Assembly (NCBI GenBank): GCA_009773755.1
Contig: WSZJ01000011.1
Span: 1 to 39,315 of the forward strand
Length of the DNA stretch: 39,315 nucleotides
Source of the DNA: Planctomycetota bacterium
GTDB taxonomy: Bacteria > Planctomycetota > MHYJ01 > WSZJ01
Direction of reading: 5' to 3'
Part shown: piece by piece, positions 1-39,315 of the stretch
How the letters are laid out: each line of letters opens with the position of its first letter
Position numbering within the stretch: the stretch's first letter is position 1
The notes under the pieces: model-generated
Seen by the model: the letters and a program-made list of their open reading frames with translations, nothing else
The model's database searches: none
Told to the model about the DNA's origin: nothing
Made by a program: the position numbers and the translations under genes

Positions 1-2
1 GG

Positions 3-101
3 GGCGAGGCGGTGCGCCGGCACAGCGGCGGCGAGCGGGAGGCGCGCGTGAGCTGGAGCGAGTTGCTGCTGCAGCATCCGAGGAAGCGCGTCAGGCTTTG
101 A
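3..101 (+). CDS. C-terminal end of a gene entering from the left (partial)
   Basis: An open frame runs in from the window edge and ends at a TGA, giving about 32 residues rich in Arg and Gly and ending QHPRKRVRL. No family can be recognised from so short a tail. The frame is favoured because it stops just before a strong hairpin and convergent to the next gene. It could also be a chance open frame in GC-rich DNA. Confidence 0.35.
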   Translation, partial: GEAVRRHSGGEREARVSWSELLLQHPRKRVRL

Positions 102-138
102 CCCGGAGGGATCGGCCGGCCCCGCTTCCAGGATCGTA

Positions 139-160
139 GGCCCGGGTCATGCCCCGGGCC
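139..160. terminator. Hairpin between convergent genes
   Basis: GGCCCGGG and CCCGGGCC pair as an 8-bp perfect stem around a 6-nt loop. It lies between the end of the left partial gene and the end of the OYE gene. There is no T-tract, so intrinsic termination is only possible. Confidence 0.4.
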
Positions 161-178
161 AGCCGCAGTCAACGGCCC

Positions 179-1240
179 CTATTTCCTGGCGCGCGCATAC
201 TGCGGCGGATAAGCCGCTTCCCCGCCGAGCGCCTTCGCCGCGTGCCAGGGCCAGTGGGGGTCGTCGAGGAAGGCGCGCGCCATCGCGACGAGGTCGGCCT
301 GGCCGCTTGCGACGATGTCCTCGGCCTGGGCCGGCCCGGAAATGAAACCGACGGCGATGGTGGGGATGACGGCGTCGGCGCGTACGGCCGCGGCGAACGG
401 GACCTGAAATCCCGGTCCCCAGGGGATCTTTGCCTTCGGAAGCGATCCTCCGCTGGAGACGTCGACGAAATCGCAGCCACGCCTTTTCAGCTCACGCGCG
501 AACGTGATGGTGTCGTCGAGGGTCCAGCCGCCTTCGGCCCAGTCGGTTGCGGAGACGCGGACGCCGACGGGGAGTCCCTGGGCGGCTTGACGCACCGCGT
601 CAAAAACTTCGAGGGGAAAGCGCATCCGGTTTTCGAGCGTGCCGCCGTACCCGTCCTCGCGGCGGTTCGAGAGCGGCGAGAGGAACTGGTGCAGCAGGTA
701 CCCGTGCGCGGCGTGCACCTCGATCGCGTCCAGCCCGCAGGCGGCGGCGCGATGCGCCGCGGACGCGAACGCTTCGCGCACCGTCGTCATGTCCACCGTG
801 TCCATCGCGCGCGGGGTGTGCCAGCCGGCGTCGAATGGGAGGGGTGAAGGGGCGACCGTCTCCCACGCTCCTTCAGCCAGCGGCTTCCCGCCCTTCCACG
901 GAACATCCGTGGACGCCTTTCTTCCCGCGTGCGCGAGCTGGATGCCGAGCTTCGCGACGCCGTGCTTCCGGAAAAATGCGACGACGGGTTCCAGCTCGCG
1001 CGCGTGCCCGTCCGACCAGAAACCGTGGCATCCCGGCGAAATCCGGCCGCGCGGCTCAACGCCGGTCGCTTCGATCCACACCAGCCCCGCCCCGCCGAGC
1101 GCGAACTGGCCGAGGTGAACGCGGTGCCACTCCGTCGCGAGCCCGCCCTCGGAGCTGTACTGGCACATCGGCGAGACGACGATCCGGTTCGCGAGGGTCA
1201 GGTTGCGAAGGGTGAACGGGGTGAAGAGAGCCGGCGGCAT
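179..1240 (-). CDS. namA: NADH:flavin oxidoreductase of the Old Yellow Enzyme family (YqjM/NamA type)
   Basis: A 353-residue FMN-binding TIM-barrel ene-reductase, predicted to reduce activated C=C bonds with NAD(P)H in the cytoplasm. The N-terminal SPMCQYS places Cys26 and Tyr28 exactly where the YqjM subgroup has its redox-tuning Cys and Tyr. EVHAAHGYLLHQFLSP supplies the substrate-binding His176 and His179, and YGGTLENRMRFP is the usual family block. The ATG directly follows the TAG stop of the FKBP gene (TAGATG), with a GGAG inside the end of that gene, so the two are probably translationally coupled. The physiological substrate cannot be read from sequence. Confidence 0.93.
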   Translation of the reverse strand: MPPALFTPFTLRNLTLANRIVVSPMCQYSSEGGLATEWHRVHLGQFALGGAGLVWIEATGVEPRGRISPGCHGFWSDGHARELEPVVAFFRKHGVAKLGIQLAHAGRKASTDVPWKGGKPLAEGAWETVAPSPLPFDAGWHTPRAMDTVDMTTVREAFASAAHRAAACGLDAIEVHAAHGYLLHQFLSPLSNRREDGYGGTLENRMRFPLEVFDAVRQAAQGLPVGVRVSATDWAEGGWTLDDTITFARELKRRGCDFVDVSSGGSLPKAKIPWGPGFQVPFAAAVRADAVIPTIAVGFISGPAQAEDIVASGQADLVAMARAFLDDPHWPWHAAKALGGEAAYPPQYARARK

Positions 1241-1585
1241 CTACCCCACTCCGAGCAACTCCACCTCGAACACAAGGACCGCGTTCGGCGGAATCACCCC
1301 GCCCGCGCCCTTCGCGCCGTACGCAAGATCCGGCGGAATCGTCAGCTTCCGCTTCCCGCCCACCTTCATCGTCGCGACGCCTTCGTCCCATCCCTTGATC
1401 ACGCGCCCGGCGCCGATCGGGAACTCAAAGGGCTCGCCGCGGTCCTTCGAGCTGTCGAACTTCTTCCCGTCGGTGAGCCAGCCGGTGTAGTGCACTTTGC
1501 AGTTCTGGCGGGGCTGGGGGGAAGCGCCGGTGCCGACGACGAGGTCTTCGTACTGGAGGCCGGAGGGAGTTGTGACGGGGGGCAT
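1241..1585 (-). CDS. FKBP-type peptidyl-prolyl cis-trans isomerase
   Basis: A 114-residue single-domain FKBP that should catalyse prolyl isomerisation. The signature blocks [32 protein letters not shown] and [11 protein letters not shown] are intact, with the binding-pocket aromatic and Asp residues in their usual places. No signal peptide is present, so it acts in the cytoplasm. AAGGAG lies 6 nt before the ATG. It is the first gene of a two-gene unit with the downstream ene-reductase. The leader contains a striking A-rich tandem repeat on the plus strand. Confidence 0.95.
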
Positions 1586-1623
1586 GACCGCTCCTTGGTG
1601 TGGGAAAAACGGCGAAGAGGAAA

Positions 1624-1651
1624 CGAAAAACTAAAAACGAAAAACTAAAAA
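1624..1651. repeat. Two tandem copies of a 14-bp A-rich unit
   Basis: CGAAAAACTAAAAA occurs twice head to tail in the leader of the FKBP gene, in an otherwise GC-rich neighbourhood. Read on the minus strand it is T-rich and lies between the end of the Asp-box gene and the FKBP start codon. Function unknown. Confidence 0.8.
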
Positions 1652-1681
1652 GGAAAAGTGACTTCTCCCGAAGGTGAGACC

Positions 1682-2878
1682 CTATTTGCCCCACCACTCC
1701 GCGGTGGGAATCTCCCCGGGGTCGGCGCCCTTCAGCGCCTGCCGCACCAGCACATAGCGGGTCCCCGTCGTCACATTCGGCGCGGTTGCGAAGGCCGCGG
1801 TGATCCCGCCGTCTTCGCCGAGGTACGCCGCCGCGAGCCCGCTGCTTCCCCGGATGCCCGCGACGGGGCTGAAGTCGCTCCACTTGCCGCCGCTTGTGTG
1901 GCTGGCCAGCATGCGGCAGAGGTACGGGTCGCCCTCGCGCTTTCCCCGCTCGGTCCAGCACAGGACGGCGGATTTTCCGCGCGCCTTGAGGCGGAAAGTG
2001 GCGGCGACGTCAAACGAGCCCAGGACGTCCTGGGAGGGCGAAGCGGCGACGGTCCAGGGGGCCCAGTGCGCGCCGGCGTCGTCGCTCCACGTATAGAGGG
2101 AGCGGAACTTGCCCGTGAGGAGGACGAGGTGGAACTGGGATCCGCTTTGCGCACCGGCGAGGAGCGCGGGGAGGCCCTGTTCGGGAGCGGGAAGCGGGAC
2201 GGCCGCGGCGTCCTTCCAGGCGACTCCAGCGGGGTCGGCGACCTTGTGGGAGATCTTGTCGTCATCGCCGACGAAGAAAAGGTGGGGGCCGTCGGCGGCG
2301 ATGAGGAGAGGTGGGCAGCACGAGTCGCCGCGCGCCGCGGTCCGGCCAGCGACGGCGAGCGGACGCCATTTCTTCCCGCCGTCTTCCGTCTGCGAAAAGA
2401 AAATATCGCCGGGCGCGGTGCTCCAGGCCAGGAACCGGTCCGCCTCTCGCGCGACCAGCCGCGAGAACGACGCCGGCCGTTTCAGCTCCCCCGGGATTCG
2501 CGTCCGCGACAGGTCCTTCCCCTGCGCCAGATCGAACACGGCAACCGAAATCGACTTGTCGTCCTCGTCGGCGAGCGGAATCTCGACGCGATCCCCTTCC
2601 ACAACCGGCTCCCCCGCCGGGCCGTTCGGGAGGAGGATTACTTTCCAGGGCGCGCGCCCGTCCTTCGACCAGCGAAGCGTCAGCCCCACTTCGCGCTCGA
2701 AGACGAAAACACCGACGCCGCCCGATGCCACCCTCACGACTTCGACCGGCCAGGGCATCCGGTCGCCCTTCGCCGCCATGGCTTCGGACGGATACACCCA
2801 CCCGGGCGGCGCTTCTCCAAATGCCGGGATGGCAGCCAGCGTGACGTACAGGCAGGCGAAAAGCGGACGGCGATGCAC
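1682..2878 (-). CDS. Exported Asp-box (sialidase-like beta-propeller) protein of unknown function
   Basis: A 398-residue protein with a short signal peptide (basic HRR, then LFACLYVTLAAIPAFGEA). The body carries three Asp-box-like turns: SKDGRAPW near residue 71, SQTEDGGKKW near 162 and WSDDAGAHW near 264. These mark BNR/sialidase-type beta-propellers. The catalytic Arg triad and Tyr of true sialidases are not obvious, so enzymatic activity is not claimed. A GTG start is chosen because GGAG lies 7 nt upstream and the signal peptide begins right there; the longer in-frame ATG 66 nt upstream would add a tail without signal character. It is divergent from the Bax-inhibitor gene. Confidence 0.75.
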   Translation of the reverse strand: MHRRPLFACLYVTLAAIPAFGEAPPGWVYPSEAMAAKGDRMPWPVEVVRVASGGVGVFVFEREVGLTLRWSKDGRAPWKVILLPNGPAGEPVVEGDRVEIPLADEDDKSISVAVFDLAQGKDLSRTRIPGELKRPASFSRLVAREADRFLAWSTAPGDIFFSQTEDGGKKWRPLAVAGRTAARGDSCCPPLLIAADGPHLFFVGDDDKISHKVADPAGVAWKDAAAVPLPAPEQGLPALLAGAQSGSQFHLVLLTGKFRSLYTWSDDAGAHWAPWTVAASPSQDVLGSFDVAATFRLKARGKSAVLCWTERGKREGDPYLCRMLASHTSGGKWSDFSPVAGIRGSSGLAAAYLGEDGGITAAFATAPNVTTGTRYVLVRQALKGADPGEIPTAEWWGK

Positions 2879-2949
2879 GCGATTCTCCGTTGGCGGCGGC
2901 CCATCCCCCGCGGCTAGGATACGGCACCCGAATTGCGAGGTCACCTGTC

Positions 2950-3702
2950 ATGATCCGCACCGCGAACCCGGCCCTCAACTCCAAGTCGTTCGAGAACTTC
3001 ATGTCCGCCGCAGGCGCGTCGCAGATGACGCTTCAGGGCTCGGTCCTGAAAACCGCCGCGCTGCTGTTCATCGCCGCCGGTTGCGCGCTCATCACCTGGA
3101 TTCCGATGCAGAATTCGAATTTCGAAACGGCGATCGCGCTCGGGTTCGGCGGAATGATCGCCGGGTTCATCCTCGGCATGGTGACAGTTTTCAAGCGCGA
3201 ATGGGCGCCCGTCACAGCGCCGATCTATGCGGCCTGCGAAGGGCTGTTTCTCGGCGCGATATCGGCGGTCTACGACCTCCGCTTCCCCGGCACGCATATC
3301 GTCCTGAACGCGATCCTCCTGACTTTCGGGACGCTCTTTGCCCTTCTCATGGCCTACACCTCGCGCCTCATCAAACCCACCGAGAATTTCAAGCTCGGCG
3401 TCGTCGCCGCGACCGGCGGCATCGCGGTCGCCTACCTCGTGATGTTCTTCCTTTCGATGTTCGGCGTCCGCGTCGGCTGGATCCACAGCTCCGGCCCGAT
3501 CGGAATCGGGATCTCTCTCTTCGTGATCATCGTCGCGGCCCTCAACCTCGTCCTCGACTTCGATTTCATCGAGCAGGGCGCCGAGTCCGGCGCGCCGAAA
3601 TACATGGAGTGGTACGCGGCGTTCGGGCTCCTCGTCACGCTCGTCTGGCTCTACCTCGAGATCCTGCGGCTGCTCGCGAAACTGCAATCCCGGAGAAGTT
3701 GA
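2950..3702 (+). CDS. Bax inhibitor-1/YccA-like integral membrane protein
   Basis: A 250-residue polytopic protein with about seven hydrophobic segments, matching the BI-1-like family whose members open with a conserved NPALNSKSF-type N-terminus followed by a MTLQGSV-type motif. Eukaryotic and bacterial relatives (YetJ) act as pH-sensitive calcium-leak channels; whether this subgroup does is not established. The start is the ATG immediately before IRTANPALN, because the upstream in-frame extension is not hydrophobic and not conserved in style. A TAGGAT hexamer 29 nt upstream of the ATG could be the -10 box. Confidence 0.9.
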   Translation: MIRTANPALNSKSFENFMSAAGASQMTLQGSVLKTAALLFIAAGCALITWIPMQNSNFETAIALGFGGMIAGFILGMVTVFKREWAPVTAPIYAACEGLFLGAISAVYDLRFPGTHIVLNAILLTFGTLFALLMAYTSRLIKPTENFKLGVVAATGGIAVAYLVMFFLSMFGVRVGWIHSSGPIGIGISLFVIIVAALNLVLDFDFIEQGAESGAPKYMEWYAAFGLLVTLVWLYLEILRLLAKLQSRRS

Positions 3703-3786
3703 AGAGCGCTAAGCGCGTTCGGCGACGCCGCCAGACGGTGAAAGATCCGCAGGGAAGTCGGCAAGAATTTCGCCGGACCCGCTTAG

Positions 3787-4584
3787 CTACTTCAGGATCC
3801 CCGCTTCCGCCATCGCGCCCCTCAGGGCCTCCGCCCACCTTGCGTACGCGGCCTCCCCCGGGTGCAGCAGGTCAGGGAATTCTTCCTCGCGCACCCCGCC
3901 GATTTCGGTTGCGAAGGGCGTGTGCGAATCGCACCAGGCCACTCCGCGACGGGCCGAGGCGATCGCGCGGAGCCTGGCGTTCAGGTCGAGGATCGCCGCG
4001 GGAGAAGGGATCCCATGAGGGTCGCGCGGCATCACCGCGCAGAGGACGACGGGGATGCAGGGACGGTTCCTCTGCACGAGATCCAGCATCTCCCGCACGT
4101 TGAACGCGACATCCGCAGGCTGCGCTCCGAGGTGAAGGTCGTTGGTGCCGATCAGGAGAACCAGCGCCTTCGGTTCCAGCGAAAGGACGTCGGCTTCGAA
4201 ACGGAAAAGAAGGGTTCGGGAAGTGTCCCCGGCGATGCCGCGATTGGCGACGCTGAGGCCGGGAAAGGCGCCCGGAAGATCCTTCCACCACGCCGTGATG
4301 GAATCTCCCGCGAACACGACTGCGCCGCGATCGGTCTCCCGCATTGCAGAAAACGCCGCGCGCGCTTCCTCCCAACCCCGCGGCTTCGCGTTGGTCCCGC
4401 GCCCCGGCATGACCGTGACGATTTTCGGCGCGCGGGCAAACGGAAACATCGCGCCTGCGGCGAGAGCAAGAACGAGCGCCGCAATCCACGTGATCTGGAG
4501 CCGGCCGATGCGCGGGCGCGAGGGAGCAACGGGCGGCGCTGTTTCCATGACGCGGGCATGATGCCCCCGCGGCAACGGCTTCAC
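3787..4584 (-). CDS. SGNH/GDSL-type hydrolase, membrane-anchored
   Basis: A 265-residue lipase/acylhydrolase-like enzyme. Block I is GDSIT with nucleophile Ser95. Block III is GTND with oxyanion Asn148. Block V is DLLHPG with Asp238 and His241. A hydrophobic helix at about residues 31-50 (WIAALVLALAAGAMF) anchors it, so the catalytic domain faces outward. Likely substrates are envelope esters (acetylated sugars, lipids), but none is proven. A second ATG at residue 13 is an alternative start. It begins about 20 nt after the zinc-peptidase gene and is the last gene of the sigma/anti-sigma cluster. Confidence 0.85.
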   Translation of the reverse strand: MKPLPRGHHARVMETAPPVAPSRPRIGRLQITWIAALVLALAAGAMFPFARAPKIVTVMPGRGTNAKPRGWEEARAAFSAMRETDRGAVVFAGDSITAWWKDLPGAFPGLSVANRGIAGDTSRTLLFRFEADVLSLEPKALVLLIGTNDLHLGAQPADVAFNVREMLDLVQRNRPCIPVVLCAVMPRDPHGIPSPAAILDLNARLRAIASARRGVAWCDSHTPFATEIGGVREEEFPDLLHPGEAAYARWAEALRGAMAEAGILK

Positions 4585-4605
4585 AATGCCGCAGGCGATC
4601 GCCCG

Positions 4606-5535
4606 CTACTTGAGGGCCTTGAAGTGCGCGATGAACTCCTTCTCGAACACTTCCGCATCCTTGATCCCGAGCGACTCCGTAAAGTCGTCCCACGAGATCT
4701 TCCCGGCTCGTTCCTTGTCGAGGTATGCCGCGAATTTCTCGCGGTATTTGCCGCTCCGCAGGAAGTGGCAGAGCGCCCAGCCTTCGGAGTAGTACGCCTT
4801 CATCTGCATCGGGTTCGGCGCCCCGCCGATCAGCGTCTTGAGAGGGACGAGAGTTTTCGACGATTCCATCTGCTTGCACTCGTCGAGCAACTTCTTCATG
4901 ACGCCGCCCTCGACGATTTCCTTCCCCTTCCAGACGGTCATCGCCCAGTACGAAGCAAATCCCTCGTTGAACCAGATGGCGCTCGAGGCGCCGGGCTGGC
5001 CGCCGCCGATCGAGAGGCGATTGTGCAGCAACTGGTGCGTCGCTTCATGCTTGAGCACGAACATCCAGTCGTCGCCAGCGGGCTGCTCGAGCCCCGTGTG
5101 AAGGGTCTTTGTGCCGGGATCGTAGTAGCCGCCCGGTCCGCCGTCGCCGCCTCCGGGCATCTGCGGGCCGCCGCCCTTTCCTCCGGGGCCGCCGGGAGGA
5201 CCGCCCGCGGCACCGCCGGGACCGCCGGGACCGCCCATCTGCATGTTCGCGAGGAAGACTTTCCGGGTCTTGTAGAAGCGCACCTGCAGCAGCTCCCGCG
5301 CTTCCTCGCTCTTGATCCTGTCCTTGAACGTCACCACGAACGCGCGGTGCAGGTCCTCGAGCATGGTCGCGACCTGTTGAAGGGTCTTCGACTCGGCGTC
5401 GGACTGGATTTCGTAGGTCGCGGATGTCGCGACGAGCTTTGCCCAGCCCTTTTCCTTTGCGGCGACGATCTTGACGGCGGGCTCGGCCGCAGCGGGGAGG
5501 GCGGCGAGGGCGAGGACGGCGGCGAGAAGGCGCAT
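4606..5535 (-). CDS. Exported HEXXH zinc metallopeptidase-like protein with a Gly-rich insert
   Basis: A 309-residue protein with a signal peptide (MRLLAAVLALAALPAAAEP). HEATH at residues 163-167 is a zincin motif. Glu191 in WFNEGFASYW, about 24 residues on, is the likely third zinc ligand of a gluzincin of the DUF1570/peptidase-MA type. Between the N-terminal domain and the HEXXH helix lies a Gly/Pro-rich insert of about 36 residues (101-136), which is odd for a catalytic fold and may be a flexible surface loop. The start codon follows the anti-sigma stop after a single base, so it is surely in the same operon. Confidence 0.8.
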   Translation of the reverse strand: MRLLAAVLALAALPAAAEPAVKIVAAKEKGWAKLVATSATYEIQSDAESKTLQQVATMLEDLHRAFVVTFKDRIKSEEARELLQVRFYKTRKVFLANMQMGGPGGPGGAAGGPPGGPGGKGGGPQMPGGGDGGPGGYYDPGTKTLHTGLEQPAGDDWMFVLKHEATHQLLHNRLSIGGGQPGASSAIWFNEGFASYWAMTVWKGKEIVEGGVMKKLLDECKQMESSKTLVPLKTLIGGAPNPMQMKAYYSEGWALCHFLRSGKYREKFAAYLDKERAGKISWDDFTESLGIKDAEVFEKEFIAHFKALK

Positions 5536-5536
5536 G

Positions 5537-6820
5537 CTATTCCTCCAGGGAGAGGGCGAGGTCGTCGATGTCGAGGGAAGCGGCCGAGGAGCCGGGCTCC
5601 TGGGTATTGATAGAGAATGTCAGGCCCGCGATGTCGTCGCCCTCGGCGGGGGAAGCGGCGCCGGTCGGACCGGCGGAGAAATCAGAGGCGCGGACAAGGA
5701 TGTCGCGCCAGCCGTCGCCGGTGGTCGTGGCCATGGCGGCCCATGGTGTCACCCGGTCGCGGAAGAGGACACCGACCTGCACGGTGCGCGCGGCGGTCCG
5801 GACGCGGATGCGAACGGAGAGCCTCTTCGACCAATCGACGGTGGCGGGAAGCGTGACGCGTGCGCCGACGATCGAGCCACCCTGGGCGGTGGCGCGTTCG
5901 AAACCGTCCTTCGCGACCGCGAAATCCTCGAAGACGACCGTTTGGCGGACGGGCAGGAGTTTCGTCCACGCCTTGCGTTTCGATTCGGAGGCCGCCTGGA
6001 CGCTCAGGACACCCTTGTATCCGCCATTCACGAACGACGGTCCCGCGAGAGGCGCCTCCCGCCCCACCGCTCGGACGGCCGAGGTCCCGTGAGGCTCGAC
6101 GTACACATCGCCGGTCTCCACGTCCACGGTCAGCGCGTCGCCGTCGCGGGCCAGCGTCAGCCGCACTCCCTTCGCGATCGCCAGGACATGCCCGTCCACC
6201 CGGAATCCGGCACCCTCGGGCGCGGTCAGTGTCCCGCTGGCGGTCGCCCCGTCGACGATGGCCTTGCCGTCGCACAGCAGCTTGCCCTGGATATCGAGCA
6301 GGCGGATTGAAGCCAGAGCCCGCGTCGGCGGCGCGGGATCGGCGGGCGGCTTCGGCGCCGGATCGACGGGCGGCTGGGGAACGGGTTCGACCGGCGGCCT
6401 CGGGCCCGGATCGGTCGGCGGCTGAGGCACGGGGTCCACTGGCGGATCGGGTTTCGGGTCGACGGGCGCAGGCGGCTTCACATCAACGGACCCGGGCTTC
6501 GCTTCGACTGGCTTCGGCTCAAAAATCTGCGTCAGTCGGCCCTCCCCGTTGGATGGCGCGGGCTTGCGGGGCGGAAGCGACTTCCAGACGAGGCCGCAGG
6601 CGGCGAGCACCGCCGCGGCGGCGATCCAGCCGCCCCAAGTGAAACCCTTGCGCCGCAAGGGGATGTGTCGTTCGGAAGCGCGCGTTTCCACGGACAGCAG
6701 CAGCACCGCTTCACGGCAGGCATCGCACGAACCCAAGTGCTCCATCAGCGCCTCCCGCCCGAATTCGGGCAGGCTCCCCTCCACATGCTGCGCGATCGTT
6801 TCCGGGTCCGGACAGGTCAT
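5537..6820 (-). CDS. Transmembrane anti-sigma factor with ZAS zinc finger and Pro-rich linker
   Basis: A 427-residue protein. Residues 28-35 (HLGSCDAC) form the H-x3-C-x2-C core of a zinc-binding anti-sigma (ZAS) domain, normally the part that holds an ECF sigma factor inactive. One membrane helix follows (about residues 64-81). Next comes a long extracytoplasmic Pro-rich spacer built from repeats like PPVDPVPQ, then a FecR-like stretch and a C-terminal beta-rich domain that resembles a carbohydrate-binding jelly roll. It lies 9 nt downstream of the ECF sigma gene, its obvious partner. The outer domain is presumably the sensor; its ligand is unknown. Confidence 0.85.
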   Translation of the reverse strand: MTCPDPETIAQHVEGSLPEFGREALMEHLGSCDACREAVLLLSVETRASERHIPLRRKGFTWGGWIAAAAVLAACGLVWKSLPPRKPAPSNGEGRLTQIFEPKPVEAKPGSVDVKPPAPVDPKPDPPVDPVPQPPTDPGPRPPVEPVPQPPVDPAPKPPADPAPPTRALASIRLLDIQGKLLCDGKAIVDGATASGTLTAPEGAGFRVDGHVLAIAKGVRLTLARDGDALTVDVETGDVYVEPHGTSAVRAVGREAPLAGPSFVNGGYKGVLSVQAASESKRKAWTKLLPVRQTVVFEDFAVAKDGFERATAQGGSIVGARVTLPATVDWSKRLSVRIRVRTAARTVQVGVLFRDRVTPWAAMATTTGDGWRDILVRASDFSAGPTGAASPAEGDDIAGLTFSINTQEPGSSAASLDIDDLALSLEE

Positions 6821-6829
6821 GCCCCTTTG

Positions 6830-7387
6830 TCACCGGCTTTTCGGGAAAAGTACGCGCAATTTTTCGCGGGCGCGCGAAAGCATCGGCGAGACGGCGTTGA
6901 GCGGGATCGCCAGCACCGATGCAATCTGCCGGTACGTCGCGCCGTCGAGGTGGAACAGCTTCAGCATCAGCCGGTCGCGCGCGGGCAGCTGGTCCATGGC
7001 CGCCCGCACGCCCGCAATGTCCGCCGGCTCCTCCACCGGCGGCGCTTCGGGGTCGCCGGCGTCCTCAAGCGGCCGGAAGCGAAGCGAGCCTCGACGCAAC
7101 TCCGTCCGCACTGAATTCAGCGTGACGCGTGTCGCGATCACGCGCAGGTACGTTGCGAGCGATGCGCGTCCCTGCCAGGCGCGCAGAGCCGCGCGGTCCT
7201 TGTCCAGGAGGGCGACGAGCGCGGACTGCACCGCCGACTCGACATCCTCTTCGCGGGCCGCGCCTGTGGCCCGCTTGAGCGCCGCGCCCGCCGCCCCGGC
7301 AAGCGCCTCGCGAAACGTCGCCACGAATTCCTCCCACGCGCCGGGCTCGCGGCGGAGGCAACGGTGGACGAGGTCGCGGTCGGCCAT
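6830..7387 (-). CDS. ECF-family RNA polymerase sigma factor
   Basis: A 185-residue sigma factor with region 2 at about residues 20-95 (SLATYLRVIATRVTLNS) and region 4 at about 130-180 (LPARDRLMLKLFHLDGATYRQIA). It should direct transcription of envelope-related genes when released by the ZAS protein encoded directly downstream. The two are followed by the zinc peptidase and SGNH hydrolase, so the operon pairs a regulator with surface enzymes. There is no Shine-Dalgarno, but a TAAGAT hexamer ends 6 nt before the ATG, which suggests a leaderless transcript. Confidence 0.92.
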   Translation of the reverse strand: MADRDLVHRCLRREPGAWEEFVATFREALAGAAGAALKRATGAAREEDVESAVQSALVALLDKDRAALRAWQGRASLATYLRVIATRVTLNSVRTELRRGSLRFRPLEDAGDPEAPPVEEPADIAGVRAAMDQLPARDRLMLKLFHLDGATYRQIASVLAIPLNAVSPMLSRAREKLRVLFPKSR

Positions 7388-7488
7388 GGACCGATCTTAC
7401 GCGCGGGGCCGTCATTCGTTGGAATACGGAGGGCGGTGGCGACAGTTAGGTAAGTCCGCAATTCAATCTCCCCCCCATGGAGCCTGCG

Positions 7489-8424
7489 ATGATTCCACTT
7501 CGAGATTTCTCCGAACAGATTGCCGCGGTCGTCGACCGCGTCGCCCCCGCGGTTCTCCACGTCAAGGCGCTGATGGAGAAGCGTCCCGGAGTCGCCTCGG
7601 GCTCCTCGGTCATCGTCGCGCCCGACGGGTACGCGCTCACCAACTCGCACGTCGTGCACGGCGCGACGGCCGTCGAAGCGACGCTGGCGGACGGCCGCAC
7701 GATCCTCGCGGACATCGTGGGAGACGACCCGGCGACGGACCTCGCTGTGCTGCGCCTCGCCTCTTCCGGTCTCCCGCACGTCGCGCTGGGCGACTCGAAC
7801 GCGCTCCGGGTGGGCCATCTGGTGCTCGCGCTCGGCTCCCCGCTCGGACTGGACCGGACGGTGACGTGCGGCATCGTCAGCGCGCTGGGCCGGACGCTGC
7901 CTGGCGGGCGGACGGGACGTGTGATTGAGGGCGTCGTGCAGACGGATGCGCCGATCAATCCCGGCAACAGCGGCGGGCCGCTTGTCGACGCCGAGGGCCG
8001 GGTGGTGGGCATCAATTCCGCGGCTGTCTTCCCGGCCCAGGGGCTGGGATTCGCCGTACCGTCGAACACGGCAACGTTTGTGCTTTCGGAGATTCTCGCG
8101 CACGGGCGCGTCCGCCGCGCCTGGCTCGGCGTTTCTGCGCAGGAGATCCTCGTGCCGGCGCGGCTGGCGAGGGCTGCGGGCGTTGCGGCGACCCGCGGCG
8201 TTGCCATCCGCGAAGTGGCACCGGGATCCCCGGCGGCCGCCGCAGGGATCCGCCCCGGCGACATCCTCGTCGGCGCGGGCGGGAAACCGGTGCAGTCGAT
8301 CCTCGACCTTCATCGTTTCCTGGGGCATGACGCGATCGGTACGGAAACGACCGTGGAGTTGCTGCGGGCGGAACGGCGGATGACTGTGGCGGTGCGGCCG
8401 AAGGAGATGGGAAGCGCTGCCTGA
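7489..8424 (+). CDS. Trypsin-like S1C (HtrA/DegP-type) serine protease with PDZ domain
   Basis: A 311-residue protein with the full catalytic triad: His54 (NSHVVHG), Asp84 (ATDLAVL) and Ser161 (NPGNSGGPL). A single C-terminal PDZ domain covers about residues 215-305. Family members degrade or refold damaged envelope proteins. Here, however, the protein starts MIPLRDFSEQ with neither signal peptide nor membrane helix, so it appears cytoplasmic or is exported by another route. The ATG is chosen because GGAG lies 6 nt upstream; an ATG four codons earlier has no ribosome site. It is divergent from the sigma factor. Confidence 0.9.
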   Translation: MIPLRDFSEQIAAVVDRVAPAVLHVKALMEKRPGVASGSSVIVAPDGYALTNSHVVHGATAVEATLADGRTILADIVGDDPATDLAVLRLASSGLPHVALGDSNALRVGHLVLALGSPLGLDRTVTCGIVSALGRTLPGGRTGRVIEGVVQTDAPINPGNSGGPLVDAEGRVVGINSAAVFPAQGLGFAVPSNTATFVLSEILAHGRVRRAWLGVSAQEILVPARLARAAGVAATRGVAIREVAPGSPAAAAGIRPGDILVGAGGKPVQSILDLHRFLGHDAIGTETTVELLRAERRMTVAVRPKEMGSAA

Positions 8425-8477
8425 GGTCGGACCGACCTTCCACGACGCCCGCTTCCCTGCTGTAATGCCGGGCTCGC

Positions 8478-10097
8478 ATGCTCTTCGACCCCTCGAAGTC
8501 CAAGGCCTCCGGTGCCACCGCCCACCGCGACGGCGGCGGCGCGTTCGCGGTCGAGCCTCCTGCGCGCGGCGTCATTCCGCGCGACGCGGTCGGGGCGGAA
8601 GCGCTTTTCGGCGTGTCGCGGCAGCAGACGAATCCGTCGCGCTGGTCCGGCGAACGTTGGGGCGCGTTCACGGCGGAGCTGCGGTCTGCCGGGATCGAGG
8701 TTCGCGAGGACCGCGCGACGAAGGCGGCGTTCGTAACCGACGCGGGTGGGCTCGCGCTCGGCGCGCCGCACGGCGTCGTCACCGCACGGTCTGCGCTTCA
8801 CGTCGCCGCCGTCATGAAAGCCGCGCAGCGCTTCCGCGTCCCTGTCACCACGCGCGGTGGCGGCCTCACGACGGAGGGAGAGACCGTCGCGTTCGGCGGG
8901 CTTGCTCTCGACATGACCGGGATGAGCAAGGTGAAGCACGTCGACCGCGAAAAATTGCTGGCGCGCGTCGAGGCCGGAATTTTCTGGCACTCGATGGCCG
9001 AAGTTCTGCGGAGGCAGGGCCTCGACTACATCAGCGCCCCGCTCAACTTCACTTCCAGCGTCGGCGGCACGATCGCCGTCGGCGGCATCGACGTGAACGC
9101 GGCGAAATGGGGGTGCAGCGCCGACCAGTGCGTCGCGATGGAAGTCGTGACGCCGACCGGCGACATCGTCGAGTGCTCCGAGTCCGAAAACCCGCAGCTC
9201 TTCGAGCGCGTCCTCCTCGGCTACGGGCAGTTCGGCGTCGTGACGGAAGCGACGATGCGCATTCGGCCGTACACACCGTGCCGCATGCACTACCTCTTCT
9301 ATGACGACCTTCGCCGCGCCATCGGCGACCTGCAGCTCGTCGTCAGGAGCGAGGCGACCGACTACAGCGGCATCCTCACGATGAAGGACCGCGCGAACAA
9401 CCTGCTGTTCGCGTTCGACGACGACGAGCGCGAGCGCGCGTTTTTCGCCAATGTGCGGCCGAAATTGCGCGGACTCACCGAAACACAATTCGCGCTGCGG
9501 GCGGCGGCGCACTACGCGCTGCGCCCGTGGCAGCTCCCTGAGGCGCTCTGGCTCTACCGCCGGAAGAAAACCCTCCTTCCCGAGTTCGAGCGCCCCGAGC
9601 ACCTCCGCGACGGCAAGCTGTTCGATCGCACGGTAGTTTTCTCCCGCGCGGTCTGGCGACACTGGGGAAACCGCACGATGGTCATCCCCGACCTCGCGAT
9701 GAGCGCGGAGAAATTCGCCGACGCGGTTCTCGAGGGAAACAAGGTGATGCGCAAATACTTCAAGGCCTACACCCTCTACTGCGTCGCGATCCGCGTCTTC
9801 GGGAAGCGGGAGCGCTACGAGCTCTCCTGCATGCCCCCCGACGCGGAAGGCTGGGGCTACGGCTGCGAGTTCGAGCCGATGTTCAAGGCCGGCGAGTTCA
9901 GCCGCGATTACCTGCAGAGCTTCAAGAACGCCATCTACGACGTCGGTTTGAAATTCGGGGGGAGTTACTACCGATTCGGCGGCGCGATGAAGGGGTACAT
10001 CCGTCGGATGTTCGGGGACGAGCTGGTGGACCGGCACCTGGCGATGAAGCGGGCAGCGGACCCGGGGATGGTCCTGAACCCTGACGTGGTGTTCTAG
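8478..10097 (+). CDS. FAD-linked oxidoreductase of the VAO/PCMH fold (cytokinin-dehydrogenase-like)
   Basis: A 539-residue flavoprotein. The PCMH FAD-binding domain shows PVTTRGGGLTTEGE and VGGTIAVGGIDVNAAKWG, followed by MEVVTPTGDIVEC and LLGYGQFGVVTEATMRI, the order seen in cytokinin dehydrogenases and alditol/lactone oxidases. The C-terminal half is the substrate cap and is not diagnostic. The stop codon abuts the ATG of an Fe-S protein gene. By analogy with GlcD/GlcF the two probably form a dehydrogenase that passes electrons to a cluster protein and on to the membrane pool. The substrate is unknown. There is no ribosome site at the start; TGTAAT lies 11 nt upstream. Confidence 0.82.
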   Translation: MLFDPSKSKASGATAHRDGGGAFAVEPPARGVIPRDAVGAEALFGVSRQQTNPSRWSGERWGAFTAELRSAGIEVREDRATKAAFVTDAGGLALGAPHGVVTARSALHVAAVMKAAQRFRVPVTTRGGGLTTEGETVAFGGLALDMTGMSKVKHVDREKLLARVEAGIFWHSMAEVLRRQGLDYISAPLNFTSSVGGTIAVGGIDVNAAKWGCSADQCVAMEVVTPTGDIVECSESENPQLFERVLLGYGQFGVVTEATMRIRPYTPCRMHYLFYDDLRRAIGDLQLVVRSEATDYSGILTMKDRANNLLFAFDDDERERAFFANVRPKLRGLTETQFALRAAAHYALRPWQLPEALWLYRRKKTLLPEFERPEHLRDGKLFDRTVVFSRAVWRHWGNRTMVIPDLAMSAEKFADAVLEGNKVMRKYFKAYTLYCVAIRVFGKRERYELSCMPPDAEGWGYGCEFEPMFKAGEFSRDYLQSFKNAIYDVGLKFGGSYYRFGGAMKGYIRRMFGDELVDRHLAMKRAADPGMVLNPDVVF

Positions 10098-11096
10098 ATG
10101 CCCGTGGCGCTTTTCAGGAGAATCCCGCCTCCCGCGACCTTCGCGTCCTGCTCCGGCTGCGACATCTGCGCGCTCGCGTGCCCGGTCTGGCAGCAGACAC
10201 ACGACCTGCGGCTGACGCCGAAAGGCCGCGCGACCGCGCTTCAGGGCGGCGCCAGCGCGGCCGACCTCGTCGAGTCGATCGCCGCGTGCACGATGTGCGG
10301 CTCGTGCGTCCCCGCGTGCCCGGAGGAAATCGACCTGCTTGCGATGACGCTTTCCCTCCGGGCGGCACTCGCCGCCGCGGGGAATTCGCCGCTCGTCTCG
10401 CTCGCCGCCCGTTACCTGGTTCCGCCGCGCGTCACCTCACGCCTTCCGGTCCATCTGAAAACCGTTCTCCTCGCCGAGGAACGCCTCCTCGCGGACCCTG
10501 CCCTCCTCTCCGCCGCCACCCTCCGCCTCGGCGGCCCCGCGCACGTAGTGGTCGCCGCCGACTCCGGGCGCGACATCGCCACGGCTCTGGAAGCGGGGCT
10601 TTCCCCGCCGCCCGGGCGGCTCGAGGAATTCCTCGCCGGACTGCGCGGAGCGATGCGCGTCGTCACCACCGAGGGATTCCTCAATCCTCTCCTGAAAAAA
10701 TGGCTCCCCGGCCTGCCGGTTCGCTCGCTCGGCGAGGCTTGCCTCGCGCTCGCCGGGATTCGCCGCGCGCTCCGCCCGACGGACTTTTACGTCATCGAAG
10801 CGCGCGCCTACCACGCCGACCGCGAGCGCCTCGTCCTCCTTTATGACGCATTGCGTCATGAGACCGGCTGCGACATCAATCTGGACCTCCAGCGCCTCGC
10901 CGTCCCCACCGTCGCCACTTCCCTGAATGCCCGGTTCGGAAGCGGCCCCGTCCGTATCGCCGAACAGGTGAAGTGGATTCTCGAGGGGAGGCACCCGAAG
11001 CGGATCGTCGTCGAAAACCTGGAGGACGGCGAGGCGATCCGGCGGGAGAACGACGTGGAAGTGGCGCATGTCGCGGCGATTGCGGCCCGCGACTGA
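10098..11096 (+). CDS. Two-[4Fe-4S] ferredoxin-type protein, partner of the FAD oxidoreductase
   Basis: A 332-residue protein whose N-terminus carries two cluster motifs: CSGCDICALACP (Cys18, 21, 24, 28) and CTMCGSCVPACP (Cys64, 67, 70, 74). This is the GlpC/GlcF/LutA arrangement of an electron-transfer subunit. Those relatives continue into CCG-type Cys-rich domains. Here the remaining 250 residues contain no CCG motif, so the second half is different and unassigned. Start and stop of the two genes touch (TAGATG), which supports tight coupling and a complex. Confidence 0.8.
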   Translation: MPVALFRRIPPPATFASCSGCDICALACPVWQQTHDLRLTPKGRATALQGGASAADLVESIAACTMCGSCVPACPEEIDLLAMTLSLRAALAAAGNSPLVSLAARYLVPPRVTSRLPVHLKTVLLAEERLLADPALLSAATLRLGGPAHVVVAADSGRDIATALEAGLSPPPGRLEEFLAGLRGAMRVVTTEGFLNPLLKKWLPGLPVRSLGEACLALAGIRRALRPTDFYVIEARAYHADRERLVLLYDALRHETGCDINLDLQRLAVPTVATSLNARFGSGPVRIAEQVKWILEGRHPKRIVVENLEDGEAIRRENDVEVAHVAAIAARD

Positions 11097-11203
11097 CAGC
11101 GCGAGCAACGATCGTCCTGCGGCTCGCGTCACCGGCCCAACCGGCGCGCGAGCGAAGGTGAGACAGTGATTTGGCTTTCAACGCGCGCCGGGCGGGCCGA
11201 CGC

Positions 11204-11233
11204 AGCCTGACCTGCAGGGATTTCGCTCAGGCT
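11204..11233. terminator. Hairpin between convergent genes
   Basis: AGCCTGA pairs with TCAGGCT (7 bp, 16-nt loop) just before the convergent hydrolase gene ends. No T-tract follows; a weak candidate only. Confidence 0.3.
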
Positions 11234-11239
11234 CTGAGA

Positions 11240-12994
11240 TCACTTCACGTCGAAGCTCTTTCTCGCGACATAGACTCTCCCCGCATCTCCCGTCGCGGCG
11301 ATTTCATCGACGAGATCCTCGAGCCGCCGCTCGATCTTCCCTGAGAAGGCCTTCTTGCCGTTGATCTCGACGATGACCTCCCGGTCGAGGTCAACCAGTT
11401 CGTCCGAGAACCAGACCGTCACGCGGCCGACCTTTCGCGCTTCGATGGAAATCTTCTGTCCTTCGACGCGGCCTGCGAGGAGCGCCGTCCCGTCGCGGCC
11501 CTTCTTCACGTAGTCGCGGCGGCGCTCGGCCTCCGTGCCGGTGGCGCTGACGGGGATATCTCCGCGCGTAGGGTCGAGCGGGGCGGCGCCGCGGAGGGTC
11601 TCCGCGGCAAGCCAGTGGTGGCGCGACTGGGCGACGCTGACGAAGCGCTGGATGACGGCGGCCGGACAGGTGTCGCGGCGCTGCGCCGCGGCCCATTCGG
11701 CGAAGGCGGGGAGCCACGACTCGTCCTTGTCGCCGTGGCCCCAGTCGGGCTCCTCTTCGAGCGAGGCGGGCGAGCCCAGGCCGTCGCGCAGAAACGCCGC
11801 CGCTTCGCGAGTCGCCTCGAGCATAAGGCCATCCTCGAGCGCGCCGACGCGGGCCTGGATCGGGAGGCCGCGGAGATTCGCGAGGAACGGCATGGTGCGG
11901 ACGCGCGCGCCGCTGATCCACGGCGCGGCTCCGGCCCAGCGGTCCGGGTGCAGCATCGCGATTTCCCACGCGCCGTTGCCGCCCATCGACGACCCGTTGA
12001 TGAACGCGCGGTCAGGGTCCGCCGGGCACCGCCGCAGCACGGCGTCGAGCGCTGCCAGCGTCACCCGCCGCTCCGCCTCCGTCGAGCCCCACCCATTTCC
12101 GAAATTCGGCGGCGAGTGCGGCGCCGCAACGATCCATCCGGACTGGCGGGCGAGGGAGGCGAAGCGGTCGCGGCGCTCGCGCGCTTCGCCGGAGGTGACG
12201 TGCATCGTGACGAGGACCGGGCGCGGGCCGGGGAAGCGCTTGCGGTCAGGCAGCGCGAGGAAGCAGGGCGCGCGGTCGCCGGCGGCGTTCCACGCGAATT
12301 CGATGAAGTCGGGTGCGGCGGCGGGATCGCTGAAGTCGAGCTGGTGGGCGAGAAGCTCGAGGACGGCAATCGGGACTCCGTCGGACCTGAACGCAGCGGC
12401 CATCTCGTGGCGGGCGCCGGCGTCGCCGGTCATGACGCACTGCGTCAATTGAGCGAGCAGCTCCGCGCGCCGCTGCTCCCCCGCCGCGAAGAGCCAGTCC
12501 TGGGCGACCGACCTGCGCTTTCGCCTTCGCTCCCGTTCCTCCGGAGCCGGGACCGAAGGCGCCGCCAGCAGCGCGTCCGCTTTCACCCAGTCCGCCGCCC
12601 ACAGCGCCAGGTCGCGTACCCACGTTCCGCCCTCCTTCCGCCAGTTCAGCGCCGCGCGGGCCTCGGCATTCTCCGGCTCCCTGGCCAGCACCGACTCCCA
12701 CTCGGCCCGGGCCTCGTGGATCAGCTTTCTCTCCCGGCACCACTTCGCCAGCGCCGCATGCTCCGCCGCTTTTGCGTCGGGCTCCAGCTCCGCGGCCTTC
12801 GCGGCATAAACCTCCCACGACAGCGGCGCCTTTTCGACCCTGGCGACTTGACGGCGGTCGATGTGGAACTCGTCGTGCCGCCGCCGGAGCACGAGCGTCG
12901 AGCCGTCGTCGGACAGGACCGACCCCTCGAAGCTGCGCCCGCCGACAAGCACGACGATGTCGGCAAGAATCACGAGGAAGATCGCGGCGGGCAT
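11240..12994 (-). CDS. Exported alpha/beta-hydrolase (esterase/peptidase-like) with N-terminal TPR-like segment
   Basis: A 584-residue protein. A short hydrophobic N-terminus (AAIFLVILADIVVLVGG) leads into a small beta domain and a helical TPR-like stretch (about residues 57-125). The central domain is an alpha/beta hydrolase: the nucleophile elbow is GSSMGG (Ser336) and DWGHGDKDES is the probable Asp/His region. The C-terminal 100 residues are uncharacterised. This layout recurs in secreted planctomycete-type esterases; no substrate can be inferred. A TACCAT hexamer lies 6 nt before the ATG and no ribosome site is evident. It is divergent from the flavoprotein gene by 65 bp. Confidence 0.78.
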   Translation of the reverse strand: MPAAIFLVILADIVVLVGGRSFEGSVLSDDGSTLVLRRRHDEFHIDRRQVARVEKAPLSWEVYAAKAAELEPDAKAAEHAALAKWCRERKLIHEARAEWESVLAREPENAEARAALNWRKEGGTWVRDLALWAADWVKADALLAAPSVPAPEERERRRKRRSVAQDWLFAAGEQRRAELLAQLTQCVMTGDAGARHEMAAAFRSDGVPIAVLELLAHQLDFSDPAAAPDFIEFAWNAAGDRAPCFLALPDRKRFPGPRPVLVTMHVTSGEARERRDRFASLARQSGWIVAAPHSPPNFGNGWGSTEAERRVTLAALDAVLRRCPADPDRAFINGSSMGGNGAWEIAMLHPDRWAGAAPWISGARVRTMPFLANLRGLPIQARVGALEDGLMLEATREAAAFLRDGLGSPASLEEEPDWGHGDKDESWLPAFAEWAAAQRRDTCPAAVIQRFVSVAQSRHHWLAAETLRGAAPLDPTRGDIPVSATGTEAERRRDYVKKGRDGTALLAGRVEGQKISIEARKVGRVTVWFSDELVDLDREVIVEINGKKAFSGKIERRLEDLVDEIAATGDAGRVYVARKSFDVK

Positions 12995-13059
12995 TCCGGC
13001 ATGGTACCGCCGCCACCCTTCACCGCCCCGCCCGCCTCGCGATACGATGCGCCGCCCGC

Positions 13060-14295
13060 ATGATCGCCCCCGCCGCCGGCCTCCCCTCCCGCACCGTCGA
13101 TGTCCTCATCGTCGGCGCCTCTCTCTCGGCGGCGGCGTGCGCCAAACGCCTGGTCGACGCCGGCCTCCAGACGCTCGTCATCGAGCGCAAGAAACTCCCG
13201 CGCCACAAGATCTGCAGCGGAATCCTGTCGCCGCGCGGGCACCGCTTCCTGCTTGAGAATTTCGGGCCGCTTCCGCGCGAGATCCTCCACGAGCCGACGT
13301 CGTGCCGCGGCGTGACATTCCACTTTCCGAAGGCGCCCTCGATCGACATCGACTTTTTCGGCGGTCCGACGCCGCACTTGTACAGGAAGAACTCGGATTA
13401 CTGGGCGATCCAGCGAAGCGGCGCGGCGGTGGAAGACGAGACGTCGTTCGCCGGGCTGGAGAGGACGGCGGAGCACGTGGACGTGCGGGTGACGCGTCGC
13501 GGGCGGCCCGAGACGATCCGGGCGAAGTGGGTCGTAGGGGCGGACGGACCGACGTCCCTCGTGGTGAAGTCGATTTATCCGGATTACCAGCACGCGATTC
13601 CCTGGTTTCTGGTGGGGCAGAAATTCCACGACATCGTGAAATGCCCTCTGGACCAGCAGTACTTCCACTTCTGGTTTCACCCGGGACTGGGGCACTACAC
13701 CTGGAGCCACGCGCGGGACGGGCGGCAGATCGTCGGCGTGGGCTTCGACGCGGGCCACAATTTCGACAAGGCGCACGCGAATGTCGTGAGGTACATCGGC
13801 AAACGCCATGGCGTTGAGCTCGGGCCTGCGCAGGACTCCGAGGCCTGCGGCGAGAATTTCGGACTGTCGCTCATCAACAAGTATGTCTTCGGGAGGGGAC
13901 GCGTGCTGATCACGGGGCAGGCGGCGGGGTTCCTGAACATGATGGCTGAGGGGATGTCGGCTGCGCTGCATTCGGGTGCGATCTGCGGCGAAGCGATTGC
14001 CGAAGCGGCGTTTCACGGCGAACCGGCCCAACGCGTCTATCGACGCTTCATCGAAAGCGAGGTCCGCCGCTGCAGCGACCAGTGGAATCCGCTTCAAATC
14101 GCTTTCGGGCGACCGCACGAGGCGGATTTCTGGGCGGCGCTGCGGCGACTGGGATGGACGGAGAGGCTTCAGGTGATCGGCGAAGTCGTGATGTTCGTGC
14201 GCCTCTATGCGAAGTTTCGATGGGGGAGGCAGATTCTGGGACAGGCGGTGGAGCGGCTTCTGAAGGGGAGGTACGACGCGCGGAGATGGTGGTAG
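13060..14295 (+). CDS. FAD-dependent oxidoreductase of the geranylgeranyl-reductase family
   Basis: A 411-residue Rossmann-fold flavoprotein. The dinucleotide motif is VDVLIVGASLSAAACAKRL with Ser in place of the second Gly, followed by the acidic end VIER. RHKICSGILSPRG is the conserved block after it and WVVGADGPTSLV is the second FAD motif. GRVLITGQAAGFLNMMAEG contacts the flavin near the C-terminus. Relatives saturate isoprenoid chains or act as halogenase/epoxidase-like monooxygenases. The start ATG is chosen because the long upstream extension is Arg/Pro-rich shadow sequence. A TACGAT hexamer sits 11 nt upstream. Confidence 0.85.
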   Translation: MIAPAAGLPSRTVDVLIVGASLSAAACAKRLVDAGLQTLVIERKKLPRHKICSGILSPRGHRFLLENFGPLPREILHEPTSCRGVTFHFPKAPSIDIDFFGGPTPHLYRKNSDYWAIQRSGAAVEDETSFAGLERTAEHVDVRVTRRGRPETIRAKWVVGADGPTSLVVKSIYPDYQHAIPWFLVGQKFHDIVKCPLDQQYFHFWFHPGLGHYTWSHARDGRQIVGVGFDAGHNFDKAHANVVRYIGKRHGVELGPAQDSEACGENFGLSLINKYVFGRGRVLITGQAAGFLNMMAEGMSAALHSGAICGEAIAEAAFHGEPAQRVYRRFIESEVRRCSDQWNPLQIAFGRPHEADFWAALRRLGWTERLQVIGEVVMFVRLYAKFRWGRQILGQAVERLLKGRYDARRWW

Positions 14296-14330
14296 GCCGG
14301 GCGAAATTGAAAGTCGTGGCAGGAGATTTT

Positions 14331-14342
14331 GAACGCGTGTTC
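14331..14342. promoter_or_regulatory. LexA-like SOS-box match (GAAC-N4-GTTC)
   Basis: GAACGCGTGTTC fits the Gram-positive-type LexA operator core (GAAC RNRY GTTC) and lies about 25 bp ahead of a candidate promoter for the protease operon. No SOS gene is nearby, so chance is a real alternative. Confidence 0.25.
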
Positions 14343-14367
14343 AGAGAATCTTACACCTGAAACCATG

Positions 14368-14396
14368 TTGTACACTTTGCTCATGATTCGTACATA
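14368..14396 (+). promoter_or_regulatory. Candidate sigma70-type promoter of the protease operon
   Basis: TTGTAC and TACATA are separated by 17 bp inside an AT-rich block that stands out from its surroundings. It lies about 150 nt upstream of the first gene of the exported-protein/matrixin operon. No other gene lies between. Confidence 0.4.
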
Positions 14397-14546
14397 ATTG
14401 CACGTTGAAAACCCCAATTTAACCAGCTTTACGCACTTTAAGTTGGCCAACGCTTTGCAAGCAGTCCTCGCCCCACGCGCCTCACCGCGCGGCACCGTCC
14501 CCGCCCTTCGCCCTCCACGGAACCCGGACGCGACAGGAGACTGACG

Positions 14547-15125
14547 ATGAAAAGAACGATCGTGTGGAGCGCGGCGATCCTGGTTTCCGCTGCGCTTTCT
14601 GCCGGTGCCTTGACGCTGCTGGTCATCTCCGAAGCTCGCATCGTCCAGGAAAGCGAGCGCGTCGTCCTCGGCACCGTGCTGACCGCGCAGGCCCAATGGC
14701 TCGACCCCGATGGCGACGGCGTTCAGTCGATCTACACCGTCGCAACGTTTCGCGTCGACCAGAACATCAAGGGGCCCGATCAGCCCGGGACCCTCCTGAC
14801 CCTCCACGCATTCGGCGGCACGATCGGCAACCGGACCATGACCGCCCCCGGCGTCCCGCTCTTCCAGAAAGACGAGCGCCTCGTCCTTTGCCTCACGAAG
14901 GAAATCGCCACGGCCAAGTTCTCCGCTGTCGTCGGCGCGGTGCAGGGACGGTGGGTCGTCCGCACCGACTCAAACGGGGTCGACCAGGCCCAGCGAGATT
15001 TCGAGCATGTTTCTTTCATGAGCTTCGACGCAAACGGAAACCTGGTCGCGGCGAAGACGCCGGACTCGAAGGAAGAGCCGCTTGCCGATGTGCTCGCCCG
15101 GCTCCAGGCGGAGGCGAAGAAATGA
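14547..15125 (+). CDS. Small exported protein of unknown function, first gene of the matrixin operon
   Basis: A 192-residue protein with a classic signal peptide or anchor (MKRTIVWSAAILVSAALSAGALTLLVI). The mature part is a compact alpha/beta domain containing LDPDGDGVQSIYTVATFRVDQNIKG, a DxDxDG-like turn that might bind calcium. I do not recognise the family. Its TGA overlaps the next ATG in the tetranucleotide ATGA, so it is translated together with the matrixin protease and may be its inhibitor, chaperone or substrate; that is inference. Confidence 0.75.
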   Translation: MKRTIVWSAAILVSAALSAGALTLLVISEARIVQESERVVLGTVLTAQAQWLDPDGDGVQSIYTVATFRVDQNIKGPDQPGTLLTLHAFGGTIGNRTMTAPGVPLFQKDERLVLCLTKEIATAKFSAVVGAVQGRWVVRTDSNGVDQAQRDFEHVSFMSFDANGNLVAAKTPDSKEEPLADVLARLQAEAKK

Positions 15126-16195
15126 AGCGCTTCCTCGGACTCTGCGCTCTCGCGGCGATGGTGGCGTTCCCGCATGGATCCAGCGGATACGTGACCTATG
15201 GGCCGCCTCCACCGAAGTGGGGAGGAGGAGCGTTGGGAACGTCCTCGGGCGGCAACGTGGACTGGCTGTTCTCGGAGGCCGGCACTCCGGACATGGCCGG
15301 CGCCCCTGCGACGAAGGATGGCGAGTGGGTCGTGCTGATTGACTGTCTGAAGGCGTGGGAAGACGCGACGGCGGGCAACCTGGACCTCCGGTACACCGGC
15401 ACGACAACGGTGGCGGCGGCGACGGGCGACGGAAACCACATCGCGGGGTGGGAGGAGACCTCCTGGGGATTCGGCTCGAGCGCGATCGGCGTGTGCTCGT
15501 TCGACTATTCCGGCGGGACGATGACGGACGCGGACGTCGAATTCAACGGCGTTCATTTCACATGGTCGGACGCGGTGCTCATGCGCAAGGTGGCGCTTCA
15601 TGAATTCGGCCATGCGATCGGGCTGGGCCACGAGACGTCGGAGACGGCCATCATGAATCCGGTCGTTGGGTCGGTCTCCGACCTTCAGCCGGACGATATC
15701 GAGGGAGCGGTGGCGCTATACGGAACCGGGTCGGGATCGGACGGGATTGACGAATCGTCCCCGCCGCCTCCGCCTCCGCCCCCTCCGCCTCCCCCGCCTC
15801 CGCCCCCTCCGCCCCCTCCGCCTCCGCCCGATCCGGGAGTTTCAAACGAAACTCCACGCGCTCAACCCGCGCCGTCTGCTGGAGACGGCGGCTCGGGTGG
15901 CGGGAGCAGTTCCTCAAGCCCGTCGGACGACGACGATGACGACTATGGAGGCGGGCTGAAGGGGAAGTACAAGCGCTACAAGGACAAGTACTGCATCGTG
16001 GCAACGGCGGCTTGCGGGTCCGAGAACGCATCGCGAGTCGAAGGACTTCGAGCGATGCGCGACAGGTCGCTGCGCGGGACCGTAACGGGAGCTGGCGTGG
16101 TTGGGACCTATGAGAACGCGGCGGCTCCGCTGGCGCAGGTGGTGAAAAAGAGTGAAGTCCTCAGGGCGCTCGTGAGGGGGGCGCTCTCGAGGTAA
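15122..16195 (+). CDS. Secreted matrixin-type zinc metalloprotease with polyproline linker and CFI-box C-terminus
   Basis: A 357-residue secreted protease. A signal peptide is followed by an M10-like catalytic domain with HEFGHAIGLGHE (zinc ligands His160, His164, His170; catalytic Glu161) and the Met-turn at Met178 (AIMNP). Residues 214-236 are 23 consecutive prolines encoded by mixed CCG/CCT/CCC codons, then a Ser/Gly/Asp-rich spacer. The last about 70 residues begin CIVATAACGS and continue LRAMRDRSLRGT, matching the CFI-box C-terminal domain found at the end of many exported bacterial proteins. The tail has no hydrophobic anchor, so it may bind the cell surface or a secretion partner. Confidence 0.9.
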   Translation: MKRFLGLCALAAMVAFPHGSSGYVTYGPPPPKWGGGALGTSSGGNVDWLFSEAGTPDMAGAPATKDGEWVVLIDCLKAWEDATAGNLDLRYTGTTTVAAATGDGNHIAGWEETSWGFGSSAIGVCSFDYSGGTMTDADVEFNGVHFTWSDAVLMRKVALHEFGHAIGLGHETSETAIMNPVVGSVSDLQPDDIEGAVALYGTGSGSDGIDESSPPPPPPPPPPPPPPPPPPPPPPPDPGVSNETPRAQPAPSAGDGGSGGGSSSSSPSDDDDDDYGGGLKGKYKRYKDKYCIVATAACGSENASRVEGLRAMRDRSLRGTVTGAGVVGTYENAAAPLAQVVKKSEVLRALVRGALSR

Positions 16196-16199
16196 CGGG

Positions 16200-16245
16200 C
16201 TCGGGGACGGCGCTGTGTTGGCGCCATCCCCGGGCTTTCTTTTTG
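16200..16245 (+). terminator. Rho-independent terminator of the matrixin operon
   Basis: CGGGGACGGCGC and GCGCCATCCCCG form a 12-position stem with one C-A mismatch and a 7-nt loop, followed by CTTTCTTTTT. It lies immediately after the matrixin stop codon. A clear intrinsic terminator. Confidence 0.9.
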
Positions 16246-16580
16246 CTCGCGCTCTCGGAGTCGTCGTCGATCGGCTTCTGATGTCTGCCGGGCGCGGCAG
16301 CCTGACACGCGGGATTCTTGCTCGCGCAGAGAGACCTGCAAATCGGTTACGCGGACACCGAGAGGCTGCGTCGAGGCGTGCAGTCATAAAATCATACGTA
16401 TCGTCCCTCATTGCGCCGCGCATATCTTGCCAGAGACGGATCGAACTCGAGAATCAAACAATAACGCAACATGATGTAATTAAAGTCTTTACATCACTCT
16501 GATGGAAGTGTTGTTTGCCGCCCCACGGCCCGGTCTCTGGTTTGCTTTCAAGACACCTAGACTCCAGCAAGGAGACCGTC
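16246..16580. promoter_or_regulatory. Gene-free AT-richer stretch with a GATGTAA dyad
   Basis: This 335-bp gap has no convincing gene. Its last 200 bp are unusually AT-rich. At 16473-16495 GATGTAA and TTACATC form a perfect 7-bp inverted repeat around 9 nt, the size and shape of a dimeric-regulator site. It ends about 85 nt before the next start codon, so it is probably the control region of the small gene that follows. Confidence 0.4.
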
Positions 16581-17024
16581 ATGCTCACCAACGAAAATAC
16601 GTTTGCGGCGGGATTCATCCACGGATTCGCGGCAGGAATCGAAACGGCCGAAGCGCTCGCTAAGTCGCCCGAACTGCCGGCCGCGCCCGGCACCTCGACC
16701 GCCCCCGGTCTCCCTCCGGGAACGCGGCTCTTTCGCGACACAGAAAGACGCGCTCCCCGGCTCGTCCTGCCGGCGACGCCCTACCCAGACGCTTCTCCGG
16801 AGGACGTCCTCGAAACCTTCAAATTGGCCTGCTTCTCGGGGGAGTTCGTGGAAGCGGGACGGTGGACGCTTCCCGCCTCGCTCACGCTCGAGGGTGAGTC
16901 GCTCGCGCCGGTGCGGCCCTGGGAGCTGCGACTGCTGGGGCCTGCGGAACTGGTGCTTTGCCACATCGACGGTTGCTGGCGCGTCGCGCAGCGCGAAATT
17001 GCGAGAAGTGCGGCTCTCTCGTAG
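16581..17024 (+). CDS. Small protein of unknown function
   Basis: A 147-residue protein beginning MLTNENTFAAGFIHGFAAGIE, preceded by a strong AAGGAG six nt before the ATG. The N-terminal helix is followed by a Pro-rich linker (residues 35-65) and a compact alpha/beta C-terminal half (EDVLETFKLACFSGEFVEAGRW). No signal peptide and no known motif. The good ribosome site, the dyad upstream and the hairpin downstream support a real single-gene unit. Confidence 0.65.
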   Translation: MLTNENTFAAGFIHGFAAGIETAEALAKSPELPAAPGTSTAPGLPPGTRLFRDTERRAPRLVLPATPYPDASPEDVLETFKLACFSGEFVEAGRWTLPASLTLEGESLAPVRPWELRLLGPAELVLCHIDGCWRVAQREIARSAALS

Positions 17025-17032
17025 TCGGCCCA

Positions 17033-17060
17033 GACGGCCGGGGAACGCTCCCCGGCCGTC
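17033..17060. terminator. Strong hairpin between convergent genes
   Basis: GACGGCCGGGGA and TCCCCGGCCGTC pair perfectly (12 bp) around a 4-nt ACGC loop. It separates the small gene from the convergent methyltransferase and overlaps the latter's stop by two bases. There is no T-tract on either side, but the position suits a bidirectional terminator. Confidence 0.6.
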
Positions 17061-18207
17061 AGTGCACGCGGCCGATCGCGGATTTCAGGTAGTCCCCTTC
17101 CGGGAACGCCGCGACCACGGGATGGTCGCAACCTGCGCCCCGGACCTCTGTGACCTCGAATCGCCGCCCCGACGCGCGCGCCGCTTCCGCGAGGCTCTGG
17201 AGCAGATCCTCTTTCCGGAAATGGCTCGAGCAGGAGGCGGCGCAGAGGATTCCGCCGGGCGCCGTCACGGAGAGGGCCAACCGGTGCAGCCTGAAATACG
17301 CCCGGTGCGCGGCGGGGAGCGACGCCTTGCCGGGCGCGAAGCTCGGGGGGTCGCTGACGACGAGGTCCCACGATTTCCTGCGCCGCGCGGCTCCCTCCAG
17401 GAATTCGAACGCGTCCGCGGCGTGGAAGGCAGCGCGCTCGAGCCGGAAGTTGTTGAGAGTGAAATTCCGGCGGGCCGCGGCGAGTGCCGGTCGCGAGACG
17501 TCGACGGTCTCCGTGGAAGCGGCGCCGCCGCGGGCGGCGTAGAGGGAGAACCCGCCCGTGTAGCCGAAGAGGTTCAGGACGGAGCGGCCATTGGAGATTC
17601 GCTCGACGCATTCGCGATTCTCGCGCTGGTCGAGAAAGAGTCCGCCCTTGGAAGCGCGGCCGGGGGCGGCTTCGAAGAGGAGGCCGTTTTCGCGGATGGT
17701 CATTGCATCGGGGACGCGGCCGAAGAGAATCCCGCCCTCGCGATCGATCGCGCCGCGGACTTTCAGCGGCTTCGCTGTGTCGGCCAGGCGAGCTTCGATT
17801 CCTTCGTAGAAAGCGCGCGCGCCCCTTCCGTCGAACCGCGCGACAGCGACGTCGCCGTAGAGATCGAGGTGCAGGCCGGGTAGCCGGTCGGCCTCGCCGT
17901 GGACCCAGCGGAAGGCGTTCGTGCGCGAGAGGTCGAGCGCGGCGAGGCGGCGGGCCAGCGCTTCGCGAAGCCGCGCGTTGATCAGCGCTTCCGGATCGTC
18001 GACAGGCCCGGGCTCAATCACGCGCACGGCGATCGGCGACCTGGCGTCCCAGAAGCCGGTCGCGACGGGCTGGCCGGCGGAAGTCTGCACCGTGACGATT
18101 TCGCCGTCCGCCAGGCGCGGCGAGGCGGAGAGGGCGTCGCGGAAAATCCACGGTGCGCCGGCGCGGATCGCGCGGTCGAGCTTCCTGGCAAGCTTGACGG
18201 TGGGCAC
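17059..18207 (-). CDS. rlmI: RlmI-type class I SAM-dependent rRNA (m5C) methyltransferase
   Basis: A 382-residue enzyme related to the 23S rRNA cytosine-5 methyltransferase RlmI. The N-terminal PUA domain (residues 1-75) binds RNA. The central part carries GGLFLDQRENR, then SAM motif I in LNLFGYTGGFSLYAARGGA, and the catalytic-type DPPSFAPGK. AASCSSHFRKEDL matches the conserved Cys region. The start is a GTG, 8 nt after the stop of threonine synthase, so it is the last gene of the threonine operon. Its linkage to that pathway is unexplained beyond SAM use. Assignment to RlmI rather than a sister methyltransferase is likely, not proven. Confidence 0.87.
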   Translation of the reverse strand: MPTVKLARKLDRAIRAGAPWIFRDALSASPRLADGEIVTVQTSAGQPVATGFWDARSPIAVRVIEPGPVDDPEALINARLREALARRLAALDLSRTNAFRWVHGEADRLPGLHLDLYGDVAVARFDGRGARAFYEGIEARLADTAKPLKVRGAIDREGGILFGRVPDAMTIRENGLLFEAAPGRASKGGLFLDQRENRECVERISNGRSVLNLFGYTGGFSLYAARGGAASTETVDVSRPALAAARRNFTLNNFRLERAAFHAADAFEFLEGAARRRKSWDLVVSDPPSFAPGKASLPAAHRAYFRLHRLALSVTAPGGILCAASCSSHFRKEDLLQSLAEAARASGRRFEVTEVRGAGCDHPVVAAFPEGDYLKSAIGRVH

Positions 18208-18215
18208 GGTGCGGG

Positions 18216-19472
18216 TTACCGGCCCAGCACGGCTTCGACCGCTTTCACGGTTGGCTTGATGACGGGCGGCTTCGCGAGCGTCGGGACGATCGCTTCGACC
18301 GTCTTGTACCCGTTGCCCGTGATGTAGGCGACGGTGAGCTCGTCGCGGCCGATCTTTCCTTCTTTGGCGAGTCTCGCGAGCGCGCCGATCGTCGCGCCGC
18401 CGGCGGTTTCGGTGAAGATCCCCTCCGTGCGGGCGAGGAGCTTCATGGCCGCCACTATTTCATCGTCTGAAATGCCGGCAGCGGCGCCGCCGGTCTTGCG
18501 GATGATGTCGAGGGCGTAGGAGCCGTCGGCGGGATTGCCGATGGCGAGGGACTTGGCGATCGTGTTGGGCTTCACGGGCACGATCTCGTCCTTCTTTTCG
18601 GCGAACGCCGTCGCGACGGGTGAGCAGCCGGCGCCCTGCGCGCCGCTCACGCGCGTCTTCACTTCCCCGATCAGTCCCAGCGTCTCGAGTTCGTGGAGTC
18701 CCTTGTAGATCTTGCAGAGCAGCGAGCCGCTCGCGATCGGCACCACCACGTGGTCCGGCGCGCGCCAGCCGAGCTGCTCGGCGACTTCGAACGCGAGCGT
18801 CTTGGAACCTTCGCTGTAAAACGGACGCAGGTTGATGTTCACAAACGCCCAGTTCTTAGTCGCGCTGATTTCCGCGCAGAGCCGGTTCACGTCGTCGTAC
18901 GTCCCCTCGACGGCGATCAAGGTCGGCGAATAGCTCCCGATCCCCACGATCTTCGACGGCTCCAGGTCGTGCGGAATGAACACCACCGCCTTCATCCCGG
19001 CGACCCCGCCGAACGCGGCGACGCTGCAGCCGAGATTTCCCGTTGAAGCGCAAGAGACGGTGGCGAAGCCGAATTCTTTCGCGCGTGACACTGCGCACGC
19101 GACAACCCGGTCCTTGAACGAGTACGTCGGGTTCACGGCATCGTTCTTGATCCAGAGGTTCGTGAGCCCCAGCTCCTTGCCGAGCCGCGGCGCCGGGACG
19201 AGCGGGGTGCAGCCCTCATGAAGCGTCACGATGCAGTCTTCGCTCACGGGCAGAAGCGGCAGGTACCGCCAGATCGACCGCGGTCCCTTCGCGACCGACT
19301 CGCGCGTCATCTGCCTCCGGATTTCGTCGTAGTCGTAGATGACCTCGAGCGGCCCGTAGCAGTCCTCGCAGACATAGACCGGCCCGATCGGTACGACGGC
19401 GCCGCACTCGCGGCATTTGAGTCCTTTGAGACGCGCCGCGGTGGCGGCGCGGGAATCTGTCGCGATGGTCAT
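18216..19472 (-). CDS. thrC: Threonine synthase
   Basis: A 418-residue PLP enzyme converting O-phosphohomoserine to threonine. An N-terminal zinc-ribbon-like segment (CRECG near 20-24, CEDC 35-38) precedes the catalytic fold, a form common in bacteria and archaea with this longer subtype. Lys120 in NPTYSFKDRV should hold PLP, and CASTGNLGCSVAAFGG is the phosphate/PLP loop. The ATG overlaps the thrB stop as ATGA, so the start is firm; the open frame extends further upstream but only through thrB in another frame. Third gene of hom-thrB-thrC. Confidence 0.95.
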   Translation of the reverse strand: MTIATDSRAATAARLKGLKCRECGAVVPIGPVYVCEDCYGPLEVIYDYDEIRRQMTRESVAKGPRSIWRYLPLLPVSEDCIVTLHEGCTPLVPAPRLGKELGLTNLWIKNDAVNPTYSFKDRVVACAVSRAKEFGFATVSCASTGNLGCSVAAFGGVAGMKAVVFIPHDLEPSKIVGIGSYSPTLIAVEGTYDDVNRLCAEISATKNWAFVNINLRPFYSEGSKTLAFEVAEQLGWRAPDHVVVPIASGSLLCKIYKGLHELETLGLIGEVKTRVSGAQGAGCSPVATAFAEKKDEIVPVKPNTIAKSLAIGNPADGSYALDIIRKTGGAAAGISDDEIVAAMKLLARTEGIFTETAGGATIGALARLAKEGKIGRDELTVAYITGNGYKTVEAIVPTLAKPPVIKPTVKAVEAVLGR

Positions 19473-20446
19473 GATTTCTCCCAAGAAGCCCCGGCGGCGG
19501 CGCCGAGTTCGAGCACGCGCGCGGTGGCTCCGACTTTGCTGAACTCCGCGGCGAGAGCGGCGCCGACTTCCCTGGCGTGAGCCGTCGTGAACGCGACCAG
19601 CGTGGGCCCGGAACCCGAGATGGCGGCGCCGAGCGCGCCCGCCTTGATCGCCGCTTCGCGCGCGGCGGGCCACACCTTCACCAGCGGCGCGCGGTGATCC
19701 TGGTGCAGCCGGTCGTCAAGCGCCCACGCGGGCAGGAAGGAATCGGAAGCGAGCGCGGCCGCCAGGACGGCGGCGCGCGCGATGTTGTGGACGGCGTCTT
19801 CGCGCGAGATCGATTTCGGCAGGAGTGCGCGCGCCTTCGCAGTTTCGACGGCAAAGTCGGGGATCGCCGCGACGACGCGCAGAGTTTCCGGCCACGGAAG
19901 GGTCACGACGTGCGGCGGGGCCGCGATCGTGAACGATCCCCAGAGGCACGCGGCGAGGTTGTCGGGGTGAGGCTCCAGCTTCAATGCGAGCGCCAGAATC
20001 TCCTCGCGCCCCGGGTTCCTCCCCGAGAGCGCCGCCGCGCCCGCCAGCCCCGTCACGATCGCCGCGGCGCTCGACCCCAGCCCGCGCCCCAGCGGAATCC
20101 GGTTCACGCAGGAAATTCGCGCCTTGAGGGAGCTTCCCCACGCTTCCATTCCCAGCGAGCAGGACTTTGCGATGAGGTTGGAGGCGTCGGTCGGCAGCGC
20201 ACCCGCCCCCTCGCCGCTGATCTCCACGTGCCAGCGATCGGCGGCGCAGAACGCAGCCTCGTTCTCCAGCGTCAGCGCGAGCCCGAACGCGTCGAAGCCC
20301 GGACCGAGGTTGGAAGTTGTCGCCGGCGCGCGGACGGTGACGTCCTCGCCGGCCTTGAGCGGTTTCGCCTTCGGCATGGGCCTGCGGCCGGCGGCGGGTT
20401 CCCCCGCCGTCACCTGGAACGCTTTGGTCATGGGCAACGTATTCAT
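19469..20446 (-). CDS. thrB: Homoserine kinase (GHMP family)
   Basis: A 325-residue kinase phosphorylating homoserine. It shows APATTSNLGPGFDAFG at the N-terminal strand, the ATP-binding loop PLGRGLGSSAAA and the C-terminal GAAISGSGPTLVAF. The start is uncertain: ATGs at 20446, 20431 and 20377 are all in frame. The first is preferred for a GAGGG about 10 nt upstream, but the catalytic fold only begins after the third. A 30-bp perfect palindrome lies between the hom stop and this start. ATGA overlap with thrC. Confidence 0.93.
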   Translation of the reverse strand: MNTLPMTKAFQVTAGEPAAGRRPMPKAKPLKAGEDVTVRAPATTSNLGPGFDAFGLALTLENEAAFCAADRWHVEISGEGAGALPTDASNLIAKSCSLGMEAWGSSLKARISCVNRIPLGRGLGSSAAAIVTGLAGAAALSGRNPGREEILALALKLEPHPDNLAACLWGSFTIAAPPHVVTLPWPETLRVVAAIPDFAVETAKARALLPKSISREDAVHNIARAAVLAAALASDSFLPAWALDDRLHQDHRAPLVKVWPAAREAAIKAGALGAAISGSGPTLVAFTTAHAREVGAALAAEFSKVGATARVLELGAAAGASWEKS

Positions 20447-20473
20447 GCCGTCGATTCCCTCGACTTCGCTGGC

Positions 20474-20503
20474 GGCAGGCCCGCGGCATGCCGCGGGCCT
20501 GCC
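20474..20503. repeat. 30-bp perfect palindrome between hom and thrB
   Basis: GGCAGGCCCGCGGCA is followed directly by its exact reverse complement. As RNA it would form a very stable hairpin inside the operon, able to attenuate downstream genes or protect the hom message. It may also be a REP-like repeat. No second copy was noticed in this window. Confidence 0.85.
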
Positions 20504-20517
20504 TCTGCTAGGAATGC

Positions 20518-21831
20518 CTATTCTTCCACGCGAATCAATCGCGGCCGGTCCCTGAGAATTCCGGTCGCATCGATCTCCGTGCACGAAACCTTCACCGCCA
20601 TCTCCTCCGCCTCGTGCGTCAGGATTTCAATCCGCCCCTTCCTTGCCCCCGCGTCCACGATCGAAGCGCGCACCGCCGCGATCGAAACGCCGTGCCTCCC
20701 CAGGATCGTCGTCAACGTCCCGATCGCGCCGGGCGTGTCGGCAATCGGGAAGCGCAGGTAGTAACGCGTGCGGACTTCGTAGATCGGGCGGAACTTGTCG
20801 GAGCTCCAGTACAGCGTGCGCTTGCGGACGCGCGTCTCGGGGAGCTTGGTTCCGCGGGGGGAGTGAAGCGCCCGTTCCGCGATCTCGATGATGTCGGAGA
20901 GCACCGCGGAAGCGGTCGGCATCTGCCCCGCGCCGCGGCCGTAGTACATCGTCTCGCGCGAAGCGTCGCCCCTCACGAACACGGCGTTGAACTCGTCGCG
21001 CACTGAGGCGAGCGGGTGGTTCTTCGGAACCAGCGTGGGGTGAACGCGCAGCTCGACATGGCCGTTCGTCTTGCGGCCGATCGCCAGGAGCTTGATGACG
21101 TAGCCGTTCTCGCGCGCGAACGCCAGGTCCTCGGGCCCGACCTCGCGGACTCCTTCGACATGGATGTCGCCACGCTCCGGCCGCACCCCGAACGCAAGCG
21201 TCGCGAGGATCGCGAGCTTGTGCGCCGCGTCCTCGCCGTCGACGTCGAGCGTCGGGTCCGCTTCCGCGAACCCGCGCTTCTGCGCCTCCGCGAGCGCCGC
21301 TTCGTACGACATCCCGTCCTCCGTCATCCGCGTCAGGATGAAATTCGTCGTGCCGTTCACGATCCCCGCGACCTTCTCGATCCGGTTCGCGGCCAGCCCG
21401 TCCTGCAGCACGCGGATAATCGGCACCGTCCCGGCGACGCTTCCCTCGAACCCGACCTCGACGCCGACCTTGTCGGCCAGCGCGAAAATCTCGCCGCCGA
21501 ATTTCGCGAGAAGCGCCTTGTTCGCGGTGACGACGTGCTTGCCGCGTTCGATCGCCTGGAGCAGGTAGGTCCGCGCGGGCTCGTAGCCGCCGATCAGCTC
21601 GATCGCGATTTCGACCTCGGGGTCGTCGAGCACCGCTTCAGCTTTCTCGGCCAGCTCGTACCCGTCCAGCGGGAATTCCCTGAACTGGTGAATCCCGCGG
21701 TCGGCGATCTTCTTGAGACGGAACCGGATCCCCGTCTTTTTTTCGATCAGGTCCCCGTTCTCGCGGAGCAGGCGCACCACGCCCGTCCCCACGGTTCCGA
21801 GCCCGATCAGCCCCAGCGTGATCTGTGCCAC
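20518..21831 (-). CDS. hom: Homoserine dehydrogenase with C-terminal ACT domain
   Basis: A 437-residue enzyme reducing aspartate semialdehyde to homoserine, the branch point to threonine and methionine. The Rossmann motif is GLIGLGTVGTGVV; HVVTANKALLA and GIVNGTTNFILTRM are the signature blocks. The C-terminal 80 residues form an ACT domain (TPGAIGTLTTILGRHGVSIAAVRA), usually the site of threonine feedback. GTG is chosen as start because the upstream frame crosses the riboswitch and terminator. The ribosome site (GAGGG, 7 nt before) lies inside the terminator stem, so the gene is under both SAM and probably threonine control. Confidence 0.95.
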   Translation of the reverse strand: MAQITLGLIGLGTVGTGVVRLLRENGDLIEKKTGIRFRLKKIADRGIHQFREFPLDGYELAEKAEAVLDDPEVEIAIELIGGYEPARTYLLQAIERGKHVVTANKALLAKFGGEIFALADKVGVEVGFEGSVAGTVPIIRVLQDGLAANRIEKVAGIVNGTTNFILTRMTEDGMSYEAALAEAQKRGFAEADPTLDVDGEDAAHKLAILATLAFGVRPERGDIHVEGVREVGPEDLAFARENGYVIKLLAIGRKTNGHVELRVHPTLVPKNHPLASVRDEFNAVFVRGDASRETMYYGRGAGQMPTASAVLSDIIEIAERALHSPRGTKLPETRVRKRTLYWSSDKFRPIYEVRTRYYLRFPIADTPGAIGTLTTILGRHGVSIAAVRASIVDAGARKGRIEILTHEAEEMAVKVSCTEIDATGILRDRPRLIRVEE

Positions 21832-21832
21832 G

Positions 21833-21868
21833 AAAAAACCCTCGTTCCTTTTCGGGGAGACGAGGGTT
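21833..21868 (-). terminator. Riboswitch-linked intrinsic terminator upstream of hom
   Basis: On the minus strand AACCCTCGT and ACGAGGGTT form a 9-bp stem with a 14-nt loop, the last Ts starting a run of six Ts. It follows the SAM aptamer and ends one base before the hom GTG. The 3' stem contains the GAGGG ribosome site, so the hairpin could both stop transcription and hide the start. Confidence 0.9.
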
Positions 21869-21883
21869 GGCGACGAGGCTTCC

Positions 21884-21989
21884 CCTCTTATCTCCCCCGC
21901 CTGTCGCGGGTGGGAATTGGCACCTTTCCCTTTCAGGCGGTTGCCCCGGCGTCGTCGGGCCACGTCCCTCGGCCGGTCTGGATAAGAGG
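21884..21989 (-). ncRNA. SAM-I (S-box) riboswitch controlling hom-thrB-thrC
   Basis: Read on the minus strand, the element opens with CTTATC and closes with GATAAG (stem P1). Between them are GAGGGACGTGGCCCGACGA (P2 with the kink-turn region), CCGGGGCAACC and AAGGTGCCAATTCC, the nearly invariant S-box blocks in the right order and spacing. SAM-I aptamers bind S-adenosylmethionine and normally favour the downstream terminator. The terminator is present about 16 nt on. The transcription start predicted from the promoter coincides with the 5' end of P1. Confidence 0.95.
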
Positions 21990-21995
21990 CGGGCA

Positions 21996-22024
21996 AAACT
22001 ACGGATCCGGGGAAGCGCTGTCAA
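21996..22024 (-). promoter_or_regulatory. Sigma70-type promoter of the threonine operon
   Basis: On the minus strand a perfect TTGACA is followed after 17 bp by TAGTTT. Transcription would begin about 7 nt later, at the first base of the S-box P1 stem. Excellent fit in both sequence and position. Confidence 0.85.
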
Positions 22025-22049
22025 GCGCTACTTCGGATCCTGCCGGCCT

Positions 22050-22454
22050 TCACCTGTGACGCCGCTCGCGCAGCCTTTCGGCTCCCGCCAACCGCGACTG
22101 CAAGTCGTCAAACGTCAGCGTCCTTGCGCCCAGCGCGGCATAACGCGAGTGGATCAGCCGGTCCACCGGTCCCGCCCCGGCCGCCGGGGCATACGCCTCG
22201 GCTGTTTCCGGCCGGTCGGGCTCCACCTGCCCTGATCGAAACATCCGCGCGATGGCTTCCCGCGCACGTTCCTTCGGCAATTCGTAGTGGAACTGGAGAG
22301 CGTGATACGCCTCGAGGACAACGAGATCCGAGACCACCACCCGATCTCCGGCCCGCGCAGCCGCTTCGAGCCTCTCGCCGCAGACAGCCGCCATCCCGGC
22401 GGGCTCACCCGTGAGCAGCCTCAGCACCACCGAAGTATCCAGGCCGAGCTTCAT
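22050..22454 (-). CDS. vapC: PIN-domain ribonuclease toxin (VapC type)
   Basis: A 134-residue PIN-domain protein. The metal-binding acidic set is visible: Asp6 (LDTSVVLRLL), Glu49 (LEAYHAL), Asp98 (VDRLIH) and Asp116 (TFDD). Such toxins cleave tRNA or rRNA when free of antitoxin. The ATG overlaps the stop of the antitoxin gene (ATGA), the classic arrangement, and fixes the start. The target RNA is unknown. Confidence 0.9.
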   Translation of the reverse strand: MKLGLDTSVVLRLLTGEPAGMAAVCGERLEAAARAGDRVVVSDLVVLEAYHALQFHYELPKERAREAIARMFRSGQVEPDRPETAEAYAPAAGAGPVDRLIHSRYAALGARTLTFDDLQSRLAGAERLRERRHR

Positions 22455-22711
22455 CGGCCCTTCTTCTTCCCGATCGCCCGGCCGATGCTCCGCCGGATGT
22501 CCTCCATGCGGTGCGACTTCCCTTTTGCGTACTTCCTCGCACACCCGATCCACGACAAGTCAGGGCCCGGAGGGACCAGCCTGTACGCGACCTGGCCGCC
22601 TCGCACCTCGCGAACGAGACCCATCCGCTCACCAGGACGTACCCGCATCTCCTCGAGAAGAGCCTTCGGGAACGTGGCCTGGTTCTTGGACGTCAGTTTG
22701 ATGTTCCACAT
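22451..22711 (-). CDS. vapB: AbrB/MazE-fold antitoxin of the VapBC pair
   Basis: An 86-residue protein beginning MWNIKLTSKNQATFPKALLE, a swapped-hairpin (AbrB/SpoVT) DNA-binding N-terminus. The basic C-terminal tail (KKKGR) presumably wraps and blocks the PIN toxin. It should repress its own promoter. It is upstream of and overlapping the toxin gene. The -10 box lies only 7 nt before the ATG with no ribosome site, so the message is likely leaderless. Confidence 0.88.
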   Translation of the reverse strand: MWNIKLTSKNQATFPKALLEEMRVRPGERMGLVREVRGGQVAYRLVPPGPDLSWIGCARKYAKGKSHRMEDIRRSIGRAIGKKKGR

Positions 22712-22718
22712 GGAGGGC

Positions 22719-22760
22719 AGTTTAGGTCTGTTGCCTTACCAAGTCAATGCCGTAGTAAGG
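22719..22760 (-). promoter_or_regulatory. Promoter and candidate operator of the VapBC operon
   Basis: On the minus strand TTGACT (22742-22747) and TAAACT (22719-22724) are spaced by 17 bp. An inverted repeat CCTTAC/GTAAGG (22734-22739 and 22755-22760) straddles the -35 box, with a further half site near 22767. This is the expected place for autorepression by the antitoxin-toxin complex. Confidence 0.65.
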
Positions 22761-22767
22761 CGCGGTC

Positions 22768-23053
22768 TTACTTCGGCTCCATCACGATCCGGGCCTCGCC
22801 GGGCTCGAAGACCTCGAGGTCGGCGCGAGAACCGCTTCCTGTTCGGCTGGGGCGTTCGCTAAAGCCGCCTTGGGAATGACCTGGCCCCCCGCATTCGCAG
22901 AGTCGTCGTGCGCCTTGCCGGGCCTCACGAGTCGCCACGCCACGAACACCGCTAGAACCATCGCCACAAGGACTCCGAATACCTTCGTCCGCGGCCGAGG
23001 GCCTCGCGGTCCCCGGCCTGCGCCTTGGTCACCAGATCCGTGCAGTCGCGCAT
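22768..23053 (-). pseudogene. Collapsed remnant of a third sigma-TM-Ig fusion gene
   Basis: The 5' end is intact: GAGGG 6 nt before an ATG, then MRDCTDLVTKAQAGDREALG, clearly parallel to MRDVDELVKRSQAGDRAAMG of the full-length neighbour. The frame then shifts and, with most of the sigma domain missing, continues as TKVFGVLVAMVLAVFVAWRL, the transmembrane helix of this family. After a second deletion it reaches a C-terminal-type strand ADLEVFEPGEARIVMEPK and a stop, in another frame. The 286-bp remnant therefore preserves start, membrane helix and end of a gene once about 2.1 kb long. Confidence 0.7.
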
Positions 23054-23192
23054 GGCAATACCCTCAAAGGCCTCCATGTGAATAGAGAGGGGCGCGCGCG
23101 AATTCTTGCCGAAATCCCGAAAATCCCGGACGAGGGCGTGGCCGGAAGGGGAGCCTTGCCCGGAGGGAAGCAGCAGCATGTCCGGGGGAATC

Positions 23193-23213
23193 GCCGGCGT
23201 TTCGAACGCCGGC
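23193..23213. terminator. Hairpin downstream of the sigma-fusion gene
   Basis: GCCGGCGTT and AACGCCGGC form a perfect 9-bp stem with a TCG loop, about 22 nt after the stop of the 718-residue fusion gene (minus strand). No T-tract. Confidence 0.45.
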
Positions 23214-23234
23214 TGTTCCCGCTTCCCGCCGGGA

Positions 23235-25391
23235 TCACTTTCCCGGTGACATCTCGATGTCGAGCCAGCCCTCCGCCGTCACCGTCTGCTCGAACTGCTC
23301 GTAACCGTCCTTCGAGATTTCCAGCTGGATCGGCGTGCCGGTCGAGACCGGCAGCCCGTTTATCTCAAACGTCCCATCCTCGCGCGACAGGATCTCGCCC
23401 CCGGGACCGTCCACACCGAGCGTCCCCACCGCCTGCGGCCCTTCATCCTCCGACCAGCCGACCATTCCGCCGAATCCGAGACGGCCATTAGCGCCCTCGC
23501 CGCGAAGCTCGAATGAAGCGACCCGGATCAGGGCGCCGGCAATCGGCAGTCCTCGCCCGTCCCGGACTCGTCCTTTGAGTGCGCCGTTCGCTTGTGGAAG
23601 CGTCAGCTTCAGGTGTTTCGCGTCAAGGGCGCTGAAGTCGAGCAGCACCCACCCGTGGCCCGGCGCGTACGCGGCGACGAGATTCGTCGTTCGCGGGCAG
23701 TCGATGAGGCTGAAGCGCCCTTCAGCATCCGTGCGCAACTTCTGCTGTTCCAGGTTCGAGGCGAGCTCGCCGGGGCTTCCGAGAAGCAGCACGGCGCCGG
23801 CTACGGGCGCACCGAGGTGATCCACGACCTCACCCGCGATCTCGAGGCCCGGGAGAAGGGTGATGACGATGTCCGCGTCGGCCCCGGCGAGGGCGACCTC
23901 CTCGCTGCCGTCGTCGAACCCTTCTCGATTCGCGGAAATGACCGCCTTGCCGCGCGGATAAATCCCGTGGAAGAGAAATCTTCCCTCGAAGTCAGTCGTC
24001 ACGCTCCTCGCGGATCCATCGGGGCAATACCCGAACGTGCACCCGTTCTGCAAGCCTTCCCAGTCAATGTACTGCATTTCGAACGTCACCTTCGCCCCTG
24101 CAACCAGGCCTCCCCGCGCGTCCACGACGCGTCCCCGGATGGCGACGCCGGACTTCAGTTCGATCTCGCGGGACACATGCCCGCCCTCCGGGAGCTTCAG
24201 GCGCCAGACGGACTCTCCAGCAGCGTTCGGCTCCTTGATCTCCCCTGCTTTTCTTGCCCGCACTTCGTCGATCCTGCGTTCGATCAGGTAGTCGAGAAAC
24301 CCCGTCGCGAACGCGTGCAGGTCGTAGTCACCGGCCGTCGCTTCGAGACGGAATGCTCCGTCGGCGCCGGTCGTCGTCGAGGGGCCGGCTTCACCGGAAA
24401 GCTGCTTGCCCGTCAACCACACGCGCGCTCCCTCGACCGGGCGTCCATCCCGCGAATCCCGGACATGCCCCTCGACCACGGCAAGCTGCGATGAAGCGGC
24501 CGCCGTCGAATCCGTCCGTGCAGCATCGTTGGCATTGTTTCTGGCCGCGTCCGCCGTGGAAGGACTGTTCGTGGCCCCTTCTCCGTTCCCGGAGGCGCCC
24601 CGTTCGGCGACATGGCCCTGAGCGGAATCCTGAGCTCCGGACCCGAGCGGGCCGAATCGATGGAACGCGTACCACACTCCGATCGCCAGCAGCACGGCAA
24701 CGGCCGCCGCGATCCCGACCGTGGGGCGATTCGGGCCTCCCGGCGCCGCCGGCCGGGCGTCACGCGAGAGCTTTTCCAACCGCGACGCCAGCCGCGCCGG
24801 CGCGCCCGTGCGAGGCGCAGCGGAGAGCTCGGTCTCCAGAAGCGCCATCGTGATCGCGACGCCCGCGCCAGCGAGGGCGCGCTTCAGCCGCTCGTGCGCC
24901 GTGTGCAGCCGGTCCGCCACGGTCCCCTCCGGGCATTCCATCGCCCGGGCGATGTCCGCGTACGCCAGCCCGTGCTCGTAGCGCAGCTCCACCGTCGTCC
25001 GCAGGCTCTGCTCAAGTCCCTTCACCGCCAGTCTCACCGACTGCGCCAGCTCGCTGCGTTCCATGGCATCCGCCTCCCGGTTTTCCTGAGAAGTGGAAGC
25101 CGCGGCCGCGAGCGCCTTCGCTTCGGCCGCGCGGCGCCGGCCCGTTTCGTGGGCCTGGTTGAGCGCGATGCGGTACAGCCAGCCGCGGAACGCCCGCGCG
25201 TCCCTCAGCCCGCCCAGCGACTCGATCATCCGCGCGAACGTCTCCTGCGTCGCGTCCTCCGCGTCCGGCTCGCTCCGCAAGTGCGACAGTTCCAGGCGCC
25301 AGATGTCGTCCTGCACCGCCGCCACGAGTTCCCCCATGGCCGCCCGGTCGCCCGCCTGGGACCGCTTCACCAGCTCGTCCACGTCGCGCAT
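23235..25391 (-). CDS. ECF sigma factor fused to a transmembrane helix and carboxypeptidase-regulatory-like domains (copy A)
   Basis: A 718-residue single-chain protein. Residues 1-85 hold sigma region 2 (DAEDATQETFARMI, FRGWLYRIALNQA). Residues 115-172 hold region 4 with a full helix-turn-helix (YADIARAMECPEGTVADRLH). One membrane helix at about 224-244 follows, then a Ser/Ala/Asn-rich spacer. About four Ig-like repeats of the carboxypeptidase-regulatory type come next, marked by phrases such as VVEGHVRDSRDGRPVEGARV and IRGRVVDARGGLVAGAKV. The sigma part would be cytoplasmic and the repeats outside, so release for transcription would need proteolysis or membrane-bound action. Start has GAGGG 6 nt upstream. 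Tandem with copy B. Confidence 0.9.
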   Translation of the reverse strand: MRDVDELVKRSQAGDRAAMGELVAAVQDDIWRLELSHLRSEPDAEDATQETFARMIESLGGLRDARAFRGWLYRIALNQAHETGRRRAAEAKALAAAASTSQENREADAMERSELAQSVRLAVKGLEQSLRTTVELRYEHGLAYADIARAMECPEGTVADRLHTAHERLKRALAGAGVAITMALLETELSAAPRTGAPARLASRLEKLSRDARPAAPGGPNRPTVGIAAAVAVLLAIGVWYAFHRFGPLGSGAQDSAQGHVAERGASGNGEGATNSPSTADAARNNANDAARTDSTAAASSQLAVVEGHVRDSRDGRPVEGARVWLTGKQLSGEAGPSTTTGADGAFRLEATAGDYDLHAFATGFLDYLIERRIDEVRARKAGEIKEPNAAGESVWRLKLPEGGHVSREIELKSGVAIRGRVVDARGGLVAGAKVTFEMQYIDWEGLQNGCTFGYCPDGSARSVTTDFEGRFLFHGIYPRGKAVISANREGFDDGSEEVALAGADADIVITLLPGLEIAGEVVDHLGAPVAGAVLLLGSPGELASNLEQQKLRTDAEGRFSLIDCPRTTNLVAAYAPGHGWVLLDFSALDAKHLKLTLPQANGALKGRVRDGRGLPIAGALIRVASFELRGEGANGRLGFGGMVGWSEDEGPQAVGTLGVDGPGGEILSREDGTFEINGLPVSTGTPIQLEISKDGYEQFEQTVTAEGWLDIEMSPGK

Positions 25392-25404
25392 CGCTCGCCC
25401 TCGC

Positions 25405-25438
25405 TGTCCGGCTTCCGGGAGAATAGACGGGGAAGCGG
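25405..25438 (-). promoter_or_regulatory. Upstream element shared by the sigma-fusion genes (copy A)
   Basis: Read on the minus strand, CCGCTTCC, TCTATTCTC and CGGAAGCCGGACA occur in the same order and almost the same distance from the start as before copy B. TCTATTC also precedes the remnant gene. Conservation over otherwise diverged flanks suggests a promoter or binding site, perhaps for the encoded sigma factor itself. Confidence 0.5.
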
Positions 25439-25482
25439 CGGATTCCTTGGCGAAATCCGGAATTCAGATCTGCACCGCGCGT

Positions 25483-27666
25483 TTATTTGTCGTCCAACGG
25501 CTCCGGCTCAAGCGTGAGATCGAGCCAATGCGTGTCGCCAACGGTGCCGCGGGCATCCTGGTATTCGCGCTGGATCACGCGAAGGACTACTTCCACCTCA
25601 GGCCCGGTCTCCAGGCCTTCGAGCGTGAACTCGCCGTTCGCGTCCGTCAGGACTTCCGGGCGCTTGATGATCAGGATGGCCTCCATTCGGATCTCGTCGG
25701 CCGGGACTTCCACGTGGTGCATGCCTCCGCGGTCGAATTCGAGGACGCCCCGTGCGGGACCGGACCGGCGCCGGATGGACTCGACAACGACGAGGGCCCC
25801 CGGGACCGGAACTCCGTGGTTGTTCCGGACCCGGCCTTTCACGGCCGGACCTGCGTCCGGGAGCGTCAGGCGGATCGGTCCCGCGCGCAGGTCTTCGAGT
25901 CTCACGCCGGTCCAGCCGTGCCCCGGCGCCCAGGCAACGAGGAAGTTCGACTCTCCGGGCGGATTCTCGAATTCGAATGTCCCTGTCGTTCCGGTAAGAA
26001 GATGCCACGGGTTGGCGTGAGCGCCCCGAGGGTCGTCGATGTAGACGTGCGCGCCTTCAATGGGGCGGCCCGAAAGATCGGTCACCTCGCCCGCGACGGG
26101 AGTGCTCGCTCGCAGGGTGATCGAGATCTCCGTCGTCAAACCCACCAGCGGAACCTGGAGACCGCGTTCCGCGAAACCCGCACAAGAGAGTCGCAGCTCG
26201 ACCGGACCGCCGGGGTAGAGGGCGCCGATTCTGAAGCGCCCCGCCTCGTCCGTCAGGGTCGGGCCGGCGCCCGGAGGCCCGAGGGGGTACTTGAACCCCC
26301 ACTTCATGTCGCTTCCGGGAAGGCGGCAATCCTGACCGGAAAACACGACCTCGACCCCGGGAATCGCGCTTCCGGCCGGATCGTAGACAACGCCGCGGAT
26401 TTCGCTCCCCGGCGTGAGCGCGACATCTCTCGTCGCCGGGACAGCGGGGTCCATGTCGACGAGGCGGAAGCGATCCGTCATGCCGATCGCGTAGTCGATG
26501 GGCGTGGCAAATTTCTGCGACAGCGGCCTTTCCTCCGGCTCCTCGCCTTCGTAGTGCCTCATCAGGAGCCAGGAGTGATGCCCGACGTGGCCTTCGGAAA
26601 AGGCGTCGATCAGGAATCGGCCCGTGCCGGCCTCGAGAGAGAATCGTCCGTGCGCATCGGTCGTGGCCAGGACTTCGTTGATTTCACCCTGCCGGTTCCC
26701 GCCCCACCGGGTCAGCACGACCGTCGCGCCGCTGAGCGGTTCGTTGGAAAGCGCGTCGACCACGCGACCCGTGAGCCGGGAAGCGGCGGACCGGATCTCC
26801 GTTTCCCCGCCGGCGCCGATTCCGGAGGAAGGAAACTTTCCGGCCTCCGCCCCGGGAGCGCCGGCCTTTTCGTCCCGGCCCGTGAGCCCGGAATTGCCGA
26901 CTCCCCCGGCGCCGTCCCCCGAGGGCCGGTCGGCGGCGAGGCGCCACACCAGGAAGAGCGCGCCGATCGACAGCAGAACTACGGCCATCGCCCTCGTCCG
27001 TGCCTTTCGTCCGCCATGCAAAGCGCCCTCCGTCGCCCCGGACTCGCGCATGACTCGCTTCAACCCGTCGGCAAGCCCTTCGGGCGCGGGGATCCGCGGC
27101 TCCGCGGCGAGTTCGCGCTCGAGCAGCGCCAGCGTGACGACAAGCCCCGCGCCGGCGAGCGACTTCCTCAGGCGCTCGTGCGCGGTGTTCAGCCGGCGCG
27201 CGACAGTCCCTTCTGGCACCTGCATCGCTTCCGCGATCTCCGCGTATCCCAGCGCGTGCTCATACCGCAGCCGCACCGTCTGCCCCAGTTCCTCGTCGAG
27301 CCCCGCCACCGCCTGCCTGACCTGCGTCCGCAGTTCCTCGCGCTCGATCGTTTCCATGGGGCCGGCCTCCTTGTTGGCGGAAGCGCGGTCCGGGATGGGG
27401 GCGGCTCGCGCGCGGCGGACTTGCCGCGCCTTGTCCAGCGCGATGCGGTAGATCCACCCCGCGAACGCCGCGGGGTCGCGAAGAGACCCGATCGAGACGA
27501 CGACCTGCCGGAACGTTTCCTGCGTCGCGTCCTCGGCGTCAGCGTCGTTCCCGAGCTCCGAGCGGAGAAGCCGCCAGATGTCGCCTTGCACCGCGACAAC
27601 CAGCGCTTCGAGCGCCGCGCGATCTCCCGCGCGCGCCCGCCCGGCCAGGTCCTCCACGTCCTGCAT
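25483..27666 (-). CDS. ECF sigma factor fused to a transmembrane helix and carboxypeptidase-regulatory-like domains (copy B)
   Basis: A 727-residue paralogue of copy A with the same plan. Region 2 is at about 15-85 (DAEDATQETFRQVV, FAGWIYRIALDKA), region 4 at about 110-170 (YAEIAEAMQVPEGTVARRLN), the membrane helix at about 226-242 and Ig-like repeats from about 295 to the end. The sigma halves are clearly alike, while the outer halves have diverged strongly, as expected for receptors with different ligands. No separate anti-sigma gene accompanies either copy, so the tether may replace it. The 91-bp gap to copy A carries its own upstream element, so both may be transcribed independently. Confidence 0.9.
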   Translation of the reverse strand: MQDVEDLAGRARAGDRAALEALVVAVQGDIWRLLRSELGNDADAEDATQETFRQVVVSIGSLRDPAAFAGWIYRIALDKARQVRRARAAPIPDRASANKEAGPMETIEREELRTQVRQAVAGLDEELGQTVRLRYEHALGYAEIAEAMQVPEGTVARRLNTAHERLRKSLAGAGLVVTLALLERELAAEPRIPAPEGLADGLKRVMRESGATEGALHGGRKARTRAMAVVLLSIGALFLVWRLAADRPSGDGAGGVGNSGLTGRDEKAGAPGAEAGKFPSSGIGAGGETEIRSAASRLTGRVVDALSNEPLSGATVVLTRWGGNRQGEINEVLATTDAHGRFSLEAGTGRFLIDAFSEGHVGHHSWLLMRHYEGEEPEERPLSQKFATPIDYAIGMTDRFRLVDMDPAVPATRDVALTPGSEIRGVVYDPAGSAIPGVEVVFSGQDCRLPGSDMKWGFKYPLGPPGAGPTLTDEAGRFRIGALYPGGPVELRLSCAGFAERGLQVPLVGLTTEISITLRASTPVAGEVTDLSGRPIEGAHVYIDDPRGAHANPWHLLTGTTGTFEFENPPGESNFLVAWAPGHGWTGVRLEDLRAGPIRLTLPDAGPAVKGRVRNNHGVPVPGALVVVESIRRRSGPARGVLEFDRGGMHHVEVPADEIRMEAILIIKRPEVLTDANGEFTLEGLETGPEVEVVLRVIQREYQDARGTVGDTHWLDLTLEPEPLDDK

Positions 27667-27684
27667 CGCGCTTCTCCCGTCGAT

Positions 27685-27718
27685 GTCCGGCTTCCGACAG
27701 AATAGAGAAGCGGTAACC
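27685..27718 (-). promoter_or_regulatory. Upstream element shared by the sigma-fusion genes (copy B)
   Basis: GGTTACCGCTTC, TCTATTCTG and CGGAAGCCGGACA on the minus strand, about 34 nt before the start of copy B. It matches the copy A element over most of its length. It also lies in the divergent region with the next gene. Confidence 0.5.
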
Positions 27719-27813
27719 GGATTTCTTCGCGGATTTCCGACTTAACGCCCGAATTCTCCCGAAGCCGAAGTTAAGCTGCCCCTCCGAACTCTCAATACTC
27801 ACGGAGGCGGGCC

Positions 27814-29067
27814 ATGAAACCCTTCGCTTCGGCAGTCCTGCTGGTCCTTGCAATGACAGCCTCCAGCCGTGCGGAAGACCCGCAGGGCATCTCGGAAGCG
27901 GCGGGCAAGGCGCGTGCGACGCACCTGGCCCAGGTGATCGCAAAATGGGAAACGGACACCGGAAAGCAGGTGGTGTACGACCTGGCGGGGTTCTGGAAGA
28001 AAATGGGGCCGAAGGCGACCTGGCAGAACATGGCCCGGTACATCAAGCTGGAGGACGGCGTCGAGGAGCCGCTGCGCACGGGGAGGGAAGTCGCGCTGTA
28101 CGACCGGATCAAGGAATTCACGACAACTCGCAAGGAAGGCGAAACGCTCGGCATGGACAAGCTGCTGGTCCTCGCGCTCGAATCCGCCGAAATCGTCGAG
28201 GAAACTGTCAATTTCCAGGCTGTTACGCTGACGCTTCACAATGTCGTGCGCCTCATCGCCCGCCCGCTGCAATGGGCCGGTCCGCAGGACGAAGGCAACT
28301 TCGGGCACCCGGCGTCGGATCCCGCTTCGCCCGTTCTGGACGACTTGCGCGGCCTGGCGGCGACGAAGGGCCGTACGTTTGCGGACATCTGCGCGATCAA
28401 GAAGAAAACGGACGGCGAGGTCATCGACCTGCAGTGGCCGCTGACGGTGCTCTTCGACCTCAAGACCGGGATCTTCCAGCCGCAGCCCGGCGCGCGGGAA
28501 ACGCTGTGGAATGGTGGCTGCCATTATTACTACTGGGTCGGCGCGCTGGGACACGCGACGCTCGGCTCGGTCGCGGTGATGGGCGGCCTGACCAAGGAAC
28601 TTTCCGCGAAGAAGGCCATGGGCGACGGCGAGCAGGGCATCGTGCAGGTCTCCTGCTTCGTCGCCGGGTCGATGTTCGGCGCCGAGGCATATTCGAAGCG
28701 CGACGGCCTGCTGGGGTGGTTCGACGGGCGATGGAAAGGGACGGCGACGATGAAGTGGGATGACAAATCGGTGGAAGTGCCTCTCCTCCTGGAGATCACG
28801 GCAGAGGAAACCGGCTTCAGCATCTGTGCGCTCGAGCCCGAGACGCTCAAACGGATGCCGAACAAGGAAAACGAAACCACGAAGTTCAGCGTCCGGAAGG
28901 AAGGTGAGGGTGATGAGCAGAAGCTGTTCCTCGAGGCGTCCAATGACAAGGACGTTCTGAAGTTACGCCTCGAAAAGCCGGGGACGCTGAATGTGGAAGG
29001 CTGGCAGACGAAAACGCCAGACAGAAAGGTCATGGGGGCGCTGAAGCGCCTGGCGAACTCGAAATGA
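27814..29067 (+). CDS. Exported protein of unknown function
   Basis: A 417-residue protein with a signal peptide (MKPFASAVLLVLAMTASSRAED). The body is mixed alpha/beta with a Lys-rich helical first third, a Tyr/Gly-rich centre (GGCHYYYWVGALGHATLGS) and a charged beta-rich C-terminus. I recognise no family or catalytic motif. GGAGG lies about 9 nt before the ATG. It is divergent from sigma-fusion copy B and could be controlled by it, which is inference only. Confidence 0.75.
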   Translation: MKPFASAVLLVLAMTASSRAEDPQGISEAAGKARATHLAQVIAKWETDTGKQVVYDLAGFWKKMGPKATWQNMARYIKLEDGVEEPLRTGREVALYDRIKEFTTTRKEGETLGMDKLLVLALESAEIVEETVNFQAVTLTLHNVVRLIARPLQWAGPQDEGNFGHPASDPASPVLDDLRGLAATKGRTFADICAIKKKTDGEVIDLQWPLTVLFDLKTGIFQPQPGARETLWNGGCHYYYWVGALGHATLGSVAVMGGLTKELSAKKAMGDGEQGIVQVSCFVAGSMFGAEAYSKRDGLLGWFDGRWKGTATMKWDDKSVEVPLLLEITAEETGFSICALEPETLKRMPNKENETTKFSVRKEGEGDEQKLFLEASNDKDVLKLRLEKPGTLNVEGWQTKTPDRKVMGALKRLANSK

Positions 29068-29083
29068 GAGCGCGGACCCCTCC

Positions 29084-29773
29084 TCAAATCCCGAACAACT
29101 CCTTGAGCTCGGCCTCCGCCTCTTCGCGGCAGGTCACCGTTTCCATCAGCTCCGCCAGCAGAACTTCGCGCAGCCGTCGCCGCACTTCGCCGATGAAGTT
29201 CGTGACCTGCGCTTCCGTGAGCCCGAGGGAAGCGGACGCTTCGCGTTGCGGGGCGGCCTCCAGGACGCAGCGGCGGTACGCGGCGTAGCGCTCGGGGCGG
29301 CCCTCCTTCGAGAGCGAGGACTCGACCGCGGCCAGCGAGCGGGAGAGGGTTGCGCGCGTCCATTCGGCGTCGAGCAGGGCGCCCGGCGGCGATCCGCCCG
29401 CGGCCGCGATGCGCTCTTCCAGCGCCGGGTCGGCGTCGAGAGAGAGCGGCGCCCGCCCGCCACCGCGCTTGGCGGCCTTCCGTGCGCGGAGTTCGTTGCT
29501 GAGGAAGTTGTCGAGGACGGCCTTGACGAAGGTGCGGAAGCGGGCGCGGGAGGCGTCGAAGCGGGCGAGCGTGTCCTTTTCGAAGAGTTCGAGGAAGAAC
29601 TCCTGGGTAAGGTCGCGGGCCTCCTCGGGGGCGCGGCCGGTGCGGGCGCGGATGCAGGCGTAGACGGGATTCCAGTAGAGGCGGGCGAGGCGCTCCCAGG
29701 ATTCGCGAAAACGAGGGGCTTCGCGGTCCGCGGCGCCGGTGATGAGGGTCCAGGAACTGCTCGGGAACTGCAT
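29084..29773 (-). CDS. ECF-family RNA polymerase sigma factor (large-loop subtype)
   Basis: A 229-residue sigma factor. Region 2 is at about 25-100: EEARDLTQEFFLELFEKDTL, then RARFRTFVKAVLDNFLSNE and the basic KAAKRGGGRAPLSLD. Region 4 is at about 170-205. The pattern matches the ECF type abundant in Planctomycetota, Acidobacteriota and Verrucomicrobiota that often sits next to kinase or secreted-protein genes. The start is the ATG of MQFPSSSW because upstream sequence is amidase shadow. It is divergent from the amidase gene. No anti-sigma factor is adjacent. Confidence 0.88.
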   Translation of the reverse strand: MQFPSSSWTLITGAADREAPRFRESWERLARLYWNPVYACIRARTGRAPEEARDLTQEFFLELFEKDTLARFDASRARFRTFVKAVLDNFLSNELRARKAAKRGGGRAPLSLDADPALEERIAAAGGSPPGALLDAEWTRATLSRSLAAVESSLSKEGRPERYAAYRRCVLEAAPQREASASLGLTEAQVTNFIGEVRRRLREVLLAELMETVTCREEAEAELKELFGI

Positions 29774-29860
29774 TGCCCGATTTTCTGCGAATTCTTCGAT
29801 GGACGCACTTCCAAAGCGGTAACAGGAGGGCAGAAGCTCCCTCAACGAGGAGGAACCACG

Positions 29861-31039
29861 ATGAAGCACGCCTGGGTGGTGCTGTGTCTCGCAGCGGCGG
29901 CGCAGGCGGGCCCGCCGAAGCCGGGAACGATCTGGGACGCTTCGCCAAACTTCACGCCCAGCTCCCGCGAGTCGTCCTACAACATCGACTCGATCGTGAT
30001 TCACACGACGGAAGGGGTGGATACGAACGGTGACGGGTACTTTTCGGAGAGCTACACCCAGGCGATCTCCTGGTTTAACAACCCGGCGGCGGGCGCGAGC
30101 GCGCACTACGTGGTGGCGCCGTGGGGCGAGATCACTCAGATGGTGGCCGACGACGACATCGCGTGGCACGCGACGTACTACAACTCGCGGTCGATAGGCA
30201 TCGAGTGCGCGGGGTTCGCAGGAAAAGCGGGGACGTGGACGCCGGAGCTGGTGGACGCGCTGGCGGCGTTGGTCGCGTACCTGTGCGACGCGTACGCTGT
30301 GAGCGCGGTGCACCCGGCCGGCAACGCGTATTCGTACGCGGACTCGAAGTACAAGGGCGTCGGACTGGTCGGGCACAACCAGGTCCAGCCGTGGGACCGG
30401 ACGGACCCGGGGTCGTATTTCCCGTGGAGTTCGTTAGTGGAAAAAGTGATCGCGCTCCTCGCCGGCGAGCCGCCCGCGACGCCCTCGATCATCTCGCCCG
30501 CGGCGGGGGCAGAGCTCGGGTCCAGCGCCGTGTTCCTGGACTGGTCCTGGGTCTCCGGCATCGACTATTACTACGTCGTCGTCTACGACGTGTGGGGCAC
30601 CGCCGTCTTCGACGCGTGGCCGACCGTCTCCTCGGCATCCGCTTCCCTCGCCTCCGGCACCTACTCCTGGTACGTCTGGGCGCACAACGCCGCGGGATGG
30701 AGCGGCGAAGCCTCGTCCTGGTTCTCCGTGTCCACCGCGACTCCCCCCGCGCCGACGGGCCTCTGGCCGAAATGGCCCGACGAAGGCTGGAGCCAGTCCG
30801 GCCCCAGCGTGACCCTCTGGTGGGACGCCGTCGGCGGCGCAACGAACCACGAGGTCTGGGTCGAGTACTGGGACGGCGGCGCCTACCGCTACTACCATTC
30901 CTGGACGACCGGAAGCGGCTCGAGCTTCACCTTCTGGCCCGCCGCGGGCGCAAAGTGGTACCGGTGGTGGGTGAGGGCGAAAGGAAGCGGCGGGTGGGGA
31001 GAGTGGTCGGAGGGCGCGGAGTTCTGGTGGGAGCCCTGA
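29861..31039 (+). CDS. Exported N-acetylmuramoyl-L-alanine amidase (Amidase_2) with FN3-like repeats
   Basis: A 392-residue secreted peptidoglycan amidase. A short signal peptide precedes an Amidase_2/T7-lysozyme-type domain. His48 (IVIHTTEG), His172 (VGHNQVQP) and Asp182 (TDPGSYFPW) are the likely zinc ligands, and SAHYVVAPWGEITQMV is the family strand. Two Trp/Tyr-rich FN3-like repeats follow (about residues 205-295 and 300-392), probably binding the wall or sugars. GAGGAGG lies 7 nt before the ATG. A degenerate piece of a related second repeat occurs about 3.4 kb downstream. Confidence 0.92.
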   Translation: MKHAWVVLCLAAAAQAGPPKPGTIWDASPNFTPSSRESSYNIDSIVIHTTEGVDTNGDGYFSESYTQAISWFNNPAAGASAHYVVAPWGEITQMVADDDIAWHATYYNSRSIGIECAGFAGKAGTWTPELVDALAALVAYLCDAYAVSAVHPAGNAYSYADSKYKGVGLVGHNQVQPWDRTDPGSYFPWSSLVEKVIALLAGEPPATPSIISPAAGAELGSSAVFLDWSWVSGIDYYYVVVYDVWGTAVFDAWPTVSSASASLASGTYSWYVWAHNAAGWSGEASSWFSVSTATPPAPTGLWPKWPDEGWSQSGPSVTLWWDAVGGATNHEVWVEYWDGGAYRYYHSWTTGSGSSFTFWPAAGAKWYRWWVRAKGSGGWGEWSEGAEFWWEP

Positions 31040-31284
31040 GGACGGGCGCCCGCCGGAGTCCGTGAAGCGGCGGATTCGAAGTGCGCGAATTCGATTCCCG
31101 CTCGGAGCGCTGGACGTGCCTTTGGCGCAGAGACTTCTCCGATTTGGCTACCGGTCCGCCCGGCCCCGCGAAGGACGAATGTTTCTATTTGTGCGTGACT
31201 TCGGAACTTGCCACAAACGTCGCGATTTCGCCAGATTCCCTGCGCCCTCACTTACCATCGTGGCGACCTTCTGGAGGGCCTGGC
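31040..31284. other. Gap at the left edge of the accessory island
   Basis: This 245-bp stretch marks the change from strongly GC-rich to more balanced DNA. I see no gene, tRNA or clear integration repeat in it. It ends with a GGAGGG ribosome site for the next, broken, gene. Confidence 0.5.
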
Positions 31285-31824
31285 ATGTCCGAACTTGCTG
31301 AGGAGATCGTGGCGGAGTGGCTGAACCGGGACGGATTCTTCACGATCCGAGGCCAGCGCGAGGGCAACACGCAGATTGACCTACTGGCGCTGAAGTGGTC
31401 GCCGGCCGGTCCACAGTGCTGGCACTACGAAGTTCAAGTCTGACTGAAACCGGTCGCGTACATAAACAAGTACAGCCTCGCGGACCAGAAGCGATTCGGT
31501 GTTCCAGTCAACAGCGCCAGGAGGCGAACCCCCGACCAACTCGGGAAGCTCGTGGGTGAATGGGTAAACAAGAAATTTCGAAACCCGGTGGTCGAAGGCG
31601 TCCGGCAGAGGCTGTGCGCTGCGAGGTGGAATGCGGGTCTCGTCCACGGAAACGTGAAGGAACCAGAGGAGTTTCGTCTGATCGAAAAACAGGGCATCAA
31701 GCTCGTGAGTTTTTCTTCGATCCTCGGCGAACTTCGAGCGGCGGGTACTTCCAAGCGTCAGGGCGCCGCGGGAAACAGCCTTGCGGAGTTGCTTGCGTTT
31801 CTTCCAAAGCAGGACGGCGTCTAA
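31285..31824 (+). pseudogene. Nuclease-like gene interrupted by one in-frame TGA
   Basis: From an ATG with GGAGG 7 nt upstream, the frame reads MSELAEEIVAEWLNRDGFFT, then IDLLALKW and HYEVQV, a D...ExQ pattern typical of PD-(D/E)xK restriction-endonuclease-like folds. A TGA at 31441-31443 then interrupts it. The same frame continues without a break as LKPVAYINKYSLADQKRFGV to a stop at 31822-31824, so the full product would be 179 residues. TGA may replace a Ser TCA. No selenocysteine-type hairpin follows. Either a recent nonsense mutation or a sequencing error. Confidence 0.75.
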
Positions 31825-31889
31825 CCGCCGAAGAGGGAGCAGTTCGAGTGAAGGAAACAGATTGGCCAGCGCGGCCGGGGCGAGACGGC

Positions 31890-31918
31890 TTGTTCGATCA
31901 CGGAGTAAACGTTATGCT
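31890..31918 (+). promoter_or_regulatory. Candidate promoter of the HTH-NTase-HIT operon
   Basis: TTGTTC and TATGCT are spaced by exactly 17 bp in the gap between the broken nuclease and the HTH gene. The start codon follows about 90 nt downstream, leaving room for self-regulation by the HTH protein. Confidence 0.5.
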
Positions 31919-32009
31919 AACTTCGTCGATGGCGAGCAGACGGCAGGAACGTCCGACAGATGAGGTAGGTTCCCAGGGTTTAGTTCCTCGAAGATTCCGA
32001 GGGAAAAGC

Positions 32010-32258
32010 ATGAAACCAGACTTGTTCTCTCCCACCAGAGCTGAACGGCGCATCGCCGAAGTGCTTCGGACGCAAGCTGTCGCTGAAATGACCCGCCGCA
32101 TCGGGGACATCCAAGCGCTTGCGATCACGCTCGGACTCCATCCCACCGGGGTCAAGTCTCTCATGGCGCAGCGGAGCTGGGAATTCGACGTCGCTTTCCG
32201 TGTAGCGGAGACTCTCGGCCTGCCTGTCGTTCACAAGATCGAAACCGCGGCGTTGTAG
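32010..32258 (+). CDS. Small helix-turn-helix protein, first gene of the NTase-HIT operon
   Basis: An 82-residue protein: an N-terminal amphipathic helix (RAERRIAEVLRTQAVAEMTRR), then IGDIQALAITLGLHPTGVKSLM, a good helix-turn-helix, then WEFDVAFRVAETLGL, the Xre-like last helix. GAGGG lies 6 nt before the ATG. It probably represses its own operon or acts as antitoxin or immunity partner to the nucleotidyltransferase encoded 37 nt downstream. Assignment to a named family is not possible by eye. Confidence 0.75.
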   Translation: MKPDLFSPTRAERRIAEVLRTQAVAEMTRRIGDIQALAITLGLHPTGVKSLMAQRSWEFDVAFRVAETLGLPVVHKIETAAL

Positions 32259-32295
32259 CTGAGACTCCACTTCGCAGGTCAGAGCCCAGGGGACG

Positions 32296-33438
32296 ATGAT
32301 CTTCGAGAAATCCGTCAAGATCATTGCGGCATCCGCGAAACGGCTTGGGGTCGAGGTTTCACATCTCCTCCAGGCTGCCGAATGGAGTTCGAACTATCTG
32401 GAGAACTTTGAAGCCGCAGCTCGAGATGAGCTGAAGTCTCGCCGCGGCGTCCGGGAAGTCACGAATGAGAACATCGATGTCATCGTGTTCGGGTCCTTCG
32501 CCAGAGGGGAAGCATCCGAGGGCGAGAGCGACTTTGACCACGTCTTCGTGGTTTACGGTGAGATCCAGGATCCCGCCGACATCATCGACGTTCGGACGGC
32601 AACCCGAGAGGCTCAGCGAAGGATGACGGCCAGCGAGGCCGGCAAGTACACGGGCTTTGGTTCCGTCGTGTCATCCCTCGACCTCGTGAACCTCATCGGC
32701 CTTGAGGACGACACGAACAGGAATCACACGAATCGCATCTTGCTCCTGGCCGAGAGTCGTTCCCTCTTGAACAGCGAAGCGCGCAAGAAGCTGATGCGCA
32801 CGGTTCTCACTCGATATCTCTACGACTACCTGCACGGAGGCAAGAATCGAGGCCCTCACGACTCGCCGAAGAGAGGGGTGCCGCGGTTCTTGCTGAACGA
32901 CGTCAATCGCTTCTGGAACACGATGGCAGTGGACTATCAAGGCAAGCGTTGGGTCGAGTTCGAGGACAAACCCGAGTTGAAATGGGGCATGCGGTATCTC
33001 AAGTTGAGGAGTACTCGCAAGCTGATGTACTTCGGCACGGCCTTCTCCCTGCTGCTTCTGGCGATTCGCCATGAGGCGCCCAGCGTGGATTTTCTTGCCG
33101 AACAATTTGACATGACGCCGATGGCCCGACTGGCCCAGCTGGAGCAGTACCTGGAAGACCAGGCTTCTCGGGAGCATCTCAAGGCGATCCTTGGTCACGC
33201 CGACTACTTCTGCGACAGATTTGCGCAAGCCGATGTCCGGGACGACGCCTCGAAGGTTCTGGATCCCGCCGACAATTTGGCGCCACCCTCGTTTCGCGAA
33301 ATTCGCACTCGCACGTGTGAACTCCATGAGGCGCTCACAGGTCTGCTCAGCTCGGACGCGCCCTTGAACAAAGTCATGTTGGAAGGCGGGAAGCCGCTTA
33401 CGCTGCGCTACCTCCGGGACAGATACCTCTTGTTTTGA
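32296..33438 (+). CDS. Stand-alone nucleotidyltransferase (Pol-beta fold), function unknown
   Basis: A 380-residue protein. Residues 66-81 (GSFARGEASEGESDFD) are the GS...DxD catalytic motif of the nucleotidyltransferase superfamily, with Asp79 and Asp81 as metal ligands. The remaining 300 residues are largely helical. This C-terminal part is not a recognised HEPN, CBASS or GlnD regulatory domain. The protein could transfer a nucleotide to a protein, RNA or small molecule. GGGGAC precedes the ATG by 1-2 nt, so an ATG right after it is also possible. It lies between an HTH gene and a HIT hydrolase gene, the core of a possible defence or toxin module. Confidence 0.8.
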   Translation: MIFEKSVKIIAASAKRLGVEVSHLLQAAEWSSNYLENFEAAARDELKSRRGVREVTNENIDVIVFGSFARGEASEGESDFDHVFVVYGEIQDPADIIDVRTATREAQRRMTASEAGKYTGFGSVVSSLDLVNLIGLEDDTNRNHTNRILLLAESRSLLNSEARKKLMRTVLTRYLYDYLHGGKNRGPHDSPKRGVPRFLLNDVNRFWNTMAVDYQGKRWVEFEDKPELKWGMRYLKLRSTRKLMYFGTAFSLLLLAIRHEAPSVDFLAEQFDMTPMARLAQLEQYLEDQASREHLKAILGHADYFCDRFAQADVRDDASKVLDPADNLAPPSFREIRTRTCELHEALTGLLSSDAPLNKVMLEGGKPLTLRYLRDRYLLF

Positions 33439-33451
33439 AACGGAGTGCGCG

Positions 33452-33898
33452 ATGGACTACAAATGCGGGGTCTGCGGCTTCGAACTCTGGCGGCCAGTCG
33501 CTCTCCTTCCCCATGCCTCAATCGGGCTCTACAGCGACGCGAGATTTCCGGGACGGGCTCTTGTCTCTGCGCGCGAGCACTTCGACGAATTCACCCTGAT
33601 GCCGAAGGATCTCTGGGTTCCCTACCTGGAAGAAGTGCGCTTGGTCGCGACCGCGATTCAGCGCGCAACCGGCGCAACCCGAGTGAACTACGCGCTGCTT
33701 GGAAACGCCGAGTCCCATGTCCACTTTCATCTATTTCCCCGGAATCCCGGCGGTGAGCCAAAACCCGACAAGTCACCCTGGGACGACCCTCGACCACGCG
33801 AGGAACTCTCAGACCAGCACGCCTCGCAAGTTGTTGAGAGCATCCGCAAGGCCCTCCGCGAGCTATCCACGCACTCGATTTCGCCGCGGGAGGTCTAG
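33452..33898 (+). CDS. HIT-family nucleotide hydrolase
   Basis: A 148-residue histidine-triad protein. HVHFHLFPR supplies His89, His91 and His93, the triad that attacks nucleoside phosphoramidates, dinucleoside polyphosphates or adenylylated substrates. An N-terminal CGVC (Cys5, Cys8) suggests a zinc site. GGAG lies 7 nt before the ATG, and the gene begins 13 nt after the nucleotidyltransferase, so they are co-expressed. The pairing suggests opposite chemistry: one enzyme adds a nucleotide and the other removes it. Confidence 0.9.
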   Translation: MDYKCGVCGFELWRPVALLPHASIGLYSDARFPGRALVSAREHFDEFTLMPKDLWVPYLEEVRLVATAIQRATGATRVNYALLGNAESHVHFHLFPRNPGGEPKPDKSPWDDPRPREELSDQHASQVVESIRKALRELSTHSISPREV

Positions 33899-33929
33899 AA
33901 CCTCGGCCAGGATTCAGCGGAGAACTTCC

Positions 33930-34139
33930 ATGGGCTCGAAAAGGAACGATCAGATGCGCGAGGCTCAGGCATTCCAGAAGTCCGTGGCTTCCTCCGTCGC
34001 CAAGGTGAAGGCGATGCCCCCCTGGATGCACCTGAGCGCCTGGGTAATCGAAGAGACCAAGGGGCCCGAGGCATCCAAGCGGTCGCCGCATTCACCACCG
34101 AAGACTCCTGCCACGCCAGCGACGAAGGGGCGGAAGTAG
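33930..34139 (+). CDS. Small basic protein of unknown function, last gene of the NTase-HIT operon
   Basis: A 69-residue Lys-rich protein: MGSKRNDQMREAQAFQKSVA, a predicted amphipathic helix, then a Pro/Thr/Lys tail ending KTPATPATKGRK. GGAG lies 7 nt upstream and the gene follows the HIT gene by 31 nt; a terminator follows at once. Composition resembles a nucleic-acid-binding or histone-like tail, but no family is recognised. Confidence 0.6.
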   Translation: MGSKRNDQMREAQAFQKSVASSVAKVKAMPPWMHLSAWVIEETKGPEASKRSPHSPPKTPATPATKGRK

Positions 34140-34143
34140 CCCC

Positions 34144-34160
34144 GCGGGAACCCGCTTTTT
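34144..34160 (+). terminator. Intrinsic terminator closing the HTH-NTase-HIT operon
   Basis: GCGG and CCGC pair around GAAC, followed directly by TTTTT, four bases after the stop of the small basic gene. A short but well-formed stem and U-tract. Confidence 0.6.
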
Positions 34161-34246
34161 CGAACCGGTCCCGTATCCCCAGATGGTTCGTCGGCGCGCC
34201 AGGAGATCGTCAGTAGCCTGCTTGCCAGTCATCACTTCGGAGAACG

Positions 34247-34370
34247 CGGCGTGACGTGTCGAGCGGGACGCGGTCGGCGCCGCGACGAGCCACGAGATGT
34301 GGGTCGAGTCCTGGGGAGGCGGCACGCACCGGTACAACCATCCTGAACTTCTCCCTTTCTCGCGCCCTTT
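34247..34370 (+). pseudogene. Fragment of an amidase-type FN3-like repeat
   Basis: Translated in the amidase frame the segment reads DAVGAATSHEMWVESWGGGT, closely parallel to DAVGGATNHEVWVEYWDGGA near the end of the intact amidase 3.4 kb to the left. DNA identity is obvious for about 80 bp (34263-34345) and fades on both sides. It has no start, stop or signal peptide of its own, so it is a relic of a second amidase or of a partial duplication. Confidence 0.75.
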
Positions 34371-34413
34371 CTTTCCTCCTCCCTGCTGCGGCCAGTGCGC
34401 TACCATTTCCTCA

Positions 34414-35580
34414 ATGGCAAAGCAGAGAAATGACTCTCCGGCGGCTATCGGCCGGCCCGTGAGCCAACCTGGGATCTGGGAGGCGGTGCGCGACTTCGTG
34501 CCTTCTGATCGCACACCGCTTCTGGAGGAGTGCATCCGGGCGGTTCAAAACCTTCCGGGCGTGGATGCGTGGAGGCCTCCAGATCCATATCATTTGCGCA
34601 TCATTCCCTTTGACGCGATTCGCTGGGGGCTGCCCCAGACGTTCCTCAAAAACGTCCCGTCGCTCCGTGAGCTGCGAGAAGCCATCGGCAGCCAAATCGG
34701 AAACGGTCTTCCACCGAAAGAGAGCGACCTGTCCGAAGCAAACGCCGCGGCGTTGATGTTGGCGCTCGGAGCCGACAAGATCGAAAGAATCGAGAAGGAC
34801 GAGAACAAGACGCCCGATTTTCGCGTCTGGTGGAGCGCCGATGTCGTGGAGCTGGAAGTAACTCGCGCAGACCGGAAGCAGACGCTCATCAATTGCAACG
34901 CCGCCGTCGAACGATTGAGAAGTGAAATTCGGTCGTTCGGCCGTCCCTTCGACGTCGTCATTCATGTCGCAGATATCTGGAACAGTCGCGACTGTGACCA
35001 AATCAAGATTTCCGCTCGTGATTGCCCCTGCGGGGAGACGAGAGGGGAGAACGGCAGGTGGCGAGTCAGGATTGTGGCACCGAATCTGGAAGGAAGCTGC
35101 GACATCGCTGGTTCTGATCATTCCCCAGGGTGGTGGGCAGGTGCGGATGGTGCCCGTCTCTTCTCGGCCTCACAAATGGTTGGCGTTCCCGACCCGGGCT
35201 CGTCGCAACCGCAGATCAGAATCCAGTACTGCATACCCCTGAAGGCGTACATGAACACCGCTGCAAACAAGGCCGACCACTTTCAGGGCTCGCGAAAGAG
35301 GCCATTCCTGATGGCTCTGGACGTCACTGCGTTGCCGGGAGCCTTTGAGTCGTTTGCCAGAGATCTCCCTGAATACTTGATGGGCTGGCCACGTGTCTCA
35401 GGTGTGATTCTTGTCCGCGGACCGGACCTCCTAGTTGGCCAAGTTATTCAAGTCGGGTGGCAATGGAGACTCTTCGACAACGACTACGCAGACAATCCCC
35501 TGCCGGTCGGCATGACCGCAAGAATTGCCAACGAACCAAAGAGAAAGGTGTATGAACTGACGACAGGCTCTCCAACCTGA
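34414..35580 (+). CDS. PD-(D/E)xK-nuclease-like protein of unknown function
   Basis: A 388-residue protein. After a helical N-terminus, residues around 130-165 read ADKIERIEKDENKTPDFRVW and then VVELEVTRA. TPDF plus ELEVT give the Asp and the ExT/K-like end of a PD-(D/E)xK restriction-type nuclease core, though the catalytic Lys is not certain. The rest is mixed alpha/beta. The ATG is chosen from a TACCAT hexamer 7 nt upstream and the absence of better starts; there is no ribosome site. Its place between defence-like genes suggests a restriction or abortive-infection role, by inference. Confidence 0.65.
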   Translation: MAKQRNDSPAAIGRPVSQPGIWEAVRDFVPSDRTPLLEECIRAVQNLPGVDAWRPPDPYHLRIIPFDAIRWGLPQTFLKNVPSLRELREAIGSQIGNGLPPKESDLSEANAAALMLALGADKIERIEKDENKTPDFRVWWSADVVELEVTRADRKQTLINCNAAVERLRSEIRSFGRPFDVVIHVADIWNSRDCDQIKISARDCPCGETRGENGRWRVRIVAPNLEGSCDIAGSDHSPGWWAGADGARLFSASQMVGVPDPGSSQPQIRIQYCIPLKAYMNTAANKADHFQGSRKRPFLMALDVTALPGAFESFARDLPEYLMGWPRVSGVILVRGPDLLVGQVIQVGWQWRLFDNDYADNPLPVGMTARIANEPKRKVYELTTGSPT

Positions 35581-35689
35581 ACGGTCATCCCTTCGCCAGA
35601 TGCTCGGCCTGACACCACCGCTCCCGACCTTTCAACATTTTCGCCGACAGGACTTCCGTAACCGCCTCGGTCGCCCGCCTCCCCAGCTT

Positions 35690-36178
35690 CCGCCACCGAC
35701 TTGCGCAGCAATTCGACTTGCGCCGCGCCGGTCTGCAATTCGAGGGACCTGTCCTATGCGGCCACGGCCTAGCCCCAGCGTTCCAGCCGCGCGAGGGCGC
35801 GGGCGTCGTGGAGGACTGCGCGGTCGACCGCGGGGGAGATGTGACTGGCGGATTTCGCGAGGACCCCTCGAGGTTGTCTATGGCGCAGCGGTACGAGGGG
35901 CGCGAATCGCCGTGGCGAGCTTCCCGGTCGCCGAGGCAGCGGCTGCCGCTGGCGCGGACGCGGCGGACTTCGATGAGGTCGGAGGTTCTTAGGAGGATCG
36001 CGTCGTAGGCGGCGAGCGCATCAGGAATGGGCCGGCGCTGACGCACTCGCTCGCCTGCGAGGTAAAGTTCGTGCGTTGCCTCGGCCTCCCGGAGATTCCC
36101 GCGGGGGTTCGGCAGAAGCGCCGCTGCTCCTGCCGGTCGCGGTCGCGCAGCTGCTGCTTCGCCACACCTGGCACCCAC
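35690..36178 (-). pseudogene. Decayed copy of the TPR gene found at the right edge
   Basis: On the minus strand the segment AAYDAILLRTSDLIEVRRVR matches AAYDAILLKHPDLIEARRAR of the intact TPR protein, and RCLGDREARHGDSRPSYRCA matches RCLGDWEARNGDPRPAYRRA. After that the frame shifts and a block is deleted. LARLERWG then appears in a different frame, and DRSLELQTGAAQVELLRKS follows a TAG stop that replaces a Tyr. Several independent lesions make this a clear pseudogene. The 689-bp gap around it holds no other gene I can support. Confidence 0.8.
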
Positions 36179-36256
36179 TTGGCGATCGCGGGTAGCGCCA
36201 GAACAGTCCGGTCAAGCCGAGTGTGAGCGAGTTACGAATCGCTCCGGTCACGCGTG

Positions 36257-36262
36257 ATAGAA
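36257..36262 (+). promoter_or_regulatory. TAGAAT -10-like box directly before a GTG start
   Basis: TAGAAT ends six bases before the GTG of the membrane-protein gene, with no ribosome site in between. Spacing suits a leaderless message. No strong -35 box is seen. Confidence 0.35.
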
Positions 36263-36269
36263 TTCGCCC

Positions 36270-37409
36270 GTGCGCCTGCACTCAACCGCCGAATCTGCCG
36301 AGCGCGGCGAGTTCAGCCTTCTTGCGCTTTTCGAGACCCTCTTCGCCTGCTCGGCTGCAGTCATTGTCGCCATTCACTCTCGCAGCCTCGACCACTACGC
36401 TGTCGCGTGCGTGCTGGCTCCCTTTCTGCTGCTCAGAACTGAACGGTCAACCCGGCTTGGTTTAAGACTATTCTCCTCGATGTTCGTCGGGCCGGCATCG
36501 CCGAACGAAACTGCGCCCCGCCTGAGTTGGGGACAGGCCATTCAGGTTGTGCTTGCGTACCCTGTGTATCTCGCAATCATGGCCGCGCTGATTGCCCTCC
36601 TCGCTGTGTGGAGTGTCATCTGCAAGGTTGTGGCGACTCTTCTGGGCGCTTTCACGTCGCCTGTCGCAACCCTCGAGGCAATCCCTCGAAATTGGTATCG
36701 CGTCGCCATGTGCGTCGACGCGCTGCATCCGCCCGAGTTGGTTCCAGGGCTCGAGCTGAGCGGCATTGGCGCGGGATTCAGGTTCCGCGACGTGGTGCCC
36801 TCGATGACAAACGGCACTTCCTGGCTGCAGCGGTTTCTAGCAGCCGTCCTAGTGTGCATTACAGCACTCGCCTGGCTACCGGCCGTGTTGTACCGGTACT
36901 CGTTGAAGGCTACGTCGATCTTTTACGCCCCGCTCGTCTGGGTGGTCCGCAGCGCAACGAGCAAACACTTGCTGGACCTAGAGGACATCGCGCATTCCGC
37001 GCCCGAGAAGGCAAAGCGGGTCTACTCACTCATCGTCATTGTGATCACCATTGTCCCAATCCTCCTGTACTCGTGGTGGGCCAACCTCGTGCACGGTTGG
37101 GAGAGCCACATCGATCCCTCCTTCCTAAGACACTTTGTCTTCGTCCGCTTTGAAATCGACTTGTGGCACGTCGCCCGCTTTGCGGGTGCAATCCTCACGC
37201 TAGGACTGTACTTCTTCGCGGACTGGGCCCACCGGCGAAGCGCGCACGGAAGTCCGTGCCCGCCGGGCGTCTTCAAGGAAGTCGTGCGAACGGTGACGCT
37301 CGTGCGGGGATTGATCACCCTCTACGTCCTCGCCTGCGGACTATGGGTCCTCTGGCCGATCTTCAAGATTGTGAAGCTGCCGGCCATCGGTCGAGTCTTC
37401 CCTTGGTAA
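36270..37409 (+). CDS. Polytopic membrane protein of unknown function
   Basis: A 379-residue protein with about eight hydrophobic segments, among them LLALFETLFACSAAVIVAI near the N-terminus, VVLAYPVYLAIMAALIALLAVW, VYSLIVIVITIVPILLYSWW and ITLYVLACGLWVLWPIF near the end. A hydrophilic loop at about 130-190 carries conserved-looking charged and aromatic residues. The start is a GTG. I recognise no transporter or enzyme family. It sits among accessory genes, so a membrane effector of a defence system is one guess, without direct support. Confidence 0.7.
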   Translation: MRLHSTAESAERGEFSLLALFETLFACSAAVIVAIHSRSLDHYAVACVLAPFLLLRTERSTRLGLRLFSSMFVGPASPNETAPRLSWGQAIQVVLAYPVYLAIMAALIALLAVWSVICKVVATLLGAFTSPVATLEAIPRNWYRVAMCVDALHPPELVPGLELSGIGAGFRFRDVVPSMTNGTSWLQRFLAAVLVCITALAWLPAVLYRYSLKATSIFYAPLVWVVRSATSKHLLDLEDIAHSAPEKAKRVYSLIVIVITIVPILLYSWWANLVHGWESHIDPSFLRHFVFVRFEIDLWHVARFAGAILTLGLYFFADWAHRRSAHGSPCPPGVFKEVVRTVTLVRGLITLYVLACGLWVLWPIFKIVKLPAIGRVFPW

Positions 37410-37454
37410 AGTGCGGCCACGTTCGGGTCACGGATCGTCGCCGCGCCCCTTCAT

Positions 37455-37603
37455 CGCTTCTTCGATGCATGAACATGAAAAGATGGGATAAGAAGGCCGA
37501 ACTCCGCTCGCGAAGCGAGCTTCTCCCCATCGATCCGGAAGCTCACCACGAGGTGAGGCGAGCGGCTCGCGACCGCAGAGAACCGATGCATCGAGAAGAA
37601 GTT
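37455..37603. repeat. Gene-free element bounded by a near-perfect inverted repeat
   Basis: CTTCTTCGATGCAT at the left is mirrored by ATGCATCGAGAAGAAG at the right, 149 bp apart outer ends, with a two-base difference. Inside is a smaller hairpin GCTCGC-GAA-GCGAGC. A 49-codon open frame (37469-37618, starting MNMKRWDKKAELRSRSELLP) fits across it but lacks a ribosome site. It could be a small non-autonomous transposon (MITE-like), a structured RNA or a leader of the next gene. Confidence 0.45.
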
Positions 37604-37632
37604 GTCCTCGGCAGTTGAGGTGGAGGTACTAG

Positions 37633-38460
37633 ATGGACGACGCGAATTCCGGCTACTCAAACGCGGCTCTGCGAGACCTGAACGCGCACGAGATCAATGC
37701 CAATCCGGCCGTGTCACGCCCCTGCACTCTTTGCCGGAGCGGGCAGGTTCCGACTGTAGGCAGTTACGCCTCGACGATGTGGCATTTTGAGCGCGTCCTA
37801 GGCGCGTTTCCTCGACCTCGCTCGCAGGCAAAGTGTCTGGTCCTCTTCGAGGAACCTGGGAAAAATGTTCGCTTCACAGCATGTAGTCCCTTGGTCGATC
37901 CCAGACAGCTGAAGGTCGGAGAACATCGGTACTTCTGTTTGACTCCGATGGCTTGGGAGAACCTGAAGCTTCCCGGGCGTCCGCGGTGGCCAGATGAGGA
38001 GACTGCGCCGGAGTTCCTCAGGAGGTATTTTCGCGCGAGCCCCTGGAAATGGTCCTACGACGGCATGATCGCGTTCTTCTTGTGGCTGCTGAGGCCGGCG
38101 GATGCGTACGTCACCAACGTGGCCAAGTGCTACTTCAAGGGGCAAGGGAGTGATGTTTTCGAAACGTGCGCGGATGCTCACCTCGCTCGGGAGTTCGAGT
38201 TGTTCGGGCCCGATCTGGTTCTGTCCTTCACGTCGGAATTCAACACGGAACGCTTCCGTCGCGTTTCGGCATCCAGGTCGATCGCGCTGCTGCAGTTGTA
38301 CCACCCTGCGGCGTGGGGGCACGTCAAGCCTGCGCACAAGATCGAACGGCTTCTCGGTGAGGTGAAGCGGAATCAGAGAAGTCTCGCTTCGTTGGGTATC
38401 GATGTGGAAGAGCTGAGCAGCGAATGGCGCGGTAACTCAGCGCGCGCGCTCCAAGCGTAG
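37633..38460 (+). CDS. Uracil-DNA-glycosylase-superfamily protein with Fe-S type cysteines
   Basis: A 275-residue protein. VLFEEPGKN is the motif-1 region, YVTNVAKCYF and the following block the usual centre, FGPDLVLSF the strand before motif 2, and LYHPAAWG the terminal His motif of UDG family 4/5-like enzymes. Four cysteines stand where those families bind a [4Fe-4S] cluster: Cys31, Cys34, Cys166 and Cys179. An insert of about 50 residues (85-135) between motif 1 and the centre is unusual. GGAGG lies 7 nt before the ATG. It may repair uracil in DNA or act on phage DNA. Confidence 0.8.
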   Translation: MDDANSGYSNAALRDLNAHEINANPAVSRPCTLCRSGQVPTVGSYASTMWHFERVLGAFPRPRSQAKCLVLFEEPGKNVRFTACSPLVDPRQLKVGEHRYFCLTPMAWENLKLPGRPRWPDEETAPEFLRRYFRASPWKWSYDGMIAFFLWLLRPADAYVTNVAKCYFKGQGSDVFETCADAHLAREFELFGPDLVLSFTSEFNTERFRRVSASRSIALLQLYHPAAWGHVKPAHKIERLLGEVKRNQRSLASLGIDVEELSSEWRGNSARALQA

Positions 38461-38476
38461 CGGTCCCGAAACCGCT
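38459..38476. terminator. Hairpin between convergent UDG-like and TPR genes
   Basis: AGCGGT and ACCGCT form a 6-bp stem around CCCGAA, overlapping the UDG-like stop codon. No strong T-tract, so only a moderate candidate. Confidence 0.4.
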
Positions 38477-38511
38477 TGAAATGCGGCGGTCACTTGGCTG
38501 CGGAAGTCGAG

Positions 38512-39315
38512 TTAATTGCGTCGGTCGACAGCGGCTCGCCGAAGAGACTCGACCTGCGGGCTGCCGGGCTCGAGCTCGAGAGAGCGGTCGTATGCGCGAA
38601 TCGCCTCGTCCCAGCGTTCCAGCCGGGCGAGGGCGAGGCCGCGGTTGGCGTGAAAGAGCCAGTGGCGGTCGTTGAGGCGGAGGGCTTCGTCGAAGTCGGA
38701 GAGGGCGGATTCGAAGAGAGCGGGGGTTTTGTCGAGTTCGGCGAGGATGCGGCGCATGTTGCCGCGGTTGTTGAAGACTTCGGCGGTGGGGTGGGCGAGG
38801 GCTGTCGTGTAGTCGGCGATGGCGCGGCGGCAGGAGTCGCGGGGGTCGGCGCCGCGGGCGAGGTCGGCCTGGGCGAGAGCGTCGTGGAGGAGGGCGCGGT
38901 CGAGGGCGGCGGAAATGTAGTTCGGAGATTTCGCGAGGACGGCGTCGAGGTCCTCTATGGCGCGGCGGTACGCGGGGCGCGGATCGCCGTTGCGGGCTTC
39001 CCAGTCGCCGAGGCAGCGGCCGCCGTTGGCGCGGGCGCGGCGGGCTTCGATGAGGTCGGGGTGTTTCAACAAGATCGCGTCGTAGGCGGCTTGCGCGGCG
39101 CGGTAACGCGGAGAAGGGTCGGTCCCCTGCTGCTGATCGCGCTGGCCCCAGGAGAGCAGGACGGCGCCGCGATTGATGGCGGCCTCGACGCAATCGGGGT
39201 TGAGTTCTAGCGCGCGTTCGAAATCCGCCATCGATTGCCGGTAGTCGTCCTGCGGGTCGCCGGCGCGGATCCAAGCGGCGCGGCCGCGGCCCAGGCGCGC
39301 GCCGCCGCGGACGAC
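38512..39315 (-). CDS. TPR-repeat protein, 5' end beyond the window (partial)
   Basis: At least 267 residues in a frame open to the right edge. Tetratricopeptide-like repeats are plain: ADFERALELNPDCVEAAINR, YRRAIEDLDAVLAKSPNYIS and LARLERWDEAIRAYDRSLEL near the C-terminus. In similar genomes such arrays form the tail of Ser/Thr protein kinases or stand-alone scaffold proteins; the missing N-terminus would decide. A decayed copy of this gene lies about 2.5 kb to the left on the same strand. Confidence 0.88.
   Translation of the reverse strand, partial: VVRGGARLGRGRAAWIRAGDPQDDYRQSMADFERALELNPDCVEAAINRGAVLLSWGQRDQQQGTDPSPRYRAAQAAYDAILLKHPDLIEARRARANGGRCLGDWEARNGDPRPAYRRAIEDLDAVLAKSPNYISAALDRALLHDALAQADLARGADPRDSCRRAIADYTTALAHPTAEVFNNRGNMRRILAELDKTPALFESALSDFDEALRLNDRHWLFHANRGLALARLERWDEAIRAYDRSLELEPGSPQVESLRRAAVDRRN

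Follow-up and report, generated by a model that had tools for sequence, protein, structure and literature searches.

Membrane-anchored ECF sigma factors that consist of a single chain are already known. At least 26 ECF groups carry regulatory extensions, and membrane-spanning C-terminal fusions are found in ECF48, ECF52, ECF53, and ECF243 (PMC8999054). In IutY of Pseudomonas putida (ECF243), one chain runs from a cytoplasmic ECF sigma factor through the membrane to a periplasmic regulatory domain of the FecR-type anti-sigma/CSS kind, which contacts a TonB-dependent receptor; the sigma factor is freed by Prc and then RseP (PMC5411451). Likewise, ECF52 (SCO4117 of Streptomyces coelicolor), ECF48, and ECF53 join a sigma factor, a helix, and an extracytoplasmic extension with a possible ligand-binding domain; proteolytic release and autoregulation have been proposed there too, and a truncated form of SCO4117 supports release by inference (PMC5826349, PMC8999054). 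ECF52 proteins, reported only from Actinobacteria, have a zinc-finger anti-sigma domain, a proline-rich stretch, and a carbohydrate-binding module. Large paralogous sets with long C-terminal extensions are a feature of ECF57 and the related planctomycete WD40 ECFs (PMC8999054, PMC8567305), in which the WD40 extension is proposed to act by protein interaction. In the RpoE-RseA and SigW-RsiW pairs, the sigma factor is also held by a membrane protein, but this sensor is a protein of its own.

Here, we describe two adjacent genes in a 39,315-nucleotide stretch of Planctomycetota DNA (the window) whose products, named W718 and W727 after their lengths, follow the plan of IutY and ECF52. Hydropathy, Pfam, and AlphaFold (AF2) models give, in one chain, a sigma part, a membrane helix, and, on what we infer to be the outer side of the membrane, an extracytoplasmic part. 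Unlike that of IutY, this outer part consists of four CarboxypepD_reg sandwiches, and no FecR-type domain was matched by Pfam in either protein. Pfam also found no zf-HC2 or other anti-sigma match after region 4, no carbohydrate-binding module (the outer matches were all to CarboxypepD_reg and related sandwiches), and no WD40 match in the two proteins. By these features, they are set apart from ECF243, ECF52, and ECF57, although they share with ECF57 the long C-terminal extension and the many paralogues. The original prediction called such a plan poorly described. The concept is better described than that (IutY, ECF48, ECF52, and ECF53; PMC8999054), but we did not find this outer module, a dedicated promoter, or module swapping described in the literature; an earlier mention in a survey of planctomycete-type ECFs is possible. 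On balance, we favor the reading that each protein is a sigma factor kept latent at the membrane, probably released by regulated intramembrane proteolysis and positively autoregulated, and that outer modules have been swapped.

Two adjacent genes, a decayed copy, and their relatives

W727 is encoded at positions 25483 to 27666 and W718 at 23235 to 25391, both on the minus strand and separated by 91 bp. The expectation of two open reading frames of 718 and 727 residues with full ECF regions 2 and 4 agrees with coordinates, lengths, Pfam, and TIGR02937. GC content by codon position is coding-like in both genes (0.72 to 0.74, 0.51 to 0.52, and 0.81 to 0.82). Sigma-70 regions 2 and 4 exceed the Pfam gathering cutoffs within residues ~1 to 175 of each protein (residues 1 to 172 of W727; 27151 to 27666, minus strand), and, as in ECF factors, regions 3 and 1.1 are absent. 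The NCBIfam model TIGR02937 (sigma70-ECF) scores 75 and 82 bits in the two proteins against a cutoff of 42.9. The core motifs are unbroken (DAEDATQETF, GW-YRIAL, and EGTVA-RL-TAHERL), and the core-binding and HTH residues DAEDATQE, GW-xRIA, and GTV-x-RL are retained in eight aligned members. AlgU and RpoE are the closest PDB sequence relatives of W727, Foldseek matched the N terminus of its AF2 model to ECF sigma factor structures, and the sigma part resembles AlgU, RpoE, and SigW in both sequence and fold. By domain content and conserved residues, W718 and W727 are ECF sigma factors, predicted to bind RNA polymerase and start transcription.

A domain search confirmed the chain of carboxypeptidase-regulatory-like repeats. 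PF13620 (CarboxypepD_reg) matches four stretches in W718, where the repeats begin at residue ~306, and five in W727 (128 and 119 bits). In the full-length AF2 model of W727 (mean pLDDT 69.6), the sigma helices are accompanied by two more helices, a helix at residues 220 to 245, and a series of beta-sandwiches. Residues 295 to 727 (25486 to 26784, minus strand) form four CarboxypepD_reg/prealbumin-like domains that Foldseek matched to pilin-type prealbumin/CnaB folds. The predicted Ig-like domains hold as a loose term for the fold, but Big_1 (Ig-like) falls just under its gathering cutoff of 34.9 (34.7 and 33.4 bits), and the repeats are beta-sandwiches of the CarboxypepD_reg/prealbumin type. 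The outer module also exists alone, since a membrane helix and CarboxypepD_reg-type repeats occur without a sigma domain in proteins of 589 aa (G003:C119; L060:1755-3521) and 1068 aa (L254:1135-4338).

Downstream of W718, the predicted decayed third copy is real (22782 to 23053, minus strand), as determined by tblastn and by reading of the frames. Positions 22997 to 23053 read MRDCTDLVTKAQAGDREAL, the start and 19 codons of a sigma factor of the W718/W727 kind. Positions 22926 to 22988 read, in a different frame, TKVFGVLVAMVLAVFVAWRLV, a membrane helix resembling those of the relatives, and this frame stops at 22782. Thus, the sigma start, helix, and stalk are left; almost the entire sigma domain and all of the repeats are gone, and a promoter-like motif is kept. 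In the congener G003, a sigma gene of the same close subfamily (C155, L061) has an intact promoter motif with its sigma part and repeats in different frames; either this copy is decaying too, or the sequence contains an error.

Other genes flank the locus. A PIN-domain protein encoded downstream of the decayed copy and an overlapping 86-aa open reading frame (22451 to 22711) resembling AbrB-type antitoxins are likely a toxin-antitoxin module (22050 to 22711, minus strand). Divergent from W727 across a 147-bp gap, positions 27814 to 29067 (plus strand) encode a protein of 417 aa that begins like a signal peptide and is unmatched by Pfam; it is a possible partner or target of W727. An open reading frame at 29084 to 30376 (minus strand) has a Sigma-70 region 2 match (26 bits versus a cutoff of 24), with no region 4 recognized by Pfam, and one at 29246 to 31039 (plus strand) has an Amidase_2 (N-acetylmuramoyl-L-alanine amidase) domain.

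The plan is used family-wide, as had been expected. The window's genome (5.78 Mb, 88% complete, 302 contigs) encodes at least seven complete sigma-helix-extension proteins (the two window genes and those on contigs 38 [two], 109, 137, and 223), and another, on contig 175, is truncated where the contig ends. There are at least 12 in G003. We collected 40 long proteins, some from the genus and some from elsewhere in the class and phylum. All 40 have a hydrophobic 19-mer (mean hydropathy of ≥1.7) starting at residues 191 to 235, and 23 have CarboxypepD_reg, the rest having other or unrecognized outer domains. The window genes read in one uninterrupted frame from sigma part to repeats, and 38 further proteins with the identical plan rule out a frameshift or an assembly artifact. 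Tandem arrays also occur on contig 38 of G000, contig 20 of G003, and contig 44 of G001. A search of 23 genomes located the close subfamily, which we term class A, in four of the five from the genus and in one from a different family of the class. Planctomycetota SJ402 has the plan as well, with CarboxypepD_reg. A Poribacteria chromosome encodes several sigma factors of ~1,000 aa (L240, L241, L243, and L244) with a helix at residues 221 to 241, and in the two run through Pfam the outer repeats are of the Sortilin/BNR type. The plan may therefore be widespread beyond the phylum with other sensors. A search of plasmids gave nothing nearer than a distant SigW-like match. As to the host, its ECF repertoire would fit Planctomycetota, and PF07596, found in none of 14 control genomes, gave a single match above its cutoff.

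The linker, the membrane helix, and proposed release of the sigma factor

Each protein has one hydrophobic segment (residues 225 to 243 of W718, mean Kyte-Doolittle value of 2.32; residues 227 to 245 of W727, 2.18), and AF2 places a helix at residues 220 to 245 of W727 (26932 to 27009, minus strand), in agreement with the predicted single membrane helix per protein. We place the sigma part in the cytoplasm and the repeats outside. The positive-inside rule speaks for a cytoplasmic sigma part by 4 versus 1 and 3 versus 1 in the window proteins but favors neither side over the 40 proteins (16 versus 18, with 6 ties). Region 4 is joined to the membrane helix by a linker with the consensus LAGAGVALALALLERELAAAPR--APERL (residues 173 to 219 of W727; 27010 to 27150, minus strand), conserved right up to the helix. 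L186 and P195 are kept in at least 90% of the 40 proteins, and AF2 predicts linker helices at residues 179 to 187 and 196 to 216 (pLDDT mostly >83). Conservation is lowest in the helix and stalk (16 to 27% identity). The original prediction held that there is no separate anti-sigma factor. No annotated anti-sigma gene adjoins the pair, but the conserved two-helix linker could act in cis.

When residues 1 to 250 were modeled with 41 sequences (pLDDT 88.5, pTM 0.77), the packing of regions 2 and 4 matched that of the anti-sigma-bound ECFs CnrH-CnrY (TMt 0.81) and SigW-RsiW (0.72 to 0.76) better than that of RNA polymerase-bound ECFs (0.35 to 0.44), whereas the likewise anti-sigma-bound AlgU-MucA and RpoE-RseA matched at just 0.45 to 0.49. 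This compact arrangement fits a latent factor, perhaps one inhibited in cis, and it is weak evidence because every sigma model carried the linker and was judged from its scores.

The same features could be read as ancestry. The linker and helix would then be what is left of an ancient membrane anti-sigma factor after its fusion to the sigma factor (compare ECF52 and IutY), with the repeats added later. Regulatory extensions are thought in some cases to stem from anti-sigma fusion (PMC8999054), and both the two conserved linker helices and the likeness of the model to some anti-sigma-bound ECFs would suit such an origin. However, Pfam recognized no anti-sigma domain in the linker, and zinc-finger, RseA, RskA, and FecR-type domains were likewise not found, so we regard this origin as possible but rather doubtful.

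In the favored reading, that of a latent sigma factor released by proteolysis, each protein would be a one-chain transmembrane signaling device. A cytoplasmic ECF sigma factor (regions 2 and 4) would be held at the membrane by a single helix, the two-helix juxtamembrane linker may keep regions 2 and 4 closed and inactive, and the four outer beta-sandwich domains would sense an envelope or surface cue. Upon this cue, the outer part would probably be cleaved, and the membrane helix would then be cut by an RseP-type site-2 protease to free the sigma factor. The genome contains M50 site-2 protease genes, one with RseP-like spacing, which says little because 14 of 14 control genomes have M50 proteases.

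In the chief competing reading, the sigma factor might act while still tethered, with a conformational change transmitted via the helix opening the sigma part and RNA polymerase being recruited at the membrane in the absence of any cleavage. The linker is conserved up to the helix, as mechanical coupling needs; the extensions of ECF41 and ECF238 switch by conformational change (PMC8999054); and no site-1 cleavage motif was identified. However, the poor conservation of the helix and stalk suits an anchor better than precise coupling, and both studied relatives with the same plan, IutY and SCO4117, point to proteolysis (PMC5411451, PMC5826349). Action at the membrane thus seems unlikely to us, and because of these two relatives, release is favored over it by analogy, cleavage by Prc and RseP having been demonstrated for IutY (PMC5411451) and being proposed for the window proteins.

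A promoter-like motif and the histories of the two halves

Both genes are preceded by a promoter-like motif on the minus strand. That of W727, AAGAAATCCG-N11-TCTATTCT (27699 to 27727), lies 32 nt before the ATG. That of W718, AAGGAATCCG-N11-TCTATTCT (25420 to 25448), lies 28 nt before the ATG within the 91-bp gap, so W718 and W727 need not form a single operon. These are the two occurrences of TCTATTCT in the window. The motif kept by the decayed copy, AAGAATTCG-N12-TCTATTCA (23079 to 23107, minus strand), has two mismatches, and 1 of 1,000 shuffles was as good. The class A consensus is AAGRAAYCCG-N11/12-TCTATTCT, 25 to 32 nt before the ATG in well-matched genes; it is often preceded by an ATTCC-like stretch, and the other upstream DNA shows little in common by eye.

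Because the motif was first noticed in these same upstream regions, the argument rests on its genome-wide exclusiveness and on leave-one-out analysis. Nine of nine sites with two or fewer mismatches in six genomes (~30 Mb) are upstream of class A genes, including the decayed and frameshifted copies. In the leave-one-out analysis, no shuffle out of 1,000 was as good for eight genes, 1 was for two genes, and 5 were for one gene. The motif was not found upstream of the class A genes G003:C20a, C20c, and G002:C217, which form one sigma clade. A second subfamily has a different motif, GCCGGCGTCGTATGATC, which is matched exactly three times in five genomes, each time upstream of one of that subfamily's own sigma genes. 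Beyond the sigma genes, the motif search gave almost no other targets. A broad regulon was rejected since, at three or fewer mismatches, G000 had 8 matches versus 5 in the reversed control, and the extra matches are background. One class A motif with three mismatches (G004:C392:9076-9104, L201, minus strand) lies ahead of a gene whose product looks secreted, and this gene may truly belong to the regulon.

Because an ECF factor usually activates the gene that encodes it, we read the motifs as autoregulatory promoters. With close matches confined to the upstream regions of this subfamily, sigma factors of the W718/W727 type very probably drive their own genes, the transcription itself being predicted from the position of the sites. 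A freed sigma factor would activate its own gene via the class A motif and probably sister genes too, given the promoter class common to the paralogues. Conservation merely through the copying of upstream regions along with the genes, the motif not being read by these sigma factors, would be in keeping with paralogous genes and partly tandem arrays. However, the motif is nearly exact and its distance nearly fixed (25 to 32 nt) next to proteins that are 49 to 75% identical in the sigma part and 25 to 42% identical in the outer part, and it is lost or changed in the separate sigma clade, as expected if sigma factor and promoter change together. We consider such copying improbable as the explanation.

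The sigma halves of W718 and W727 are alike and the outer halves have diverged (56% versus 30% identity), as originally proposed. The closest relatives of the two halves conflict. In the sigma part, W718 is 75% identical to G003:C152 and W727 is 67% identical to G003:C13; each is thus nearer to a different congener gene than to its neighbor, which rules out a recent tandem duplication. In the outer part, W718 is 42% identical to G003:C20b and 31% identical to G003:C152. The sigma tree groups W718 with G003:C152 (100/99), and the outer tree groups it with G003:C20b (91/97, not starred). In AU tests, the sigma data rejected W718 with G003:C20b (P = 7.5e-5), the outer data rejected W718 with G003:C152 (P = 0.004), and W727 with G003:C13 was borderline in the outer data (P = 0.0499); the size of these P values should not be pressed because the pairs were chosen after quick trees and the outer branches are long, but the reversal of identities is plain. 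A single vertical history for the whole genes was rejected by these tests. The crossover lies near residues 200 to 225, at the membrane segment, where modules appear to have been exchanged, or the sigma part to have undergone an equivalent gene conversion. The proposal that the outer parts diverged as in receptors with different ligands fits the divergence itself but is too simple, because the sigma and outer trees differ and module replacement accounts for part of it. Another reading makes these proteins mainly structural envelope proteins of beta-sandwich repeats, with a sigma part that is spent or has little activity. In its favor are outer-part relatives without a sigma domain (G003:C119 and L254), the decay of one window copy, and the frameshift in G003:C155. 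We consider it very improbable, because no other part is as well conserved as the sigma part (49 to 75% versus 25 to 42% identity for the outer part) and each subfamily keeps its own promoter motif.

Many putative sensors and one promoter class

If these proteins are latent sigma factors released by proteolysis, several different sensors would feed one promoter class through modules exchanged at the membrane segment. More tentatively, and as a possibility that we hold with low confidence, the genus may run a set of plug-in sensors in which one private, self-reinforcing promoter class, cis inhibition by the juxtamembrane helices, and swapped modules let many different cues converge, with parallel and insulated circuits for the other subfamilies, each with a promoter of its own. 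If true, transmembrane signaling would be contained in one gene, which would supply the sensor, the membrane relay, and the promoter-selecting subunit, and a genome would carry many such paralogues. Thanks to the dedicated promoter motif, a simple reporter is enough to test the output. The swaps seen in nature suggest interchangeable sensor and output halves, which would be useful for learning how membrane-held sigma factors are activated.
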